The notes beneath the pieces were generated by a model. The model had not been told where the DNA came from, did no database searches, and saw only the letters and a list, made by a program, of their open reading frames with translations. This document shows positions 1-64,000 of a DNA stretch of 64,000 nt, piece after piece. Every line of letters starts with the position of its first letter. The first letter of the stretch is position 1. The DNA comes from Rhodococcus jostii RHA1 (GTDB lineage Bacteria; Actinomycetota; Actinomycetes; Mycobacteriales; Mycobacteriaceae). The stretch spans positions 62,001-126,000 of the forward strand of contig NC_008271.1 of the NCBI RefSeq assembly GCF_000014565.1, in the 5' to 3' direction. The position numbers were made by a program, and so were the translations under genes.

Positions 1-104
1 GAACTGGGCCCCGCCCTCTGGGACCTAGATGGCGCCGCTTATGTCGGGGATAGTTCCACTACCGGGTTGATTCGTACCTATCGGCTGGCGAGAGGGGAAC
101 GCCG

Positions 105-461
105 TTGTCTGCCTTGAACGTGTGCCTTCCCTCGCCGATCGCCGAGTCCTGGGATTGGCAACTGTCTGCCGCTTGCCGGGACGCCGACCCCGCGGTGTTT
201 TTCCATCCCGATAATGAACGTGGCGAGCCCCGTGCAAGTCGAGTACGTGCAGCCAAACGGATCTGCCTCCGATGCCCCGTGCGCGCCCGGTGCCTCAACT
301 ACGCACTCGATTCGAGCGAACGCCACGGAATCTGGGGTGGCTACACCGAGGATGAGCGCAGGACGCTCCAAAAGCGCCGTGAGATGCAAAGTTCCCCAGC
401 TTCCATCCGGCCGGGGCATCAAGACTGCGGCCGGACGTTAGCTGCTCGCGCAATCCAATAG
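105..461 (+). CDS. WhiB-family iron-sulfur transcriptional regulator
   Basis: Small cytoplasmic DNA-associated regulator that normally binds a [4Fe-4S] cluster and works with the principal sigma factor. The 118-residue product shows the four family cysteines (C24, then C54-x2-C57-x5-C63) and the GIWGG turn at residues 75-79, followed by a short basic tail (KRRE) that fits the AT-hook/DNA-contact end. The TTG start is chosen because an AGAGGGGA ribosome-binding site lies 6 bases upstream and no better start exists in frame. Length fits the family (about 80-130 residues). It stands alone, ahead of transposon remnants, so its targets cannot be inferred from neighbours. The residues after about 95 are not family-like. 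Confidence 0.93.
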
Positions 462-765
462 CGACGCGGGCTGTGGTCTGCGAAATGCGTAAACTTAGCT
501 TGTCTGTATACCTCTGCCGTTGCGTCGGGCATTTGTTTGCTGGCGTTGTTCGGCGCCTGACATCGTGACGTTCCTTCCTCAGAGCTTTCGAGACGAAGAC
601 AGGCGGTGGCACGTGAGTATCACGTGTGCCCACCCGAACAGTCGGCCGTTGGCGGTCGGCGGTCGGCGGTCGGCGGTCGGCGGTCGGCGGTCGGCGCACA
701 ATGAGGCACCAATCCGCGGGTCGACGTAATGCCGTTCCGCGAAGCGTTCTAACGGTGTTTACCGA
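462..765. other. non-coding stretch with a heptamer array
   Basis: No convincing gene is visible here. The stretch holds the heptamer tandem repeat listed separately. The reading frames through it are short and are dominated by the repeat. Confidence 0.5.
651..692. repeat. tandem heptamer repeat, six copies of GGCGGTC
   Basis: Six perfect head-to-tail copies of GGCGGTC, followed by a partial seventh (GGCG). It is not within a recognised gene. The register of 7 makes a coding origin unlikely. It could be a slippage product or an iteron-like binding array; nothing nearby supports either reading. Confidence 0.9.
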
Positions 766-1060
766 CCCGAGGTCCTTGTTCGAGTAGACCGACGCGCTGC
801 TGTGTTCCGACGGCGGCTCGGTCACCATACTGGTCGAATTGTCACTGGCCGCCCTGGTCGAGTTGTCACTGGCCGCCGAGCATCGGCGCGGTCACCGTGC
901 CCTGTGCGACGCAATCAACTGCGGCCGAGACGATCTCACTCGGCTGCGCCGCAGCTAGACCAGCTGGCGATCCCGCGTGATGGGGCGCCCGGAGCACGAA
1001 CGGACGTTGACATCAGTGCCCGCCTGATCGTCGCAGATGCCGGTCACTTGCTCGATGGAT
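766..1060 (+). pseudogene. decayed IS701-like transposase fragment
   Basis: Translation of positions about 766-955 gives a peptide containing LVELSLAAEHRRGHRAL and DLTRLRR, then a stop. The reading resumes in another frame at about 955 with IPRDGAP and DVDISARL. Together these follow the N-terminal part of the actinobacterial IS701-like transposases (typically LVELSL-EPEHRRGHGA, then PLPRA-DG and AVDVSPWL). The rest of the transposase is absent and no start codon is kept. This is from memory of the family; a BLASTX search would settle it. Confidence 0.5.
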
Positions 1061-1433
1061 GGAGGGCTCTTGTTGTGCACTCGCTGACATCGCTATCCAT
1101 CTCGCATCGGCTCGTGCGACGGCGACATTCGTAAGAATTCGTTGGATCCATGCAATGGCGCGGCGGGGTGTGATCAGAATGGCGCACGCGATCACAGCGT
1201 GAAGGATCAGCAACGGCATGTGGAAGAACTCCTGGGTCTGGGGTGACGTACCGGCGGTACATCGGATACTTGATGAATTGGGGATCTGAGCCTGACAAGG
1301 CAGACCGCCCCAACCATCTGTTGCCGTCGCAAAAGGCGGCGTAGAGACGCGCACTTACCCAGGGAAGGCCTCGTCATGGGGATACTCCCGTTCGGCTCCG
1401 TGGACCGCCTTCACGACATCCCGCCTTAGATTA
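1061..1433. other. no gene recognised
   Basis: Spacer between two transposon remnants. A hydrophobic minus-strand reading frame exists at 1013-1354, but it has no ribosome-binding site and no family resemblance I can name, so it is not called. Confidence 0.4.
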
Positions 1434-2295
1434 GAGCGTGTCTCAGGTGGATGCATTGACCTGTAGTGCCCTATGACGCGTGGTAGATGAGCTGTCTCTG
1501 CGGCTGGTGCCGGATACGTTGTGGGAGATCGTCGAACCGTTGATCCCACGCTTCGTCGCCCGCCCACAGGGAGGTGGGAGAACCCCGGTCAACGATCCCG
1601 CGATCTATACCGCGATCTATACCGCGATCGTGTCCGTTCTGACAGGTGGGTGCGCATGGCGGCACCTGTCGCCTTCGTTCGGAGTGACCGTTCCTACCGC
1701 GCACCGCCGGTTCACCGCATGGGGGCCGCCGGGGTGTTCGAGACACTGCATCTGAGGTGCTCGACCGGTTCGAAGGCGCCGGCGAACTGGCTGGTCGGCA
1801 GCGATCCTGGACGCGGCGAGCGTCCGAGCGAAAAAGGGCTCGCGGGCCCAGCCCAGTCGATCGAGGCAAGAAGGGATCGAAGATCCACGTTTTGTCCGAT
1901 TCGAACAGATCCCACTGGTCTCGACATTTCCGGAGCGAACACTTACGACAGCACCCTGCTGCAACCGATGGTCAGCGCGATTCCGGCGGTGAAGTCCAGG
2001 CTTGTTCCGCGCCGCCGCAAACCTGCAAAGCTTCGCGCCGACAAGGGCCACGACTACGACATCCACCATCGATGGCTGCGCGGACAGGGCACCCGCGCAT
2101 AGCCCGACGCGGGATCGAGAGGAACGACCGACTCGGCAGATACAGGTGGAAGATCGAACGCACCATCGCCTTGGCTCCCCGGCTACCGACGCCTGACCAT
2201 CTGCTACGAACGCCACGGCGAACACTTCGCCGGATTCCTCCACCTCGCCGCCGCACTCACCTGCTTCGAGAAACTCCCCGCATGGAGACAGGCTC
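1434..2295 (+). mobile_element. degenerate IS5-family insertion sequence
   Basis: The element is bounded by imperfect terminal inverted repeats: GAGCGTGTCTC at 1434-1444 and GAGACAGGCTC at 2285-2295 (10 of 11 matching). These are flanked by a TTA direct repeat at 1431-1433 and 2296-2298, as expected for IS5-group target duplication. The roughly 0.86-kb length fits the group. The internal transposase gene is frameshifted, so the copy is dead unless helped in trans. Confidence 0.75.
1480..2292 (+). pseudogene. frameshifted IS5-family transposase
   Basis: From a GTG at 1480 the first frame reads a normal IS5-type N-terminus (LWEIVEPLIP, GGRTPVNDPA, TGCAWRHL-like). It breaks at about 1750. Further segments continue in other frames: GPSPVDRGKKGSKIHVLSDS, then SGANTYDSTLLQPMVSAIP, then RIARRGIERNDRLGRYRWKIERT interrupted by changes. 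These are the RNase-H-fold core and the conserved Y-R-E end of the family. At least three frame changes are needed to join them, so no functional protein is made. Confidence 0.8.
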
Positions 2296-2426
2296 TTAGC
2301 CGATCCGTCCAGTCCGAAATGGCGCGATAGTCGATCGACACTCACGGCCACGTATCCCCCATCAGGTAGCGCAACGACCTGATCAGGGCTGTGGGGCGTC
2401 GTCTGCCGAATTGGCGGAGACCGAAA

Positions 2427-3710
2427 TCAATGATGGTACGCCGGCATCCCTCCAACTGAGAAGCTCGAATTCACGACAGGAAGCAGATCTTTCAGCGGGA
2501 ATGATGCATCCCCCAACTTTGCGGGGTCCACGACGGCTCTCTTCGTTACGAGCTTTCTCGCCATTGCAAATTCACGAGGATTTGAAACGACGTCGGCTGC
2601 GCGAACTTCGTCATTTCTGATATAGAAGACCGAGATACTGCGATCATGTTGCGGGTCTCCGCGCACCACGACTGCGTCACTCGGACTTATTAATCCGACA
2701 ACTTGCAGCTTCAGTTCGTACTGGTCGGACCAGAACCAGGGTATTGCGTTGTACGGCGCAGGGTTACCGACGAGGGTCTGTGCCAGCGCACGAGCTTGCT
2801 CGGTGCTGTTTGGGATCGATTCGAGCCTGCGGGTACCGCCCGACTCTGAGCACGGATAGCGCGCTACATCTCCCACTGCAAAGATCGACGGGTCGCTGGT
2901 CTGGAGCAGGGAATCGACGATGATTCCATCGTTGACTTCGACTCCGGCGGCCTCTGCAAGAGCGGTGTTCGGTTGCAGGCCAATTCCGATGAGGCATACG
3001 TCAGTTTCGATGATGGTGCCGTCATCAAGCACCACTCTGGACAGTTCTCGATCCGGACTGAAATCGAATCCACTGACCGATCGGCCGGTGTGCAGGGCAA
3101 CTCCCTCTTCACGGTGAATCCTGTCGAAGAACGAGGACATAACAGGCGACGTCACTCGCGCCAGTAGTCGCTGCTCGCGTTCGATGACCGTCACCGCAAC
3201 ACCCAAGGTTCTGGCCACGGCCGCTACTTCCAAACCGATGTACCCGCCGCCGATCACGGTCAAGCGAGTACCGGATGTCAAATGTGGACGCAATCGCTCT
3301 ACCTGATCGAGTGCCCGCATGTAGAAGACGTTCGACGAACTGTTCAGGCGCTCATCGGGATATGTCCGCGGGGAGCCTCCGGTGGCCAGCACGAGGGCGT
3401 CGTAATCGAGGTGTTCGCTCTCACCGAAGGTGATGCGCTTCCGCTGGCGGTCGATGGACTTGACCCGCGTGCCGAGTTTCACGTCGATGTCAAAGCGTCC
3501 GTACATCTCGTCGGACCGAACGAGGAGGTCCGATCTGATCTTATTCCCCAGCAGGTACGCCTTCGACAGGGGCGGGCGGCTGTACGGATATGAATCCTCG
3601 TCGCCGATCAACGTGATTCTGCCGGAGAAGGCCTTCTCGCGAAGGTTAGCGGCCAGGTCGCCGCCCGCTTGCCCGGCACCTACGATCACGACATGATCGT
3701 TGTCGCTCAC
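2427..3710 (-). CDS. FAD/NADH-dependent ferredoxin reductase of a P450 system
   Basis: Flavoprotein that passes electrons from NAD(P)H to the [2Fe-2S] ferredoxin encoded just upstream, which in turn feeds the cytochrome P450. It belongs to the rhodocoxin/putidaredoxin reductase type. Visible motifs: an N-terminal FAD-binding Rossmann site (VIVGAGQAGGDLA), a second dinucleotide site (GGGYIGLEVA) in the middle, and the FAD-closing GD motif (IFAVGDVARYP). The chosen GTG start at 3710 has AAAGGA 10 bases upstream and yields 427 residues, usual for the family. A longer frame to 3785 would overlap the ferredoxin gene and adds sequence foreign to the family. It is the last gene of the P450-ferredoxin-reductase operon. 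Confidence 0.93.
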   Translation of the reverse strand: MSDNDHVVIVGAGQAGGDLAANLREKAFSGRITLIGDEDSYPYSRPPLSKAYLLGNKIRSDLLVRSDEMYGRFDIDVKLGTRVKSIDRQRKRITFGESEHLDYDALVLATGGSPRTYPDERLNSSSNVFYMRALDQVERLRPHLTSGTRLTVIGGGYIGLEVAAVARTLGVAVTVIEREQRLLARVTSPVMSSFFDRIHREEGVALHTGRSVSGFDFSPDRELSRVVLDDGTIIETDVCLIGIGLQPNTALAEAAGVEVNDGIIVDSLLQTSDPSIFAVGDVARYPCSESGGTRRLESIPNSTEQARALAQTLVGNPAPYNAIPWFWSDQYELKLQVVGLISPSDAVVVRGDPQHDRSISVFYIRNDEVRAADVVSNPREFAMARKLVTKRAVVDPAKLGDASFPLKDLLPVVNSSFSVGGMPAYHH

Positions 3711-3750
3711 TGTGACCACATCCTTTAGCTCGTTGAAGTTGTGCACGGGT

Positions 3751-4080
3751 TCATTGGCTCGCAGGAATGTGGAGAACGATTCCATCTGTCTCGGCTGTGC
3801 ATACGAGCTGACAACTCAACCGACTGTATTCGGTGGGCTCTTCTGCCGTTGCTTCGAGCATCGCTATCTCGTCTGCGCACGGCGGCGGGAGCCGGCCCCA
3901 CCACGTAGGTTCGACGAACACATGGCATGTGGCGCATGACAGGTCACCACCGCATTCTCCAACGACGCCGTTGACTAGATTGTCCGTGGCGGCATGCATC
4001 ACTGAAGTGCCGACAGGCACCTGCACCTCGCTCCGCTTTCCCTCGGTGCTGACGAAGGCCACCTTCGAGACGACAGCCAC
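3751..4080 (-). CDS. [2Fe-2S] ferredoxin (rhodocoxin/putidaredoxin type)
   Basis: Soluble electron carrier between the downstream reductase and the upstream P450. From the GTG at 4080 the product is 109 residues, with cluster ligands C43, C49, C52 (in ECGGDLSCATCHV) and C90 (in RLSCQL), the adrenodoxin-type spacing. The GTG is preferred because GAGGAA sits 6 bases upstream and the length matches family members. An ATG at 4164, overlapping the stop codon of the P450 gene (TAATG), would add 28 residues that look unlike any ferredoxin; it remains possible as a translationally coupled start. It lies between the P450 gene and the reductase gene, all on the minus strand. Confidence 0.92.
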   Translation of the reverse strand: MAVVSKVAFVSTEGKRSEVQVPVGTSVMHAATDNLVNGVVGECGGDLSCATCHVFVEPTWWGRLPPPCADEIAMLEATAEEPTEYSRLSCQLVCTAETDGIVLHIPASQ

Positions 4081-4163
4081 GTATCGTTCCTCATGATCGT
4101 TGGGGGTAGTGGTCGAACCCGAATTGATATGCTCCATCGGCCTGTAACCTGCTGCGCCACGCA

Positions 4164-5411
4164 TTAGCCGACCGCCACGGTCACTGGGAGTGCAAGCAGC
4201 TGGTTCACCAAACCGCTGGCGCCGCGCTGTGCGTCACCGTCCATTTCGATGGCGATATTGCGCACGTGCAACTCCTCGAGCAGGATCCGCAATTCGAGTT
4301 TTGCGAGCATATGTCCTATGCACCGATGCGCACCCGCACCGAATGTCAGGCCTGCGCCCCCGGTACCGGCGAGCGGTTTCGGATCCTCGCGGAACGGATT
4401 GAACTCGTTCGGATTTGGAAACGCTGCGGGATCGCGGTTCGCGGCTGAAAACACGACCAGAAGCGTGTCACCTTTCTTGATAGCCTGATCGCGGAATTCG
4501 GTGTCTTGTGTAGCGGTGCGCGCGAACCTCATCGCAGGAGTGATGTATCTCAGGAACTCGTCGACAAGTGCCGCTGACTTGCCTTCATCGAGGGCACGGG
4601 TGGTCGCAGCCCTGATCGCAGGCTCGGTGGCTAGGAGATGTCCGATGTGCGAGATTGTCGTATGCGTCGTCTCGAAGCCTGCAGCGAACAACGATGCCGT
4701 GTACAGCTGATACTCGACGAGGTCGATCTCACCGCTTTCCAGCGACTGCGCGAGTACGGTCGTCATGTCGTCTGCCGGATTGCGTAATTTCTCTTCCCCG
4801 AGGCGGGTCATGAACTCACCAATTTTCATGAACTCTCGAGTCAAACTCGCACCGCCATCGTTGACGGTCTGGCTCTCAAAGAGAGCATTCGTCGCCTCGA
4901 CGATATAGCCGCGGTGCTCAAGCGGAATCCCGAGGATCTGGGCGATTACCCGGGAGGGTACCAAGCGAGAGACTTCATAGACCCAGTCGAATCGCTCCAG
5001 GGGCAATGCATCATCAAGCGTTTCGACGACCACGTCACGGATCCATGACTCGAAGTTTGCCACAATGCGGGGACCGAAGGATTTGGCCGCCGCTCGGCGT
5101 ACGCGGCTGTGCTCGGGCGGGTCCATCAACAGAATGTGTTTGGTCATCGGGCCGTCACCCGTCGGATTCGGCAACGGGTATATTGATCCCTGCACTGAGC
5201 TGAACCGAGCTGGGTCTTGGAGTATCTCGACCACCTCGTCATAGCGTGTGACCACCCAGAAACCTCCATTCAGCGTGCCCGATTCGGCCGGATGCCAGGG
5301 AAGACCGGGCAGTGAGCGCAGCTGGTCATAGGCCTCATACGGTATGCCTTCTTTGAACGTCTCAGGATCGGAGAGATCCGGAATCCCTTGCAGTTCAGTC
5401 CTGACTGTCAT
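4164..5411 (-). CDS. cytochrome P450 monooxygenase
   Basis: Haem-thiolate monooxygenase of 415 residues, class I (fed by the ferredoxin and reductase downstream). Visible signatures: the haem loop LTFGAGAHRCIGHMLA with the cysteine ligand, the I-helix oxygen-activation site AAGFETTHTT, the K-helix pair EFLR, and the conserved MDPPEHSRVRR segment. The pattern LMDPPEH with GFETTH recalls actinobacterial P450s acting on steroids or branched lipids (CYP125/142-like), but the substrate cannot be read from sequence. AAGGATTGAA directly precedes the ATG. It is first in an operon with ferredoxin and reductase. A divergent 3-hydroxyacyl-CoA dehydrogenase across 650 bp might belong to the same degradation route, which is inference only. 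Confidence 0.95.
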   Translation of the reverse strand: MTVRTELQGIPDLSDPETFKEGIPYEAYDQLRSLPGLPWHPAESGTLNGGFWVVTRYDEVVEILQDPARFSSVQGSIYPLPNPTGDGPMTKHILLMDPPEHSRVRRAAAKSFGPRIVANFESWIRDVVVETLDDALPLERFDWVYEVSRLVPSRVIAQILGIPLEHRGYIVEATNALFESQTVNDGGASLTREFMKIGEFMTRLGEEKLRNPADDMTTVLAQSLESGEIDLVEYQLYTASLFAAGFETTHTTISHIGHLLATEPAIRAATTRALDEGKSAALVDEFLRYITPAMRFARTATQDTEFRDQAIKKGDTLLVVFSAANRDPAAFPNPNEFNPFREDPKPLAGTGGAGLTFGAGAHRCIGHMLAKLELRILLEELHVRNIAIEMDGDAQRGASGLVNQLLALPVTVAVG

Positions 5412-6061
5412 TTCAATCCTTGCTGTCGGTGTTGCTGTTCGAGATGGGCTTTGGAAAGTAACTCAGGAATATGTGCCATGCCCCGATCTGAACAAGCAAC
5501 GACTGCGACGTAGCTGTTAGGGAGGCAGCAGCAACAGCTTTGTCGGCCAGTCCGAGTCACCCAGGTATCCCCGTCAAGTAGGTTCCCGCTGGGTTTCGAG
5601 GTCAGACAGACGCTTCATATTCGAACTCTGATCTATACGATTGAACGCCGATCAGTTCTGAACGGCAGCAACTACGGTAAACCCCATCAAGGTGTCTCGA
5701 ATGCTTCATTCTGAGACACCGGTAACCGGTAGAGTGCCTTGACAGCGTGGCGACAGAGACTCCCGACTCTCAGATGAGTCCGGACCGGCGACGTCGACGG
5801 TATTGAGGCTGCCCCAATGGTCAGCCTGGAGTGCTGGTCGTCGGTGCGCGGGGCCGAGCCGAGGCGGTCCACCACTGGCGTAGGTTCGCACTGTTGTAGG
5901 TGCACAACCGGATCCGGGTGGGCAGCAGATTGTCCCAATAGTCGCCCCGCCGCGTTCACCCGCGCCCGCATGGGCTTGGAGCGGGCTATGATCCGACGAC
6001 CAACACAGGGGCGAGTTCCCGCACCCCGTAAGCCATTTGCTCAAACACAAGGAATTGAGAT
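5412..6061. other. divergent promoter region without a gene
   Basis: A 650-bp gap between the P450 operon (minus) and the dehydrogenase gene (plus). I see no supported gene; minus-strand frames at 5687-6050 have no ribosome-binding site and no family resemblance. The palindrome at 5691-5720 is listed separately. Confidence 0.5.
5691..5720. promoter_or_regulatory. 30-bp imperfect palindrome, possible operator
   Basis: GGTGTCTCGAATG at 5691-5703 is repeated in inverted orientation as CATTCTGAGACACC at 5707-5720, with a single extra T. It is immediately followed by the smaller palindrome ACCGGTAACCGGT. It sits in the divergent region between the P450 operon and the hydroxyacyl-CoA dehydrogenase gene, a natural place for a TetR/GntR-type operator. 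A transcript hairpin is the alternative. Confidence 0.4.
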
Positions 6062-6928
6062 ATGAACGCCAGCCAGATCTCTGTATTCGGAGCAGGAATC
6101 ATGGGCCGCGGCATCGCCGTAGTCCTCGCCGATGCCGGCCACCGCGTGTCGCTGTACGACGCCCGAGCCGATGTCGCGCGCGAAGCCGCCGCCGCCCACC
6201 CCAACATCGAGGCCAGCGACACCATCGAGGCCGCAGTCGAGGGCAGCAGCCTGCTGTTCGAGGCGGTCGTGGAGAACCTGGAGGTCAAGCGGGACCTGTT
6301 CGCGGAGATCGAGAGATTCAGTGAGAGCACCCCGATCGCCTCTAACACCTCGACCTTCACTCCCAGCGAGCTCGCCAAGAATCTTTGTGAGCCCGGCCGC
6401 CTGGTCATCGCGCACTTTTTCAACCCGGCCGAGGTCGTGCCCCTCGTCGAGGTGGTGCCCTCGCCCGACACCCGGCCCGATGTCGTGTCGGCCGTGACCT
6501 CGGCGCTGGTGGCGGCAGGGAAGACGGTCGTGCCGTTGAACCGGGAAGCTCCCGGCTTCGTGGCCAACCGGCTTCAGGCTGCGCTCGTGCGCGAGGCGAT
6601 GGCCCTCGTACGCGCCAATGTCGCCACCGCAGAGATGATCGACGCCGTCGTCACCAGCAGCCTCGGCCCACGTTGGGCGGCCGCAGGCCCGTTCAAGGTC
6701 ATGGACCTCGGCGGCCTCGACACATGGAAAGCGCTCTGCGCGAAGCTCTTTCCCGACTTGTCCTGCGAGATCTCGACACCGAGCGAGCTGATTGCCGCGG
6801 TCGAGGACGGACGCCTGGGCGCGAAGAGCGGAACCGGCTTCTACACCCACACACCCGACGAGATCACCGAAGTGCTCACGAAGATCCACCGGTCCTTCGG
6901 GACAGCGGCGATGTCGACGCCCGCCTGA
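6062..6928 (+). CDS. 3-hydroxyacyl-CoA dehydrogenase family protein
   Basis: NAD-dependent dehydrogenase of 288 residues, expected to oxidise a 3-hydroxyacyl-CoA (or a related 3-hydroxy acid) to the 3-keto form in the cytoplasm. Visible: the N-terminal Rossmann site VFGAGIMGRGIA, the substrate loop ASNTST (catalytic Ser), the catalytic His in AHFFNP, and PGFVANRL at the start of the helical C-terminal domain. The C-terminal GAKSGTGFY also matches 3-hydroxybutyryl-CoA dehydrogenases. AAGGA with 8-base spacing supports the ATG. It is encoded alone and divergent from the P450 operon. The precise substrate is unknown, and carnitine or hydroxyisobutyrate-type relatives share these motifs. Confidence 0.9.
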   Translation: MNASQISVFGAGIMGRGIAVVLADAGHRVSLYDARADVAREAAAAHPNIEASDTIEAAVEGSSLLFEAVVENLEVKRDLFAEIERFSESTPIASNTSTFTPSELAKNLCEPGRLVIAHFFNPAEVVPLVEVVPSPDTRPDVVSAVTSALVAAGKTVVPLNREAPGFVANRLQAALVREAMALVRANVATAEMIDAVVTSSLGPRWAAAGPFKVMDLGGLDTWKALCAKLFPDLSCEISTPSELIAAVEDGRLGAKSGTGFYTHTPDEITEVLTKIHRSFGTAAMSTPA

Positions 6929-7024
6929 AAACCACCCCGCGCGGCGAGAAGGCCGCACCAGCCTTGACACCGAGCCCAGGAAGTTCTCTTGGCCCTGACG
7001 CAGACCCGAGCATTCCCGGATACA

Positions 7025-7405
7025 TCTCTGTCGACGTTCGCTGTCGGCGGTGACGAAGATGAGGACGTCGCCACGGTTGAGGCGGGCACGTCGGTCGTCG
7101 AGGTGGAACCATTCGAACTGATATGTTGCCGCCGGTCCCCGGTGGTGGCGCCGGGTCGGTGCGCCTGGGTGGCGGACCATGCCGGTTTCTCGGTTGTGCT
7201 GGTTTCGTATTCGACAATGTGCCGCAGAAACATTCGGGTGATCTCGGCGGGCAGGAAGCCGGGGTCGGCTTGCTCGCGGCCGCTGACCCCGGGGATCGGC
7301 ACCGCCCGCCCGATCTGCCACTGCGCGGTGGCGTTTGTCGAGGAACGCGTGGTCGACCTCGGTGATCTCCTCGGCGCCGTCGATGAACGCCCGCGCGGTA
7401 TGGAG
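7025..7405 (-). pseudogene. broken copy of the PLD-like gene at 17.2 kb
   Basis: Minus-strand translation gives FIDGAEEITEVDHAFLD, then after a frame change WQIGRAVPIPGV and AEITRMFLRHIVEYE, then after another change GPAATYQFEWFHLDDRRARL and RGDVLIFVTAD. The same segments occur in order in the intact protein encoded at 17180-18130. The N-terminal half (with the PLD-like motif) and the C-terminus are missing. This is a decayed, truncated duplicate on the opposite strand. Confidence 0.8.
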
Positions 7406-7467
7406 TTCGAATATGTCTTCTGCCTCTCTTGATGGCACATTGAATCGGAATGGGGGCGTGTCGTCAC

Positions 7468-7906
7468 CGCAGGCCAAGGCGCTTTTTCGGACCGAGCGGT
7501 GGCGGTTCGATGATGGACCTACTCGTTGGAGGCCTCGGGTTCGGCGGCGGGGCCGGCCGAGACGCACCACCTCGGTACCACCGGCAGGCGGCTCGGTGGT
7601 CGGGTCGAGCAGGACCGTGCGGCGGCCGGCGAAAGCGCCACCCGCCGAGTCCTGGCGCGAAAATCAGCTTCCTAGCTCGTGCGGCGCCGGTCTCGGTGGT
7701 GGGCGTCGTGGCGGTCAGCCCTGGGTCTTCATCGTCGCTGCCACCCTGTCCGCGCACGGCCCCGACCCCGCCCGCACCGTCCTGTCACGCTCGAAGTAGT
7801 CGGCGTCACCGGAATGTTAGCGGGACTGAACTGCGGACATGGCATGTCCCCCAAGGCAGTGACGTGGGCTACGCGAAGCTGTCTGGGCGACCGCTCAGGG
7901 ACGGAT
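7468..7906. other. no gene recognised
   Basis: GC-rich stretch between two broken genes. Several overlapping frames are open on both strands, none with a ribosome-binding site or recognisable motif. Confidence 0.4.
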
Positions 7907-8277
7907 TTAGGTCGATGCCGCGCGGAGAATGGAAGCAGGCGTCTCGGAGTCGGAGAATGCCTCGTCCACCACGCGTAGCGCGGGGACGACGACCGTTGCC
8001 TCGATATGGTCGATGTGTCCGCACGTCCACCCGGTAATTCCCTCCGGACCCTCGGATTCCGGTCCGAAGAACCGGTCGATACCTGCATCGCTGTAGCCCC
8101 AGTCGATGAGTTCGTTCCGCGTGCACCATCCATCGCGAAGCTCGGTGACAGTAATCAGGTACGTGGTGGTGCCGCCGCCACGTTCCCGTTCTCGTCGAAC
8201 GCGCCGCCGCTGTTTCTAGCGAAAAGTCCCGAGACCTTGTCGCGGATTTCGTCCTCAGTTGCCAGCCGTTGATACAC
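7907..8277 (-). pseudogene. hypothetical gene with one frameshift
   Basis: Reading the minus strand from a GTG at 8277 (AAAGGCGAG 5-9 bases upstream) gives YQRLATEDEIRDKVSGLF and then SGGAFDENGNV. A one-step frame change in a GC-rich run near 8170 leads into TYLITVTELRDGWCTRNE, then LIDWGYSDAGIDRFFG, ending ILRAAST before a TAA at 7907. Both parts have clear coding character (acidic, balanced composition, strong third-position GC). I do not recognise the family. Either the gene is broken or a sequencing indel hides an intact 123-residue protein. Confidence 0.55.
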
Positions 8278-8364
8278 GTACCACTCGCCTTTCTAGCGTT
8301 ATCGCAAGAGGTAGCTATAGTCGGATCACTGAAGATGCACAGGATGAGCCGGAGGCAGTCACCC

Positions 8365-8574
8365 CTACTCGGGGTTGGTGTCTCCGGTTTCCTTTTTCGC
8401 GCGGAGCTCCGCGCCCAGGCGTAGTTTCAGCTCCCGCCGGGCACGCTGCTTCGGGGTCTCCTCCGGCTCGGGCTCATCGTCGACCGGACGGAACGTCGCC
8501 CTCCCCAGCTTGATGTCCGGATGGACCACCAGCTCGGGGCGACCCTTGTCGTCGGTGAACAGTCCCATCCGCAT
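8365..8574 (-). CDS. small charged hypothetical protein
   Basis: A 69-residue protein rich in Glu, Arg and Lys, with no transmembrane segment. GAGGAATGAGGG precedes the ATG. It starts 5 bases after the stop codon of the upstream ADP-ribosyltransferase-like gene, so the two are almost certainly co-transcribed. If that protein is a toxin, this could be its partner or an immunity factor, which is inference from position only. I do not recognise the family. Confidence 0.7.
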   Translation of the reverse strand: MRMGLFTDDKGRPELVVHPDIKLGRATFRPVDDEPEPEETPKQRARRELKLRLGAELRAKKETGDTNPE

Positions 8575-8578
8575 TCCC

Positions 8579-9454
8579 TCATTCCTCAGTGATGTCCCGC
8601 AGCTGCACGATCATCCGCCGGCCGATACTGCCGTCAGGGCGACGGTATCGCCCCTCCCCGGCCGAGACCACCTCGAACCGCATCCCTCTCGGCAGCAGGT
8701 GCGCGGTGTCGTCGACCGTGTCCGAGCGGCCCAGATACATACCCCTGCCGGTTTCGACCTCGAACACCACATCCCGATCGCCCAGCGTTCCATCGAGTTC
8801 GTGAGCGGCGTGAGTGGCCATCGTGTGCCGGTCGAAATCCAGGCGGGATCCCGGATGCAGGGTCGCGGGTAGGTTGGCCGCCTCCTGCGGCACCGCGTGC
8901 GGGAGGGTCACCGCGCAGTACAGGATGTGGCCGCGGTCATTGAACCGTTCGGCGGTCTGAATGGCCCGGTCCACGCGCTGGACCTGGGACCGCATCTTCT
9001 CGTCGAGTTGCTGCGCGTCACCGCGAGCCTTCGACAACGCCTCACCGACCGTCTTCCACCGGTCCGGGTCGCTGACCAGGGTCTGTACGGCGGTGTATCC
9101 GACCTTCGGCAACTGCGACTGCGCCCTGTGCTTGTTTACCGACCGCACCTTGCGCTGGCGTGAACTCGGCAGCTGGCGAATCGAATCCGGAACCGGCAGC
9201 TCCCGGCGTTTACGTTCGGAGACCTCGGGGACGGTCGCACGGGGGAAGGCACGCTCGAGGTCCTTACGGGCCCGGGTGAACGCGGCATCCTCGACCATTC
9301 GGTCCAGCTGCCGAGCCCCCTCCCGCTCCTGGGCGCGGTCGTCGTAGGTGACGGCCGGCCGATAGCCGGCCGACTTCGACGCGGGCGTCGTACTGGTGCC
9401 GGCCTCTGGGTCCAGGCGGGCCGTTGGCGCATCTGGGCTGAGGTTGTACGCCAC
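8579..9454 (-). CDS. phage/plasmid-type protein with ADP-ribosyltransferase-like C-terminus
   Basis: 291 residues. The N-terminal half is charged and helical. The C-terminal part (about residue 180 on) reads GHILYCAVTLP, then HTMATHAAHELDG, DVVFEVETGRGMYLG, HLLPRGMRFEVVS and RRMIVQLRD. This order resembles the beta-strands of the ADP-ribosyltransferase fold (the STS strand, then the LLPRG turn next to the ExE motif). The expected Glu residues of ExE are not obvious (DTAH precedes LLPRG), so activity is uncertain. The start is set at GTG 9454 because GGAGGAG lies 5 bases upstream and the broken copy at 26.6-27.0 kb begins at the equivalent codon (TTG). The next gene (8365-8574) follows after 4 bases. 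Confidence 0.6.
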   Translation of the reverse strand: MAYNLSPDAPTARLDPEAGTSTTPASKSAGYRPAVTYDDRAQEREGARQLDRMVEDAAFTRARKDLERAFPRATVPEVSERKRRELPVPDSIRQLPSSRQRKVRSVNKHRAQSQLPKVGYTAVQTLVSDPDRWKTVGEALSKARGDAQQLDEKMRSQVQRVDRAIQTAERFNDRGHILYCAVTLPHAVPQEAANLPATLHPGSRLDFDRHTMATHAAHELDGTLGDRDVVFEVETGRGMYLGRSDTVDDTAHLLPRGMRFEVVSAGEGRYRRPDGSIGRRMIVQLRDITEE

Positions 9455-9500
9455 CAGATCTCCTCCCGCTGCGTCGAACACGCCCTAGATATGACGAAGC

Positions 9501-9536
9501 GTGGCAGGCATTATGTCCCAATTGACGGCCTGCCAC
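9501..9536. promoter_or_regulatory. inverted repeat upstream of the ADP-ribosyltransferase-like gene
   Basis: GTGGCAGGC at 9501-9509 and GCCTGCCAC at 9528-9536 form perfect 9-base arms around an 18-base centre containing TGTCCCAA. The same arrangement is conserved at 27036-27073 in front of the broken copy, while the sequence between the two features has changed more. It probably marks an operator or a structured leader; a terminator is less likely because it sits directly upstream of the gene start. Confidence 0.5.
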
Positions 9537-9715
9537 ACTCGGACCCAACCCTGGAGGGGTGGGTCAACCGCGGGGGCGGAATGTACCGGTGACCAAACCA
9601 GCGACTCGCTCCCACGCGCACCATCGGCGGTTCCGCCGAACGCTCGCCAGCATACCTAGACCACCCGAAACCCACGGACTCAACCGCGGGCTCGATACCT
9701 GCGTACCTGCTCGCG

Positions 9716-12316
9716 CTAGATTTCGATCTCTACTGGCACTCCGATCGCTTGGGCAACCGGAGTCCAGATGTCCACATCCTGGCCCGGGGTCTCGATGGAC
9801 ACAATGAGGGAATAGCGTGCCCCATCAGAACTTCGGTCCTTCCCAGCGTTTTCTTTCCACCATCCCGTCACCGGATACACGGCAAGTACACCGCGCTGTG
9901 CCAGATCCGCCGCACTTCCGTTCCAGATGTCACTGTGCAGCGAACCTGGGGCTTGCTGTTGCCTACTCCCGAAGAACCACTCGCCAGTGTCTTCCGCTGA
10001 TAGAGGACGCGTCTCGTCTTCCGCCAACGCCTTCTGGTTGATGCGCTTCTGGAAATCCGCTGTGCTCTCCGTGGCTCGCCGAATGTCGAACCGAAGACCA
10101 TGCGATGCATAGCTGTACCGTCGGTTCCACCCCCGGCGGCCCGGGTTGGGTTCGATGAAGTACGACAGCGTCACGCGCAGTTTGACCGGAGCGTCACCCA
10201 GGTCCGCAAGGATGTCGGCAGGCCAAGGCAGTTCGTGATAGTGGATTTCACGCATCTTCCCGCTGAGGAACGGGTGGATGGTGCCCTCCGAGATCAGGGT
10301 CAGTGCGTCAGTTGCGCTGCGAGTAGCCCTTTTCAGGTCAGGAACGCCCATCCCATAGCGGCGTAGCAGTGCAACTCTCGCACCCTTCTTGTTGTCTTTG
10401 GCGAATTGCGCGTTCATTGCTTGTGTCCACTCTGCCGAGTGCACAATGAGCGCTCTGATCGTTTCCGGCCACAAGGACGGATACTGCGCGGTGATCTGCG
10501 CTGCCATTGCAGCCGCTTGCGCTGTCGCAGCACTGGTTGCGTGTGTGGTGGTAAACGGGCGGCTGGGCATCCCGGGGATTATCGGCGCCTTCGTGGTAAG
10601 CAGTTGCAGGTTTGGTGGCGCGTCGAACTCGGTTCCCTCGGGTGACCGGGCAACGTTTCCACCCTCGAGGACTACATCCGGCTTGATCGGCCACTGCTTA
10701 CCAAAGGCCACTGAGGTGCGGCTTACGGGAGATAGCTCACCTCTGGATGCGACGGGACTCCAGCCGTCGAATTCGTTCGGGGCGCCGCTCATTGTGTCGA
10801 GCCGGGTGTATGCGCCGATGGTGAGCACGTTCCATGCCTGAGCAGGATCCTCGACGGGCTCGATATCGCTCCGGGTCAAATGGTCGTCTTGCCAGCTGTC
10901 CTTCCGGACGTTTCCGGCCGAAACACAGAACAGCCTGGGGTTCGGATCGTCGGTCTGCTTGAGGAAAGTGAGTTCCCCCTTCTCGAAGGCAACGCGACGA
11001 CCGACAGCCAAAGCGTCGAGCGTTGCCGACCACGAAGACGGCTGCCCGAACATCAGCAAGCGTGAGCCGGGAGGCGGCGTGGTCTGCCAGCGAGCTGTCA
11101 CAGCCAATGAGTAGACGCGGCGCCGGTTCGGCTGTTCGATTTCGACGTAGCTGAGAGCATCAGCGGTGACCGCACCAAACAATTCCGGCTCGCTCGAATC
11201 AGATTCGCTCTCGTCGCGCTCATCGCTCATCGGTGGTTTGGGTGGTGGCAAGATCTTCGCCGACTCGAGACGGTGGGTTAGCCGGATCGTTTCAGAACCG
11301 GCTACCGCTTGTCCGACGTCACCGAACAGGGCCAAGCCTGCCATCTCGGTCCCGTGACCCCAGGTGTCGTGGCGGGGCCACGTCGGGTCGGCGACCTGGC
11401 AGTCGCGTGCGTCCAGCGAGGTCTTCAGCAGTGGGTGTTCCCAGTAGACCCCGCTATCGACGACGCACACAGCCGGCGATCTGTCGTCCGCCGCCTCTAT
11501 CCGGTCGAGTAGCTCGTCCGTCCACTCCCGCTGTTCGACGGCATCGCTGGCGGCGAGAAAGTCGGTGGGGTCGTGTGGTCGTCGTAGCTCGGCGAGATCG
11601 TCGAGGATGTCGACAGAGGTGGCAAGTTGTTCGACCGTCCCGTGCAAGAGAATGACGGATCGCTCACCAAACCCGAGCGTCTGCCTTCCAACTCGCATTC
11701 CGGTTGCCTCGGCGTAGGCGCGCAGTCGCGTGACTTCCTGCCCATCACGACGGCGCAGCCAGACCTCCCACCACACCGATTGCTGTGGATCCGGGAACTC
11801 TTGCGGAGGATCTGTCCACAGACTTTCGATCGATGCTGCCCGAATCTCTTGGATTCGATCGATGGCCGGACTGTTCTTCGGCTTCTTCTCACCCGCCGAT
11901 TCGAGATAAGCGGAGACACGGTCGAGGAAGTACTTCATGGTGCCATCGGGCACGAACACTGTTGCCCGCTCGACGACTTGGCCACTGCTGTCCAATCCCT
12001 CTTGGACCGACCGCAGCTCCGGATGAACCTTCCCTTGCCGAGGGTCGAGAGTGTGCAGTGCCAACTCGATTCCGGGGAAGCTCTCGAAAACGACGTACGT
12101 TCCCTCCACAGCCCCGTCGACAGTGACGTCGATATTCTGGCGGCGGGCCCGCGCGTCCGCCTCGACTTGCCGCAGGTCGCCACGAAGCTTCGTGCCGTGT
12201 GCTACTCGGTCAGGTGGTGGCGCGAGCGCCGGGGTGTCCATGTCACGTGACGGCGGACGGTACTCCGCTGCGCGTGCGGTGGAAATGAACAAGTGCGGCT
12301 TGTCGCGCTCTGCCAT
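9716..12316 (-). CDS. ietS: subtilisin-like S8 serine protease, IetS type
   Basis: An 866-residue S8 (subtilase) protein with no signal peptide, so it acts in the cytoplasm. Catalytic triad: D287 in CVVDSGV, H321 in TWGHGTEMAG and S595 in THATSAATAQAA, with oxyanion N469 in VSAGNV. About 280 residues precede the protease domain and about 250 follow it. The gene starts 17 bases after the AAA+ ATPase gene (AAGGA 4 bases before ATG). This ATPase-subtilase pairing is the IetA-IetS arrangement, first described as a stability/exclusion (toxin-antitoxin-like) pair on an Agrobacterium Ti plasmid and later listed among anti-phage systems. The protease would be the effector and the ATPase its regulator. 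Assignment rests on domain pair and order, not on a search. Confidence 0.85.
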   Translation of the reverse strand: MAERDKPHLFISTARAAEYRPPSRDMDTPALAPPPDRVAHGTKLRGDLRQVEADARARRQNIDVTVDGAVEGTYVVFESFPGIELALHTLDPRQGKVHPELRSVQEGLDSSGQVVERATVFVPDGTMKYFLDRVSAYLESAGEKKPKNSPAIDRIQEIRAASIESLWTDPPQEFPDPQQSVWWEVWLRRRDGQEVTRLRAYAEATGMRVGRQTLGFGERSVILLHGTVEQLATSVDILDDLAELRRPHDPTDFLAASDAVEQREWTDELLDRIEAADDRSPAVCVVDSGVYWEHPLLKTSLDARDCQVADPTWPRHDTWGHGTEMAGLALFGDVGQAVAGSETIRLTHRLESAKILPPPKPPMSDERDESESDSSEPELFGAVTADALSYVEIEQPNRRRVYSLAVTARWQTTPPPGSRLLMFGQPSSWSATLDALAVGRRVAFEKGELTFLKQTDDPNPRLFCVSAGNVRKDSWQDDHLTRSDIEPVEDPAQAWNVLTIGAYTRLDTMSGAPNEFDGWSPVASRGELSPVSRTSVAFGKQWPIKPDVVLEGGNVARSPEGTEFDAPPNLQLLTTKAPIIPGMPSRPFTTTHATSAATAQAAAMAAQITAQYPSLWPETIRALIVHSAEWTQAMNAQFAKDNKKGARVALLRRYGMGVPDLKRATRSATDALTLISEGTIHPFLSGKMREIHYHELPWPADILADLGDAPVKLRVTLSYFIEPNPGRRGWNRRYSYASHGLRFDIRRATESTADFQKRINQKALAEDETRPLSAEDTGEWFFGSRQQQAPGSLHSDIWNGSAADLAQRGVLAVYPVTGWWKENAGKDRSSDGARYSLIVSIETPGQDVDIWTPVAQAIGVPVEIEI

Positions 12317-12333
12317 GTCATCCTTAGATTAAG

Positions 12334-13311
12334 TTAGCTCACATGCCCGCGGCGCTCGCGAAGCGCCAACCGCAGACTTGCGGTAGTCACCTGCTTGGCG
12401 CCCGAGAGAATCACTTCCTTAGCGGCCAAATCGCTTGCGATGGCTATCTCGCCGTGGCTGAGTCCCTCAGTATCTGCAGCGAGTTTAGACCATTCCAGTC
12501 GACCCACCGGCACATTAGCCAGCCGGTTGCGGATCACCTGGCGCGCAATGTCAGGCGATGGCAAGGGATAATCGATCACCGTGTCGAAGCGACGGAACAT
12601 CGCCCGGTCCAAGAGCTGCGGGTGATTCGTCGCGGCGACGACCAGGCTGTCTGATTGATCCATCTCGAGAAACTGCAGGAACGAGTTGAGTACCCGCCGG
12701 ATCTCGCCGACGTCGTTTGCCGAGCCCCGCTCACCAGCGAGCGCGTCGATCTCATCGAAGAGATACACCCCACGGGTTTCCGACAGCGCGTCGAAGATCA
12801 GCCTCAACTTAGCAGCCGTCTCGCCCATGAATTTGGTGATCAGGCCGTCGAGACGTACCTGGAACAGTGGCAATCTCAACTCGCCCGCCAGCACGTGCGC
12901 GGACATCGTCTTCCCAGTCCCGGGAGGACCAGTCAACAAGAGTCGCCGCATCGGCAGATAGCCGTGTGACCGCAAGCGGTCGCCTTGCCGCTGCTCCAGC
13001 AGGACCCGCTCGAGGCGAGTCCGCACCGACTGTTCCAAGACGAGATCCGACAGTACCAAGTCCGGGTAGGAGACGCTGAGCAACTGTGCGAGTTCACCGC
13101 GCGGCTGAGCAACCGATACGACCGGGGTCACCCTCCGGTGACTCTCCTGGACACGCAGACCGTCCACGAGATCGCGCAGATCTTGCGCGAAGCGATTCTG
13201 CCCATTGCGGGCGGCGCCGGCCGCAACTTGGAGCGCAACGGTATAGAACCGAGAGTTGTCCCCTTCTGCATGGCTCTTCACGAGCGCCTTCACCTGATCA
13301 GCGGTTGCCAC
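12334..13311 (-). CDS. ietA: AAA+ ATPase, IetA type
   Basis: 325-residue ATPase of the spastin/FtsH-like AAA class. Walker A GPPGTGKT at residues 128-135, Walker B VYLFDEID at about 182-189, sensor 1 N229 and arginine fingers R240/R241 in MFRRFD. The first 90 residues are a separate helical region that could contact the protease partner. The GTG start is well supported by AAAGGAGGTGA with a 6-base gap. It is followed after 17 bases by the subtilase gene; the two define an IetAS-type pair. By analogy with that system it would control the partner protease or remodel its substrates, which is inference. The upstream ACP-like gene ends 217 bases away on the same strand. Confidence 0.88.
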   Translation of the reverse strand: MATADQVKALVKSHAEGDNSRFYTVALQVAAGAARNGQNRFAQDLRDLVDGLRVQESHRRVTPVVSVAQPRGELAQLLSVSYPDLVLSDLVLEQSVRTRLERVLLEQRQGDRLRSHGYLPMRRLLLTGPPGTGKTMSAHVLAGELRLPLFQVRLDGLITKFMGETAAKLRLIFDALSETRGVYLFDEIDALAGERGSANDVGEIRRVLNSFLQFLEMDQSDSLVVAATNHPQLLDRAMFRRFDTVIDYPLPSPDIARQVIRNRLANVPVGRLEWSKLAADTEGLSHGEIAIASDLAAKEVILSGAKQVTTASLRLALRERRGHVS

Positions 13312-13528
13312 CAGTCACCTCCTTTCGCTCGGCTCGTGTCTGCCTGATTATTGCAGGAGCGACCCACAAGGTTTCACGCGCTCGGCAACATAAGTGCAGC
13401 TAGGGAAAGCAGCCGGAGATCCCTCGCAGCCGAAGCGATGCGAGACCCCAGATTGGACACGCCGTGCGTGGGTCTTGAGATGACCTGGTCAACTCGCGGC
13501 CGCCCCCTTTGCCCGGTCTGTTCAGAAT

Positions 13529-14125
13529 TTAAGATTCGCTGTTCCACCATGACACGTCGGCCCCAAGCGGGTCGGCAATTGCCTCGTCCGCCGGTTCGGC
13601 GATTGCCTCTTCCGCAACGAGCTTCAGATAGGCCATGTAGTCGCCGAGCGTGCGCATGCCGAAGAGCTTGTCGTCGGGAATCGTGACCCCGAACGCGTCC
13701 TCTATTTGCGCGGCAATCTCGACCATTGTTGACATGTCCTCAATGCCGAGGTGCTCCACCAACGAGGTCTGCGGGGTGAGATGGGACCGCTCGATGCCAG
13801 TCACCGCCACGATGATCTCAGCCACAGCGGAGAAGGCCACAACCTCCCGCGAGCCAGGACTACGTTGCACAGGAGACCGCGGTGGACGGCTGGCTGCCCC
13901 CGACAACAGTTCACGGACCTGCTGGTCGAAGAGGTGATCGGCCGAGCAGTCCTCCGAGGTCTGCTTCTCGTCTTCCTCTGCCAAACGACGGGCGAGCCGC
14001 TCGGCACGCAACCTGGGGATCCGGCTACGCAGAGCACGGGCTTCGGGCGTCCCCAGCGGAGATTCCTCAATCAGGCGACGAAACTCTTCCAACCCCTTAG
14101 CGTCGGGATCGTTGTATTCAGTCAT
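13529..14125 (-). CDS. acyl-carrier-protein-like protein with a charged N-terminus
   Basis: 198 residues. The C-terminal half (about 105-175) follows the acyl carrier protein four-helix pattern: SLVEHLGIEDMSTMVEI, then IEDAFGVTIPDD and LGDYMAYL. In canonical carriers the phosphopantetheine serine is in DSL; here the aligned tripeptide is DMS, so Met stands at the usual position and a Ser one residue later. The N-terminal 90 residues are Arg/Glu-rich and helical. The ATG overlaps the 3' end of the sigma-like gene by 8 bases (ATGACTGA) with GGAGGGG upstream, implying translational coupling. The role is unknown; position in front of the ATPase-protease pair suggests a regulatory or adaptor part. 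Confidence 0.7.
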   Translation of the reverse strand: MTEYNDPDAKGLEEFRRLIEESPLGTPEARALRSRIPRLRAERLARRLAEEDEKQTSEDCSADHLFDQQVRELLSGAASRPPRSPVQRSPGSREVVAFSAVAEIIVAVTGIERSHLTPQTSLVEHLGIEDMSTMVEIAAQIEDAFGVTIPDDKLFGMRTLGDYMAYLKLVAEEAIAEPADEAIADPLGADVSWWNSES

Positions 14126-15137
14126 TGCTGTTCCCCTCCGTCCGGGAGGCTCTGCGGCGGATACGGCGCAGAGTGTTGCGGACCGATTCCTCGGTCTGGT
14201 CGCCTAGGGCATCCGCGATCTCTTTGAACGTCAAGCCGTCGGCGCGGAGCCTGACTATCTTCATTTCACGTTCGCCGTGAACGCACTTAAAAGCACGGGC
14301 GAGTTCGTCGCGATTCATCACCGTGTGTTCAGGGTCGGGTTCGGCGGGTCTTCTTAGTGGGTGGGGATTGTGTTCGGTATGGCGTTGAATAACCTCGGGC
14401 TCGAAGCTGCACTCGGAGTGGCGCCATTTCCCCTGGTCTCGCTGCCACCTTCTGAATTCGTTGCTGAACACCAGTAGGCAGGTCGTCGTGAAGTATGACG
14501 TGATGTCGGCGCCGCCGTCCTCTCGCCATCCCGTGCCGTTGCGGCACCGTTGCTGAAACAGCTTCAAGGCGGCGAATACCACGCCGTGGGCGAGATCACC
14601 GCGCTGATGTTCGTCTGTGCGCAACAGTTGCCGCTCGGCGCTGGTCGCAGGAACTCCGCGCCCTAGCTGGTGGGCCTCTTTGTAGATCTGCCCTGACTTG
14701 ATCCATTTGTTGAGTAATCCGAGCGCGTACCGCGAAAGCTCGATGACCAGTTCGTCCCATCGTGGGCCGCGGAACCCGTCGGCCTTGACGATGTCGAACA
14801 CCTTGATCGCCCCCTGGTTTCGACGCTGTTCATCATTGTCTGCCAGGTTCGCGTCGTCAGCGGGGAATTCGGGGGGTATGTCGAGCGGCGCGGTCACGGC
14901 CTCCACGGAAGGGTGAGGGCCTTCCGAGGTTGCCGCTGGTCTCGTGGAAGCGGGCCCGCCCTGATCGCAGTCGTTGACGAGATGGTTCCGGAGGTCGCCG
15001 GTATCGACCGGGTTGTCGTCCTCCCTCCTGCCCTCCGCGTCGTCGTCGTGGAATGAGCTCACATCGTGCAGGGTTCGGGGCGGCCAGCCATCATCGGCCT
15101 CGTCTCCGTTGGACCAGTCCAAACTCGCGTTCGTCAA
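14118..15137 (-). CDS. atypical sigma-70-family factor
   Basis: 339 residues. The C-terminus carries a region-4 helix-turn-helix (EREMKIVRLRADGLTFKEI, then ADALGDQTEESVRNTLRR). The middle (TSYFTTTCLLVFSNEFRRW) resembles a group of actinobacterial sigma-like proteins with ATLKTYF-GACLLEFPN-YRRW. The first 100 residues are acidic and poorly ordered. The TTG start is supported by AAGGAGGTG 8 bases upstream. It is the first gene of the row sigma-like, ACP-like, ATPase, protease, and could transcribe its own operon. A perfect CRP/GlxR-type site lies 76 bp upstream. An anti-sigma factor is not evident, unless the divergent membrane peptide plays that part. Confidence 0.8.
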   Translation of the reverse strand: MTNASLDWSNGDEADDGWPPRTLHDVSSFHDDDAEGRREDDNPVDTGDLRNHLVNDCDQGGPASTRPAATSEGPHPSVEAVTAPLDIPPEFPADDANLADNDEQRRNQGAIKVFDIVKADGFRGPRWDELVIELSRYALGLLNKWIKSGQIYKEAHQLGRGVPATSAERQLLRTDEHQRGDLAHGVVFAALKLFQQRCRNGTGWREDGGADITSYFTTTCLLVFSNEFRRWQRDQGKWRHSECSFEPEVIQRHTEHNPHPLRRPAEPDPEHTVMNRDELARAFKCVHGEREMKIVRLRADGLTFKEIADALGDQTEESVRNTLRRIRRRASRTEGNSND

Positions 15138-15212
15138 CTAGCCCACCTCCTTCTGGCATCCAGATATGGGGGTTATATGTGCGCTCACCCCGCGTCGAGA
15201 CCACCGCCTATA

Positions 15213-15228
15213 TGTGATTTACATCACA
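15213..15228. promoter_or_regulatory. CRP/GlxR-type binding site
   Basis: TGTGATTTACATCACA matches the cAMP-receptor-type consensus TGTGA-N6-TCACA and, including the central TA, the GlxR consensus of Corynebacteriales (TGTGANNTANNTCACA) at every fixed base. It lies between the divergent sigma-like operon (start at 15137) and the small membrane peptide (start at 15321), so it could regulate both. Confidence 0.7.
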
Positions 15229-15320
15229 CCCTCTTGGTTGGGTTCAACTATTGCCGATCGGACATATCACTCCTGGTAGACGGGCAGTTCCGCCCGTCGA
15301 ATCGAGCAGGAGGGGATCTC

Positions 15321-15536
15321 ATGACCGAGTTACGAGGACAGACCCAAGGCAATGGGGCAACTCCGGAAGGCTCGACGACTAAGCGTTGGATGGGACGGGT
15401 GACCGCGCGGGTGGTCGCGGCGATCGTCATCGGGATGGTGTCCCCGCACCTCCCGACGATCGGCTCTACCGCACCGCCCGATGAGACTCCGCGCCACGGG
15501 GTCGCCGTCGTCTGCATCATGGACGACGGCAGTTGA
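15321..15536 (+). CDS. small single-pass membrane peptide divergent from the sigma-like operon
   Basis: 71 residues: a polar N-terminus, one hydrophobic segment at about 25-43 (VTARVVAAIVIGMVSPHL), then a polar C-terminus ending in VVCIMDDGS. The start is clear, with AGGAGGGG 5 bases before the ATG. A strong terminator follows 50 bases after the stop. It is divergent from the sigma-like/ACP/IetAS row and shares its control region with a GlxR-type site. I do not recognise the family. Possible roles are a membrane sensor or anchor for the sigma-like factor, or a small membrane effector; both are inferences from position. Confidence 0.7.
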   Translation: MTELRGQTQGNGATPEGSTTKRWMGRVTARVVAAIVIGMVSPHLPTIGSTAPPDETPRHGVAVVCIMDDGS

Positions 15537-15585
15537 TCCGTCGGACTGGGACTTCGGAGTCCACATCTACCCTCTTTGCCGAAGT

Positions 15586-15617
15586 GGGGCCACCGGGAAG
15601 ATTTTCCTGGTGGCCCC
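15586..15617 (+). terminator. terminator hairpin after the small membrane peptide
   Basis: GGGGCCACCGGGAA at 15586-15599 pairs with TTCCTGGTGGCCCC at 15604-15617 (one G-T wobble) around a 4-base loop. No U-tract follows, which is common in actinobacteria. It lies 50 bases after the stop codon of the 71-residue peptide gene. Confidence 0.75.
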
Positions 15618-15817
15618 AACTGATGTGTAAAGGTTGAAACGGCACGGATCGAGGCGAGTGCAAGGCACCTCGACGCCACAGCCAAAGGAGCCACATCACG
15701 CCGCCGGCACATGAGCCCTCCCGGCCTATCTGGCAGATCCCCCATCGCGGCGGCAATCTTCCCAGTACCACCACCACATGGCATCGGCGCTAATACCCGG
15801 GCTCTGCACGGGCGGAA

Positions 15818-15988
15818 TCATGTCGGATCCCACGGCGATCGTTCGAGACTGTTGCGCTCATCGAGAACCTGGTCGACGGCCGTGGTCGGGATACGGAAGC
15901 CTTCGCCCTCCGAAGCCCGGAGACGGTCACGTACGTAGGCGAGCATGGCGAGTTCACGTTCGAGGTCTGCTGTGGTTCGGTCGCTCAC
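15818..15988 (-). CDS. 56-residue conserved small protein, copy 1
   Basis: From a GTG at 15988 (AGGATGAG upstream) the product begins VSDRTTADLERELAMLAYVR and ends NSLERSPWDPT. A paralogue of exactly the same length lies at 27230-27400, with about three quarters of residues the same, and its leader (AGGATGAGACC before GTG) is conserved too. The helical Arg/Glu-rich character suggests a small DNA- or protein-binding factor. The family is not recognised. Conservation of both copies with differences mainly at third positions argues that it is a real gene. Confidence 0.7.
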   Translation of the reverse strand: MSDRTTADLERELAMLAYVRDRLRASEGEGFRIPTTAVDQVLDERNSLERSPWDPT

Positions 15989-16144
15989 GGTCTCATCCTG
16001 CCCGGGGGTGAGCGGTGATCCGAACTGTGCCGCCCGGCGACGTCGAGACGAAGGCCGGCGGTGTGCATGTTCGGCCAAAAATCCTTCAGCGGACATGTCG
16101 TCTCCGCTGGTAAATGGAACATTTAGCCGGTCCGGGCCTCGGCG

Positions 16145-16678
16145 GTGCGACTCCCGGTCGCCCTGCCGCGGGGCCTCGGCGACCCCGTACCCTTGCCCTC
16201 ATGTCTGGACTCGGAAAACCCCAGCGCCGACGAGGTGCTGCCGTCTCTGGCCACCGTCGACGTCTCAGCGGATCCGCACCTCATCACGGTGGCGGCGCGC
16301 ACCGGAACGCCACACCTCCGTCGCAGCGTTCGACGTTGCGGCCGAGGAGTGGTTTCCCGCGGCGGCCGGGTTCGCCGTCACGGTCATCGTGCGCACACCG
16401 TCGACGCGGCGACGGGCCGGCCACGCTATCTGCCGCCGGCGGAGCCCGCCGAGTGGGCGCGCGCGATCTTCTCGACCGTCGAGGGCGCGCACGGGTACTT
16501 CCTCGGCGCCGTCGACCCAGGCACCAGCGTCCATCGACGCGGGCAGCTCGCATATCGCCTCTATCTCGACACCGACCGCCGGGCGATTCCCGTTCCTCGG
16601 CAGGTGGTCACCTGCCCGCATTACCTACTATCGGCCATCGACGGCAGAGCCGAGATCACCATTCCCACGACGGCCTGA
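16145..16678 (+). CDS. hypothetical protein, possibly frameshifted
   Basis: The C-terminal half (about 16435-16678) has strong coding character (PAEWARAIFSTVEGAHGYFL, then GQLAYRLYLDTDRRAIPVP, third-position GC very high). In the middle (about 16310-16410) the called frame is Arg-rich nonsense, whereas the next frame reads VAAFDVAAEEWFPAAAGFAV, so two compensating indels may be present. Start codon uncertain (GTG 16145 or TTG 16196 region). No family recognised. It lies upstream of the PLD-like gene on the same strand but 500 bp away. Confidence 0.45.
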   Translation: MRLPVALPRGLGDPVPLPSCLDSENPSADEVLPSLATVDVSADPHLITVAARTGTPHLRRSVRRCGRGVVSRGGRVRRHGHRAHTVDAATGRPRYLPPAEPAEWARAIFSTVEGAHGYFLGAVDPGTSVHRRGQLAYRLYLDTDRRAIPVPRQVVTCPHYLLSAIDGRAEITIPTTA

Positions 16679-17179
16679 CCCGACAGGCTGGCCGGGAGCC
16701 GGACCACAGTCTGCGGGCGCTGCTTCCTCTGGTGTCCGATCTGCACCCCCTCCAAAGGGTGCGACCTTGAAATCACGTCGCTGTTGCTCACTCATGTGGT
16801 TCCTCCATCCGTCTCGATCCGATCCCCTGCGACAGACAGTCAGTCGCCGCTGCCCCACAAAATCAAGGACGACGCCCGGGGGCGGAATCGAGACGGTTGA
16901 TCCACCCGGGGACCTACGGCACGTGGATACACCTGTGCCACAAGCTCATTGCCACTTCTGAAGCCGACCACGACAGACCTCAGGAATCTCCCGGGTGGGA
17001 GCGCGGCGACAAGACTACCAGCGCACCGAAGCTCGGGGCAGGGGACGTGTCATATTCGCCGCTCATCACCGCTTTTCGCAGAGAACCGGCGGCGCAATTG
17101 GCCGCATGGTCAGCACCGTACGATCCGAGCCCTAGCCAATAGCGCTACAGCGCATCACGCCCGCGCTACCGTTCGACGT

Positions 17180-18130
17180 ATGGGGACGACATTTCACGGG
17201 CCGGGTCCCTGGCCGCACATCACCCGCGCCATTCGAGTGAGGGGGCCACGCCACGCCGCGATCGCCTATCTCGGCGAGGACGCGCCGACGCTGCTGCCGT
17301 TGCGGGCCGGCGATCTCCTCGTCGTGAACGCCTCCCGAGCGGCGGTGCGCGCGCATGTGACCTCGCCGATTGCGCTTGCGTACTACGTCGAGGCCGGGGT
17401 CCGGGTCCTGTCGTCGCCGAACCTGCACGCCAACGTGATCGCCACCAGTCGGCGGGCGGTCATCGGCTCCGCGAATGCCTCCCACAGCTCGACGATCGCC
17501 GATGAGGCCGTCGTCATCACCGACGACCCGGAGGTCGTGGCCGCCGCCTGGACGTTCATCGACGGTATCGAGGAGATCACCGAGGTTGATCAGGCGTTTC
17601 TCGACAACGCCAGCACCGCATGGCAGATCGGTCGGTCGGTGCCGATCCCCGGGGTCGGTGGCCGGGTGCGCGCCGAACTGGATTTCCTTCCTGCACGGGT
17701 GACCCGGATGTTCCTGCGGCACATCGTCGAGTACGAACCCAGCGTCACCGAGCAACAGACCTGGGACACCCAGGCGCGCCGGCATCACACCGCCACCGCG
17801 GGGCCGGCAGCGACATATCAGCTCGAATGGTTCCGCCTCGACGACCGGCGCGCCCGCCTCAGGCGTGGCGATGTCCTCATTTTCGTCACCGACGACAATG
17901 ACTGGATTTACCCGCCGGCAGTCGTGGACTCAGACGCCATCGCGATTCCGCACACGCACAGGGCCTTCGGCCACCTCTTGCTCGTTCGGGCGGATCTGCA
18001 GCCGGTCTCGGTTGCGGACGCCGAACAACAGCTCGCCGATTTCGGGCACCCCAATCCCCGGCTGACCACAGATCACCGGATCATCTCCGCCAGCCTGCGT
18101 GCCGCGCTACTCCGACTCTGGAACCTCTGA
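17180..18130 (+). CDS. phospholipase-D-like (degenerate HKD) protein
   Basis: 316 residues from the ATG at 17180. Around residues 80-105 the sequence LHANVIATSRRAVIGSANAS follows the PLD motif H-x-K-x4-D-x6-GSxN, but Lys is replaced by Asn and Asp is missing, so it is probably a non-catalytic or diverged PLD-like domain (the kind found with some nucleases and helicases). The rest is specific to this family (FIDGIEEITEVDQAFLD, FLRHIVEYE, YQLEWFRLDDRRARL). The ribosome-binding site is weak and an in-frame start further upstream is possible. A broken copy of the middle part lies on the other strand at 7025-7405. Neighbours do not reveal a pathway. Confidence 0.6.
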   Translation: MGTTFHGPGPWPHITRAIRVRGPRHAAIAYLGEDAPTLLPLRAGDLLVVNASRAAVRAHVTSPIALAYYVEAGVRVLSSPNLHANVIATSRRAVIGSANASHSSTIADEAVVITDDPEVVAAAWTFIDGIEEITEVDQAFLDNASTAWQIGRSVPIPGVGGRVRAELDFLPARVTRMFLRHIVEYEPSVTEQQTWDTQARRHHTATAGPAATYQLEWFRLDDRRARLRRGDVLIFVTDDNDWIYPPAVVDSDAIAIPHTHRAFGHLLLVRADLQPVSVADAEQQLADFGHPNPRLTTDHRIISASLRAALLRLWNL

Positions 18131-18333
18131 CCTGGATCCGCTGACCCAGCGGCGGATCGGACCATTGAGGACCTGACTTTCAGCTGGCGCGACTACTGTC
18201 CGGCTGAGCGACACGCCCGAGCGCGTGCGGGGGTCCTTGGAGAAACCATCACCTGGCGGATTCACTGTCTTCGCGCCAAGCACCGCGCAACTGTCCGACT
18301 GAGAAGCTCGTAACAAGAGTGAGCAGGAGTGAA

Positions 18334-18870
18334 ATGCCCGAGCAGTCGTGGATCGCTGCCCAAGAACTGTACGACCAGGGATATACGGTCGATGGAGCAC
18401 GTCAGCTCTTCGGGGAGCCAAAGACAGGCCCCGACGGAACCCTCGGTTGGGAAGACGATTGGATCGACCGCGCAGAAGGAAGGGCCCTCATCCCTGTACT
18501 GCCCTTCCTTATCGAACGTCTGCGCGGACATTCCGAGGTGGGAGAGGCTGCTGGTGAGCTGGTCAGGCTCTACGAGGAGCTCAATCGTCGAGTAGGAAAT
18601 GATGGTGCTCCCGATCCGCTCCATCACCATGAAATCTCCGAAGATGAGCTGGTAGAGCTGGGAAATGACCGCGACGCCCTCAAGGCGATCTACGGGTCGC
18701 CGCACCGTTGGACACAAGAGCCTGTGGTCGAGGGCAATTCGGTTCCGTTCATTTCGCAGGAACGAAGCCGGTTCGGAGATGGTGCGCGATTGGTCGGAAG
18801 GCGGAATCTCCGGTGGTGGCTCAAGAGTGCAGTCGGCGAAGTGGCGAACAAGCAGAGCGAGAACGCCTGA
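18334..18870 (+). CDS. hypothetical protein, unrecognised
   Basis: 178 residues, acidic, with good coding character and no transmembrane segment. AGGAG lies 4 bases before the ATG at 18334; a GTG at 18319 is an alternative that would place this site inside the gene. The composition (VLPFLIERLRGHSEVGE, LVRLYEELNRR) suggests a helical soluble protein, with WLKSAVGEVANKQ at the end. No family is recognised. It is encoded alone, with the Lsr2 pair convergent downstream. Confidence 0.75.
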   Translation: MPEQSWIAAQELYDQGYTVDGARQLFGEPKTGPDGTLGWEDDWIDRAEGRALIPVLPFLIERLRGHSEVGEAAGELVRLYEELNRRVGNDGAPDPLHHHEISEDELVELGNDRDALKAIYGSPHRWTQEPVVEGNSVPFISQERSRFGDGARLVGRRNLRWWLKSAVGEVANKQSENA

Positions 18871-18957
18871 CTAGAGAGCTTCCCTGTGCCAATAGCCGGG
18901 CCCGGACTGCGGTCGATGGGGACGTGTCGTCTCCCCAGGTGAATGAGCCGATCCGGC

Positions 18958-19287
18958 TTACCAGTCCGATGCGCTGGAGGTGATCTCTCGGGCGCGGTGG
19001 GACCAGTCCGGGTCGCGTACCAGAGCGGTGATGGCGGTGGCCATCTGCTCGGTGTTGCCGTCGATGCCGAGCCGGCGGAGCGTGCGGGCGATGCGCGCGG
19101 GGTGGGCCGGCCACCGACCACCGGTGGTTTCGACCAGGGCAGCGAGGACGGTGGCCGCCTCGGTGTCGCTGAGTTCCACCGGCTCACCGGTCATGCCTCG
19201 TAACCCGCGGCTGCCGGTGGTCAGCCAATGCGCGCTCGCCGCTCGGCGCACCGAGGCCCGGTACCAGGGATTACGCAGCGATCGCAT
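18958..19287 (-). CDS. hypothetical protein in the lsr2 operon
   Basis: 109 residues from the ATG at 19287 (AAGGAG 6 bases upstream). It follows the lsr2 gene by 16 bases on the same strand and so is probably co-transcribed with it. Helical and Arg/Ala-rich (TEAATVLAALVETTGGRWPA, then HPARIARTLRRLGIDGN), with no membrane segment. The family is not recognised; position suggests a partner of chromatin or plasmid-packaging functions. Confidence 0.7.
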   Translation of the reverse strand: MRSLRNPWYRASVRRAASAHWLTTGSRGLRGMTGEPVELSDTEAATVLAALVETTGGRWPAHPARIARTLRRLGIDGNTEQMATAITALVRDPDWSHRAREITSSASDW

Positions 19288-19303
19288 CAACGCTCCTTCG
19301 CGT

Positions 19304-19648
19304 TCAGTGGGCGTCCTGGAACGCCTGCTCCACCTCGGCGGGAATGCGCCCGCGCGAGGAGATTTCATAGCCCTGTTCGGCCGCCCAGGCGCGGATCTCC
19401 TTGGAGTTCCCCCGCCGCGGCGGGGCGTCCGGGGCGACGGGCCGATTCGAGCGTCGTTTCCGGCCACCGACCCGGGTGGCGTGCTCGATGAAGAATCCGA
19501 TCTGCTTGTGAAACTTGCTGGCGTGCTTGCCTTTCAAATCAATTTCGTAGTCCACCCCGTTGACGGAAAAGGTGATGCTCTCCCCGTCCTCACCGAAGAC
19601 GGTTCCGTCGATGTCGTCGACCAGTTCGACAACTACCTTGCGCGCCAC
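19304..19648 (-). CDS. lsr2: Lsr2-type nucleoid-associated protein
   Basis: H-NS-like xenogeneic silencer that binds AT-rich DNA. 114 residues: N-terminal dimerisation domain (ARKVVVELVDDIDG, then VDYEIDLKGKHASKF), a basic Arg/Lys linker, and the C-terminal domain with KEIRAWAAEQGYEISSRGRI, whose RGR inserts into the minor groove. The GTG at 19648 is chosen because homologues begin with (M)ARKV; a GTG at 19666 is possible. GGGGA lies close upstream. The downstream 109-residue gene and two neighbouring DNA-binding genes on the same strand make this a packaging cluster. Plasmid-borne lsr2 copies often act to reduce the cost of the plasmid. Confidence 0.92.
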   Translation of the reverse strand: MARKVVVELVDDIDGTVFGEDGESITFSVNGVDYEIDLKGKHASKFHKQIGFFIEHATRVGGRKRRSNRPVAPDAPPRRGNSKEIRAWAAEQGYEISSRGRIPAEVEQAFQDAH

Positions 19649-19879
19649 AGTTCCCCGATCTCTCACATTGCCTGATACAGCAGGCAGAACCCTACTGGCG
19701 GCGGCGGCCGATCAGGGCAACCGACCCCGGGGACGTGTCATCTCCGCAGGTCACTTGCCGGTTGTACGGCGCAGGAGCAGACGGGGGTCCTATTGGGTGT
19801 GCACCCGGGTATCCCTCAAGGGGCCGAGCGCGAAGTAGATGGGCGGCGGACAGCCCGACCCACCGCCCATTCTCGCAGG

Positions 19880-21181
19880 TCAGGTGCCGCTGCCGCGGTC
19901 TCTCCGACGAATCCGCTCACGGCGGGCATGTTTGGCGAGCAGGTGTTTCCGGTTGTTCGGGGCGCGGAACATCTCGTCGAGCATCCGGTTCTCGATGTTG
20001 TGATGGAAGCGGAGGATGCGTGTGGCCGCCAGATGCACCAGCTCCTGGCGGTTCGAGCTGAGCCGTTCGGCGAGGGCGTCGAGGTGCGCGAGGAGTTCGT
20101 CGTCGAGGGCGACGTCGACCCGGGCTATGCGTGGCGGGGCGGCGGTGCGGTGTGCCTGCGCGAGGGCCTCCCCAGCCGCCGGGTAGGCGATGAGTTTGCG
20201 AATTCCGACGCGGAGCAGCGCGGAGACCCGGCGGGGACCGTACTCGTCTGCCAGCTCTTCCAGGCGGCGTTTGGTGTCCTCGTCGAACCGGAAGACGTGC
20301 CGGCGCCCGAACGGGTTCCCCTGCGGACTCGGTGCTCGAGTGGGCGTGTGGGCCGGTTGGTCGGCGGCCGCGGCCTGCCGGCGGCGAGTATCCCGGGCGA
20401 GGAGCCTGGCCCGGTTGGCGTCCCCGCGGTAGATCTCCTCGGTCACCGCCTTCTCGAGGTCCCGCGGGTTCGCCAGCAGCTGGCGGGCGGCCAGGCGCAT
20501 GAGTTCGGCTCGGTCGGAGTCGAGCCGTTCGGCGAGGGTGTCGAGTTGGCCGCGCAGGTCGTCGTCGAAGTGCACGTTCGTGCGCGGGCCGAGGGCTTCC
20601 GGGGTCAGGTCGCGGGAGGTGCCGATCGTGGCCAGGTCGGCGGCAAGGTCTCCCGGGTTGTCGAGGAGTCGGCGGACCGCGACCCGGATCGCTGCGGCGG
20701 TGCGGGCGTCGCCGTTGCGGCTGATCAGCTTTTCGAGGCGGACCAGGGTGGAGCGGTTGAGGTACACGCGGGTGCGGTAGGTCAGATCGGTGCGGGTGTC
20801 TTCGCGGAGCACCGGGTGGCGGAATCGTCCTGCCCCGGTGAGGAAGCGGTGCAGTGCGACGCGGACGATCGCGCTGCGGTCGGTATGGAACTCGTGGGCG
20901 ACCTGGTGGAGGCGAGTGTTGGTGGCGGGGTCGAGGTCGAGGTGTCGCTCCGCCCAGGGGAAGCGGCGGGCGTCGGCGGAGGCTCGGCGGGCCTGGGCCA
21001 GTGCTTCGGGCACCCGGTCGGCGTCGGCGAGAAGTCGACGCGCGGCCACCCGCACCAGCGCCCCGAAGCGCCGCGGGCCGATGCCGGCGGCCAACTCCTC
21101 AAGCCGTTGCTTGGTCTCCTGGTCGAAGCGGAGCGGGATCGGATCCCCCACCGGTACCCGGCCCATGTTCGTCTCGCTCAT
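19880..21181 (-). CDS. protein of six tandem ribbon-helix-helix-like modules
   Basis: 433 residues from ATG 21181. Six modules of a short strand plus two helices begin near residues 15, 79, 137, 199, 293 and 354: IPLRFDQETKQRLEELA, RHLDLDPATNTRLHQVA, TRVYLNRSTLVRLEKLI, TNVHFDDDLRGQLDTLA, HVFRFDEDTKRRLEELA and VDVALDDELLAHLDALA. Each is followed by a helix ending in RLAARQLL-like sequence. This is the Arc/CopG ribbon-helix-helix pattern, where normal proteins have one module and dimerise; six would give three built-in dimers. Linkers are Pro/Ala/Arg-rich. It lies between lsr2 and the four-domain Lsr2-like protein, all on the minus strand. A perfect 12-bp palindrome 140 bp upstream may be its own operator. 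Confidence 0.75.
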   Translation of the reverse strand: MSETNMGRVPVGDPIPLRFDQETKQRLEELAAGIGPRRFGALVRVAARRLLADADRVPEALAQARRASADARRFPWAERHLDLDPATNTRLHQVAHEFHTDRSAIVRVALHRFLTGAGRFRHPVLREDTRTDLTYRTRVYLNRSTLVRLEKLISRNGDARTAAAIRVAVRRLLDNPGDLAADLATIGTSRDLTPEALGPRTNVHFDDDLRGQLDTLAERLDSDRAELMRLAARQLLANPRDLEKAVTEEIYRGDANRARLLARDTRRRQAAAADQPAHTPTRAPSPQGNPFGRRHVFRFDEDTKRRLEELADEYGPRRVSALLRVGIRKLIAYPAAGEALAQAHRTAAPPRIARVDVALDDELLAHLDALAERLSSNRQELVHLAATRILRFHHNIENRMLDEMFRAPNNRKHLLAKHARRERIRRRDRGSGT

Positions 21182-21618
21182 CACCGGCCATTGTTCCGGT
21201 AAGTCCCGGGACCTCGATTCGCACCCCAGGGCACCCACCGCCACCACAATCGGTCACTGCGCCCTGGCGAGCCGGTTGCTGCGAAAAGCAGTGGCGCCAT
21301 GTACGGAGACAATACAGCGATACATTGCAATGTTAGAAGCCCTCGGAGGAGGCCGTGCCGGGCCCCCGGCGGCCGGCCACCGCGAGCGGGAGCATTCAGA
21401 GGCAGTGCCGGCCCGGAACCTCGGTGCACACCGTCGACCAGCGCTCGTGAACGCAACCTCCCGCACCAGTCGCACCGACCGTACGCCCGCGTTCATGACT
21501 ATGACACCGGCGCGCTCATCTTCGGTGAGCCTGGCTTCGAAAAGACAGGCAAGGTCCGTCCACTGAACGTCCGTCGGATTGAGAGAAAACCCGGCAACCC
21601 GGAGTCGGTGTGTCACGC
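21182..21618. other. intergenic region with a palindrome
   Basis: 437 bp between two DNA-binding protein genes on the same strand. A minus-strand frame at 21254-21622 is open but has no ribosome-binding site and no recognisable motif. The notable sequence is the AT-richer stretch near 21310-21340 with the palindrome listed separately. Confidence 0.4.
21322..21333. promoter_or_regulatory. perfect 12-bp palindrome, candidate operator
   Basis: ACATTGCAATGT is self-complementary over all 12 bases, in an AT-rich patch about 140 bp upstream of the six-module ribbon-helix-helix gene. Ribbon-helix-helix proteins usually bind short palindromes near their own promoters. The link is inferred from position. 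Confidence 0.4.
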
Positions 21619-23358
21619 TCAAGAGCGGACACCACTCCGTTCGCCCACAGCCGGCAACCTTGCCGCAGCGTCATGGAAGGCACGCACGATTGCGGCCGAA
21701 ATCCGACCGCGGAAGGACACTTCACGACCCTCCCTGATCGCCCACTCTCGAATCTCCTTGGCCGTCTTCTTCGCCGGAGCCGTACCCGCCGCCGCTCCCT
21801 TCACCGAAGCCTCCTTCTCGACAACCTTCTCCCCGGCCGTTGTCGCCCCGGCCGTCTTCCCCGCTGCTGTCTTCTTCGCTGCTGTCTTCTTCGCTGCTGT
21901 CTTCGCCCCTGCCGTCTTCTTCATTGCCGTCTTCTTCGCTGCCGTCTTCTTCGCTGCCGTGTTCTTCGTCGGAGCCTCCTTCTCGACAACCTTCTCCGCG
22001 GCCGTTGTCGCCCCGGCCGTCTTCCCCGCTGCTGTCTTCTTCGCTGCTGTCTTCTTCGCTGCTGTCTTCGCCCCTGCCGTCTTCTTCATTGCCGTCTTCT
22101 TCGCTGCCGTCTTCTTCGCTGCCGTGTTCTTCGTCGGAGCCTCCTTCTCGACAACCTTCTCCGCGGCCGTCGTCGCCCCGGCCGTCGTCTCCGCGGCCGT
22201 TGTCGCCCCGGCCGTCTTCCCCGCGGCCGTCTTCCCCGCTGCCGCGTTTTTCGCCGGAGCCTCCTTCTCGACAACCTTCTCCACGACCGTCTTCTTCGCC
22301 GGAGCCGTCTTCGCGGCCGTCTTCTTCGCCGGAGCCGTCTTCGCGGCCGTCTTCACCGGAGACTTCCTCGCAGCCGCCTTCTTCGCAGCCGTCTTCTTCG
22401 GCCCGGTCGTCTTCGCCGGAGACTTCTTGGCGGCCGTTGTCTTCGCCGGAGCCTTCCCCGCGACTATCTTCTTCTCGGCCGCCTTCTTCGCCGGCACCGT
22501 TCTTGCCTGAGCCTTCGTCGCCTGAGCGTCATGGAAAGCTTGCACGATCTCGGCCGAAATCCGACCGCGGGGAGACACTTCGCGACCCTCTCCGATCGCC
22601 CACTCTCGAATATCCTTGGTCGTCGACTTCGCCGGAGCCGTGATCACCGCCGGCACCTTCGTGGCGACAAACTTCTCCGCAGCCGTCGACTTCGCCCCAG
22701 CCGTCTTCACCGGCAACTTCCTCGCAGCCGCCTTCACTCCGGCCGCCTTCTTCGGCCCTGTCGCCTTCGCCGGCGACTCCTTCGCGGCCGTTGTCTTCGC
22801 CGGAGCCTTCCCCGCGACTATCTTCTCCTCGGCCGCCTTCTTCGCCGGCACCGTTCTTGCCTGAGCCTTCGTCGCCTGAGCGTCATGGAAAGCTTGAACA
22901 ATCTCGGCCGAAATCCGACCGCGGGGAGACACTTCGCGACCCTCTCCGATCGCCCACTCTCGAATATCCTTGGTCGTCGACTTCGCCGGAGCCGTGCTCA
23001 CCGCCGGTACCTCCGTGGCGACAAACTTCTCCGCGGACGTCGACTTCGCCCCAGCCGTCCTCGCCGGCGACTTCCCCGCAGACGCCTTCTTCGGCCCTGT
23101 CGTCTTCGCCGGCGACTTCTTCGCGGCCGTCTTCTTCGCGGGAGCCTTCCCCGCGACTATCTTCTCCTCGGCCGCCTTCTTCGCCGGCGCCGCTTTTGCC
23201 TGAGCCTTCGTTGCCTGAGCGTCATGGAAAGCTTGAACAATCTCGGCCGAAATCCGGCCGCGGGGTGACACTTCGCGGCCCTCTCCGATCGCCCACTCGC
23301 GGATCTCCTTGGTCGCCGCCTTCGTCGAACCTTCGGAAATCCTCGGTGATACCGCCAT
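21619..23358 (-). CDS. four-domain Lsr2-like, histone-H1-like DNA-binding protein
   Basis: 579 residues. Four copies of the Lsr2 C-terminal DNA-binding domain (pattern KEIREWAIGEGREVSPRGRI, then SAEIVQAFHDA) occur near residues 17-47, 130-160, 248-278 and 534-564. Each carries the minor-groove RGR; the last has SFRGRI. They are joined by linkers made almost wholly of Lys, Ala, Thr and Pro (AAKKTAAKK, APAKK), like eukaryotic H1 tails and mycobacterial HupB. The Lsr2 dimerisation domain is absent. The first three domains are regularly spaced (about 115 residues); the long last linker contains a perfect 165-bp internal duplication. The predicted role is multivalent binding and bridging of AT-rich DNA. 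The gene is the largest of a packaging cluster with lsr2. Confidence 0.85.
   Translation of the reverse strand: MAVSPRISEGSTKAATKEIREWAIGEGREVSPRGRISAEIVQAFHDAQATKAQAKAAPAKKAAEEKIVAGKAPAKKTAAKKSPAKTTGPKKASAGKSPARTAGAKSTSAEKFVATEVPAVSTAPAKSTTKDIREWAIGEGREVSPRGRISAEIVQAFHDAQATKAQARTVPAKKAAEEKIVAGKAPAKTTAAKESPAKATGPKKAAGVKAAARKLPVKTAGAKSTAAEKFVATKVPAVITAPAKSTTKDIREWAIGEGREVSPRGRISAEIVQAFHDAQATKAQARTVPAKKAAEKKIVAGKAPAKTTAAKKSPAKTTGPKKTAAKKAAARKSPVKTAAKTAPAKKTAAKTAPAKKTVVEKVVEKEAPAKNAAAGKTAAGKTAGATTAAETTAGATTAAEKVVEKEAPTKNTAAKKTAAKKTAMKKTAGAKTAAKKTAAKKTAAGKTAGATTAAEKVVEKEAPTKNTAAKKTAAKKTAMKKTAGAKTAAKKTAAKKTAAGKTAGATTAGEKVVEKEASVKGAAAGTAPAKKTAKEIREWAIREGREVSFRGRISAAIVRAFHDAAARLPAVGERSGVRS
21836..22165. 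repeat. two identical 165-bp tandem units inside the Lsr2-like gene
   Basis: Units 21836-22000 and 22001-22165 appear identical base for base and keep the reading frame (55 codons). They encode the Lys/Ala/Thr linker beginning at EKVVEKEAPTKN on the coding strand. Perfect identity implies a recent duplication or ongoing recombination, so linker length may vary between isolates. Confidence 0.85.
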
Positions 23359-23619
23359 CGTGCTCTCCTTCTACGTCAGGGCAATCGTCGAACGCACACA
23401 GTAACGGCAGGCTCGTCCCGCAAATGCGGAAGCTCACCGAACTAACAATTCAACGTCTTTAAGACATTGTCCATGTGGACAGACCACACACGATCGTCTT
23501 CGAGCCCTAAATCACATCGCACCGAGCCTCATGCAGGACGAGCACGACGCACCCCGACAGGGACCATTCTCCACCGAAATCCCGAAATCCCTTCGGCAGC
23601 TGCGGTGTTGGAGTGGTCG

Positions 23620-23950
23620 ACACTGCCGAGTCCGGTGTTCACGGTGCCGAGCAGGGTCTGCGCCCGACGGCCCACCACCAACTCACCGAAGACTGCGCCA
23701 CACTTCCGGCGGTGCAGCACCTCCCGGACTCCGGCCACAGCGGCACCGAACCTTCCCTCGCGAAGGCCCCGCGCCGGCCACATCCCCAGCCGCCCGGAGA
23801 ACACCGTCGTGGCCGTGCCGCCGCATTCGGAGTGTGCTCACCCCCAGCCGGCATCATTCTCTTCCGCACCGCACTCACACACGGTTCACCCGAAACCGAC
23901 TGCGGCACCGTGCACACGAGTGGAGACAACTCGACACAACACCGCGATGA
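23620..23950 (+). pseudogene. remnant of an Rv1733c-type membrane protein gene
   Basis: Positions about 23800-23950 align at the DNA level with the 3' end of the better preserved copy at 27672-28275 (GAGAACACCGTCGT-GGCC, then CCGAAACCG-A/G-TGCGGC, and the ending H-EW-QL-TPR before the stop). The reading frame is interrupted several times and the upstream part is unrecognisable. It is a decayed paralogue. Confidence 0.5.
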
Positions 23951-24843
23951 TCAACAGGCACCGGGACGGCCACCCCTCGCGACAACAGTGGGGCGCGCGC
24001 CGGCCGAGACACCGCCGGTGCTCCCTCCGATCAGCTGGCGTCAGCCCGTACGTCGCCGCGTTATCCCGATGTCAGATCGAATATCGTGAAGGAGCGAGGC
24101 GAGCACCATCTCTCGGGCCCATCCGTCGGCATCGAGCGGCGCCGACCGCACCATTATCAGCGTCGGTGGTTTTCCGTCCGCCGACCAGCGTGCGCGCGAG
24201 TTCAGTGCATCCGTGCCGGCACTCGTAATGCAGCCCCCGCGCGACGATCGTGTAGGTCAGAATGTCGGTCGCGGTTCGGTGGGTCTGCGCGTAGTCCCAC
24301 CCACGTGCACGCCGTCAGCGAGGCGCCCCGGCCGAGCCCGATGATGTTCCGCTGGCCACCGCAGGACCGCCACCTCGACATCCTCGTCGAACACCAGTTC
24401 CGTCAACGACTTGTCGGCCAACGGCCCGCGTGCGGACGATCAGGTCCGGTGCGATGCCTGGCCGCGCAGTATTCCCTCGGCAACCACGGACAAACCGATA
24501 TACACCGCGGTCCACTCCCCCATCGCACCTGTTCCCTTCAGCGCTGACAAGGTCCCGGGGCACATCGTCACGGCTCGGCATCCGGCAGCGCCACCTAACA
24601 GAATGAACTGCGTGGCGCACAGAGTCCGCCGCGCGGCGAGATCGGCTGTGCTGAGGGAGAAGGTGTTGCCGGCCCGCCGGGACGGGTCAGGGTTTAAACC
24701 TCGCCCCAGCGGTCATCCCCGACCCGGACGGCCAGACCGACACAGCAGAGGCAGCCGGGCGCCCCACTCCGTCCGGTGCCGCGCCTCGCCGCACCGACCG
24801 TCTGAGCACAGACCGGGCAATCAGCACGACGAAGGGATCGACG
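23951..24843. other. degraded region, no intact gene
   Basis: About 890 bp with fragments that look coding on the minus strand. One lies around 24075-24310, where one frame reads DILTYTIVARGLHYECRHG and LARTLVGG without a start codon. I cannot name a family. The last 150 bp contain the promoter region of the patatin gene. Confidence 0.35.
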
Positions 24844-26178
24844 ATGGAACCGCACGAACCGCACAACCTCAATCCAGGGCCAGGCCCCGATCCGTCCCGG
24901 GTCGCCGTGGTGGTCGCCGGTGCCGGAGCGCGCGGAGCCTACGAGGCCGGCGTTCTGTCCGTCGTCGTGCCATTCCTGCGCGCGGGCGGCATCACACCGG
25001 ATCTGTTCATCGGCACCAGCGCCGGAGCGATCAATGCGACGCTGTTCGCCGCCGGCGCCCACCTGCCAGCCGACGACCAGGCCGCCGCCGCCCTCGCGGT
25101 CTGGCGGAGCGTGGACATCGACGACGTGTTCCGGCCACTGATGTACAGCGGACCCGCCACGATCGCACGCTGGGCCGGTCAGCTCTGCGGAATACCGGGG
25201 ATTCGCCTGACGAGTCTGGTCGACACCACGCCACTGGCCCGGACCGCCCACCGATTGGTCGACTGGCGACAGCTCGCAGCGAACCTCGACGACCGACGGA
25301 CGTCGCTGGCGGTGGTGACCACCTCGGCCGCCAACAACCGGACGGTGGTCTTCGTCGATAGGAACGGTGCCGCCCCGCTCCCGCCACCGGACGCCAACCG
25401 CGCGATCGACTACCGCGATGTGCGGGTCACCGCCGAGCACGTCCGGGCCTCCGCCGCGATTCCGGCACTGTTCCCCGCGGTCGAGGTATCCACCCCCAAC
25501 GATGCGCGAGGCTGGTACGCGGACGGTGGGATCCGGCTCAACGCCCCACTCAAACCGGCGCTGTCCCTGGGCGCGCACAAGTTGGTCGTCGTCGCCACCC
25601 ACCCGGCGGTCTACCCCCCAGTGCCGAACACCGGCGAGGAGCCGGGACCACCGGATGTCGACGACATGGTCGTGCGGGTGCTCGATGCCGCTCTGGTCGA
25701 TCGGATGGTCGAGGATCTGCGCACCCTCGGCAAGATCAACGAACTCGTCGCCGATGGTCGCCGGACCGGCACCGGCCGGCACCACCACTACGTCGATGTG
25801 CCCTACCTGTTCTTCGGCCCCGAGACACGCGGTTGCCTCGGCACCCTCGCCGCCGAGGCATTCGACGACCGGAACCGGTGGCCGGCCGGCGCATGGCGCA
25901 TGCTTCGCAATCCGGACCTACTGCTCCTGGGTCGACTGCTCGGTGGCGACGGCGCCCGCCGCGGAGACCTCCTCAGCTACCTGCTCTTCGACCGCGGATT
26001 CATCAACGCCGCAATTTGTATGGGACGACGGGACGCACACCTGCTCCTGGCAGGCACAGACCAGCCACCCTGGCTCACCGGAGCGCCGAAGCACGTCCCG
26101 CCCCAGCGGATCTCCGTCCACGCCGCAATGCAGACGCACGGCGCAGGAATCGGCGCCGAGACCACCGACACTGCCTGA
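24844..26178 (+). CDS. patatin-like phospholipase
   Basis: Cytoplasmic or membrane-associated serine lipase of 444 residues with a Ser-Asp dyad. Visible: the oxyanion loop VAGAGARGAYEAG, the nucleophile elbow GTSAGA (Ser about residue 59), and the catalytic Asp in YADGGIRLNAPL at about 222. The C-terminal 200 residues are family-specific and end in a disordered tail. AAGGGA about 9 bases before the ATG supports the start. It is encoded alone among broken genes; no cyclase or other signalling partner lies nearby, so a CBASS-type effector role is not supported. The substrate (phospholipid or neutral lipid acyl esters) is unknown. Confidence 0.9.
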   Translation: MEPHEPHNLNPGPGPDPSRVAVVVAGAGARGAYEAGVLSVVVPFLRAGGITPDLFIGTSAGAINATLFAAGAHLPADDQAAAALAVWRSVDIDDVFRPLMYSGPATIARWAGQLCGIPGIRLTSLVDTTPLARTAHRLVDWRQLAANLDDRRTSLAVVTTSAANNRTVVFVDRNGAAPLPPPDANRAIDYRDVRVTAEHVRASAAIPALFPAVEVSTPNDARGWYADGGIRLNAPLKPALSLGAHKLVVVATHPAVYPPVPNTGEEPGPPDVDDMVVRVLDAALVDRMVEDLRTLGKINELVADGRRTGTGRHHHYVDVPYLFFGPETRGCLGTLAAEAFDDRNRWPAGAWRMLRNPDLLLLGRLLGGDGARRGDLLSYLLFDRGFINAAICMGRRDAHLLLAGTDQPPWLTGAPKHVPPQRISVHAAMQTHGAGIGAETTDTA

Positions 26179-26597
26179 TCGGATCCTTATCTGCGCGCAC
26201 CGCCCTACGACCGTGCCACCACATGCCCCATCCGGGGACCCGGCGCCCGGCCTGCCCGCTCCGAACACAATAGGGGCGGGAGGTTTGACGCAGGTGCGCG
26301 ACGCTGTCTCTACAGGGCGGCATCACGCGACGACGTCGAGCAGTAGGCCGTGGGAATTTGACCGCAAGTTGAGTTCCGGCGAAGGACAGTGACGGGGTCC
26401 GGTTTGGGACGGCGGTGACTTCGTTCGGCTGCACAGCGAAGGCGGCGATTCCAAGCGTGACCAATGCGAGTGGTGCATGCTGTACGGTCTGCGTGCACTG
26501 GAACCCGTTGATCGCAAAGCGCTTCTTCGAACCCTTGCCACCAGGCAGGTTTTCGCTCAGCACGAGGAACGAGCCGATTCGAGTGTCGGATCGGGTC
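26179..26597. other. no intact gene
   Basis: A minus-strand frame at 26283-26563 encodes a signal-peptide-like hydrophobic stretch (HAPLALVTLGIAAFAVQP) but loses its frame within 60 residues. It may be the ruin of a small secreted protein gene, or chance. Confidence 0.3.
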
Positions 26598-26985
26598 CTC
26601 GAAAGGTGATACGACGGCCGACAGCGCTTCCCCGACGGTGTTCCAGTGCTCCGCGGTGTCGATCAGGTTCTGCACCGCGGTGTAGCCGACCTTCGGCAAC
26701 GATGACTGCGCCCGGTGTTTGTTGACGGACCGCACTCCGCTGACGTGAACTCGGCGGCAGGCGAACCGAATCCGGAATCAGCAACTCCCGCCGCTTGTGC
26801 TCGGAGACCTCCGGGACCGTGGTACGGGGGAAGGCACGCTCGAGGTCGTTGCGGGCGCGGGTGAACTCGGCGTCCTCGACCATCCGGTCCAGCTCCCTGA
26901 GCCGAATCGCGCTCCTGGGCGCGGTCGTCATAGGAAGCCGTCGACCGGTAGCCGGGGGCGCGTCCGGAGTGAGGTTGTACGCCAA
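26598..26985 (-). pseudogene. truncated second copy of the ADP-ribosyltransferase-like gene
   Basis: Starts at a TTG (26985) preceded by GAGAGGAAAG and reads LAYNLTPDAP, as the intact gene does. After indels it continues ELDRMVEDAEFTRARNDLER and TVPEVSEHKRREL, then in another frame SVNKHRAQSSLPKVGYTAVQ, and ends near VGEAL. The C-terminal ADP-ribosyltransferase-like half is absent. The upstream 200 bp, including the inverted repeat, match those of the intact copy at 8.6-9.7 kb. Confidence 0.85.
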
Positions 26986-27035
26986 CAGCTTTCCTCTCAC
27001 CCCTGATTCGAACCCAACCCTGAGACGGCGAAGGC

Positions 27036-27073
27036 GTGGCAGGCGTGAGTGTCCCAAATTGACGGCCTGCCAC
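27036..27073. promoter_or_regulatory. inverted repeat upstream of the broken copy
   Basis: GTGGCAGGC at 27036-27044 and GCCTGCCAC at 27065-27073. The same 9-base arms occur upstream of the intact paralogue (9501-9536), here with two more spacer bases. Confidence 0.5.
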
Positions 27074-27229
27074 GCTCGGACCCAACCCCAGGGGCGGGTC
27101 ACCGCGGGAGCGCCCTATACCGGTGACCACACCAGTGACTTGCTCCCATGCGTGTTGCCGGCCTTCCGGCCGTGCGCACCTCAGACTACCGAAACTGGCT
27201 GGCCCAGTTCGACCAGTACTCACCCGGCA

Positions 27230-27400
27230 TCACGTCGGATCGCACGGCGGCCGTTCAAGACTGTTCAGCTGATCGAGCACCTGATCGACCGCGGTGGTCG
27301 GGATACAGAAGGTGTCGCCCTCCGACACACGGATGCGTTCGCGGACGTAGGCGAGCACGGCGAGTTCACGCTCGAGGTCTGCCACGGTTCGGTCGCTCAC
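27230..27400 (-). CDS. 56-residue conserved small protein, copy 2
   Basis: From a GTG at 27400 (AGGATGAG 3-5 bases upstream) the product begins VSDRTVADLERELAVLAYVR, continues TTAVDQVLDQLNSLERP and ends CDPT. Same length as the paralogue at 15818-15988, with conserved start, leader and most residues. The function is unknown. In this place it lies directly upstream of the broken ADP-ribosyltransferase-like gene, whereas the other copy is 6 kb from the intact one. Confidence 0.7.
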   Translation of the reverse strand: MSDRTVADLERELAVLAYVRERIRVSEGDTFCIPTTAVDQVLDQLNSLERPPCDPT

Positions 27401-27671
27401 GGTCTCATCCTGCCGTGAAGCGAGTGCTCATCCCCACTCGTGCGCTCGGCAGCGTCGAGGAAGACACTGGCGGTGCTGCAACCGTGCCCAACGCTCCATC
27501 AAAGGGTCATGCCATCCCCGCAGGTCGAGACGCCGCTTTCGGACCGGTCGACGGTCGGGGGAATCGCCTCCCCCAGCAGCTGGGCCCGCTCGACCCGCAC
27601 GCGAGGGCACCTCACCGGATTCCGGCGCACAATCGAAATAGAAGGAGGTGGAATCCAACTGGGGGTGAACC

Positions 27672-28275
27672 ATGCGACCGGAACCGCGCGCACCGGTACC
27701 CACACCGATCCGGTGGTGGCGACTGTGCCCGTGGAACCGCAACCACCTGATGCGGTCCAGCGACCGCGTTGAGGCCCTCCTCGTGTTGGTCGCCGCGATC
27801 CTGGTGCTGCTGGCGATCCCCTTCGCCGCCGCATACTGAACCGCGACCCACACCCGACTCGAACACCAAACCCAAGCCCGGGCGAGCGGCAGCAGGTGCC
27901 GGCCGTACTGCTCGAGGACACCCACCCCACACCCGACACCAGCGCAGGCACCCTCCGCACCGCCGGCGCCCAGAACACCGCCCGAGCCCGCTGGTCCACA
28001 CCCCACGGAGATCGCACCGCCGCCGTGCCCACCGACACCCCACACAGGCCGGACAGACGGTCACCATCAGCATCGACGCCGACGGCAACCCCATCGGCCC
28101 GATTTCGAGCAGCGGGGAGAACACGATCGTCGCCGCGGCCGCCGCACTCGGAGTCTGGGCCCTCGCCGCCGGCACCGTCCCGCCCCCCACCGCCCTCGCC
28201 CGCACACTGCTGCACCGAAACCGGATGCGGCGCCGGCCACACGAATGGAAACAACTCGAGACCCCACCGCGATAA
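27672..28275 (+). pseudogene. frameshifted Rv1733c-family membrane protein gene
   Basis: From ATG 27672 (GGGGGTGA upstream) the product reads IRWWRLCPWNRNHLMRSSDR, then VEALLVLVAAILVLLAIPFA, the N-terminal half of the actinobacterial Rv1733c-type two-pass membrane protein, but stops at a TGA after about 55 residues. A second frame then reads VPAVLLEDTHPTPDTSAG and ARWSTPHGDRTA. A third reads TVTISIDADGNPIGPISSSG and VAAAAALGVWALAAG and ends with EWKQLETPPR. At least two frameshifts separate the parts. A worse remnant of the same kind lies at 23620-23950. Confidence 0.75.
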
Positions 28276-28393
28276 CCCGCCTCTCCCCTCGGGAGATCGC
28301 GTGCCGTTACAGCGGGCGTGCGGACCGCCCCGCCCCGCACGTCGTCATCGTGTCAAAGCGGGGGCCGAGAGCAGTACCGGACCGGTCCTCGTC

Positions 28394-28649
28394 TCAACTC
28401 TCCGCTGCGGGGGCAGCCTCGATGGCACCATCGTCGACGAAAACCAAAGTGCCGTCATCCGTCGCGACGGCCCACCGGCGCACCGGCGCCCACTCATGAC
28501 CGGCGCTCACGCCCGCCTCCGCGGCGTAGTCGTCGACCACCACACCGAGCACCCACGCCGAACGCGCACCGCTGCCCGCACGGACCCGGACCCGCGCACC
28601 CGGCACGATCGGGCCATTGTTCCCCTTCGGCGTTTCGGGCATGGACATG
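28394..28649 (-). CDS. small conserved protein, paralogue of 45329-45646
   Basis: 84 residues, apparently beta-rich (VPGARVRVRAGSGARSAWVL, then WAPVRRWAVATDDGTLVFVD), like a small SH3-type barrel. The paralogue at 45329-45646 shares GVRV-VRRS, GHEWAPV-RWAVA-DDG-LVF. The ribosome-binding site of this copy is weak, so the start (ATG 28649 or 28643) is uncertain. Both copies lie beside remnants of membrane or surface protein genes. No function is known to me. Confidence 0.6.
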
Positions 28650-29018
28650 ATTGTGGCATCCCCACCCCCCGGGGCGTCGGCCGAGCAACCCCCCCACCGA
28701 GGGTGCGTGGGCACGCGCGACGAAGCCCCAGCCCCACGAAGGCGGCGGTAGGGACCTCGGATCCACCCCTGCCGGCACCGCCGCGTCTGCGATGCGGCGC
28801 CCTACCACCCGGCGCACGCACCCACGCCACCCCGACCCTCGCCCCCGAACCAGGGCAGCCGCCGTCACCTCCCGCCGTGCGGCCTTCCAGGCAGCGCCCG
28901 CGCCGTTCCGCACACCTCGGCCGCACTTCCCGCATACCCCGCACTTCCCGTACAACAAGAGCGAGGAGGTACATCATGCCCGGGACACGACGACACACCC
29001 CGCACACCACCCCCCTAC
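28650..29018. other. no gene recognised
   Basis: GC-rich (Pro/Arg-coding in every frame) stretch leading into the IS256 remnant. Nothing supported. Confidence 0.4.
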
Positions 29019-30164
29019 GTGCGGGCACCACGCCACCTCGCCGGTCGCCGCCACCGCGCCGGCGGCTGGAAGGTGACCGTCGCCGAGGACGGCGGCACCC
29101 TCGCCCCTCGGCGGCCGGCGGGTGCCGGTCACCCGGCCACGGGTGCGGGCCGCGGACGGGACCGGGGAGCTGCCGATCGGCTCGTACGAGATGTTCACCT
29201 CGACCGAGATCCTGGGCAAGATGACGATGGAGAAGATGCTCGCCGGCCTGGCCTGTCCACCCGCCGCTACCCGATCGGCCTCGAACCGGTCGGCGAACAG
29301 GTGACCGAAATATCCACGGCGACAAGTAAATCCGCGGCCTCCCGGAAGTTCGTGGCGATGACCGAGACCGCCCTGGCCGACCTGCTGTCGAAGGATCTGT
29401 CCGGGCTGGACCTGGTGGCACTGATGATCGACGGGGTCCACTTCGCCGAAACCTGCTGTGTCGTCGCCCTCGGCATCGACATGGACGGCAACAAGCACCC
29501 GCTGGCTCTGGTGGAGGGCGCCACCGAGATCGCCACCCTGGTCACCGGTCTGCTGGTGGACCTGCGCGAACGCGGCCTGGACGTCACCCGTCCGATGCTG
29601 GTCGGCCTCGACGGGTCCAAGGCCCTGCGCAAGGCCGTCCTCGACGTCCTCGACCGTCCGGTCATCCAACGCTGTCAACTGCACAAGATTCGGAACGTGA
29701 AGGACCGACTCCCCGAACGCCTCCGCAGCAGCGTGGGCCGCAAGATGACCGACTCCTACCACGCCGCCTCGGCGCTCGAGGCCGAGGCCGCGTTGGTGGC
29801 GCTGGCCAAGGAACTCGATCGCACCCACCCCGGGGCGGCGACCAGCCTGCGCGAAGGTCTGGAGGAGACCCTCACGGTGCTGCGACTGGGCGTGCCGCCC
29901 ACCCTTGCCCGGACGCTGCGCTCCACCACGAACGCCATAGAGTCGATGATCTCCGTGTGCCGCGAGTACGCCACCAACGTCAAGCGGTGGCGAGACGGAC
30001 AGATGGCGCTGCGCTGGTGCGCCGCCGGGATGGTCGAGGCCGGCAAACAATTCCGCCGCGTCAACGGCAACCTGCACCTACCAACACTCCGCACCGCGCT
30101 CGAACGCCACTTCTCCGAATCTGTCGCACCCATCGTGCACAATGATCAGGAGAACGCAGCGTGA
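29019..30164 (+). pseudogene. IS256-family (mutator) transposase, 5'-truncated and frameshifted
   Basis: The long frame from about 29255 reads STRRYPIGLEPVG, SKSAASRKFVAMTE, LDLVALMIDGVHF (DDE first Asp), PMLVGLDGSKALRKAV (second Asp), RCQLHKIRNVKDRLPE and TNAIESMISVCRE (Glu region), a normal IS256 core and C-terminus. Upstream, GELPIGSYEMFTSTEILGKM and MEKMLAGL are in a different frame, and the first roughly 90 residues of the usual 410 are missing or scrambled. It is therefore inactive. Confidence 0.88.
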
Positions 30165-30401
30165 TACTCACCGGGCCGCCACCGAAGTTCCACGGAGCTC
30201 GGGACATCCTCACTTTTCCGTGTGCGAGGTGCTACGACAATCTAACCGGTTGCGTCGGCGTCAGCCGGCACAACCGGACGAGCGGCGGTCGCCTCGGCAA
30301 CCACCATCGGTGCACCAGGACTGGCGGTCCCGAACCCGCTGCGTAGCCTGCGCCACCTGGCGGCGACAGGGTCATCGCCACAGCCGTTGGCGCAGTTGGC
30401 C

Positions 30402-31535
30402 CTACGGATCGATGACCTCGAACGACCATTCGGTGCTGCCGATGCGGATGACGTCGCCGTGGCCGAGAACGACGGAGTCGATGATGCGCTCGCCGTTGAT
30501 CAGCGTGCCGTTTGACGACTGCAGGTCCCGGATTTCGTATCGCGGCCCGGTAGCCACGACGATCGCGTGGTACCGGCTGACGTTTCGGTGGCTGAGCACG
30601 AGATCGTTGGTGTTCTTTCGCCCGATCCGCAGACCACCGGGGGGAATCGGGATCGCCGTGCCGGCGCGGTCGCGGAGCTGACCGGTGGCCACTCTCTGTT
30701 GCTGCTCGATCAAGGTCAACGTCATGGCGCCGGTCGTCACGGTCAACGGTTCCTGATTCAGGATTCGTTTTTCGAGGTCTTGTAGTGGTCCGGATGGGTC
30801 GATGCCCAGTTCGTCAGCGAGGGTTGTGCGTAGCCGCCGGCAGGCGTCCAAGGCGTCGGATTGCCGGCCGGCCAGGTAGAGGGCGGTGATCAGTTGGGCC
30901 CACAGTGGCTCTCGAAGCGGATGCTCATTCGTCAGATCGATCAGGGTGGAGATTACTGATTCGGCTCGGCCACATGCAATTTCGGCCTGGGTTCGCGCCG
31001 ATGCGGTCGCCAGCAGTTCCTCTTCGAGAGTGGCGGCGAACGCATCGGCAAAGCTGTGCCCGCGGAGATCGTCGAGGACCGGCCCTTTCCACTCGTCCAG
31101 GGCGTGGGACAGTGCGGCGCTCGCCTCCTCGAATTGTCCGGCCTCGGCGAGCCGGCCCCCGGTCGACGACAATGCCCGAAACCGGGCCAGGTCGAAGTCG
31201 TCGTCCGCCACCGACAGTCGGTATCCCGGTGCTGCGGTCGCCAATACGGTCTTGGGGTCGACGTCGGCGCCGCCGAGGGCCTTTCGCAGTTTGGACACGA
31301 TCACGTGCAGACTGGCCCGGTAGTCCGGGGGCGGATCGTCATTCCACGCCGCCGCGGCGAGGGCGTCGGCCGCGACCACACGACCGCGCCGGATGAGCAG
31401 CATCGCGAGCACAGCGCGCGGTTTGGTGCCCCCCAGGGACTGCGGCGCTCCATCGATGGTCAACTCCACTGCACCCAGGACGTGGAGACCGAGCCGGTGC
31501 CGTATTGCCTCGACGTTCTCTGCCACACCAATCAC
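30402..31535 (-). CDS. SARP-type regulator with BTAD and FHA domains (EmbR-like)
   Basis: 377-residue transcription factor: an OmpR-type winged helix at residues 15-105 (LGGTKPRAVLAMLLIRRGRV), a bacterial transcriptional activation (BTAD) helical-repeat domain at about 110-260 (EHPLREPLWAQLITALYLAG), and a C-terminal FHA domain at about 295-375 (LRIGRKNTNDLVLSHRNVSR, then SSNGTLINGERI). FHA domains bind phosphothreonine; in Mycobacterium tuberculosis EmbR the FHA domain receives the signal from kinase PknH. Two kinases of this kind are encoded 5-8 kb away, so it is a likely substrate, though this is inference. AAAAGG precedes the GTG. It is divergent from the secreted C39-like protease gene. 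Confidence 0.92.
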   Translation of the reverse strand: MIGVAENVEAIRHRLGLHVLGAVELTIDGAPQSLGGTKPRAVLAMLLIRRGRVVAADALAAAAWNDDPPPDYRASLHVIVSKLRKALGGADVDPKTVLATAAPGYRLSVADDDFDLARFRALSSTGGRLAEAGQFEEASAALSHALDEWKGPVLDDLRGHSFADAFAATLEEELLATASARTQAEIACGRAESVISTLIDLTNEHPLREPLWAQLITALYLAGRQSDALDACRRLRTTLADELGIDPSGPLQDLEKRILNQEPLTVTTGAMTLTLIEQQQRVATGQLRDRAGTAIPIPPGGLRIGRKNTNDLVLSHRNVSRYHAIVVATGPRYEIRDLQSSNGTLINGERIIDSVVLGHGDVIRIGSTEWSFEVIDP

Positions 31536-31758
31536 CGAGCCTTTTCGCTCCGGGAGCCCGCGCGAGGTTGTTGCGTCGGCATCAATTATGCCGTCCCGGA
31601 CGCGGGATCTGCCAGGCCCGGCAGCACGGGGCGTCGGCGTCGCTCGCCGGGGGATGCGCTCGACGGATGCGGGATAGGGATTTGATCAGGATCGGATAAG
31701 CGGCGGACCACACACTTCTTCACGTCCCCAGCAAGACCATGAGAGAAGGTCCACCGTC

Positions 31759-32460
31759 GTGTTCACCCGCAAGATCGCCACCGCCGCAAGTACCTGCATC
31801 ACCGCCGCTGTTGTCGGGGTGGCCGCTCTCGGCCTCGTCGGCACCGCGAACGCGATGAGCCCCGCCGCGGTCTCGACCGTGTCAGCCTCGGTGGTGGTCG
31901 GCGATCCAGTAGGAGCCGCCGCATACTGGCAACGTCAGCACGGTGGCGACTGCGCGGAGATGGCGGTCGCCGATGTCGTCGGAGATGTCACCGGCCGCGC
32001 TCCCTCCGAGGCCGAGATCGTCGAGGTCGCGCGCAGCACCCCCAGCACCGTCGAACCGGGCCCGATCTACACCGGCGACGCGGCCGGTGGACCCGCGGAC
32101 GCCGATGTCAGCACCGGCGGGACGGCCTCCGAGGACATTCCCGCGTTGCTGGCGCACTATGACATCGCCGCCGTCCTCAGCCACGCCGAAAACGCGACGG
32201 CCGGCATCGAGGAACTCGTCGCAGATCTCGCGATTGACCGGAAGGTCATCGTCGGGGTGAACGCGGAAAGCATCTGGGGCGAACGCGGTGACCGGACCAC
32301 CGCCGATCACGCCGTCGTCGTCACCGGCATCGACCTCGCCGCGGGAGTGGTCTACCTCAACGACAGTGGCATCGACACCGGTCGCGCCGAGACGATCAGC
32401 CTCGACGTGTTCCTCGCCTCCTGGAGCACCAGTAACTTCGAGATGATCATCACCCTGTAG
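31759..32460 (+). CDS. secreted C39-like papain-fold protease
   Basis: 233 residues with a clear signal peptide (residues 1-32, hydrophobic core ITAAVVGVAALGLVGTANA). The mature part follows the peptidase C39-like pattern: catalytic Cys in QHGGDCAEMAVADVVG, catalytic His in TTADHAVVVTGIDLAAGVV, and Asp in YLNDSG. The usual role is cleavage of peptides or cell-wall-linked substrates outside the cell. The GTG start has AGAAGG about 10 bases upstream. It is divergent from the EmbR-like regulator, which may control it. A strong terminator-like hairpin follows at 32641. Confidence 0.85.
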   Translation: MFTRKIATAASTCITAAVVGVAALGLVGTANAMSPAAVSTVSASVVVGDPVGAAAYWQRQHGGDCAEMAVADVVGDVTGRAPSEAEIVEVARSTPSTVEPGPIYTGDAAGGPADADVSTGGTASEDIPALLAHYDIAAVLSHAENATAGIEELVADLAIDRKVIVGVNAESIWGERGDRTTADHAVVVTGIDLAAGVVYLNDSGIDTGRAETISLDVFLASWSTSNFEMIITL

Positions 32461-33127
32461 GTGCTGTGCTCGATGCCTACCGGTCCGGCACCGCCACCTG
32501 AAGCCGACCGCAGCTCGTGATCCGTCGTGGCGGCGACGCCGCGCCGATCCCACGGGCTGTGCGCAATCATTCGGACGGTCCGATCGGGAAGAGATCGACT
32601 GTGCGGCGCCCACCGGGGCGCCCTTTCACTGAGGCTTCCCGAGAATGCCGGCGTCGTCATCGACGCCGGCGTTCTCGAGGTCTGCCGGCATGACCTGCAC
32701 GCGACTACCACGATCGCGCACCAGTCCGTATCATGAGAATGCCATATGTTACGGCAATCTTGTTGTTAGGCAGCCGAGTGAGATGACTGTTTCACGACGA
32801 CTGTTCGTGCCGAGGGTTCCCCACCCGGCCGCGCCCACCTCGGACTCTCGGCGCGATACCCGCGTTCGACATCGCAGGAAGGATCTGGGAGAAACGTCAA
32901 CGACTCGGTTGACATGGTGATACGCAGGAAGTAGGTCGGCATGCGAACGTCATCACGGCGGTAGGCGTCGAGATGACAGTGGTGGGCGCCCGGACGCCGA
33001 GATCCTGCGTACGAACCGCAGGTACGACCCGCGGGCGGTACGCAACCACCGGCCGCGGGGCGCCGGACTTCGACGTTCGCGTACGCGACCATCGCACCGA
33101 CACACATATTCTCCCGGCACTGCCCCT
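32461..33127. other. intergenic region with a terminator hairpin
   Basis: 667 bp between the C39-like gene and the FHA-ABC transporter. Apart from the hairpin at 32641-32676 and the presumed promoter of the transporter, I see nothing gene-like. Confidence 0.5.
32641..32676 (+). terminator. 16-bp hairpin, terminator of the C39-like gene
   Basis: GAGAATGCCGGCGTCG (32641-32656) pairs with CGACGCCGGCGTTCTC (32661-32676) around TCAT, with one wobble pair. No U-tract. It lies 180 bases after the stop codon. Confidence 0.65.
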
Positions 33128-35485
33128 ATGAACCCCGACGACTCCCCACCCAACGGGCCACCAGCACTGGAAGTTGCGGCCGACGGGCACCGGTGGCGGG
33201 CGGCACCGGGCCACACCTTCACCATCGGCCGGTCCGAGACCGCCGATGCACAGTTGGCCAATCCGCGCATCTCACGCTCGCATGCGGTCCTGACCACGAC
33301 ACCGCACGGCTGGACCTTGAGCAATCACAGCCGAAACGGCATTTTCCTGGACGGGCATCGGGTTGATCAGGTGCCGGTGCACGGACCCACGACGGTCGTG
33401 CTCGGGAACCCGTCCCACGGTGTGGTCCTACACCTTCGTCCCGTACCGTCGGCACCACCCCCGGAACCTGCGCCCACACAATCGGAGGGCGATCGATCAG
33501 CGCGGCCCCCCACCGCTGTTCATGCGATCGAGCAGCCTCGGATCAGGATCGGTCGCACCGACGACAACGATGTGATCCTCGACGACCTGCTGGTCTCCCG
33601 ACACCACGCGGAACTGCGGTTCTCGGGCGGGAGCTGGGACATCGTCGACCTCGGCAGCGCCAACGGAACCTACGTTAATGGAATCCGGGCGTCCCAGGCG
33701 CGTATCGGTGAGCCGGACGTGATCGGCGTCGGTCATCAACTGCTGCGTCTGAACGGTGACCGGCTCGAGGAATACGTCGACACCGGTGACGTGTCCTTCG
33801 AGGCCACCGACTTGGAGTCGGTCACCGCAAACGGACGTGTCCTGCTCACGGGTGTGGGGTTCACCCTGGATCAACGCAGCCTGCTGGCGGTGGTGGGACC
33901 GACCGGGGCCGGAAAATCCACCCTGCTCAATGCCCTGACCGGGTTCCGGCCGGCCACGAGTGGGGCCGTGCACTACGGTGGGCGTGATCTGTACGCGAAC
34001 TACGCGGAACTGCGACACCGTATCGGTTTCGTCCCGCAGGACGACATTCTGCACACCCAGCTCACGGTGCGCCGTGCACTGAACTACGCGGCGCGGCTCC
34101 GGTTTCCGCAGGACGTGTCCGCCGCGGCCCGGCAGCAGCGCATCGACGAGGTGCTCGGTGAGCTCGGGCTGACCGGGCAGGCGGATCAGCGCATCACCAG
34201 CCTCTCGGGGGGACAACGCAAGCGCACCAGCGTGGCGTTGGAGTTGCTGACCAAACCCTCGCTGCTGTTCCTCGACGAACCGACCTCCGGGCTCGATCCC
34301 GGATACGACAAGTCGGTGATGCAGACGTTGCGCGCCTTGGCTGATGAGGGCCGGTCGGTGGTGGTTGTGACGCACAATGTCTCCCAACTCGACCTGTGCG
34401 ATCGGCTTCTCGTCCTCGCCCCCGGCGGCCGGCTCGCCTACTTCGGACCGCCCGGGCAAGCGCTGACCTACTTTCGCTGCGAGGACTTCCCAGACCTGTT
34501 CACGCTGCTCGAGCACGACACCGTCACCGATTGGGCCGCCCGCTTCCGGCAGTCGCCGCTGTACCCGGTGTACATCGGGCCGCGCCCGACCGATGCCTCA
34601 CCCGCACCCCCTGGACACCGGTCCCCGCCCGAGAACCCGGACGCCCAACAATCCGCGCTCACCCAGTTCGCGATCCTGTGCCGCCGCTACCTGGCCGTCA
34701 TCGCGGCCGACCGCCAGTACACGGCCTTCCTGCTGGCGCTGCCGCTCCTGCTCAGTCTGTTCACCCATGCCGTTCCCGGCACCGCCGGGCTCTCGCTCAC
34801 CGAGGCAGCGGTCCAGCACTCGAACGAGCCCGGCCAGCTACTGGTGCTGCTGATCATCGGCGGCGCCCTGATGGGCTGCGCCGCAGCGGTCCGCGAGATC
34901 GTCAAGGAAAAGGCCATCTACCGACGGGAACACGCAATCGGTCTGTCCCGCAACGCCTATCTCGCCTCCAAGCTTGCGGTGCTCACCGTGATCACCGGTC
35001 TGCAGGGGCTGGTTCTGGGGATCTTGGGATGGGCCGGGCGGCCGGGGCCGGACGGCGCCGCCCTGCTGGGATCCGGTGAAGCCGAGATCGCGATCGCGGT
35101 GATCGCGGTGACCGTCACCTCGATGATCATCGGGTTGCTCATCTCGGCGATGATCGACAACGCCGACCGGGGCATGCCCTTGTTGGTGCTCGTCGTCATG
35201 GCCCAACTCATCCTCTGCGGCGGCCTGTTCCCGCTGCACGGGCGTGTGCCCCTCGAACAGCTGTCCTGGCTCTCCCCGTCGCGGTGGACCTATGCGATGG
35301 CCGCCTCCACCGTGGACCTGGCGGCGATGCCGGGCTCTCCCGGAGCCGGCGATCCGCTGTGGCGGCACACCCCCGGAGTCTGGCTGACCGACCTCGCGAT
35401 CTGCGGTGTCCTCGCCGTCATCATGATCGTGGTACTCGCTCTGCTGCTCGGCCGAGTCGATTCCCGCCGTCGTGTCGACCGATGA
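33128..35485 (+). CDS. FHA-FHA-ABC transporter with fused permease (Rv1747-like)
   Basis: 785-residue inner-membrane half transporter. Two FHA domains (about 20-105 and 137-215; FTIGRSETADAQLANPRISR and IRIGRTDDNDVILDDLLVSR) bind phosphothreonine. The ABC domain has Walker A GPTGAGKST (about 257), signature LSGGQRKR (about 359), Walker B LLFLDEPTSGLD (about 380) and H-loop VTHNV. The C-terminal third is an ABC-2 permease with about six hydrophobic helices. M. tuberculosis Rv1747 has the same order and is regulated by kinase PknF phosphorylation. Here a PknH-like kinase gene converges from the other strand directly downstream. Exported substrate unknown; Rv1747 is linked to cell-envelope lipids. 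No clear ribosome-binding site, perhaps leaderless. Confidence 0.94.
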   Translation: MNPDDSPPNGPPALEVAADGHRWRAAPGHTFTIGRSETADAQLANPRISRSHAVLTTTPHGWTLSNHSRNGIFLDGHRVDQVPVHGPTTVVLGNPSHGVVLHLRPVPSAPPPEPAPTQSEGDRSARPPTAVHAIEQPRIRIGRTDDNDVILDDLLVSRHHAELRFSGGSWDIVDLGSANGTYVNGIRASQARIGEPDVIGVGHQLLRLNGDRLEEYVDTGDVSFEATDLESVTANGRVLLTGVGFTLDQRSLLAVVGPTGAGKSTLLNALTGFRPATSGAVHYGGRDLYANYAELRHRIGFVPQDDILHTQLTVRRALNYAARLRFPQDVSAAARQQRIDEVLGELGLTGQADQRITSLSGGQRKRTSVALELLTKPSLLFLDEPTSGLDPGYDKSVMQTLRALADEGRSVVVVTHNVSQLDLCDRLLVLAPGGRLAYFGPPGQALTYFRCEDFPDLFTLLEHDTVTDWAARFRQSPLYPVYIGPRPTDASPAPPGHRSPPENPDAQQSALTQFAILCRRYLAVIAADRQYTAFLLALPLLLSLFTHAVPGTAGLSLTEAAVQHSNEPGQLLVLLIIGGALMGCAAAVREIVKEKAIYRREHAIGLSRNAYLASKLAVLTVITGLQGLVLGILGWAGRPGPDGAALLGSGEAEIAIAVIAVTVTSMIIGLLISAMIDNADRGMPLLVLVVMAQLILCGGLFPLHGRVPLEQLSWLSPSRWTYAMAASTVDLAAMPGSPGAGDPLWRHTPGVWLTDLAICGVLAVIMIVVLALLLGRVDSRRRVDR

Positions 35486-35752
35486 ACGCGCCGACACCCC
35501 CGGCGGCGATGACGACGTAACCCCCGCCTGCTCCCGTGCACCGCACCGGGGTGTTCCTCGGAGGCGGCAGGTGCGGTCGGGCCTGCGAGTCGCCGGTGAA
35601 AACCCACCGAGCGGCAATCCATACCGGCTCGGCGGCAATGGGTTCCGCCGCGGGCGGGAGGGTCGGCAGCGGTGGCGCGCGGCGACTACCCCGGTCGGTC
35701 GAGCACCCGCGGTGCCCGTGACACGGCGCGGCGGCCACAGGCCGCTCCCGTC

Positions 35753-37669
35753 CTATTCGAATGCCCCCTGCTTGGTCCACCACTCGTACATGGGTGTCAT
35801 GCCGTTCGGGTCGTCCGCGAAGACCTTTCCGATCGCCAGATCGGCTTCATTCGTCCAGGCGATGGCGGGCACCGGCGGGGTGTCGGCGGACATGAAACAC
35901 GCTACCTGGCCGACGGTCTGGGGTTCACCGTGCGAACTGTACGGGCCGGGGCCGCCGCCACCGCTCGGGCAGGAAATGACCTCCGTTTCGTTGAGGACAT
36001 CGTCGTAATGGCTCTGCAGTGCCGCGAGATCGGTGAACAGGAAGAAGCGGGCGGAGGGTGCACCGGTGGCTTGGTTCGGCTGGCAGGAGAGGGAGGAGAG
36101 TTCACCTGGGGTCGGCTGTTCCGATTGGCAGTTGAATTCGCCGTATCCGGTGGGCATGACCTGCATCAGCTGCTCATCGGCGGCGGTGAATTGGCCGGAC
36201 GGTTCCGGGGACGTCGGGGGTGCGGACACCGGCGCGGGAGCCGGTGCGGGCGGCGTGGGTGCCGGTTTCGCGAGCCACATCGCCACACCGGCCGCGGCCG
36301 CGACCACGACGAGCGCGGCGCCGGCGAAGACGATCCACATCCGCTTGGACGGACCCGGGCGCGGCGGCTGGCTCTGCTGGGGGCCGCCCCACCCCGGGGG
36401 TGGGGGTGGGCCGACCTGCGTGCTGTCCCACCCGGGGGGCGCGCCGGCCCCACCGTGCCCCGCGGTCGGTGAGTGCGAGTCGATCCAGGTGTCGGCGTTG
36501 GCATTCGGGGCACCGGGTTCGTGCGGTGGCACGGGGCCGTACGGCGGTGGTGTCGGCGTGTGGGTGCCGTACGGCGGTGGCGTCGGCGTGCGGGTGCCGT
36601 ACGGCGGTGGTGTCGGCGTGCGGGTGCCGTACGTCGGAGGTGTCGGCGTGCGGGTTCCGTACGGCAGAGGCGGCGGGGTGTCGACGTAGGTCGGTGGTGC
36701 GGGGGCGGGCGGCGGCGTGTGCGCCGGTGGGGGTGTGCCGGCCCGTCTCGCGACATCCGGCGGGCCTGGCTCGGCGGCGTCGCCCTGGGTTTTCTCGATG
36801 AGGGTGGCGGCCTCGTCCTGATCGCCGGCGCTGAGGGCGTCGTGGGCGGCGAGTGCGAGATCGCCGGCGGTGGCGTAGCGATCCTGCGGGCTCTTCGCCA
36901 TGCCGCGGGCGATGATGGCATCGAAGCCCGCCGGCACGCCGGGGCGCGCCACACTGGGCCGCGGTGGTGGCTCGAACAGGTGCGAGCTGATCTTCACCCG
37001 GATGCTGTCCGCCGGATACGGCCTGGCGCCGGTGAGGCATTCGTGTAGAACGCAGGCCAGCGAGTAGATGTCGGCGCGGTAGGTGACCTCGCTGCCGTCG
37101 CCCTCGAAGCGTTCGGGGGCCATGTAGTCGTAGGTACCGACGGCGGTTCCCAGGGTGGTCAGTTTTTCGTCGGTGGCCGTGTTCGCGATGCCGAAGTCGA
37201 CGAGGTAGGCGAAGTCCTCCCGGGTGACGAGGACGTTCTCCGGTTTCACATCGCGGTGGACGAGCTTGTCGGCATGGGCGGCGTCGAGGGCGGCGGCGAT
37301 CTGGCTGATGATGGCGACCGCCCGCGGCGGGGCCAGCGGCCCGTAGCGGGTCAACAGCGAGCGCAGGTCGGTGCCCTGCACCAGGCGCATGTCGATGTAC
37401 AGCACGCCGTTGACTTCGCCGTAGTCGTGGATCGGCACGACATGCGGTTCCTGCAGGCGGGCGGCGGCGTGCGATTCGCGGCGCAGACGTTCCCGAAAGA
37501 TCGGGTCATCGGCCAAGGCGTCGGGGAGGAGTTTGAGCGCCACGGTGCGGTCCTTGTCGAGGTCGTACGCCTCGTAGACCTCGCCCATGCCGCCTTTGCC
37601 GAGAAGCCTCTTGAGATGGTAATGCCCGAACTGGGTACCGATCCGTGATCCCTGCGCGGTGCCGCTCAT
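35753..37669 (-). CDS. transmembrane serine/threonine kinase, PknH-like
   Basis: 638 residues from ATG 37669 (AAGGGAGTG upstream). Kinase domain 15-275: GKGGMGEVYEA, Lys in TVALKLL, catalytic HRDVKPENVLV at about 138, DFGIA, and GTYDYMAPE. Then a Pro-rich juxtamembrane region with five near-tandem PPYGTRTPT units (DNA about 36538-36665), a transmembrane helix at about 443-466, and an extracellular sensor domain with paired cysteines (NCQSEQ, LSCQPN, VISCPSG, VACFMS), as in PknH-type kinases. It lies tail-to-tail with the FHA-ABC gene and divergent from marR. Likely targets are the FHA proteins encoded nearby. Upstream in-frame ATGs would only add disordered sequence. Confidence 0.93.
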   Translation of the reverse strand: MSGTAQGSRIGTQFGHYHLKRLLGKGGMGEVYEAYDLDKDRTVALKLLPDALADDPIFRERLRRESHAAARLQEPHVVPIHDYGEVNGVLYIDMRLVQGTDLRSLLTRYGPLAPPRAVAIISQIAAALDAAHADKLVHRDVKPENVLVTREDFAYLVDFGIANTATDEKLTTLGTAVGTYDYMAPERFEGDGSEVTYRADIYSLACVLHECLTGARPYPADSIRVKISSHLFEPPPRPSVARPGVPAGFDAIIARGMAKSPQDRYATAGDLALAAHDALSAGDQDEAATLIEKTQGDAAEPGPPDVARRAGTPPPAHTPPPAPAPPTYVDTPPPLPYGTRTPTPPTYGTRTPTPPPYGTRTPTPPPYGTHTPTPPPYGPVPPHEPGAPNANADTWIDSHSPTAGHGGAGAPPGWDSTQVGPPPPPGWGGPQQSQPPRPGPSKRMWIVFAGAALVVVAAAAGVAMWLAKPAPTPPAPAPAPVSAPPTSPEPSGQFTAADEQLMQVMPTGYGEFNCQSEQPTPGELSSLSCQPNQATGAPSARFFLFTDLAALQSHYDDVLNETEVISCPSGGGGPGPYSSHGEPQTVGQVACFMSADTPPVPAIAWTNEADLAIGKVFADDPNGMTPMYEWWTKQGAFE

Positions 37670-37933
37670 CGTTGCACTCCCTTCGGCGCGATGGTCGCAG
37701 GCGGCCTTCCGCCGGCGACCATCGTGATCGGCAAGGGGAACGGGGAGTGCAGGTCGAGCGGTGGCCTCTGTCGCCTCGGGCGGGCCGCGCACGCGATCGG
37801 CGCAGGACTGGTGTTGCGGCGGGCAGGACCACGGCGCTGTAGAGGAAGCTCCCGCCCAGATTCCCCTCCATCGCTAGATCGCCTCGCGCGCGAGGCCGAC
37901 AAAGTCGTTGCGCTACCACCCCGACTCTAATAG

Positions 37934-37946
37934 CTCGGTAGCCGAG
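37934..37946. promoter_or_regulatory. CTCGG-TAG-CCGAG operator upstream of marR
   Basis: An inverted repeat of 5-base arms, 57 bp before the marR start and in the divergent gap to the PknH-like kinase gene. The same arms with a 3-base centre form the core of the longer perfect palindrome at 40805-40829 upstream of the PknD-like kinase gene. Sharing of the core suggests one DNA-binding protein, most simply the MarR protein itself. Confidence 0.55.
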
Positions 37947-38002
37947 ACACAAGGAATCCTGAAGGCACGGAGCCCTGGTCGATCCCGGGTACTCTGACAG
38001 GC

Positions 38003-38491
38003 ATGGAACGCGATATTCGCTTGGCGCTGGCCGTCCGCGATCTGGTCTTGGCGGTGGAGCGGTATCGCGGTCACGCGGCGCGCGGGCACCTGCGCATCGG
38101 CGTGACCGAGACCGTGGCACTGGGCCATCTCTACGTCAACGGCCCCCTGACCGCGAGCGAACTCGCCGCCGAACTGACCATCACCAGTGCCTCCGCGACC
38201 GAACTCGTCGACCGGATCGAGCAGGCCGGATACGCCCGACGGGTGCCGCATCCCACCGACCGGCGCAAGCGACTCATCTCGCTCAGCGACCACGGCCGCG
38301 ACGAATTCAGTCGCATCTACGGGGAACTCGGCGAGATGCTCGGCGAGGTCTACCACCCGATGCCCCCCGCCGATCAGCGCCTGATCGATCAATTCATCAC
38401 CGAGGCCAGCGCCGCCATCAACAACCGGGTCCGGGCGGACGCGAAACCGCAGACCTCCCGACGAGCGCTGGACGACAAGACCACGGCCTGA
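38003..38491 (+). CDS. MarR-family transcriptional regulator
   Basis: 162 residues, a winged-helix dimeric repressor: helix-turn-helix LTASELAAELTITSASATEL, then VDRIEQAGYARRVPHPTDRR with the wing, and RLISLSDHG. Length and pattern are typical. It is divergent from the PknH-like kinase and convergent with the PknD-like kinase. Two related inverted repeats, one upstream of this gene and one upstream of the PknD-like gene, are likely operators, implying autoregulation and control of the kinase. The ligand is unknown. No clear ribosome-binding site upstream of the ATG. Confidence 0.9.
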   Translation: MERDIRLALAVRDLVLAVERYRGHAARGHLRIGVTETVALGHLYVNGPLTASELAAELTITSASATELVDRIEQAGYARRVPHPTDRRKRLISLSDHGRDEFSRIYGELGEMLGEVYHPMPPADQRLIDQFITEASAAINNRVRADAKPQTSRRALDDKTTA

Positions 38492-38633
38492 CGGGCGCGC
38501 CGGTGGCAGGGGCTCTCGCTCTCGTCGACCCCGCGGGATCGCACCCGGATGGAGCGCGGATCGGGGTCTTCATGCGCGGCACTCGATCCGAGTGGCTCCC
38601 TGCAGGTCGAGGGGCCACCTTGGTCGCCAGGGG

Positions 38634-40553
38634 CTATGCCAGTTCGAGCACCCGGTCGTTCCCGAGGTCGGAGAGGTAGAGGTGACCATCGTCGCCGGTG
38701 GCGATTCCGGCGGGTCGATCGAGGCCCGTGAACGGAAGAGTGGCCGGGGCCGATGAACCGGACTCCAGTTCGAACACGTCGTTGGAGTCCAGGGTGGTCA
38801 GCAGCACCTCGCCGTCGTCGGAGACCGCCACCGCGTTCGGTGCGTGAACGTCACTGAACGGCAGGGTGGTGGGGGTGGACGCTCCGGCCGTGAGCTCGAG
38901 GACCCGATGGTTCCGCGAGTCGGGGACGATGACATCGCCCGCATCGCTCACGGTGACATCGGTGGGCCGGCTGAGTCCGGTGAACGGCAGCGTGGTGGGA
39001 GTGGCGGACCCGGCGGCCAGTTTCAGGACCCGGTTGTTGCCCCCGTCTGCGACATAGACGTCCCCGCCGTCGCTGACCGAAACCCCAAGGGGTTCATCGA
39101 GTCCGGTGAACGGCAGGGTAGTGGGAGTGGCGGAGCCGGCGACCAGTTCGAGGACCCGGTTATTGCCCGTGTCCGCGACGTAGACGTTCCCGCGGGCGTC
39201 CACCGCCACCGCCAGCGGGTCGTCGAGCCCGCTGAAGGGCAGCACCGTCTGGGTGGTTGCGCCGCTGGCCAGTTCGAGAACGCGGTTGTTTAAGGAATCG
39301 GCGACGAACACGGTCCCGTCCGCGTCGACCGCGACCCCCTGTGGGCTCGCCAGGCCGGTGAAGGCGAGCGCGGTCTGGGTCCGGGCGGCCGGTGGGTGCG
39401 GCGACGCGAGATAGGCGGCGACCGCACCCACCCCCGCGCCCACGACCACCATCGCGGCCAGCACACCGACCACGATCGTCGTCGTGCGTCGCCACCAGCG
39501 CACCGGTCCGGCCTGCCCACCTGCGCGGGTGCCGCCCGGCCGGTCTGCGCCCTCGACACCCCGGTGGGGCGGCGGGGTGTCGATTCGCACCCGGCGGGGC
39601 GGGGTCGCCGCCCGGACCTGAGGAGGAGGGCTCGGGGCGCGGATCCGGTCCGGTACCGGGGGTGTCGGCGGGGTCCGGATCTCCCGTGGTCCGGGCGCCG
39701 GCCGGGGGGACGACAGGGCGCTGCGCGCCGCCTGCGCCAACGCGCCGCAACTGTCGAACCGGGTGTCGCGGTCCTTCGCCAACGCCTGCCGGATCACCGG
39801 ATCCATCGCGTCGGGAAGCGAGGGTCGCAGCACGGTCGGCCGCGGGATCGGCTGGTTGAGATGCGCATCGACCACCGCAGCGGCCGACCCCGAGTACGGG
39901 AGCCGACCGGTCAACAACTGGAACAGCATGCACCCGAGGGAATACACGTCGGCGCGGGGATCGAGTTCGACCCCCGCCACCAGAGCCTCGGGTGCCGCAT
40001 ACACCAGGGTGGCCACCAGCATGCCCGTCCTGGTCAGACGCCGGGTCTCGTCCAGGTTCTTCGCGATCCCGAAGTCCGTCAGCAACACTCGCCACACCCC
40101 GCCGCCGGCGGCCGGTCGCCCGGCGAGCAGCACGTTGGCCGGCTTGACGTCGCGATGCAGGATGCCGTGCTCGTGCGCGAAGTCGAGGGCCTGCCCAATT
40201 TCGGCGACGATGTGGACGGCCAGATCCGGTGGCAGCGGGCCGCGCCGCAGCAGCGTCGCCGCGTCCGTTCCCGCCACGTACTGCATGGCGATCCAGAGTC
40301 GGTCCCCCTCGCAGCCCCGGTCATATACAGTCACGATATTGGGGTGCTCGAGTCGCGCGGCGTGTTCGGCCTCGCGCACGAACCGCGCCCGCACGTAGTC
40401 GTCGGCGGTCCCATCGAGAACTTTCACCGCGACCCCCCGGGGCAGACTCCCGTGCCGCGCCAGATAGACCGTGCCCATCCCCCCGGTACCGAGCACCCGC
40501 TCGATCGTGTATCCGGCGAACATCGCACCCGGCACCAGATCGTGCTCGCTCAT
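38634..40553 (-). CDS. transmembrane serine/threonine kinase with NHL beta-propeller (PknD-like)
   Basis: 639 residues from ATG 40553. Kinase domain about 12-270: GTGGMGTVYLA, GVAVKVL, ILHRDVKPANVLL at about 132, LTDFGIAKN. A Pro/Arg-rich linker and a transmembrane helix (VGVLAAMVVVGAGVGAVAAY) at about 357-383 lead to an extracellular six-bladed NHL propeller: six repeats with the pattern GLD-P-GVAV-DGDVYVAD-GNNRVLEL. M. tuberculosis PknD has this architecture. In-frame ATGs at about 40604 and 40712 could lengthen the N-terminus. The perfect 25-bp palindrome at 40805-40829 lies upstream and probably binds the neighbouring MarR protein. The propeller suggests sensing of an envelope or external ligand. 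Confidence 0.94.
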   Translation of the reverse strand: MSEHDLVPGAMFAGYTIERVLGTGGMGTVYLARHGSLPRGVAVKVLDGTADDYVRARFVREAEHAARLEHPNIVTVYDRGCEGDRLWIAMQYVAGTDAATLLRRGPLPPDLAVHIVAEIGQALDFAHEHGILHRDVKPANVLLAGRPAAGGGVWRVLLTDFGIAKNLDETRRLTRTGMLVATLVYAAPEALVAGVELDPRADVYSLGCMLFQLLTGRLPYSGSAAAVVDAHLNQPIPRPTVLRPSLPDAMDPVIRQALAKDRDTRFDSCGALAQAARSALSSPRPAPGPREIRTPPTPPVPDRIRAPSPPPQVRAATPPRRVRIDTPPPHRGVEGADRPGGTRAGGQAGPVRWWRRTTTIVVGVLAAMVVVGAGVGAVAAYLASPHPPAARTQTALAFTGLASPQGVAVDADGTVFVADSLNNRVLELASGATTQTVLPFSGLDDPLAVAVDARGNVYVADTGNNRVLELVAGSATPTTLPFTGLDEPLGVSVSDGGDVYVADGGNNRVLKLAAGSATPTTLPFTGLSRPTDVTVSDAGDVIVPDSRNHRVLELTAGASTPTTLPFSDVHAPNAVAVSDDGEVLLTTLDSNDVFELESGSSAPATLPFTGLDRPAGIATGDDGHLYLSDLGNDRVLELA

Positions 40554-41038
40554 CCCCACGCACCCACCCTGCCCATCACAGGAGACCGCCTCACTCATTT
40601 CCGGTGTGCACGAGTAGTCGTCCTCGTGAGCGTCACGGTCGAGGTCACCGCCGCCCTTACGGACCAGCCACCACACGAGCCCCACCTCGCCTGATGAACC
40701 GATCCATGGCACGCACCACGAATGGTCGGCATGCCCGCCACGCCCGCCACGCGAGCAGCAGCGGTCCCTCGGACGACCGGCAGACCGCTCGAACGCACCA
40801 CCAAGTATAACTCGGTATCCGAGTTATACGGGTGCCGAGGTGGATCGTCGCGCCTCCGAACACCCGCGATCATGCGTCCGCCGAGAACTCCGGGTCCGCC
40901 TTCGCGTTCGGCGTCGGTGGGGCGGCGTGAACGAGGGCGCTGCCCGCGTCCGGGCACAGAAACCACTCCACCTGCTCTCGCGGACAGACCCACCCGTGCC
41001 CCCGCACCGCTGGCGGCACAGGGGCACGAGGACCGCGC
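40554..41038. other. regulatory region upstream of the PknD-like kinase
   Basis: 485 bp, downstream of the DUF732-like gene and upstream of the kinase. Besides the operator palindrome I see no gene. The first 160 bp may be coding if the kinase starts at an upstream ATG. Confidence 0.5.
40805..40829. promoter_or_regulatory. perfect 25-bp operator palindrome upstream of the PknD-like kinase
   Basis: GTATAACTCGG (40805-40815), spacer TAT, and CCGAGTTATAC (40819-40829): two perfect 11-base arms. The core CTCGG-TAN-CCGAG recurs at 37934-37946 upstream of marR. Size, symmetry and AT-rich outer arms fit a MarR-family operator. Confidence 0.75.
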
Positions 41039-41392
41039 TCAGACGGGCAGCTGGTCGGTGTACTGAGGGCAGTACACCGACACCGAACCACCGATGACGT
41101 AACCCACCTCGTACGCGGACAGGGACGAATGCTGCAGACCTTCCGCAGCGACCTCCTCGAAGGTGGCGCCATCAGCGAATTCGCCGCAGATGTGATGGGC
41201 CAGCCCGACCCCGGCGTCGTCAGTGCTGAACGCGATCCCTTCATCGGCCATGCCCTCGACGAACACCGCGTCCTGGCCGGAGAGCGACGAGGCGGTATCG
41301 GCGTTGGCGACCGAGACGGCACCGAGGGCACTCACCCCGATCACGGCGGCCAGGGTCAGGGTGCGGGCGGCGGTGGTGATACGAATGGACAT
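41039..41392 (-). CDS. secreted DUF732-like protein
   Basis: 117 residues from ATG 41392 (AAAGGA 8-10 bases upstream). Signal peptide 1-31 (LTLAAVIGVSALGAVSVANA), then a small all-helical domain with two cysteines that can pair (HHICGEFADG and VSVYCPQYTD). FVEGMADEGIAF, then GLAHHICGEFADGATFEEV and ending in YCP is the mycobacterial DUF732 pattern. Function unknown; such proteins are exported. It reads toward the PknD-like kinase on the same strand but is separated by 485 bp with an operator. Confidence 0.82.
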   Translation of the reverse strand: MSIRITTAARTLTLAAVIGVSALGAVSVANADTASSLSGQDAVFVEGMADEGIAFSTDDAGVGLAHHICGEFADGATFEEVAAEGLQHSSLSAYEVGYVIGGSVSVYCPQYTDQLPV

Positions 41393-41578
41393 GACAGGCG
41401 TTCCTTTTGTCTTCGTCGGGGGAAACTGACAAGAGAAAGTCTGGGAGACCGGCCTGATCGAACCCTTACCGAATTCTTGAACGCCCGAGAATGAAACCGA
41501 CAGGCAGGCCACCGAGCTCGACACCATGAATCGTCCCGCGTTCGATGCACCCCTTCCTTCTCGGGGCAGGTGATCCTC

Positions 41579-42412
41579 ATGCCGAATAGCTACCGCGCCC
41601 AGGTACGGGAGGAAGGCCGTGCGCCTGGCCCTCGAGCACCGCCACGGGTACACCTGACGAGTACGAGGCGATCCGCACGATCACCGAGCGGATATCACCG
41701 AAGACGGATACGGCGCGGTGCGGGTCCATAAGGCGGAATCGGGCGATGGCGACATGCCCGCTGCGCCGGCATCCGAGGCCAAAGCTGAACTGCAGGCATG
41801 GCGAGGAAGAACGCCGAGCCGGAGAAGACCATCGAAATACTAAAGACTGCAACGCCTTTATCCGATCGGAAGTGCTACCCCCCACACACACATGATCCCG
41901 ATTCATCACCGAACATCGCGATCAGCTGCCGGTCGCACCGATCCACCGGGTGCCCACCGAGCACCGGTGCACCATCGCCCCGAGGACCTTCTACGCCTGA
42001 CGCAAGACCGCGATCGCGGCGCGAGCGGAAAACCTGCACGTTGCGGACGATGCCCGGTGACCCATTGCGCGAAAAAAATATTCATCACATCAGGGTCGCA
42101 ATATACGGCTCTGCGCTTCGCAGGAGACCCTGTTCTTAAAGGGACTGCTGCCGTCGATCGGGACGTTGGCCGACGCCTTCGACAACGCCCTCACCGAGAC
42201 GACGGCCGGGCCTACACGACCGAGTGCATCGCTGACCACTCCCCGTTCCGCGTCGGGCCGTTGCGCACCGTCAGCGACGTCGAGGAGGCCACTTCGGCGT
42301 TGGACACACTGGTACAACACCGCCCGGCTGATGCACCGGCCCGGGCGGATCCCGCCCACCGAGTACGACGTCAAGCAGTACGCTGCACACCGTGCCGATC
42401 AACCGTTCGCAC
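41579..42412 (+). pseudogene. decayed IS3-family element (orfA and orfB remnants)
   Basis: Pieces in three frames follow an IS3 element in order: orfA-like RLALEHRHGYT and DEYEAIRTITERI (41580-41700) and a tail EKTIEILKTAT (about 41830); orfB-like FITEHRDQLPVAPIHRV with TIAPRTFYA then a stop (41920-42000); and the DDE end GSQYTALRF, LPSIGTLADAFDNALTETT, AYTTECIADHSPFRVGPLRT, SALDTL / HWYNTARLMHRPGRIPP-EYD (42090-42400). Several frameshifts and deletions; inactive. Confidence 0.85.
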
Positions 42413-42636
42413 ACAAACAACACTGTGTGCATCAGACTCGGGATGGTTCACAATCCCCCGTCCGAGGCAGTTCGCCGCGGACGCAGGCGACGCCGGGCAG
42501 AAGCGGCCCACGCACAGGTATGGCCGTCCCGCACCGTGAACCCCCTGCCTCACCGCACAACCCGGCCAACGACCTCCCGGAGTACGGTCCACCGCCGCTG
42601 ATCGGGCACGGCGAAACCCTCTCCCCCACACACGAC

Positions 42637-42676
42637 TACGTCCGCCCCGGTCCAACATCGGACCGGGGCGGACGTA
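42637..42676 (-). terminator. perfect 17-bp hairpin, terminator of the small secreted protein gene
   Basis: TACGTCCGCCCCGGTCC (42637-42653) and its exact complement (42660-42676) flank a 6-base loop. It begins 16 bases after the stop codon of the minus-strand gene 42693-42875. Very stable and GC-rich. Confidence 0.85.
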
Positions 42677-42692
42677 ATGCAGGGCAGCCGTA

Positions 42693-42875
42693 TCAGCAAT
42701 ACCAATACGTGGTCGAATAACCGTCGTCATACCAGCAGATGTAGACGTCGTCGGTGTGGCGCGGCGCGCCGGCCGAAGCCGCGTTCGCTGCGCCGACACC
42801 ACCGAGCACGGACAAGCCGATAACCGACAACAACATCGACGAACGGGCAAAACGGCGGATGTGGGGGGTAAACAT
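42693..42875 (-). CDS. 60-residue secreted peptide
   Basis: ATG at 42875 with GAGGAG 9 bases upstream. Residues 1-33 are a signal peptide (basic start, then LLSVIGLSVLGGVGAANAAS). The mature 27-residue part is rich in Tyr, Trp and Asp and has two cysteines (DDVYICWYDDGYSTTYWYC). A perfect terminator follows. No family recognised; it could be a small surface or signalling peptide. The two cysteines could form a disulfide. Confidence 0.75.
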   Translation of the reverse strand: MFTPHIRRFARSSMLLSVIGLSVLGGVGAANAASAGAPRHTDDVYICWYDDGYSTTYWYC

Positions 42876-43132
42876 GGCGGAAACTCCTCAAAACGGGGCG
42901 GAATGACAAATCCAAGAATCCGCCCCCGCCCTTACCGATCCCTTATCAACTCCTGACCGATGAACCCCTCCTCCACCGGAGCTCAAACCCTCACCGATCG
43001 TGCATCCCTGCGCCTCGACGAGATGCGTGAGGACCTCCGACGCGAACTAGTACTACAGGGCTAATGCCTGGATCTTGAGTCGGCGCCTGAAGTGGTGTCT
43101 GCGGGCATCGGCTTGGGGCTCGCGTCGGAAGC

Positions 43133-43829
43133 ATGACCAGTCGGCTGGCCAAGAGCGGTGCACGGAAGAAGACCGACCAGCTCGAAGAGGCGCTGCGCGG
43201 ATTCTTCACCGACCACCACGCGACGATTCTGAAGATGATGCTCGACAACAGCGACCGGATCGGCGCCCAGATCCCGCACTCGACGCGCTGATCGAGGACG
43301 CGATCAGCCTTTCTCCCGACAGGCGACCCGCCTCGCTGACATCGTCGGCGTGAACACCGTTGCCGCCGCCGAGTTGATCGCCGAGACCGGGGTCGACATG
43401 ACCCGATTCCCATCCGCCGCGCATCTGGTGTCGTGGGCGAAGTTCTGCCCGCAGACCCACCAGTCCGCCGGCAAGTCCATGAGCAAGGGCCGCGGAAAGG
43501 GCAACCCATGGCTGGCCGGCACTCTCGGCCGCATCGCGTTCGCCAACTCCCGCGCCGACACCTTCCTGGGCACCCGCTATCGGCGCCTCGCGCGACGCCG
43601 CGGCAAGCAGAAGGCGATCGTCGCCACCGGCAACTCGGTACTCACCGTCGTCTACCACCTACTCTCGGACCCAGACGCCGAATTCTGCGACCTCGGGCCC
43701 GGATACTACGAATCCCGGATCAACAAACACCGCCGCGCCCGCGACCTCGCCACCCAGCTCCAGGCACTCACCGGCCAGCACATCGCCATCCGCGACGGCA
43801 AAGCCGTCATCACCGACACCGCCGCCTGA
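43133..43829 (+). pseudogene. IS110-family transposase, truncated and frameshifted
   Basis: Begins mid-gene with SRLAKSGARKKTDQLEEALR and FFTDHHATILKMMLDN, shifts frame near 43270 and again near 43340, then reads ELIAETGVDMTRFPSAAHLV, SWAKFCPQTHQSAGK, RYRRLARRRGKQKAIVATGN and HLLSDPDAEFCDLGPGYYE: the IS110 C-terminal transposase domain. The N-terminal DEDD half is missing. Confidence 0.85.
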
Positions 43830-43832
43830 CCC

Positions 43833-44158
43833 CAAACTCAACGCGGCAGAACAACATAACCCGGCTCAGCCGGGTGCCTTCGGTCTGCCCACTCATCATC
43901 CTATTTTCGGGTCATACAAGGACTGATCCGATCCCCGTCCGGGAGCAAACAACACTCGACCCGAATCGCGCCGACGTGCGTGTAACGCCGCGGCCTCCAC
44001 CGCGAATAACCAGCGAACGCTCTCGCGCCCACTACGGGGCACGGGAGAAAGGCAACAACCCTCCTGATGTCGACACCTCGGGTGGGGCGTGTCGTCACGG
44101 GTGCCGAGGGGTGCGCAGCGAAGAATCGACGTAGAACGCGACAGTCGAGGAGGGTGCC
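43833..44158. other. intergenic region upstream of the hydrolase
   Basis: 326 bp. It contains one copy of the recurring GGGG-CGTGTCGTC-type motif (44083) and the GAGGAGG ribosome-binding site of the hydrolase; otherwise nothing supported. Confidence 0.5.
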
Positions 44159-45292
44159 ATGAACCCCAGCCGCATACGCAGGCTCAGGCCGGTGCCCGAC
44201 ACCGAGCCGCAAATGCTGTTTCGCACCATCCACGGATACCGGCGCGCCTTCCGCATGGCCGGTGACGGCCCCGCGCTGCTGCTGTTGCACGGCATCGGCG
44301 ACAACTCCTCGACATGGACCGAGATCATCCCGCACCTCGCCGAGAATTACACCGTGATCGCACCCGATCTCCTCGGCCACGGACGCTCCGACAAACCCCG
44401 TGCCGACTACTCCGTCGCCGCCTATGCCAACGGCATGCGCGATCTACTCTCGACCCTGGGAATCGACCACGCCACCGTGATCGGACATTCGCTCGGCGGC
44501 GGCATCGCGATGCAGTTCGCCTACCAGTTCCCACAGATGGTGGATCGGCTCATCCTGGTTTCCGCCGGCGGTATCACCAAGGACGTTCATCCACTCCTGC
44601 GGCTCGCGGCGACACCGATCCTCAACGAGGCACTGAAATTGCTGCGCCTGCCGGGAGCGGTGCCCGCGGTGCGATGGGTGGGAACGGTGTTGACTCGACT
44701 GCACGGCACTGCCCTGCGCCCCGGTGCGGCGCTGCACGACACACCGGATCTGGTGCGTATCTTGACCGAACTTCCCGAGCCCACCGCGTGCGAGGCCTAC
44801 CTACGCACCCTGCGTGCGGTGGTCGACTGGCGCGGACAGACGGTGACCATGCTCGACCGCTGCTATCTGACCGCAAGATTCGACGAGGCCAAATGGCGGC
44901 AAACTACTCAACATCGGAACCGTCGAGACAGCTCTCACCCCACACGTCTCGACGCGTGCCGCCGTGCTCGACGCGGTCGGAGCCGCCGAACGCAGCGCCA
45001 CCTGATTCGGGCTCAGGTGACCGACGCCGGACACAACACCCACCCAGTACCTGGGGTAGGAACCCACGCGGCACGGTCACCGGTCGCGGACAGGCGCCAC
45101 TCCGGAACCGATAGCTGCTTCAGCACGGCGGCGGACGGCACGGACCTACGGCGCGGCACCGGAATCCGAATTCCGTCCAAACCTATCGGAGGAGAGATTC
45201 CCTCGCTGCTGCGGTCGGATTTCGCTGTGAGAGAGGAGCTCCGCGCTGGTCTCCACCGGACGTGCAGCGCAACCGCATCCCCGAAATCCTGA
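44159..45292 (+). CDS. alpha/beta hydrolase lacking its C-terminal catalytic residues
   Basis: GAGGAGG before the ATG. Residues 1-240 are a normal alpha/beta hydrolase: oxyanion LLLLHGIGDNSSTW, DLLGHGRSDKPR, and the nucleophile elbow VIGHSLGGG (Ser about residue 104). The expected Asp (GxxDxxxP) and His (GxGH) that complete the triad are missing: after RCYLTARFDEAKW (about 44895) the frame turns into Arg-rich nonsense that happens to stay open to 45292. In another frame a coding-like tail GKLLNIGTVETALTPHVSTR, then AAVLDAVGAAERSAT, ends at 45004. An internal deletion plus frameshift is likely, so it is probably not functional. Confidence 0.65.
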   Translation: MNPSRIRRLRPVPDTEPQMLFRTIHGYRRAFRMAGDGPALLLLHGIGDNSSTWTEIIPHLAENYTVIAPDLLGHGRSDKPRADYSVAAYANGMRDLLSTLGIDHATVIGHSLGGGIAMQFAYQFPQMVDRLILVSAGGITKDVHPLLRLAATPILNEALKLLRLPGAVPAVRWVGTVLTRLHGTALRPGAALHDTPDLVRILTELPEPTACEAYLRTLRAVVDWRGQTVTMLDRCYLTARFDEAKWRQTTQHRNRRDSSHPTRLDACRRARRGRSRRTQRHLIRAQVTDAGHNTHPVPGVGTHAARSPVADRRHSGTDSCFSTAADGTDLRRGTGIRIPSKPIGGEIPSLLRSDFAVREELRAGLHRTCSATASPKS

Positions 45293-45328
45293 GGACGGAA
45301 CGCCTCCGCGGGCGGCGGATGCCGCCGA

Positions 45329-45646
45329 TCATTCTCCCCGGTGGCGGCCGGGTGTCCGCATGGCCGAATCCGGGCCCGGGTCCGGGTTCGGGTCGGAACG
45401 CTGGAAGCCCGGATCGATGGTCAGGTCTTCGGTGTCGGCGAAGACCAGCCGCCCGTCGTCGAGCGCGACCGCCCACCGATGCACCGGCGCCCACTCATGC
45501 CCGCCGCCGCCCGGGTCGGTCACCGCCGCATAGTCCTCGGCCACCTCACCGGTGAGATCGGCCCCGGCGCTCCTGCGGACCAGCACCCGGACACCGACCG
45601 TCAACTCCGGGCCATCGACCGGCCGGCTGCCGCTGTATCGGGCCAT
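45329..45646 (-). CDS. small conserved protein, paralogue of 28394-28649
   Basis: 105 residues from ATG 45646, with GAGGTG 8 bases upstream. The core (VGVRVLVRRSAGADLTGEVA, then GHEWAPVHRWAVALDDGRLV) matches the 84-residue protein at 28394-28649, after which this copy has a disordered tail (PDPGPDSAMRTPG). The beta-rich core may be an SH3-like barrel. Unknown function. Confidence 0.7.
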   Translation of the reverse strand: MARYSGSRPVDGPELTVGVRVLVRRSAGADLTGEVAEDYAAVTDPGGGGHEWAPVHRWAVALDDGRLVFADTEDLTIDPGFQRSDPNPDPGPDSAMRTPGRHRGE

Positions 45647-45834
45647 ACTGATGCACCTCTTCGCTCGGCGAAACTCCCGAGATCGAGCATAAGCACCGAC
45701 CGGCCCGGTACGCGACCCGACCTGCAAGAACACCACCCGCGCACGGACGCCGCCGAAACCGTCTGCTGCCACCACGCCAGCGGCCACTATCTACGCGCAA
45801 CGCAACCATCAAATGCCAGGCCGGACCGTAGCGG

Positions 45835-46440
45835 TCATTCAGCGGTGGCGGTGAGCGGACGCGCGAGCGCGTCGGCGACAGCTCGACTGCGCATCAATTC
45901 GCGGATCACCTGTGCGAAATGTGTTGCCCCAGCAGCCTCCAACGAGGCTGGGAGATTGAACGCACCTCCACGCCGCCGGTGGTAGTCGATCTGCTCGAGC
46001 AGCACCTCACGTACCGCCGCTGGTGAGCTCTGGTTCACCAGCATGAGGAAGTCGTCGGCGGTGTACACCTCGTAGCTGAGGATCGCGTCGTTCGTCTCCG
46101 CGAAGTCGAGGAACCGTTTGTCGTCGGTCACGACGTACTGCACGGCGGCGGCGTGCAGGTGGGCGTCGTAGTCGTCGGTGTACGCGAGGTCGGAATCGAT
46201 GACGTTGCCCTTGATCCGGCCGTATGGCGCCACCGCGATGATGCGGTCCCGAATCCCGCCGACCTGCGCGTCGGAGTAGTGCGGGTGCTTCTTCCGGATG
46301 TGATAGATCAGCTCAGCGAGGATGTCCTCGGTCCACGTCAAGTGGAACATCGGCGACTTCCGGAAGGCGAGCAGGCATATCCAGTCCCTGAGCGTCCTCG
46401 AATAGAGGACGTTTGCATCCGTCAGAACCCCTGCGCTCAC
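45835..46440 (-). CDS. PIN-domain toxin (VapC-like ribonuclease)
   Basis: 201 residues from GTG 46440. PIN fold: first acidic residue in VLTDANVLYSRTLRDW, Glu in WTEDILAELIYHI, Asp in DYDAHLHAAAV and the last in VVTDDKRFLDF. Such enzymes cleave RNA and are held in check by a co-encoded antitoxin. The gene lies immediately downstream of the HTH antitoxin gene. A GTG at 46482, three bases after the antitoxin stop, is an alternative start that would add 14 residues and allow coupled translation. The C-terminal 80 residues are helical and typical of the long subgroup paired with excisionase-type antitoxins. Confidence 0.85.
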   Translation of the reverse strand: MSAGVLTDANVLYSRTLRDWICLLAFRKSPMFHLTWTEDILAELIYHIRKKHPHYSDAQVGGIRDRIIAVAPYGRIKGNVIDSDLAYTDDYDAHLHAAAVQYVVTDDKRFLDFAETNDAILSYEVYTADDFLMLVNQSSPAAVREVLLEQIDYHRRRGGAFNLPASLEAAGATHFAQVIRELMRSRAVADALARPLTATAE

Positions 46441-46485
46441 CCGACGAGGATAAACGCAGGGGCCCTCGTGGACGCGGAGCACCGG

Positions 46486-46896
46486 TCAGTACGTCATGCC
46501 TTCTGCGTCTTCGAAAGCGCGAAGGTCGTCGAACGCTGCTCGCTGCGCATCACGCTGCCGCTCTTGGTAAGCGATCACATCACTGCTCGTCAACCGAGTG
46601 TGGGTGCCGACTTTGTGGGCGGGGATCTCCCCCTCGCCGATGAGCTTCATCAGTGTCGGGCGGGAGATGTCCAGCATCTGAGCCGCGGTCGTGGTGGTGA
46701 CCTCACTCGGCACCGACCCGATCGTGACGGTGCCACCAGCGGCAACAACCGCCACCACCGCGGTAAGAATCCGCGCAAGCTCCGCTGGTACCGCCGACTC
46801 CAGGCTGCTGGGATCGACAGCGCCGGCCTGCTCGACCTCCGTGGAAGTGACCGTGACGGTGGTCTTCGCGGCACGATCGGTCACAACAGCGCTCAT
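46486..46896 (-). CDS. excisionase-type HTH antitoxin
   Basis: 136 residues from ATG 46896 (AGGAGGTG 6 bases upstream). The C-terminal MerR/Xis-type winged helix (TTTTAAQMLDISRPTLMKLI, then GEGEIPAHKVGTHTRL) should bind the operator; the N-terminal half and the end (RDAQRAAFDDLRAFED) would neutralise the PIN toxin. A perfect 18-bp palindrome 35 bp upstream is the likely autoregulatory operator. Such pairs stabilise plasmids or act in abortive infection. Confidence 0.85.
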   Translation of the reverse strand: MSAVVTDRAAKTTVTVTSTEVEQAGAVDPSSLESAVPAELARILTAVVAVVAAGGTVTIGSVPSEVTTTTAAQMLDISRPTLMKLIGEGEIPAHKVGTHTRLTSSDVIAYQERQRDAQRAAFDDLRAFEDAEGMTY

Positions 46897-47284
46897 CTCA
46901 AGCACCTCCTATGCCATAAATCGTAGTGATTTGCACTTATAAGTGCAACCGACTTCGTGTTGACGCTCCTTTCCCAACATCCCTGCCACGACCTGCCGAA
47001 GACGGCCGCCCTCTGGTCGGCGGGGATCCGGCGGCGCATCTGGTAGGGCGAGGCGTCGTCTCGGAGGATGGCCTCAGCAGACCCTGGCCGCAGAGACTTG
47101 CCCATCGCCGCCAATCAGATCGTGTCCGCCGCACAACATCGTGCCGGTGGTGGATCCTGGGAATGGGCACGCCGGACCACGGGCACCGTATCCAGCACGC
47201 CACGCACCGCTACCAGCATTTTGGCACCCATAGCCATAGTCCCTATGAACACCACCGTGCCGAGCGACGTGCCCCACGTCACCG
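46897..47284. other. promoter region of the toxin-antitoxin pair and flanking spacer
   Basis: 388 bp. Contains the 18-bp operator; beyond it no gene is supported. Confidence 0.5.
46931..46948. promoter_or_regulatory. perfect 18-bp palindrome, antitoxin operator
   Basis: TTGCACTTATAAGTGCAA is self-complementary over its full length, lies 35 bp upstream of the antitoxin ATG in an AT-rich patch, and probably overlaps the promoter. It fits autoregulation by the HTH antitoxin. Confidence 0.75.
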
Positions 47285-47623
47285 ATGCGCTCGACGAAGA
47301 CCGGCGCGGAAGCACTCGCGGACATCGCCGCCCGGATCGAGGCGCATCTCGCCACCCACGACAGGTACTTCTGCGTTCCCCGGCGGCAAGGATTCCCTCG
47401 TCGTCCCCGACCTGGTCCGCCGCGTCGAACCCGAAGTGCCATTGATGTTCGAGCGTGCCTCGACTGCCCCGAGACCTACGATTACCTCACTGTCGCGGCC
47501 AGTAGGAATTGGCCACTGCCGTACGCTCCCTATGCCGCTGCGTTCCCGTCTGCGGTGCGGCGCACCACGGTGATTGCGGCCCTGTGGGCGGTGCACCTTA
47601 CGGCGGGTAAGCGCGGCGCCTGA
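47285..47623 (+). pseudogene. remnant of a PAPS-reductase/DndC-like gene
   Basis: One frame reads EALADIAARIEAHLATHDRY; the next reads AFPGGKDSLVVPDLVRRVEP and EVPLMF, i.e. the PP-loop of phosphoadenosine-phosphosulfate-reductase-like enzymes (SGGKDS changed to PGGKDS); back in the first frame, LDCPETYDYLTV follows. Only about 110 residues remain and at least two frameshifts are present. Confidence 0.65.
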
Positions 47624-48497
47624 TCCCGCGGTCAGTGTGGGTCGCAGCTCCAGCACCCGGAGCCCGAGCCGCTCGTCGAACGAGTCTGCCCACAACCTCC
47701 GAATCGCAGATCGTCCTCCCTGACTACGCGTTGACCGTGTCGGATCGGCGCACTTGCCAATCGACGGCAGAACTTGAAATCGGATCGGCGGTATCAGGGC
47801 CTGGCGCAACCCCTGGGCCGGGAAGTTTCTCTGCGAGCGCCAGCGAGTGCGGGTGGAGAAAGTTCTCGGAGCCTTGTGCCGACGCTTGCGCCGCCAGGGA
47901 CCGCCGTCGATCAGGAACGGAAGGCCAGCACGTCAAAAACGAACGATGTTCTTCAACAGGGCGGAGCGCAGCGGAGTTCTTGTAGGGAATCAGAAATCGT
48001 GGCCAAATCTCAGCCCGGATGGCCACTGGGTGGCCAATTGGCCAATCCGGTGAGATTCCGCAGGTCAGGGGCTCGTGGTGCAGCGCAACCGCTACCATGA
48101 AAAGAACCGAATCTGGCGGGAAGTGGCGGATCGATGGCGGCTTCGCCACCAGGGCCATGTCTGGAACTCTTCCTGGCCGCCACCACGGATTTCTCCTTCT
48201 TCCGTTGACGGTCGCTCTGCGACGGCCCATGCCTTCGGAGCGGTCGGCAAGTGGCCCTCGGGTGAGCCCATGCCCCCTGGGGGGGTACTTCCCCGCACCC
48301 TAGGAGGGGATAACGGCGTGATCACACGGGAAGAGGATTGAGCCGGGACATCACGCCCCCGAGGACGATCAGCCTGTTCATCCTTGTCCACCTCTCAGGA
48401 CCCGATCTCATGAAACCCACCGGCCTCCGTGCCACAACTCGCCCGCCCACCCTGCCCGGAGGGCAGCCGACCACCGACACGGGCGGCAGGCAGTGCC
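47624..48497. other. long stretch without an intact gene
   Basis: 874 bp with open frames on both strands but no motif and no convincing start. It holds the conserved repeat at 47919-47982 and, at 47999-48014, another match to the 62.4-kb region (GGCCAAATCTCA). The promoter for the surface protein should lie in its last part. Confidence 0.4.
47919..47982. repeat. conserved element shared with 62219-62285
   Basis: GGAAGGCCAGCA-C-GTCAAAA, then AACGATGTTCTTC-CAACA and GCGGAGCG-AGCGGAG match the segment at 62219-62285 almost base for base. This copy lacks the left arm of the hairpin present there. Origin unknown. Confidence 0.65.
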
Positions 48498-50282
48498 ATG
48501 TCTGACCAAGGACCCGTACCGTACGAAAGCCTTACCCCGCACCTCATCCACGCGATGACCCCGCATCCAGGGGACTCGATGGGGACGTCGGCGGCAAATT
48601 TCCTCTTATTCGTCGCCGCCCCGGCCTGGCTCCCATTGAGCGCGGTCAACGATGGATTGCACAATGCGAGCGCGGCCTACATCAACTTCGTCGCAACCAA
48701 ACTTCCATTCGCGGAGAACGACTCGAAGACCGTCAAGGCATTGAAATTCCTGGGCGGTGTGGTCCAACCGGTCCTGATGCCGTTCGCCGCGCTGTGGTGG
48801 AAAGGCACCGGCACACCCCTGGTCGTGTGGGAAATGCTCGAAAAGGCCAAGGAACACGACGAACCCGCCGTGCATGCTCCCGAGCACCCCCCGGCGCCGG
48901 CGCCGGCACCGACACCGACACCGAGCGGACCCGCCACCGCACCGACCGGTCCGACATCGAGCCTCGCCCCGGCCGGCGCCGGGGGACTCGGCAGCACCGC
49001 CGCCAACGCCCTCGCACCCCTCGCGGCGGTGCTTACGCTCGCCGCCGGTGGCCTCGTGTGGATCCAGCACCAAGACACCCCGTCGACCAGTGGGCCGACC
49101 CCCGTCGTCGAACCGGTCCAAGGGACCGGCAATGGAGCGAATCAGCCCGCCGCAGTTCCGGGCGATCCTGGGCCCGCCGCGGTACCGCCGATTCCCGCCC
49201 TGCCTGCGCCCATTGCCGCGCAGTCCCCTCCCAACCAAGGTGGAGGCGCCGCGTCGGATCCGGCCACGAATGGTTCCGGTACGGCCGGTACCGGCGGGGT
49301 CGGCGGGGCCGCACCGGCAGGTTCTGATGGCGGTGGGTCCGCTCCGGCTCCGGCGATGCCCGCAAGCGACCCTGGACATACCGGAACCCTTCCCGGACCA
49401 CCCGCTCCTGTAATCAGTGGGGAGGGCGTCGTCACAAACCCAGACCCGGGAGGCGCCGGAACCCCTCCAATTGGGGTCGGTGGCAGCGCTGGATCCGCTC
49501 CGGCGATGCCCGGCTCGCAACCCGCTCCGGGCACCGGTGGCGGTGGGCAGGTCGCCCAGGCTCCGGCGATGCCCGGCTCGCAGCCCGCGCCGGATCCGGC
49601 GGAATCCGCTCCGGCTGGTACCGGTGGGGAGGACTACTATTGCCAAAGCGCTGTCCACTCGTGCCCGGGTGGTACCGACAGCTTCTCCTGCCACACTTCT
49701 GACCTTTCTGTCCCGTGCGAGGGAACTGATCCGACTGGTTCCGGGGGCGGCGTTCCGCCGGCGGGTTCGGCGACCGAGGAAGCTGTGACAGACGGTGCGG
49801 GTTCCAGTGGCTATACGGATCCGGGTCCTGTTCCGCCGGCGGGTTCGGCGACCGAGGAAGCTGTGACAGACGGTGCGGGTTCCAGTGGCTATACGGATCC
49901 GGGTCTTGTTCCGCCGGCGGGTTCGGCGACCGAGGAAGCTGTGACAGACGGTGCGGGTTCCAGTGGCTATACGGATCCGGGTCCTGCTCCGCCGGCGGGT
50001 TCGGCGACCGAGGAAGCTGTGACAGACGGTGCGGGTTCCAGTGGCTATACGGATCCGGGTCTTGTTCCGCCGGCGGGTTCGGCGACCGAGGAAGCTGTGA
50101 CAGACGGTGCCGGTGTCGACGTCGAAGATACCGGGGCCGATCCGGGCACGTACACCGCTCCCGATCCCGTCGGTACCAGCGGATCCACCTACACCGACCC
50201 CGGCAGCACCGGCGGCGGCACCAGCGGATCCACCTACATCGACCCCAGCTACGGCTCCGACGGCACGGGAGACGCATTGTGA
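48498..50282 (+). CDS. large low-complexity surface-type protein with 26-residue repeats
   Basis: 594 residues from ATG 48498. The N-terminal 110 residues look folded, with two hydrophobic helices (AANFLLFVAAPAWLPLSAVN and LKFLGGVVQPVLMPFAALWW). They are followed by a Pro/Ala stretch, a transmembrane-like segment (AANALAPLAAVLTLAAGGLV) near 175-195, then 300 residues rich in Gly, Pro, Ala and Ser. A four-cysteine patch (DYYCQSAVHSCPGG, FSCHTS, VPCEG) precedes five near-identical 26-residue repeats (PPAGSATEEAVTDGAGSSGY). This layout fits an envelope-anchored protein, but no family is recognised. The start is uncertain because the ribosome-binding site is weak. Confidence 0.7.
   Translation: MSDQGPVPYESLTPHLIHAMTPHPGDSMGTSAANFLLFVAAPAWLPLSAVNDGLHNASAAYINFVATKLPFAENDSKTVKALKFLGGVVQPVLMPFAALWWKGTGTPLVVWEMLEKAKEHDEPAVHAPEHPPAPAPAPTPTPSGPATAPTGPTSSLAPAGAGGLGSTAANALAPLAAVLTLAAGGLVWIQHQDTPSTSGPTPVVEPVQGTGNGANQPAAVPGDPGPAAVPPIPALPAPIAAQSPPNQGGGAASDPATNGSGTAGTGGVGGAAPAGSDGGGSAPAPAMPASDPGHTGTLPGPPAPVISGEGVVTNPDPGGAGTPPIGVGGSAGSAPAMPGSQPAPGTGGGGQVAQAPAMPGSQPAPDPAESAPAGTGGEDYYCQSAVHSCPGGTDSFSCHTSDLSVPCEGTDPTGSGGGVPPAGSATEEAVTDGAGSSGYTDPGPVPPAGSATEEAVTDGAGSSGYTDPGLVPPAGSATEEAVTDGAGSSGYTDPGPAPPAGSATEEAVTDGAGSSGYTDPGLVPPAGSATEEAVTDGAGVDVEDTGADPGTYTAPDPVGTSGSTYTDPGSTGGGTSGSTYIDPSYGSDGTGDAL
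49752..50110. repeat. five tandem 78-bp coding repeats
   Basis: Units start at 49752, 49830, 49908, 49986 and 50064. The first four are complete and nearly identical (differences in one or two bases that change Pro/Leu/Ala at the unit ends); the fifth is cut after about 46 bases. The unit keeps the frame (26 codons). Confidence 0.9.
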
Positions 50283-50510
50283 CTCAGGTCCTTTCGTGTG
50301 GTGGTCCTGGGGGGCGGCACCAGCGGATCCACCTACACCGACCCCCGTGATGCCACCACCGGCGACGACACCAGCGGACCGCCTGGTCAGTAACGACCGC
50401 TGGCCGGGCGACGGTTAAACCTGCCGCCCCGGCAATCCACTACCGGCTGTTGTCCGTCGCTGAACGTGCCGACGATGGCGTCACTGTCGATGCCGTTGAT
50501 GTCGATATGA

Positions 50511-50545
50511 GAAGGGCCCTTCCCGCGGTCGCGGGGAGGGCCTTC
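50511..50545 (+). terminator. hairpin between the surface protein gene and the transposon
   Basis: GAAGGGCCCTTCCCGCG and CGCGGGGAGGGCCTTC pair with a small bulge around a short loop. It lies 230 bases after the surface gene stop and 50 bases after the last gene of the three-gene transposon, so it can terminate either. Confidence 0.6.
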
Positions 50546-50596
50546 GTCGGAGTGGTAAGGGAATCGTCGGCGTGGTGACGTCGCGCGATCAGTGAC

Positions 50597-51412
50597 TCAG
50601 TCGTGGCCACTTTCGGTGACGGCGACCCGTGCGGACTTCTCGTCGACGATGGACACTTTCGTTGCGAACGCCGCCGTCAACGCCTGCACCGCCAGGTTGT
50701 TTACCGCCCGCGGATATCCGCGGGCCGCATTGTGAATCAGGGTGACCGCGTCGTCGGTGAACAACGGATCCGTCCGGCCGGCGATCTTGCAGTGATGGGT
50801 GATGTAGTCCGCCGAATCTGTCGGGCTCATCCCGGCCAAGGCGTAGCGCACCGCGATCCGCTGGTCCAACGCGGCGAGTACCCCGAGTCGCAGCCGGTGC
50901 CGCAACGTCGGCTGCCCGACCAGCAGTGCCGCGAACGGTGACCCCGAATCCATGTCGTGGTTGGTCAGCATCCGGATGGCTTCCATCTGCGCGTTGTCGA
51001 GTAGATGCGCCTCGTCGATCACCACGACCGGGGTGCGGCCTCGCTCGGCGTATTCGGCGGCCAATGCCTCGGCGGCTTGCGGCGCCAAGGTCGCGGTGTA
51101 GAAACTCGGCACCCGGCCCAGTGCGGTGACGATGTGATGCAGCATTCCCCGCACTCCCACCGACGGGTTCGGTAGGTAGATGATCACATGCCGGGCTGGG
51201 TCCAAGGCCGCTGTCGCGGCGCGGATGGCGACGGTTTTCCCGGCGCCGACCTCGCCGGTGATCACTCCTAACGCGTGTTGGTCCACGCACCAGGAGATCC
51301 GGGCGACGGCTTCGGCGTGGCCGGGGTGCCGGTGCAGCATCGACGGTGCCAACCCTCGGCCGAACGGCATTCGGGTGAAGCCGTAGTAGGACTGCAGGCG
51401 TTCGATACTCAT
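50597..51412 (-). CDS. ExeA/TniB-like AAA ATPase, transposition helper
   Basis: 271 residues. P-loop GVITGEVGAGKTVAIRAA, Walker B TPVVVIDEAHLLDN, sensor region LLVGQPTLRHRLRLG. This ExeA/TniB class loads or activates Mu-like transposases and influences target choice. The start codon overlaps the transposase stop (ATGA), so the two are translationally coupled. N-terminal YYGFTRMPFGRG is typical of the ExeA group. Confidence 0.9.
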   Translation of the reverse strand: MSIERLQSYYGFTRMPFGRGLAPSMLHRHPGHAEAVARISWCVDQHALGVITGEVGAGKTVAIRAATAALDPARHVIIYLPNPSVGVRGMLHHIVTALGRVPSFYTATLAPQAAEALAAEYAERGRTPVVVIDEAHLLDNAQMEAIRMLTNHDMDSGSPFAALLVGQPTLRHRLRLGVLAALDQRIAVRYALAGMSPTDSADYITHHCKIAGRTDPLFTDDAVTLIHNAARGYPRAVNNLAVQALTAAFATKVSIVDEKSARVAVTESGHD

Positions 51413-52893
51413 GCGGGCCGCCCGTCGCGGTGGGTGAATTCATCGGTGAGGTCGTCAATGCTCAACTGCCCGGGAAGCTGCTCACCACCGTTATCGTCGT
51501 CGGTGGGTCCGTAGAGGGCGTGATACCCGATCCGCCGATCGCTGCGAACCTGCTCATGATGGGTCTGGGCCGTCAACGCCAGATAGTCGATACCCGTCGC
51601 AGCGGGCGTGGGTCGTTCCGGAATCTCGGGCCGGGCTTTCGGGTGCACGTGCCGAGTGATGTTGTGCGGCACCGCCCGTCCGTGCGGGGCGTCGCGGTAG
51701 CGGACCTCGATGGTCTCCATGTCGAATGGGGAGAACACCAACTCGACCTTCCGTCCCACCAGGGCGTGATCGACCTGGTAGGTGTTGCCGTGCAACGACA
51801 CCGTCGCCGTCTTGGTCACCGTCCGATACTCCGACCATAGGAACGCCTCGGTCAGATCGGCGGCCGTCGGCATCGCCGGTGTCCGTCCCAGCCGCGACCA
51901 CCCGGACTCCCACCGATCGAGTGGGCTCTGCCCGGTTTCCGAATGCACCCGCCGGTGGTATTCGACTTCGATCCATCCCGTCAGCAGCCGGTTGAGCTCC
52001 AACAACGCGGTTCGGTGATCGAGACCCGCGGCGGTGAGATCCTCGGCGGTGGTGTCGGCGACCTCGACGAGGAACTGCTCCCGGACGGTGCGGAAGAACC
52101 GCTCGATCTTCCCGCGCCCTTGCGGGCGGTGCGGGGTCGAATGCACCAACCGGATACCGAGCTTCGCGCAGGCCCGCAGCAGCCACGCATCGACAAACGC
52201 CGAGCCGTTGTCGACGTAGACCGAGCCCGGGACGCCGCGCGCCGCGAGCGCCGGCTCCAACGCGACCCCGAGACGGACGGTGTCCTCAGAGAACCCGAAC
52301 CGGTAGCCGGTGATCAACCGGGAATGATCATCCAAGAATGCGAACAGATACGTCTTGCGGCCACCGATCCTCGGCCCGTGCAGCGCGTCCCCGGTCCACC
52401 GATCGTTCGGGTTCTCCGCTTCGGACCGCCCGAACACAGTCGGGGCGTTCCCGGCGGCGGGGCCGATCAACTCCAGCCGGTGGAAATGGCGCAGCAGCGT
52501 CGATTCCGACGGCGCCCATCCCGCCGAGGCCCGCAGAATCCGTTGCACCTGCGCGACGGTGCGGGCCGGATTCTCCCGTTTCAGCGACGCCGCCAACTCC
52601 AAGGTCGCAGTGTCCGTCCGCGGAGTCCCCGCCCGCGTGGTGGGAATCAACTCCTCGAACCCACCGGCCCGGTAGCGGCGGATCCACCGATCGAGCGTGT
52701 CCCGCGAATACCTCACCCGGGTTCCGAACGGGTCGGTGTGCTGCCGGCTCGCGATCTCCCGCACCAGCCGGCCCCGGGCCTTCGTCGACAACCCGGCATC
52801 GAGCGCCGGGCAGATCAATTGGTAGCGGAACAACCCGACCGCATGGCTTCTCTCACGTCGTTTCTCATCATCGGTAGGCAACACGATCCCCAT
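51409..52893 (-). CDS. DDE transposase with integrase core and Mu-type C-terminus
   Basis: 494 residues. N-terminal HTH region (YSRDTLDRWIRRYRAGGFEE), RNase-H-like integrase core with Asp in RWTGDALHGPR, Asp in SVYVDNGSAFVD, Glu in QGRGKIERFFRT, and a C-terminal beta-domain of the Mu transposase type (TVSLHGNTYQVDHALVGRKV). It is the catalytic protein of the three-gene transposon and overlaps the downstream ATPase gene by 4 bases. Confidence 0.93.
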   Translation of the reverse strand: MGIVLPTDDEKRRERSHAVGLFRYQLICPALDAGLSTKARGRLVREIASRQHTDPFGTRVRYSRDTLDRWIRRYRAGGFEELIPTTRAGTPRTDTATLELAASLKRENPARTVAQVQRILRASAGWAPSESTLLRHFHRLELIGPAAGNAPTVFGRSEAENPNDRWTGDALHGPRIGGRKTYLFAFLDDHSRLITGYRFGFSEDTVRLGVALEPALAARGVPGSVYVDNGSAFVDAWLLRACAKLGIRLVHSTPHRPQGRGKIERFFRTVREQFLVEVADTTAEDLTAAGLDHRTALLELNRLLTGWIEVEYHRRVHSETGQSPLDRWESGWSRLGRTPAMPTAADLTEAFLWSEYRTVTKTATVSLHGNTYQVDHALVGRKVELVFSPFDMETIEVRYRDAPHGRAVPHNITRHVHPKARPEIPERPTPAATGIDYLALTAQTHHEQVRSDRRIGYHALYGPTDDDNGGEQLPGQLSIDDLTDEFTHRDGRPA

Positions 52894-52932
52894 TCATCGA
52901 AGAATGCGCTGCCCGAACCTGTTGCCGGGCAG

Positions 52933-53589
52933 TCACACCCGCGACGATGACGGATCATCATTGTCGGCGGCAGGGTCAACTGGTGTTGCAGGATCCGATG
53001 CCGGGACCGGTGGCCAGCCGGGCGAGAGCAGCCGACCAGCACTGGCCGCGACGGCGACCTGCGCGGCCGTCACCGCGCCGAGGACCGCGGACCTTCCGAA
53101 GCGAGCGGTGATCGCACCGTGTGCCGCGTGCACCGCGGCGAGGACGTCGCCCCACACCGACTCCGTTGTCCTCGGCACCGCCACATCCACACCCGTCGTG
53201 ACCGCGACCGCGAGGAACCAACTACGCACCGCATCCGCTCGGGCCGCCTCCACCCGCAACCAGCCGCGGACCGTGGACCCCGGGATGCCCAATCGCTGCG
53301 CGATCGGGCGGTGCCCGTGACCGCGGGCCTTCGCCGCCAACGCCGCCCAGATCAACTCCGCGAGATACGCCCTGCGCAGCAACAACGTCACCGGCAGCAG
53401 GACGTGCGTCACCGCACACCCCCGGCACCGTGCCCGTCGCGGACGCACCGGCGCAGCCATTCCGGCCACCGGGCGGGGTCGGGCGAAACCCCAGCCCGCC
53501 AGCACTCCACCGGTGCAGGACGGGCAGGACATGTCCCCGCGCGACAGGCGGGACTCGACGCGGACAGGATCGACCTCTACCGTGACCAT
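52933..53589 (-). CDS. HTH protein with N-terminal zinc motif (DUF6431-like), transposon gene
   Basis: 218 residues from ATG 53589 (AAAGGCG upstream). N-terminal CPSC at about 22 and CRGC at about 51 suggest a zinc-binding knuckle, followed by a helix-turn-helix (RPIAQRLGIPGSTVRGWLRV) and a helical Ala-rich tail. It is the first gene of the three-gene transposon and probably binds its ends or regulates it. Confidence 0.8.
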   Translation of the reverse strand: MVTVEVDPVRVESRLSRGDMSCPSCTGGVLAGWGFARPRPVAGMAAPVRPRRARCRGCAVTHVLLPVTLLLRRAYLAELIWAALAAKARGHGHRPIAQRLGIPGSTVRGWLRVEAARADAVRSWFLAVAVTTGVDVAVPRTTESVWGDVLAAVHAAHGAITARFGRSAVLGAVTAAQVAVAASAGRLLSPGWPPVPASDPATPVDPAADNDDPSSSRV

Positions 53590-54249
53590 CAGTGCGCCTT
53601 TCGCACGACGCACGGTGCCCCCGTGAGCTCCGCCAAGAATTCAGCGGGGGCGCCGTGCACCCATCAGTTCCTCGTCACACTGATGGTGCAGACCACCAAG
53701 ATCAACCCCACGCCGATCATTCCAATCAGATCGGCAACGTCATTGACGACCGCGGACCCGATCCTCGTCATCGCCAGAGACGCTCAACAACCGGCCCCAC
53801 TCGCTGAGGGCGGTAGTGCGCCATGTCGTACGAAACACCGGCAGCAGCGACAGCCCGATGTACGGCCCGTTCCTGGAGGGCTCAAAGTATTGCCTTCCTT
53901 CGCCCCAACCACTCCTGACGTCAGCGGGTCCAGGCCAACGCTCGTCTCAGCACGGCACGGCACGGCCCGCATCGCGATGTCGGCTGAAGAAATGCCAGGG
54001 AATTGAGACAGATTGCGGTGGCCATACCTTGAGACCAATGATAATCCCGCAGGTCGCAGCTTCTCGAAATGTCATCGGCAGCGAGACCCTACAGTTCGAA
54101 TCAGGGGACGCCGCAGGCGGTCCGGTAGCCGCCGGAGGCGGGTACCGCACGAACCGAATCACCCGATGCCGGCCGGTCGCGGCGGGTGACGCGCCGTCTG
54201 ACGGCGATCTCGCGGTTCATGACCTGCTCGATCGAGGCACCAGGCACGC
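53590..54249. other. no gene recognised
   Basis: 660 bp between the three-gene transposon and the IS630 copy. Frames on both strands are short or unsupported. It should contain the left transposon end. Confidence 0.45.
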
Positions 54250-54251
54250 TA

Positions 54252-55388
54252 GTGTCGTACGCCATAAATTCGTGCTTTAAATTGATATCCTGAGGCATGC
54301 CTCGAACCGGACGCCCGAAGGCTGAGTTGATGTTGACCGATGACGAACGCGAACAACTCGTTCGATGGTCGCGGCGAGCGAAAACCCCACAGTCGTTGGC
54401 ACTGAGGTCGCGGATCGTGTTGGCCTGCGCGGAGCCGGGGATGACAAACAAGCAAGTTGCGGCAGACCTAGGGATATCCGCCAATACGGTCAACAAATGG
54501 CGCGGGCGCTTCGTCGACCGACGCCTGGACGGCTTGGTCGATGAACCTCGACCGGGTCGTCCGCCCTCGATCTTGCTGGACCGGGTCGAAGACGTGGTTA
54601 CCGCGACACTGGAAACCTCCCCGGCCAATGCGACGCACTGGTCGCGTACCTCGATGGCCAAGCGCACCGGCCTGTCACCGTCGACGATCGGCCGGATCTG
54701 GCGCAAGTTTGAACTCAAACCGCATCTGACCGACGGTTTCAAGCTGTCCACGGATCCGCAGTTCGTGGACAAGGTCGTCGATGTTGTTGGTCTCTACCAT
54801 AATCCGCCTGAGCGTGCCGTCGTCCTGTGTGTGGACGAGAAGAGCCAGATGCAGGCCTTGAACCGTTCCCAGCCGGTGCTGCCGATGATGCCCGGCATGC
54901 CGGAACGGCGCAGTCATGACTACGTCCGCAGCGGCGTCACCAGCCTGTTCGCGGCGTTCAACATCGCCGACGGCACGGTGATCTCCGAGCTTCATCGACG
55001 TCACCGGGCCGTGGAGTTCAAGAAGTTCCTCACCGCGATCGACAAGGCCGTCCCCGAGGAGTTGGACGTGCATCTTGTCTGCGACAACCTGGCCACCCAC
55101 AAGACGCCGGCAGTGGGCGACTGGTTGGCCAAGCACCCACGTTTTCACGTCCACTTCACCCCGACCGGGTCCTCGTGGATCAATCAGGTCGAGCGATGGT
55201 TCGCATTCCTGACCGATCAGCTGCTCCGCCGTGGTGTACACAAAAGCGTTGCAGCACTGGAGAAAGACGTTCGCAACTGGGTCAAAACCTGGAACGACGA
55301 CCCGAAGCCGTTCGTCTGGCACAAGACCGCCGAGGAGCTCCTCGATTCCCTCGCTAAATATATCTCACGAATTTCTGACGCGGGACAC
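54252..55388 (+). mobile_element. intact IS630-family insertion sequence
   Basis: Terminal inverted repeats begin GTGTC at both ends and continue with matches down to AAATTCGTG (about 18 of 26 bases). The element is flanked by a TA dinucleotide on both sides (54250-54251 and 55389-55390), the usual IS630/Tc1 target duplication. 1137 bp with one intact transposase, so probably recently active. Confidence 0.88.
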
Positions 55389-55391
55389 TAG
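54297..55391 (+). CDS. IS630-family transposase
   Basis: 364 residues, complete. N-terminal HTH ([20 protein letters not shown]), second HTH ([14 protein letters not shown]), then the DDE/DDD core: Asp in [14 protein letters not shown], Asp in [14 protein letters not shown], and the last acidic position in [14 protein letters not shown]. The stop codon TAG lies across the right end of the element and the TA duplication. Confidence 0.95.
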
Positions 55392-55693
55392 ACCGCGCGT
55401 TCTCCCCTGTCTGTTTCTCGCAGGGTTACGCGAGCGAGCATCTGTTCCATCTGCGGCCACCCGAACCGCAGGTCGGTGGCGATCATCCCTGCACGGGTGT
55501 CGAGATCCGGTTCGAACGCGGCGAAGACGACCCGAGCGGCTGGGGCGAGCACCGTGTGCTCGACAGCCTCCACGGTGTCGCGCGACCAGCGGTCCTCGTC
55601 GGCGGTGGTGTCGGGTTCGCCGAACAGCTCGGTCAGCCGGTGGCGGGCGTAACCGGCGTGTGCGAGGTCAGTTGCGGTGTAGAACTCGGTCAT
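55388..55693 (-). CDS. small hypothetical protein
   Basis: 101 residues, acidic, helical ([20 protein letters not shown], then [18 protein letters not shown]). The ATG overlaps the stop of the upstream membrane-anchored protein gene (ATGA), indicating coupled translation. The stop codon sits exactly at the right TA of the IS630 insertion; removing the IS would also leave TAG, so the gene is unlikely to be truncated. No family recognised. Confidence 0.75.
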
Positions 55694-56073
55694 AGCTCCC
55701 CCTGTGCGTGCGGACGTGACGATTTCGGGACCGGACGATGCGTGACGGGCACAAAGATCGTGTCGACGCCGGACATGATGAGTGCTCCGGCCTGCTGCCA
55801 GCCGTGCTCGGTCAGCACGCGGGTGGCCTCGGTGATGCGGACCGTGCCTGGCTCGAGCGGCAAGGTAGCGATGACGTCGCCGTCCTGGGTATGGACCTCG
55901 ATCGGCCCCTGATGGAACCCGAAGGTGACGTACGGTCTGCCGTCGGCGAGGTGGTCGAGGCCCTGTTCGGAGAGTTTGCCCCGGCTGCGACGCTCCCAGT
56001 GGTTGCGCACCATCCACCCGAGCAGGACTCCCAGTGCGGCAACGTTCAGGCCCCGGAGAATCCATTCGCCCAT
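55690..56073 (-). CDS. membrane-anchored hypothetical protein
   Basis: 127 residues from ATG 56073 with AAAGGAG 7 bases upstream. An N-terminal hydrophobic helix (ILRGLNVAALGVLLGWMVRN) is followed by a beta-rich soluble part (RPYVTFGFHQGPIEVHTQDG, then DVIATLPLEPGTVRITEAT). Followed by the 101-residue gene with a 4-base overlap. Function unknown. Confidence 0.75.
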   Translation of the reverse strand: MGEWILRGLNVAALGVLLGWMVRNHWERRSRGKLSEQGLDHLADGRPYVTFGFHQGPIEVHTQDGDVIATLPLEPGTVRITEATRVLTEHGWQQAGALIMSGVDTIFVPVTHRPVPKSSRPHAQGEL

Positions 56074-56159
56074 CAGGTCAGCTCCTTTGTTTTGGCAGTC
56101 CGGCGACGCTGATTGCCCTTCCAGTCGGGTGGCGACGTTCCAGCGTGTCATCATGCCCT

Positions 56160-56290
56160 GTTCTTCGCAGCCTTCCTGCACGGCAGCCTTCGCTGCAGCA
56201 GTCTGCGTCTCGGCGCGGGCCTGCGCGAGCGGAGCCGTCCTGGATGCGTTCGAGTTCCTTCAACCGAGGGTGCAGGTCCAGGGCACAATC
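56160..56290 (-). pseudogene. fragment of a KfrA-like coiled-coil gene
   Basis: On the minus strand ARAETQTAAA-KAAVQ and the flanking DNA match the coiled-coil gene at 59330-59480 (GCAGCGGTCTGCGTCTCGGC-type sequence and TGGATGCG-TCGAGTTCC). Only about 130 bp are shared, without start or stop. Confidence 0.6.
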
Positions 56291-56296
56291 GCAGGT

Positions 56297-57267
56297 GTGA
56301 GTCGGTTGATCGCGCCGATGATCGCGACGGCCGGTCCGCCCCCGGGCGATGACCGTCCGTGGAGCTTCGAAATGAAGTACGACGGGTGCCGGTTGCTGGC
56401 TTCGGTCGGTGGCGGCCGGGAGCCGGTGCTGTGGACCCGCAATCTCAACGTCGTGACCGCCTCCTAGAGGTCGCCGAGGCCCTGTCGACGGCATTCGGCG
56501 GCGGCGGCCGCATCGTCCTCGACGGGGCGATCGTGGTCATGGACCGGGGCCGTCCGTCCTTCGGGCTCTTGCAGCGCAGACTCGGTGTGGCACACGCGAC
56601 GAAGCCGCTTCAGCGGCGGATCCCCGTGACGTATCTGCCTTTTGACGCGCTCGTCCGAAACGGCGTGGAACTCCTGCGAGTGCCTTACCTGGATCGGCGG
56701 GCGGAGCTGGCCGAACTGGAATCGATCGTCGAGAAGATCGGCGGGCTCCCGATCGCAGTGCCGCCGCACTGGGAATCCCAGAATGGTCGCGTCATGCTGA
56801 ATGCGGCCCGTTCGGCGCAGATGAAGGGAATCGTCGCCAAGCGGTCGAACTCGATTTACCTTCCGGGGCAACGGAATCGATCGTGGATCAAGACCGCGAT
56901 CCGGACGAGGGGGACGGTGCTCGCGATCGGGTTCGTCGGCAGCAGCCGGTCGGTGGCCGCGCTGGTTCTCGGCGGCTATACCGCCGACGGGCGACTCGAG
57001 CAAGTCGGGCACGTCAGCAGCGGCCTGAGCGTCTCCGCGCGCCGCCAGCTCCGGGAGGAGTTCCGTTCGCTCGAACGCCCCACCAGCCCCCTCCCAGACG
57101 ACCCGGCAGCGGCCCCGGACGGTGACGGCGATGTCCGCTGGCTGACTCCGGTCACGGTGGTCGAGGTCGATTTCCGCGAGCTCACCTCGCGTGGGCTCAG
57201 GCATCCCTCGTACAAGGGCAGACGCCTCGATATCGACCCCGCATCGGTCCGGGTCGAGGACCTGTAG
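56297..57267 (+). pseudogene. ATP-dependent DNA ligase with one frameshift
   Basis: From GTG 56297 the first frame contains the nucleotidyltransferase motif I (FEMKYDGCR, Lys nucleophile) but stops at a TAG at 56466. The next frame continues EVAEALSTAFGGGGRIVLDG, motif III-like DGAIVVMDRGRPS, motif IV-like MKGIVAKRSNS, motif V WIKTAIRT, and an OB-fold with VVEVDFRELTSRGLRHPSYK to 57267. A single small indel between 56455 and 56475 breaks an otherwise intact LigD-ligase/LigC-type enzyme of about 320 residues. A sequencing error is possible. Confidence 0.85.
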
Positions 57268-57541
57268 AAATCAGAGGAAAGCCGCCGGCACCTTCCCCGG
57301 TGTCAGCGGCTCCTCATCCCCTACGTATCCGGGAACGCTACGCACTGTAGGTCTTACCCGGGGCGGGGGTGACAGTGACGCCATATCGCCTCTCGGCAAG
57401 TGGTCGCTCGAAGCGACTTTTCTGGTGTGGTACCCGGGGCATGCGCGCCACCGTCAGCCCCTTCAACAGCGGGAGGTGTGGTCGTATTCCAACCCCGATG
57501 AGGCGCGCCAGCGCGGGGGCCCGCGTGGGCTCACACGCTGG

Positions 57542-57640
57542 TCAGTGGGCTTCCTCGACCGTGATCGGCTTCAGCAGCTCGGCGCCGTTGTTGCGGACGT
57601 TGTTCACGGCCTTGGACACCGGGTAGGTCTGTAGGCTGCC
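57542..57640 (-). pseudogene. 3' stub of an SRAP/YedK-type gene
   Basis: Minus-strand reading gives QTYPVSKAVNNVRNNGAELL and KPITVEEAH before the stop. This is the C-terminal end of SOS-response-associated peptidases (usual P-VS-VN--RND-PELLEP). The rest of the gene, including the catalytic Cys2, is missing. Confidence 0.6.
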
Positions 57641-57846
57641 CGGTGCCGGTGGTGCCATCAGGGATCGGGCGTGACGAGAACGCAGTGCGGCGCTGATTCA
57701 GGTGCCGAAACCGCGGCCCCGTTACGTTATTTACGGTCCTTCACAGAAGGGCTACGGTCGCCAGACCCGGTATGACTCCTTGCCCCTGTCTCACGCATGA
57801 TCCGGGGGGTGGTGTCGCCGGGTGTGGTGGCGTCGACGGACCGCTG

Positions 57847-59150
57847 ATAGGGACACGGCCAACCGAAGTTTGGGTAGGTCCCTTTGTAACGTGGGTGCCG
57901 GGCGTCGATGCCGGATCGGCGACCGACCGACCGGAGACACAAGGGGCGAACCCTGAATGGACTCGAACTATGCGGTGTACTGCGGCATCGACGTCGGCAA
58001 AGGTGAGCACCACGCCGTCGGACTGACCGCCGCCGGAAAGAAAATCTACGACAAGGCCCTGCCGAACGACGAAGCGAAGCTGCGGGCCAGCCACGGATCG
58101 GTGCTGGTGGTCGTCGACCAACCCAATACGATCGGCGCCCTGCCGGTCACCGTGGCCCGCGCCTGCAGCCACGAGGTCGGCTACCTGCCCGGACTGGCGA
58201 TGCGCCGCATCGCCGACCTATACCCCGGACAAGCGAAAACAGACGCCCGAGACGCCTTCATCATTGCCGATACCGCCCGCACCATGCCGCACACCCTGCG
58301 CCGGGTCGACACCGGCGACGAGGCCCTCGCCGAGCTCGAGGTCCTCATCGGGTTCGACGACGACCTCGCCGGCGAGGCCACCCGGGTCAGCAACCGCATC
58401 CGCGGACTCCTCACCGGAATCCATCCAGCCCTCGAACGGGTCCTCGGCCCCCGCATCGCCCATCCGGCGGTCCTCGAGATCCTCTCCCGCTGCGGGGGAC
58501 CGGCCGGAATCCGCAAGGCCGGCAAGCGCAAGCTCACCGCGATCGCGGTCAAACACGCGCCCCGCATGGGCACCCGACTCGTCGGCGAGATCCTTGCCGC
58601 CCTCGAAGAGCAGACCGTAATTGTCCCCGGCAGCACGGCCGCCGAGACCATCCTCCCCAAACTCGCCGACACCCTGAAAGAGACTCTCCAGCAACGGAAA
58701 TCGGTCGCTGAGGACGTGGAGGGGGCCCTCGATGACCACCCTCTTTCCCGAGTCCTGACCTCGATGCCCGGCATCGGTTTCAGGACTGCAGCCCGGATCC
58801 TGATCGAGGTCGGCGACGGCTCCGCCTTCGCCTCCGCCGCCCACCTTGCCGCCTACGCAGGCATCGCACCGGTCACCCGCAAATCGGGCTCCTCGATCCG
58901 AGGCGAACACCCGGCCCGATCCGGCAACAAAAAGCTCAAACGAGCGCTGTTCCTCTCCGCGTTCTCCGCCCTCCACGACCCCACCAGTCGCGCCTACTAC
59001 GACAAAAAGCGTGCCGAGAAGAAAAAACACAACGCGGCCCTGATCTGCCTCGCCCGACGCCGCTGCGACGTCCTCTACGCCATGCTGAAGAACAAGGAAC
59101 TCTACCGGGCACCACTCCCCTCGGCGGCTTGACGGGAACCATAGGGACAC
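57847..59150 (+). mobile_element. intact IS110-family element
   Basis: The DNA between the two halves of the coiled-coil gene is flanked by a 10-bp direct repeat ATAGGGACAC (57847-57856 and 59141-59150), without inverted repeats, as usual for IS110. The non-coding part upstream of the transposase (about 57857-57956) could encode the bridge RNA known from IS110 elements. Confidence 0.82.
57957..59132 (+). CDS. IS110-family DEDD transposase
   Basis: 391 residues, complete. N-terminal DEDD RuvC-like domain (YCGIDVGKGEHHAVGL, VVVDQPNTIGALPV, GQAKTDARDAFIIADTAR), a coiled coil, and the C-terminal Tnp2 domain with SMPGIGFRTAARILIEVGDG and the Ser region GSSIRGEHPARSGNKKLKRA. IS110 transposases of this type use a bridge RNA to choose target and donor. 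The gene is intact and probably functional. Confidence 0.95.
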   Translation: MDSNYAVYCGIDVGKGEHHAVGLTAAGKKIYDKALPNDEAKLRASHGSVLVVVDQPNTIGALPVTVARACSHEVGYLPGLAMRRIADLYPGQAKTDARDAFIIADTARTMPHTLRRVDTGDEALAELEVLIGFDDDLAGEATRVSNRIRGLLTGIHPALERVLGPRIAHPAVLEILSRCGGPAGIRKAGKRKLTAIAVKHAPRMGTRLVGEILAALEEQTVIVPGSTAAETILPKLADTLKETLQQRKSVAEDVEGALDDHPLSRVLTSMPGIGFRTAARILIEVGDGSAFASAAHLAAYAGIAPVTRKSGSSIRGEHPARSGNKKLKRALFLSAFSALHDPTSRAYYDKKRAEKKKHNAALICLARRRCDVLYAMLKNKELYRAPLPSAA

Positions 59151-59874
59151 CCCCCGGTTGCCGCCGTAGCTCCTCGATCGCCTGCTCCGCGGCGCGCAGC
59201 GCGGTGGTCAGCGCATCGACACGGTCGGCGGCCGATTGCCGGACCTCGGCCAGCTGTGCGGTGTGATCGGCGCGCACCTGGTCGCGGTCCGTACGGGCCT
59301 CTGCGCGCAGGTCGGCGAGTTCCCCGCGCAGACGGTCCACATGCTCGCGGCTGTCCTGCACAGCGGCCTGCGCTGCAGCGGTCTGCGTCTCGGCGCGGGT
59401 CTGAGCGAGCCGAGCCTCGGCCTCGGCGGCCGCGATCCTCCCCTCGGCGTCGGCCTGGATGCGCTCGAGTTCCGCGCGTGCCTCACGTTCCCGGTTCGCC
59501 GCGTCCTCCACGGCGGCAGCGGCCTCGGCCTGAATCCGCGCCAGCTCCGCGTAGGCGTCCTCCGCGGCCGCGTCGGCCTCCTCCCGTGCCTGCTGATATG
59601 CACTCGCGCGGGCCTCGGCCTCACGTCGGCGCCGTTCCTCCTCGCCCCGCAACCGTTCCGCTTCGGCCACTTTCGCGAGCGCCTCGGCGTGGGCCTGATC
59701 GACCTCGGCGGCGACCGCCTCGACATCGGTCACCGAGGCGATCGTCTCGGTCATCGTCTCAAGGAAACCGCGGAGCTCCGCCAGACGGGAGGGCAACTCC
59801 TCGAGCTGCACACCGAGGGTCGCCCGAGCCATCGACACCGGCGCCGTCACCCCACCCCCATATCCCGCACCGGT

Positions 59875-60200
59875 ACGCGTTGGCGATCGAGCTCGGGCGG
59901 CCCCTCGAACCGGACGAGGTTGCGTTGCACGAAGTCTGCGACAACCCTATCTGTGTTCGGGCGACGTCGGAAGCGTTAGGTCGTCCGCACGTGGTGCTCG
60001 GAACGCAAGCACAAAATCTTGCCGGGATGGGTGCGAAGGGACGCGGCGGCGGTCGCGGGCAGACGTGGCGTTGGTACGGGCCCGATCGTGCGGCGCGCGC
60101 GGCGCGGTCGCGGGCGTTGCGGGAAGCGATTCGCGACGGGTGGGATGATGAGAAAGTGCGGTCGGCCTTGTTGCGGACTGACGTCCCGACCTTGTTCTGA
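59875..60200 (+). pseudogene. 5'-truncated HNH (homing-type) endonuclease gene
   Basis: The frame reads RYALAIELGRPLEPDEVALH, EVCDNPICVRATSE, HVVLGTQAQNLAGMGAKGRG, then GWDDEKVRSALLRT to the stop at 60200. H-x-CDNP-CV with GTQ-xxN and KGR is the zinc/HNH core of small HNH endonucleases. The N-terminal region before RYALAIEL is replaced by the antisense of the coiled-coil gene, and there is no start codon. Confidence 0.7.
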
Positions 60201-60251
60201 CAGAAACACGCCCGGTCGATGCCGGGAAGCGTTAGGTACGAAGGGGAGAGC

Positions 60252-60452
60252 ATGAGCGAGGACAGAATAGCGGTGCAACGCTCGGCAGTTGAGTCCGCGT
60301 TGTATCAGGCCACCAAGCACATCTGGGCGGTGACGGACACCGATCTCGAGGCGATCGTCGCTGGCGAGCGTGTCGGACCGCTCGGTCATGCTGACACGAC
60401 GGGCGTGGACGTCGCGTTTCCGAACCCGGACTCGCTGCGGGACTTGATCTAG
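60252..60452 (+). CDS. small acidic hypothetical protein
   Basis: 66 residues with AAGGGGAGAG directly before the ATG. Helical N-terminal part (VQRSAVESALYQATKHIWAV) and acidic tail (VDVAFPNPDSLRDLI). Two consecutive hairpins follow. No family recognised. Confidence 0.7.
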   Translation: MSEDRIAVQRSAVESALYQATKHIWAVTDTDLEAIVAGERVGPLGHADTTGVDVAFPNPDSLRDLI

Positions 60453-60498
60453 ACCGGAGCCCGCGCAACACGACGATGTTGCGCACTTCGCATGCGCT

Positions 60499-60531
60499 GA
60501 GGGTGTTCGGGCTCGATGCCCGAACACCCTC
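60499..60531 (+). terminator. perfect 14-bp hairpin
   Basis: GAGGGTGTTCGGGC (60499-60512) pairs exactly with GCCCGAACACCCTC (60518-60531) around TCGAT, 46 bases after the 66-residue gene. Confidence 0.8.
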
Positions 60532-60542
60532 TACGATCACCG

Positions 60543-60583
60543 AGGGCGCACCCCCGAACCTAGGCCGTTCGGGGGCGCGCCCT
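60543..60583 (+). terminator. second hairpin, with partial T-tract
   Basis: AGGGCGCACCCCCGAAC (60543-60559) pairs with GTTCGGGGGCGCGCCCT (60567-60583; one mismatch) and is followed by TTGTTGT. It lies between convergent genes and can serve both the 66-residue gene and the minus-strand DUF4192-like fragment. Confidence 0.8.
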
Positions 60584-60595
60584 TTGTTGTGCGTG

Positions 60596-61049
60596 TCAGT
60601 TGAACTCGACGCCCAACTTCTCCGCAATGTCGACGCCGATAGTCACGAGACGGGCGATTGCGTCGGGTCGGATGCCGTCCTGAATCGCAATTTCGAGCAT
60701 GTCGAGCAACCCGGTGTGCGTTTCCGGCGCGGTCTCGGCGACGTCGCGGGCGGCGTCGAATGCGATGCCCGCTTCCGCGCCGCGACCGTCGAGGTACGCG
60801 AACATCCCGGTGATGGTGAGGGTCTGCACACGGGCGACGCCGCGTACCTGGTTCGCGACCAACAGCATCGCCGCGTGTGCGTCGGTGGCACCGTAATGGG
60901 CAAGGGAGAGCAACGCATCCCGCAACGCCGGGTTGATCGCGGCGAGCAAGCCGACGCGGGCTGCGAGATCGGCGCTCGGGGTCTCCCGGCCCTGCACGAC
61001 GGCGGCCAGTTCGGTGATGGTGGTGCGGGGGAAGTCACCCAGGAGCCCC
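60596..61049 (-). pseudogene. C-terminal part of a DUF4192-like protein gene
   Basis: The reading frame runs in from about 61049 without a start (LLGDFPRTTITELAAVVQGR) and continues VGLLAAINPALRDALLSLAH, NQVRGVARVQTLTITGMFAY, LDGRGAEAGIAFDAARDVAE to a stop at 60596. Helical repeats of this kind with GRGAEAGIA resemble the C-terminus of actinobacterial DUF4192 proteins, from memory. A GTG at 60997 could start a 133-residue product. The 5' part was lost at the junction with the carbonic-anhydrase fragment. Confidence 0.5.
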
Positions 61050-61050
61050 G

Positions 61051-61350
61051 CTGACCATCGGCTCCGGCGTCTCCGTCGGGCACAATGCCGTCCTGCACGG
61101 CTGCACCATCGGCGACGACGTCCTGGTCAGCATGGGCGCAATCGTAATGAACCACACCAAAATCGGACGAGGAGCAATCATCGCGGCCGGTGCCCTGGTG
61201 CCCGAAGGCGTCGTCATCGAACCGAATTCACTCGTCGCGGGCATACCCGGCAAAGTTCGGCGCACATGCACTCCGGACGAACTCGAGCAGATACGACACA
61301 ACGCCGACAACTACGTCAAGAGATTGGCCTACTACGCCACGAAATCCTGA
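61051..61350 (+). pseudogene. 5'-truncated gamma-carbonic-anhydrase-type hexapeptide protein
   Basis: The frame opens at the junction (LTIGSGVSVGHNAVLHGCTI), then GDDVLVSMGAIVMNHTKIG, RGAIIAAGALVPEGVVIE, NSLVAGIPGKVRR, and ends YVKRLAYYATKS. The left-handed beta-helix hexapeptides and the conserved VGHNAVLHGCTIG and AGIPGKVRR belong to the gamma-CA family. The first 70-80 residues are missing and no start precedes the domain; an ATG at 61132 would give only 72 residues. Confidence 0.8.
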
Positions 61351-61376
61351 AACGGACCGTTTCAGCGTAGTCGCGC

Positions 61377-61688
61377 TCAGTGAGAGTCAGGCAAGTTCGC
61401 AGCCGACGGTGCGACTCGCCGCCAACTCGCGTCGACACAACACGCCCACTTTCTAGGGGACGTTCGCCTCTGACCATCACGAACGACGATCTGCCCGTCC
61501 GCGAGCTGAACGGCGCTGATCGCCTCGAGCACTCCGTGGTCGCGGATGGATTCCACGAAATCGGGCGTCTCGGACAGGGCGACCCGGTCGCGGACGTTGG
61601 CGCCGATGTCGAGAGCGTGCGGGTCGAGACGGACGAACATTTCGCCGTCGATGATCTCGGCGATGGGGCCGTTCTGAATTGCAGTCAT
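61377..61688 (-). CDS. truncated ParB-like N-terminal domain protein
   Basis: 103 residues from ATG 61688 with AGGAGAGAG upstream. The ParB/Spo0J N-terminal domain is visible (MFVRLDPHALDIGANVRDRV, ESIRDHGVLEAISAVQLADG, IVVRDGQRRT), but at the point where the family continues with LAAREAG the sequence changes to SPRKWACCVDASW and stops 24 residues later. The DNA-binding HTH is missing. A plasmid ParB-type protein cut by rearrangement is likely. Confidence 0.75.
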   Translation of the reverse strand: MTAIQNGPIAEIIDGEMFVRLDPHALDIGANVRDRVALSETPDFVESIRDHGVLEAISAVQLADGQIVVRDGQRRTSPRKWACCVDASWRRVAPSAANLPDSH

Positions 61689-61715
61689 GCTGGTCTCTCT
61701 CCTAGGATTCGGATC

Positions 61716-61752
61716 CAAGACACCGGGCAGGTACCAACTGCCCGGTGTCTTG
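61716..61752 (-). terminator. perfect 15-bp hairpin
   Basis: CAAGACACCGGGCAG (61716-61730) pairs exactly with CTGCCCGGTGTCTTG (61738-61752). It lies 24 bases after the stop of the minus-strand gene 61777-62145 and before the ParB-like gene. Confidence 0.82.
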
Positions 61753-61776
61753 TGTTTTCCGGTCGAAATGTCTCAG

Positions 61777-62145
61777 CTAGCCGGTCGCGGACCTGTCGTG
61801 TGCGGGAAAACCGGTCACCCTTCTCCACGTGGTTCCCTTGTGGAGGTAGTACTCCAAGATGTGGAGATCACGCAGTTCCGCTGCGAGGGCCTCGCACCCC
61901 AGCGCTTCCAGCAACGTGACGTAACGGTCGACGTGGCGGCAGTCGAGAAGAGCGATTTGCCGGACCACCGACTTGTCCGCGAAGACTTCTTCCGCGAACC
62001 CGTCTGCGGCCTCGCAGATAGCCAGGATGTCGTACACCTTGTGCGCCTTTCGTTCGGTGAGTGGTGCCTGAGCCAGTTCGGCACGGGCGACATCGGGAGC
62101 ACTGGTGATGACTCCGTTGACGATGAAATCCGCTGTGCTGCTCAC
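61777..62145 (-). CDS. hypothetical protein
   Basis: 122 residues from GTG 62145, with GGAGGTAACT immediately upstream; an ATG at 62157 would put this ribosome-binding site inside the gene. Acidic and helical (PLTERKAHKVYDILAICEAA, then VTLLEALGCEALAAELRDLH), no membrane segment. A perfect terminator follows. No family recognised. Confidence 0.72.
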   Translation of the reverse strand: MSSTADFIVNGVITSAPDVARAELAQAPLTERKAHKVYDILAICEAADGFAEEVFADKSVVRQIALLDCRHVDRYVTLLEALGCEALAAELRDLHILEYYLHKGTTWRRVTGFPAHDRSATG

Positions 62146-62187
62146 AGTTACCTCCAATTGGGATCAGGACACCTGCCGCGCCCTGAT

Positions 62188-62285
62188 CGTTCTTTTTGCC
62201 TTGCTGGCAAGGAGATCGGAAGGCCAGCAAGTCAAAAGAACGATGTTCTTCTTCAACAGAGCGGAGCGAAGCGGAGCATCCTCTT
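62188..62285. repeat. long AT-richer hairpin and conserved element shared with 47.9 kb
   Basis: The arms 62188-62208 and 62223-62242 pair as two 9-bp blocks (CGTTCTTTT/AAAAGAACG and CTTGCTGGC/GCCAGCAAG) separated by a small internal loop. The segment from 62219 to 62285, including the GCGGAGCGAAGCGGAG stretch, recurs at 47919-47982. The element is not part of a gene that I can recognise; it could be a structured RNA, a transposon end or a terminator. Confidence 0.6.
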
Positions 62286-62760
62286 GAAGGACACCGAAGG
62301 TGGCCAGGCCGCCGGGCAGGCGGATCCCCAACTGATAGACGACTACGTGCGAACGGGAGACTGGTTCACCCCAGACCTCGAGGGTCTCGAACTCTCGGCC
62401 AAATCTCACTGGAGATGACCACTCGGCGGACAGAAGCCAGTGGGCGAGCGTCGGCGAGCAGTACGCCCACTCCCCCGCAAGGTGCGACCGTTCTGGACCG
62501 GGCTGCGGGCGGCAGGATCAGCGCGGTGGTGTTCGTTCGTCGCAGCGGACGCGAAACCTGGATGATGGGTCCGTGACTGATGCAGAGCGCTTCATAGTGG
62601 CTGGCCGTGACCTAGACTGATGTTGCCGCCATCGCTCGCCCCGGAGTCAGGCTCGTGAACTGTGGGCCTTCTGGATACGAGGGGTGAACGTGGATGCGAA
62701 ATCTGCGTAGAGTCGACTTCAGCCGATATTTCCCGATTCGTCAGTGATACGGAGAAGCCA
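62286..62760. other. no gene recognised
   Basis: 475 bp upstream of the large right-edge gene. Promoter and leader for that gene should lie in the last part; nothing else is supported. Confidence 0.45.
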
Positions 62761-64000
62761 TGTTCAACATTGTGGCACCCACATCGGAATGGCTTGGAAA
62801 TGCTGCCGTCGATGGTCCGCCGGCGACCGTAACGGCAAGCGCCAGTGATGTTGGTTCGTTCACGGTACAAATCACCAGCCCGAGCGGCGAGTTAGTCCGC
62901 CTGGATTTCGATGCCACCGGAACGTACAGCTTGTCTACCGTGCGGGAAACGAATTGGAAGGTGGCATCCATTCGAATTCGTACGGATGGTCGATCACCGA
63001 ATGTCGTTGTCGACCTTCGGTCGGCGCGCTCGCTTGACGACGGAAGCATCGAGGGCCGGTCGGTGAGCACCTTCGGTCCGCGGCGTCGCCTTGTCCGCGA
63101 CATCGGCATCACACCCGAGGGAAGCTGGAAGTCGCGGTATCAAGATGTCCGTCGAAGTGGAGTCCGAATCGTCGGGGAAGCTTCGGGTGAGGTCGGCTCA
63201 AGCGGTAACTCGCAAATGACCCGCTGTCGCCTTGATCCTCAGGGCGGCGAGGTTTGGACGTTATCGGCAACAACCGGCGTGGATGACCGGGGGTCCACCG
63301 AACGCGGCGCAAATGCACACCGAGGTTTCGCGAAACTGACCAGATCGCAGGTTGACTTCACCGCTGGCGGGCACGGAACATCGCGTGTCCTCTCGTATAC
63401 CGACGAGGCGGACAAGAGGAAACAGTCTCAGTGGCGCTTTGTTCCCGCTGCCCCCGGATCCCACGCGAGCGAGACGACGACGGTTGCACCGGATGGAACG
63501 AAGACGGTGACAACGGTGACTACCTTCGACAACGGCGGTCATAAGAGTGAGTCCACAATTACGTCCCCGCCAAAGATGACTCCCGGCGGCGGGACATCCA
63601 CAGACAGCACCTCGCACACGACGGAGAGGGCGCCCTCCGGAGCAGTAGCCACCTCGTCTCATCATGAGCACAAGGAATTCGGGGGCGGCAAAGTGATCAC
63701 TACATGGGAGACGACCACCACCGATTCGAACGGAAAACAAACTACGCAACGGGGCGTAGACGTCCTCTCGGGTGAGACCCGGCACGGTGTCAGGAGCACG
63801 ACCGTAATCACTACGCACCCAGATGGCTCGACGACCATCGTGACGAAAACTGGCGATGCCACGACCGGTCGCGGTAGAACGCACACGACTGTCATCAACA
63901 AGAACGGCAAAGTGGTCAGCGACGAGACGGTCGACGATGGCGACGACGGTGATGACGGTGATGACGGTGATGATGGCGACGGCGATGACGGCGATGACGG
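62761..64000 (+). CDS. large unrecognised protein with Thr-rich middle and Gly-Asp repeat, cut by the window edge
   Basis: An open frame runs from ATG 62761 (CGGAGA 6-8 bases upstream) without a stop to 64000: at least 413 residues. Residues 1-225 look folded and beta-rich (FNIVAPTSEWLGNAAVDG, ASDVGSFTVQITSPSGEL, VWTLSATTGVDDRG). Residues 240-390 are Thr/Ser-rich with short repeats (TTTVAPDGTKTVTTVTTFDN, STTVITTHPDGSTTIVTKTG), and from 391 a DDG repeat begins (GDDGDDGDDG), encoded by a near-perfect GATGACGGT array. No signal peptide is visible. Lower GC and different composition from most neighbours suggest foreign origin. A calcium-binding or adhesive surface protein is possible but unproven. 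Confidence 0.8.

Follow-up and report, generated by a model that had tools for sequence, protein, structure and literature searches.

A sigma factor gene and its partner beside an IetAS pair in Rhodococcus jostii RHA1 look like a gene-control cassette of plasmids

Gene layout and the IetAS pair

The window analyzed here is a 64,000-nucleotide stretch of Rhodococcus jostii RHA1 (contig NC_008271.1, positions 62,001 to 126,000), and all coordinates refer to it. Four genes of its ORF list lie in series on the minus strand: an ECF-like sigma factor gene (14118 to 15137; 339 aa, with a TTG start), a gene for a partner protein with an acyl carrier protein (ACP)-like domain (13529 to 14125; 198 aa), ietA (12334 to 13311; an AAA+ ATPase of 325 aa), and ietS (9716 to 12316; an S8 protease of 866 aa). 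The partner ORF overlaps the sigma ORF by 8 bases and is followed by a 217-bp gap (13312 to 13528), and 17 bases separate ietA from ietS; a 71-aa peptide with one hydrophobic segment is encoded divergently on the plus strand (15321 to 15536). All of the genes named in the original prediction are present as ORFs, and they form two modules that adjoin on a plasmid-sized replicon. Between positions 13200 and 15700 we found two terminator-like sites with 1.9 expected (not significant), and no sigma-70-type promoters with 0.4 expected.

The products of ietA and ietS match Pfam AAA (1.2e-29) and Peptidase_S8 (5.7e-53), and PADLOC recognizes them as IetA (5.7e-70) and IetS (5.4e-34). The Walker A motif GPPGTGKT starts at IetA residue 128, and the IetS catalytic triad (D287/H321/S595) is kept in all 13 aligned IetS proteins; together with the PADLOC matches, these confirm the predicted IetAS identity. 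Searching PDB sequences with IetS gave no convincing match. Relatives include the pair of pTiC58 and, on SGI1, the S026-S025 toxin-antitoxin homologues (PMC5006074, in part), with which the window pair shares the order of AAA+ gene then S8 gene, the protein families, the Walker A motif, and the triad. It differs in its scores against the NCBIfam equivalog models (spelled IteA and IteS), which are 197.8 and 49.1 bits against cut-offs of 510 and 900, and is otherwise unremarkable; judged by sequence, scores so far below cut-off are those of a divergent branch of IetAS. The window IetA and IetS make up an ATPase/protease pair of a known type that has an upstream region to itself, and the sigma and ACP genes upstream are not part of it.

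The common strand, the gene order, and the short gaps are in keeping with the original proposal that all of these genes belong to a single system, an IetAS variant of actinobacteria equipped with a sigma factor of its own and an ACP adaptor. However, the neighborhood count that the proposal had named in advance as its refuting test went against it: neither sigma nor partner lies near IetA at any of 13 other IetA loci (at least 5 kb upstream of ietA covered; in one search the best 9 of 12 non-window IetA matches were examined for neighbors and the three weakest left out), and IetAS is near none of the sigma relatives at 94 loci (0/61 plus 0/33, some being repeats or short). Plasmid pRJH2 carries an IetAS that is 93.6% identical to that of the window, yet it has no sigma gene, and what is left of the ACP gene before ietA is truncated and frameshifted. 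The presence of this remnant, which favors the one-system proposal, indicates that the neighborhood is common to two plasmids and predates the window's plasmid, but also that IetAS is retained while the other genes decay; the part of the 217-bp gap next to ietA (up to 13438) persists on pRJH2 despite their loss or damage. Given the two counts and the pRJH2 decay pattern, we rejected a four-gene IetAS operon and regard the one-system variant as highly improbable. By these comparisons the sigma/ACP genes and IetAS would be separate systems that happen to be adjacent, in which case IetAS is unlikely to depend on a sigma factor or an ACP adaptor.

The sigma factor, its partner, and the constant peptide

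The window sigma matches NCBIfam TIGR02937 (sigma70-ECF) at 1.2e-7, with 31.5 bits against a cut-off of 42.9, and Pfam Sigma70_r4_2 weakly at 1e-3 (19.1 bits; cut-off, 25.7). Its AlphaFold model, with a core pLDDT above 90, has the fold of sigma region 4, and its best structural matches are region 4 and, more doubtfully, region 2; these and the TIGR02937 match below cut-off agree with the predicted sigma-like nature. A family HMM that includes the window sequence scores it at 293.6 bits. Relatives are present in 52 plasmid records, and a number of copies are on contigs of 5 to 9 Mb. The sigma counts are lower bounds because two of the genome searches scored the best five or six candidates per genome; matches of roughly 41 to 58 bits were treated as ordinary ECF factors and left out. 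The sigma loci include one repeat (L053/L115), near copies (L057/L157, and a pMAB23-like set of L052 and L118 to L122), and short loci (L149, L226, and L243). No relatives were found in the phage collection or on viral contigs.

RepB of pAL5000-type plasmids is a replication protein with a sigma-type helix-turn-helix (HTH), and the abundance of plasmid-borne relatives and the weak region 4 scores could point to a protein for replicating or maintaining the plasmid that has such an HTH, rather than to a transcription factor. We consider this improbable, as the model resembles sigma region 4 best, a conserved promoter-like element lies ahead of many copies (see below), and some copies are on the contigs of 5 to 9 Mb.

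The overlapping gene pair recurs in many actinobacteria, with the partner carrying a conserved peptide of ∼34 residues (consensus L[IL]E.SSLG...AR), referred to here as the SSLG peptide or tag. In the window, the putative docking peptide (EEFRRLIEESPLGTPEARALRSRIPRLRAERLAR; 13988 to 14089, minus strand) is N-terminal and reads SPLG, and a tag HMM trained without the window sequence finds it at 4e-6; the locus therefore combines a family sigma with an overlapping tagged partner. The peptide is conserved against very diverse other domains, the remainder of the partner being an AcpM-like ACP, SsgA, MltG/YceG, an ECF sigma, Crp, MarR, a response regulator, GGDEF-EAL, a CD-NTase-like domain, or nothing. 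Some partners barely exceed the tag (52 to 78 aa), several others are enzymes, and in two the tag is central or C-terminal. An HMM whose 42 training partners included 41 from the 61 sigma loci searched found the tag in 49 of those loci (no match in 12). At E up to 0.05 it also matched 27 of 33 named loci that had been fetched separately (no match in six); this set contains two repeats of earlier loci. In cross-validation, half-set HMMs found 9/13 and 19/35 loci of the other half, and the full HMM matched none of 2,668 ORFs in 25 control loci. Comparison of the peptide with PDB sequences gave no convincing match (best E, 0.45).

Domain types have been exchanged between related sigmas: a quick tree of 61 labelled loci requires 25 domain-class changes, against a minimum of 19 and a shuffled mean of 44.8. 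Untagged loci and part of the near copies are absent from the tree, other near copies being kept (L052/L120/L122, L059/L230/L235, and L153/L251); the labels of L235, L237, L251, L120, and L122 come from resemblance to relatives or from visual inspection (a Pfam scan of L251 gives no family), and starred branches are less trustworthy where long rows occur. The 61 loci used here and in the promoter work differ from the 61 of the tag count, with named loci added and untagged ones dropped.

The ACP-like domain of the window partner (residues 95 to 174; 13604 to 13843, minus strand) matches Pfam PP-binding (8.7e-10) and NCBIfam AcpM (1.1e-20, below cut-off), and a single-sequence model (mean pLDDT, 63.7) has the ACP fold, with a Foldseek match to AcpM at 1.6e-6; the ACP-like nature had been correctly predicted. 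AcpM of mycolate-making actinobacteria, which is also in Emb and MmpL5 complexes according to PDB titles, shares the fold (39 to 52% identity among the AcpM rows). The window domain differs in its fusion to the SSLG peptide and in having D130 at AcpM's phosphopantetheine Ser position, with one residue inserted after it in the HMMER alignment; it reads IEDMSTMVEI where AcpM has IDSLSMVEI, and so lacks the serine of the DSL motif, of which DS is kept in 29/29 AcpM loci. Given this loss of the phosphopantetheine serine, the domain probably acts by binding AcpM's partners, not by carrying acyl chains.

Sigma/anti-sigma pairs commonly show an overlapping gene order. The ECF pairs whose titles are among the fold matches (BldN-RsbN, SigH, and AlgU-MucA) have sigma region 4, and perhaps region 2, in common with the cassette as well as an overlapping second gene, and the promoter-like element of the cassette relatives would fit autoregulation. 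The partner could thus be an anti-sigma factor of the classical kind, with a variable part that serves purely for sensing, and sensor-type domains do occur (Crp, response regulator, MarR, and GGDEF-EAL). Nonetheless, we regard this explanation as possible rather than likely: Pfam finds no known anti-sigma domain in the partners scanned, although a new kind could be present; the cassette joins its constant peptide to many unrelated host-like domains, including enzymes, or to little else; and the tag is in phage proteins too (see below). A plasmid-carried sigma factor is also known from a different bacterial phylum, SigN (ZpdN) of Bacillus subtilis plasmid pBS32, and the parts of the papers drawn on here mention no SSLG partner for it (PMC6751061, PMC10601692).

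Upstream elements

A small membrane protein is encoded divergently at many of the related loci, with an HMM matching it in 41 of the 92 loci scanned (the 92 include eight of the ten loci used to train it); the best match is divergent in each of the 41 and in almost every case immediately upstream of sigma, and the protein is missing or unrecognized in the other 51. The window 71-aa peptide is similarly placed, and its ATG is closely preceded by AGGAGGGG, but it was rejected as a member of this family (E, 0.008; 2.2 bits).

Many sigma genes of the family, and sometimes the divergent gene too, are preceded by a promoter-like element, CCGTGGGGT-N14-SACNTA, which the sigma would drive. It was found in 35/61 loci when the class being tested was excluded; its core is on the sigma strand in 33/61 loci (from which the training sites come) and on the opposite strand in 17/61, compared to 0/120 in the control. 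The element was not found in the window (score of 4.0 against a threshold of 11.7), nor in the sister locus L060. The sharing of the element by sigma genes and some divergent genes would fit the predicted self-controlled expression in the relatives, though not in the window itself.

Where relatives have the family element, the window has a perfect CRP/GlxR-type box, TGTGA-N6-TCACA (TGTGATGTAAATCACA in the minus-strand reading; 15213 to 15228), in line with the CRP-like box of the original prediction and the sole site with one mismatch or fewer in the 64 kb. A −10-like sequence, GCACATATAA (15173 to 15182, minus strand), lies 30 nt past the box, and L060 has GCACCTATAA at the same distance from its own CRP box. 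The box suggests control by the host's CRP/GlxR. Family-wide, CRP boxes with up to two mismatches are upstream in 18/61 loci and in 4/61 downstream controls; simulations of the same upstream regions give a mean of 10.85 and a maximum of 19, and we therefore rejected these boxes as a signal.

Proposed mechanism and phage occurrences

The sigma and partner genes beside IetAS look like a gene-control cassette of plasmids that is apparently undescribed. Among open-licence PMC papers we found no description of the SSLG peptide or module, nor any of the module in those on IetAS, pRHL3, and R. equi plasmids. We favor, with modest confidence, a reading of the locus as two modules, IetAS and a plasmid sigma cassette in which the partner uses the SSLG peptide for docking and bears an exchangeable sensor or address domain. 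The ECF-like sigma would be co-translated with its partner, and the constant peptide would dock the partner to the sigma itself or to RNA polymerase; the variable remainder, a host-like domain, would sense or address the state of the host, with the partner restraining or directing the sigma.

The tag is also present in gp105 of Rhodococcus phage Finch and on six viral contigs, in varied proteins of which one resembles a DNA methyltransferase. Letter counts over the phage tags were set aside, as some aligned rows (at least that of L217) are out of register. No cassette sigma was found near the tagged phage proteins, either at the loci examined or in a viral scan, and the target of the peptide may therefore be a general host factor rather than the sigma. 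The peptide would then dock, for plasmids and phages alike, a factor such as core RNA polymerase or a protease adaptor, with the sigma merely co-expressed with tagged cargo. We regard this as possible but clearly less likely than the sigma cassette, because at least 38 tag matches, spread over 33 of the 34 genomes that bear the sigma, each adjoin a sigma gene (among the best 150 or fewer candidates per genome), and because in 246 genomes of the class (best 32 or fewer candidates each) the tag is clearly apart from sigma once (L217), with weak partial matches in two others (G733 and G757).

Even more tentatively, the ∼34-residue peptide may be a portable address label, common to actinobacterial plasmids and phages, that attaches copied host regulators and enzymes (AcpM, SsgA, MltG, ECF sigma, Crp, MarR, response regulators, c-di-GMP enzymes, and CD-NTases) to the transcription apparatus. 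Plasmids would combine the label with a sigma factor of their own that amplifies itself, gating their regulon by host state by means of exchangeable modules, and phages would bear it on proteins of their own to tap or block the switch.

If the cassette reading is correct, it would represent a class of plasmid-linked sigma factors, widespread among actinobacteria, with a plug-in partner (one peptide, many host-like domains), and a directly testable case of a mobile element coupling its genes to host physiology, including cell envelope, division/development, cAMP, and c-di-GMP. The SSLG peptide would also be a ready docking tag for synthetic circuits, and its presence in phage proteins points to a connection between phages and plasmid regulation. 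We note that the tagged protein of L217, the one clearly apart from a sigma gene, also occurs on an IMG/VR contig (L257).

The IetAS pair and its upstream genes

An ORF and gap check bears out the gene content, overlaps, and gaps of the original prediction for the row of sigma-like gene, ACP-like partner gene, ietA, and ietS, together with the divergent small peptide. The assignment of the ATPase and protease as an IetAS pair also holds, with both proteins recognized by PADLOC. Their scores are far below the NCBIfam equivalog cut-offs, and they therefore form a divergent branch. D287, H321, and S595 of IetS are conserved in 13 of 13 aligned sequences; the pair is a newly found member of the already known IetAS type. 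The window (G000:C4:62001-126000) is part of a 332,361-bp contig, one of four in a genome totaling 9,702,737 bp; these sizes match Rhodococcus jostii RHA1 and its linear plasmid pRHL3. A cytochrome P450 gene (window 4164-5411, minus strand) lies downstream of the IetAS/sigma region.

The proposal that the sigma and ACP-like proteins are parts of the IetAS system was not borne out. Searching 298 genomes of the order gave 13 IetA matches at 1e-40, including the window's own. Neither a sigma nor a partner gene was found near ietA at any of 13 other loci, in stretches reaching at least 5 kb upstream of ietA; these loci are 9 of the 12 non-window genome matches and those of plasmids pRJH2, pLPS8, pLP414, and DN22 p1, with pLPS8 and pLP414 being near copies. 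(IetS of Rhodococcus opacus pLPS8, L047:8996-11558, is annotated as two overlapping ORFs, and is whole in pLP414.) Likewise, no IetA or IetS was found beside relatives of the sigma within the stretches examined at 61 loci or at 33 more from named genomes; across both sets, a few loci are short and some are mutual repeats.

Plasmid pRJH2 is informative, as a 93.6% identical block containing IetAS (the counterpart of window 9644-13438) directly adjoins what is left of the ACP-partner gene, shortened and frameshifted (L046:13170-13378). This remnant is 85.6% identical to window 13745-13960, lacks 306 bp including the ACP core, and has a broken reading frame. The next genes listed are TetR regulators; the gene table omits pseudogenes, and one locus tag is absent exactly at this spot. 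IetAS and the ietA-proximal upstream region have been retained on pRJH2 where the sigma/ACP genes decayed. The two sets of genes are separate.

A sigma gene with a tagged, variable partner

The travelling unit is the sigma gene plus its partner gene, not sigma/ACP plus IetAS. The window's sigma has relatives on 52 of 72,556 plasmid records. Counting matches from about 75 bits upward, genome searches that scored 5-6 candidates per genome found them in at least 27 of 397 genomes of the order and at least 18 of 394 of the class. The partner gene sits directly downstream, mostly with a 4- or 8-base overlap, and its product has a constant part of ∼34 residues (the SSLG peptide or tag, roughly [DE]F..L[IL]E.SSLG...AR.LR.R.P), in which one serine and the glycine are invariant across 36 aligned copies. 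A tag HMM built on 42 partners (41 being taken from the sigma loci themselves) matches 49 of the 61 sigma loci; with training and test sets separated, 9 of 13 loci are still found in one test and 19 of 35 in the other, with the window's partner matched at 4e-6. The full HMM matched none of 2668 ORFs at 25 control loci, and at E values up to 0.05 the tag is present in 27 of 33 loci from named genomes. It usually sits at the N-terminus; the exceptions are L240, where it is C-terminal, and L231, where it is central. At three loci (L133, L134, and L138) the family sigma gene is overlapped by a second gene without the SSLG peptide; at L133, the one scanned, this encodes an ECF sigma, giving an untagged sigma-sigma pair.

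The rest of the partner varies widely. Pfam identifies ACP in the window and at its sister locus L060 (a Mycobacterium marseillense plasmid), YceG/MltG in Nocardia, and SsgA in Streptomyces, Kitasatospora, and two f33 genomes; other partners have ECF sigma domains, HTH_17, LuxR- or sigma-4-type HTH, response regulator with GerE, MarR, Crp, XRE with DUF5753, TPR, pentapeptide repeats, or GAF-GGDEF-EAL. In the C-terminally tagged partner (L240:4708-5601), Pfam identifies a SMODS-type nucleotidyltransferase, and the main part resembles a CBASS-type CD-NTase (PADLOC cyclase, 3.2e-12). No Pfam family was found in four long partners (L117, L153, L251, and L254), and 13 partners (52-78 aa) barely exceed the tag. 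Many of the domains identified resemble host regulators or envelope/division proteins, of which they may be copies. A repeated motif, RSA.TGRYV...ATA.R.P.TTV.E, goes with short or basic-tailed partners, either inside the partner itself (L052 and L118-L122) or in a separate small downstream ORF (L056, L061, and L062), annotated in L056 and L061 as an ABC transporter ATP-binding protein.

A quick tree of the sigma with 61 rows puts the number of partner-class changes at 25, against a minimum of 19 and a mean of 44.8 after shuffling (none of 200 shuffles as low); for the most part, partner type is inherited along with the sigma. Partner type differs between near relatives on starred branches (MarR in L146 and Crp in L147; also L151, L152, and L154). 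The two ACP loci, the window and L060, form a sister pair on an unstarred branch with support of 93. Judged from sequence, the cassette appears to be a variant, not known before, of the sigma-plus-regulator type with a plug-in partner, of which we found no description in the open-licence PMC literature.

The ACP domain in the window closely resembles AcpM (PDB 1klp, 1.2e-18), and its best Foldseek matches are AcpM in MmpL5 and Emb complexes. In the AcpM alignment, the phosphopantetheine-carrying serine, retained in 29 of 29 AcpM loci and in the L060 ACP, is replaced by Asp, and one residue is inserted. The domain therefore probably carries no acyl groups and acts by binding the proteins with which AcpM associates.

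The SSLG peptide in phage proteins

In 34 whole sigma-bearing genomes, with at most 150 candidates scored in each, the 38 tag matches listed are spread over 33 genomes and each adjoins a sigma gene, by comparison with the sigma searches. The main threat to the proposed reading that the tag docks on the sigma comes from phages. The peptide lies inside gp105 of Rhodococcus phage Finch (L256:4551-5405) and in proteins on six viral contigs (L257-L262), one resembling a DNA methyltransferase; these proteins are of several kinds, with the peptide at varying positions. No family sigma was found near them in the stretches examined, or in a scan of viral contigs for the sigma. Among the matches listed from 246 class genomes, one clear tag is apart from a sigma (L217); the protein that holds it also lies on viral contig L257. 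G733 and G757 each have a further match away from a sigma, weak and partial in both cases. Occurrence in phage proteins without a sigma implies that the peptide is portable, and what it targets may be some general factor of the host.

Upstream regions of the sigma genes

Starting from a crude dyad scan, we found a conserved promoter-like element upstream of many family sigma genes: AAAAAA.TTTG, then CCGTGGGGT, 14 bases, and SACNTANNAGG. Using a PWM built without the tested class, 35 of 61 upstream regions exceed the level that 1% of simulated sequences reach. The core passes its threshold in 33 of 61 regions on the strand of the sigma gene (from which the training sites were drawn), in 17 of 61 on the other strand (near copies included), and in none of 120 control stretches. 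Read on that other strand, the element would lie ahead of a gene for a small membrane protein. An HMM of this protein finds it in 41 of 92 scanned loci; the best match is always divergent from the sigma, and near its start except in L055 and L255. An autoregulated divergent gene pair would be expected to show this arrangement, and the sigma itself may read the element.

The element was not found in the window (4.0, against a threshold of 11.7) or upstream of the sigma in L060. In the window, positions 15213-15228 form a perfect CRP box, with GCACATATAA 30 bases on, and L060 has a one-mismatch box, with GCACCTATAA 30 bases on. Boxes with up to two mismatches are in 18 of 61 upstream regions versus 4 of 61 controls, which is within the simulation range (mean, 10.85; maximum, 19), and we therefore accept enrichment only at one mismatch or fewer, where the counts are 7 of 61 versus 1 of 61 controls and a simulation mean of 0.8.
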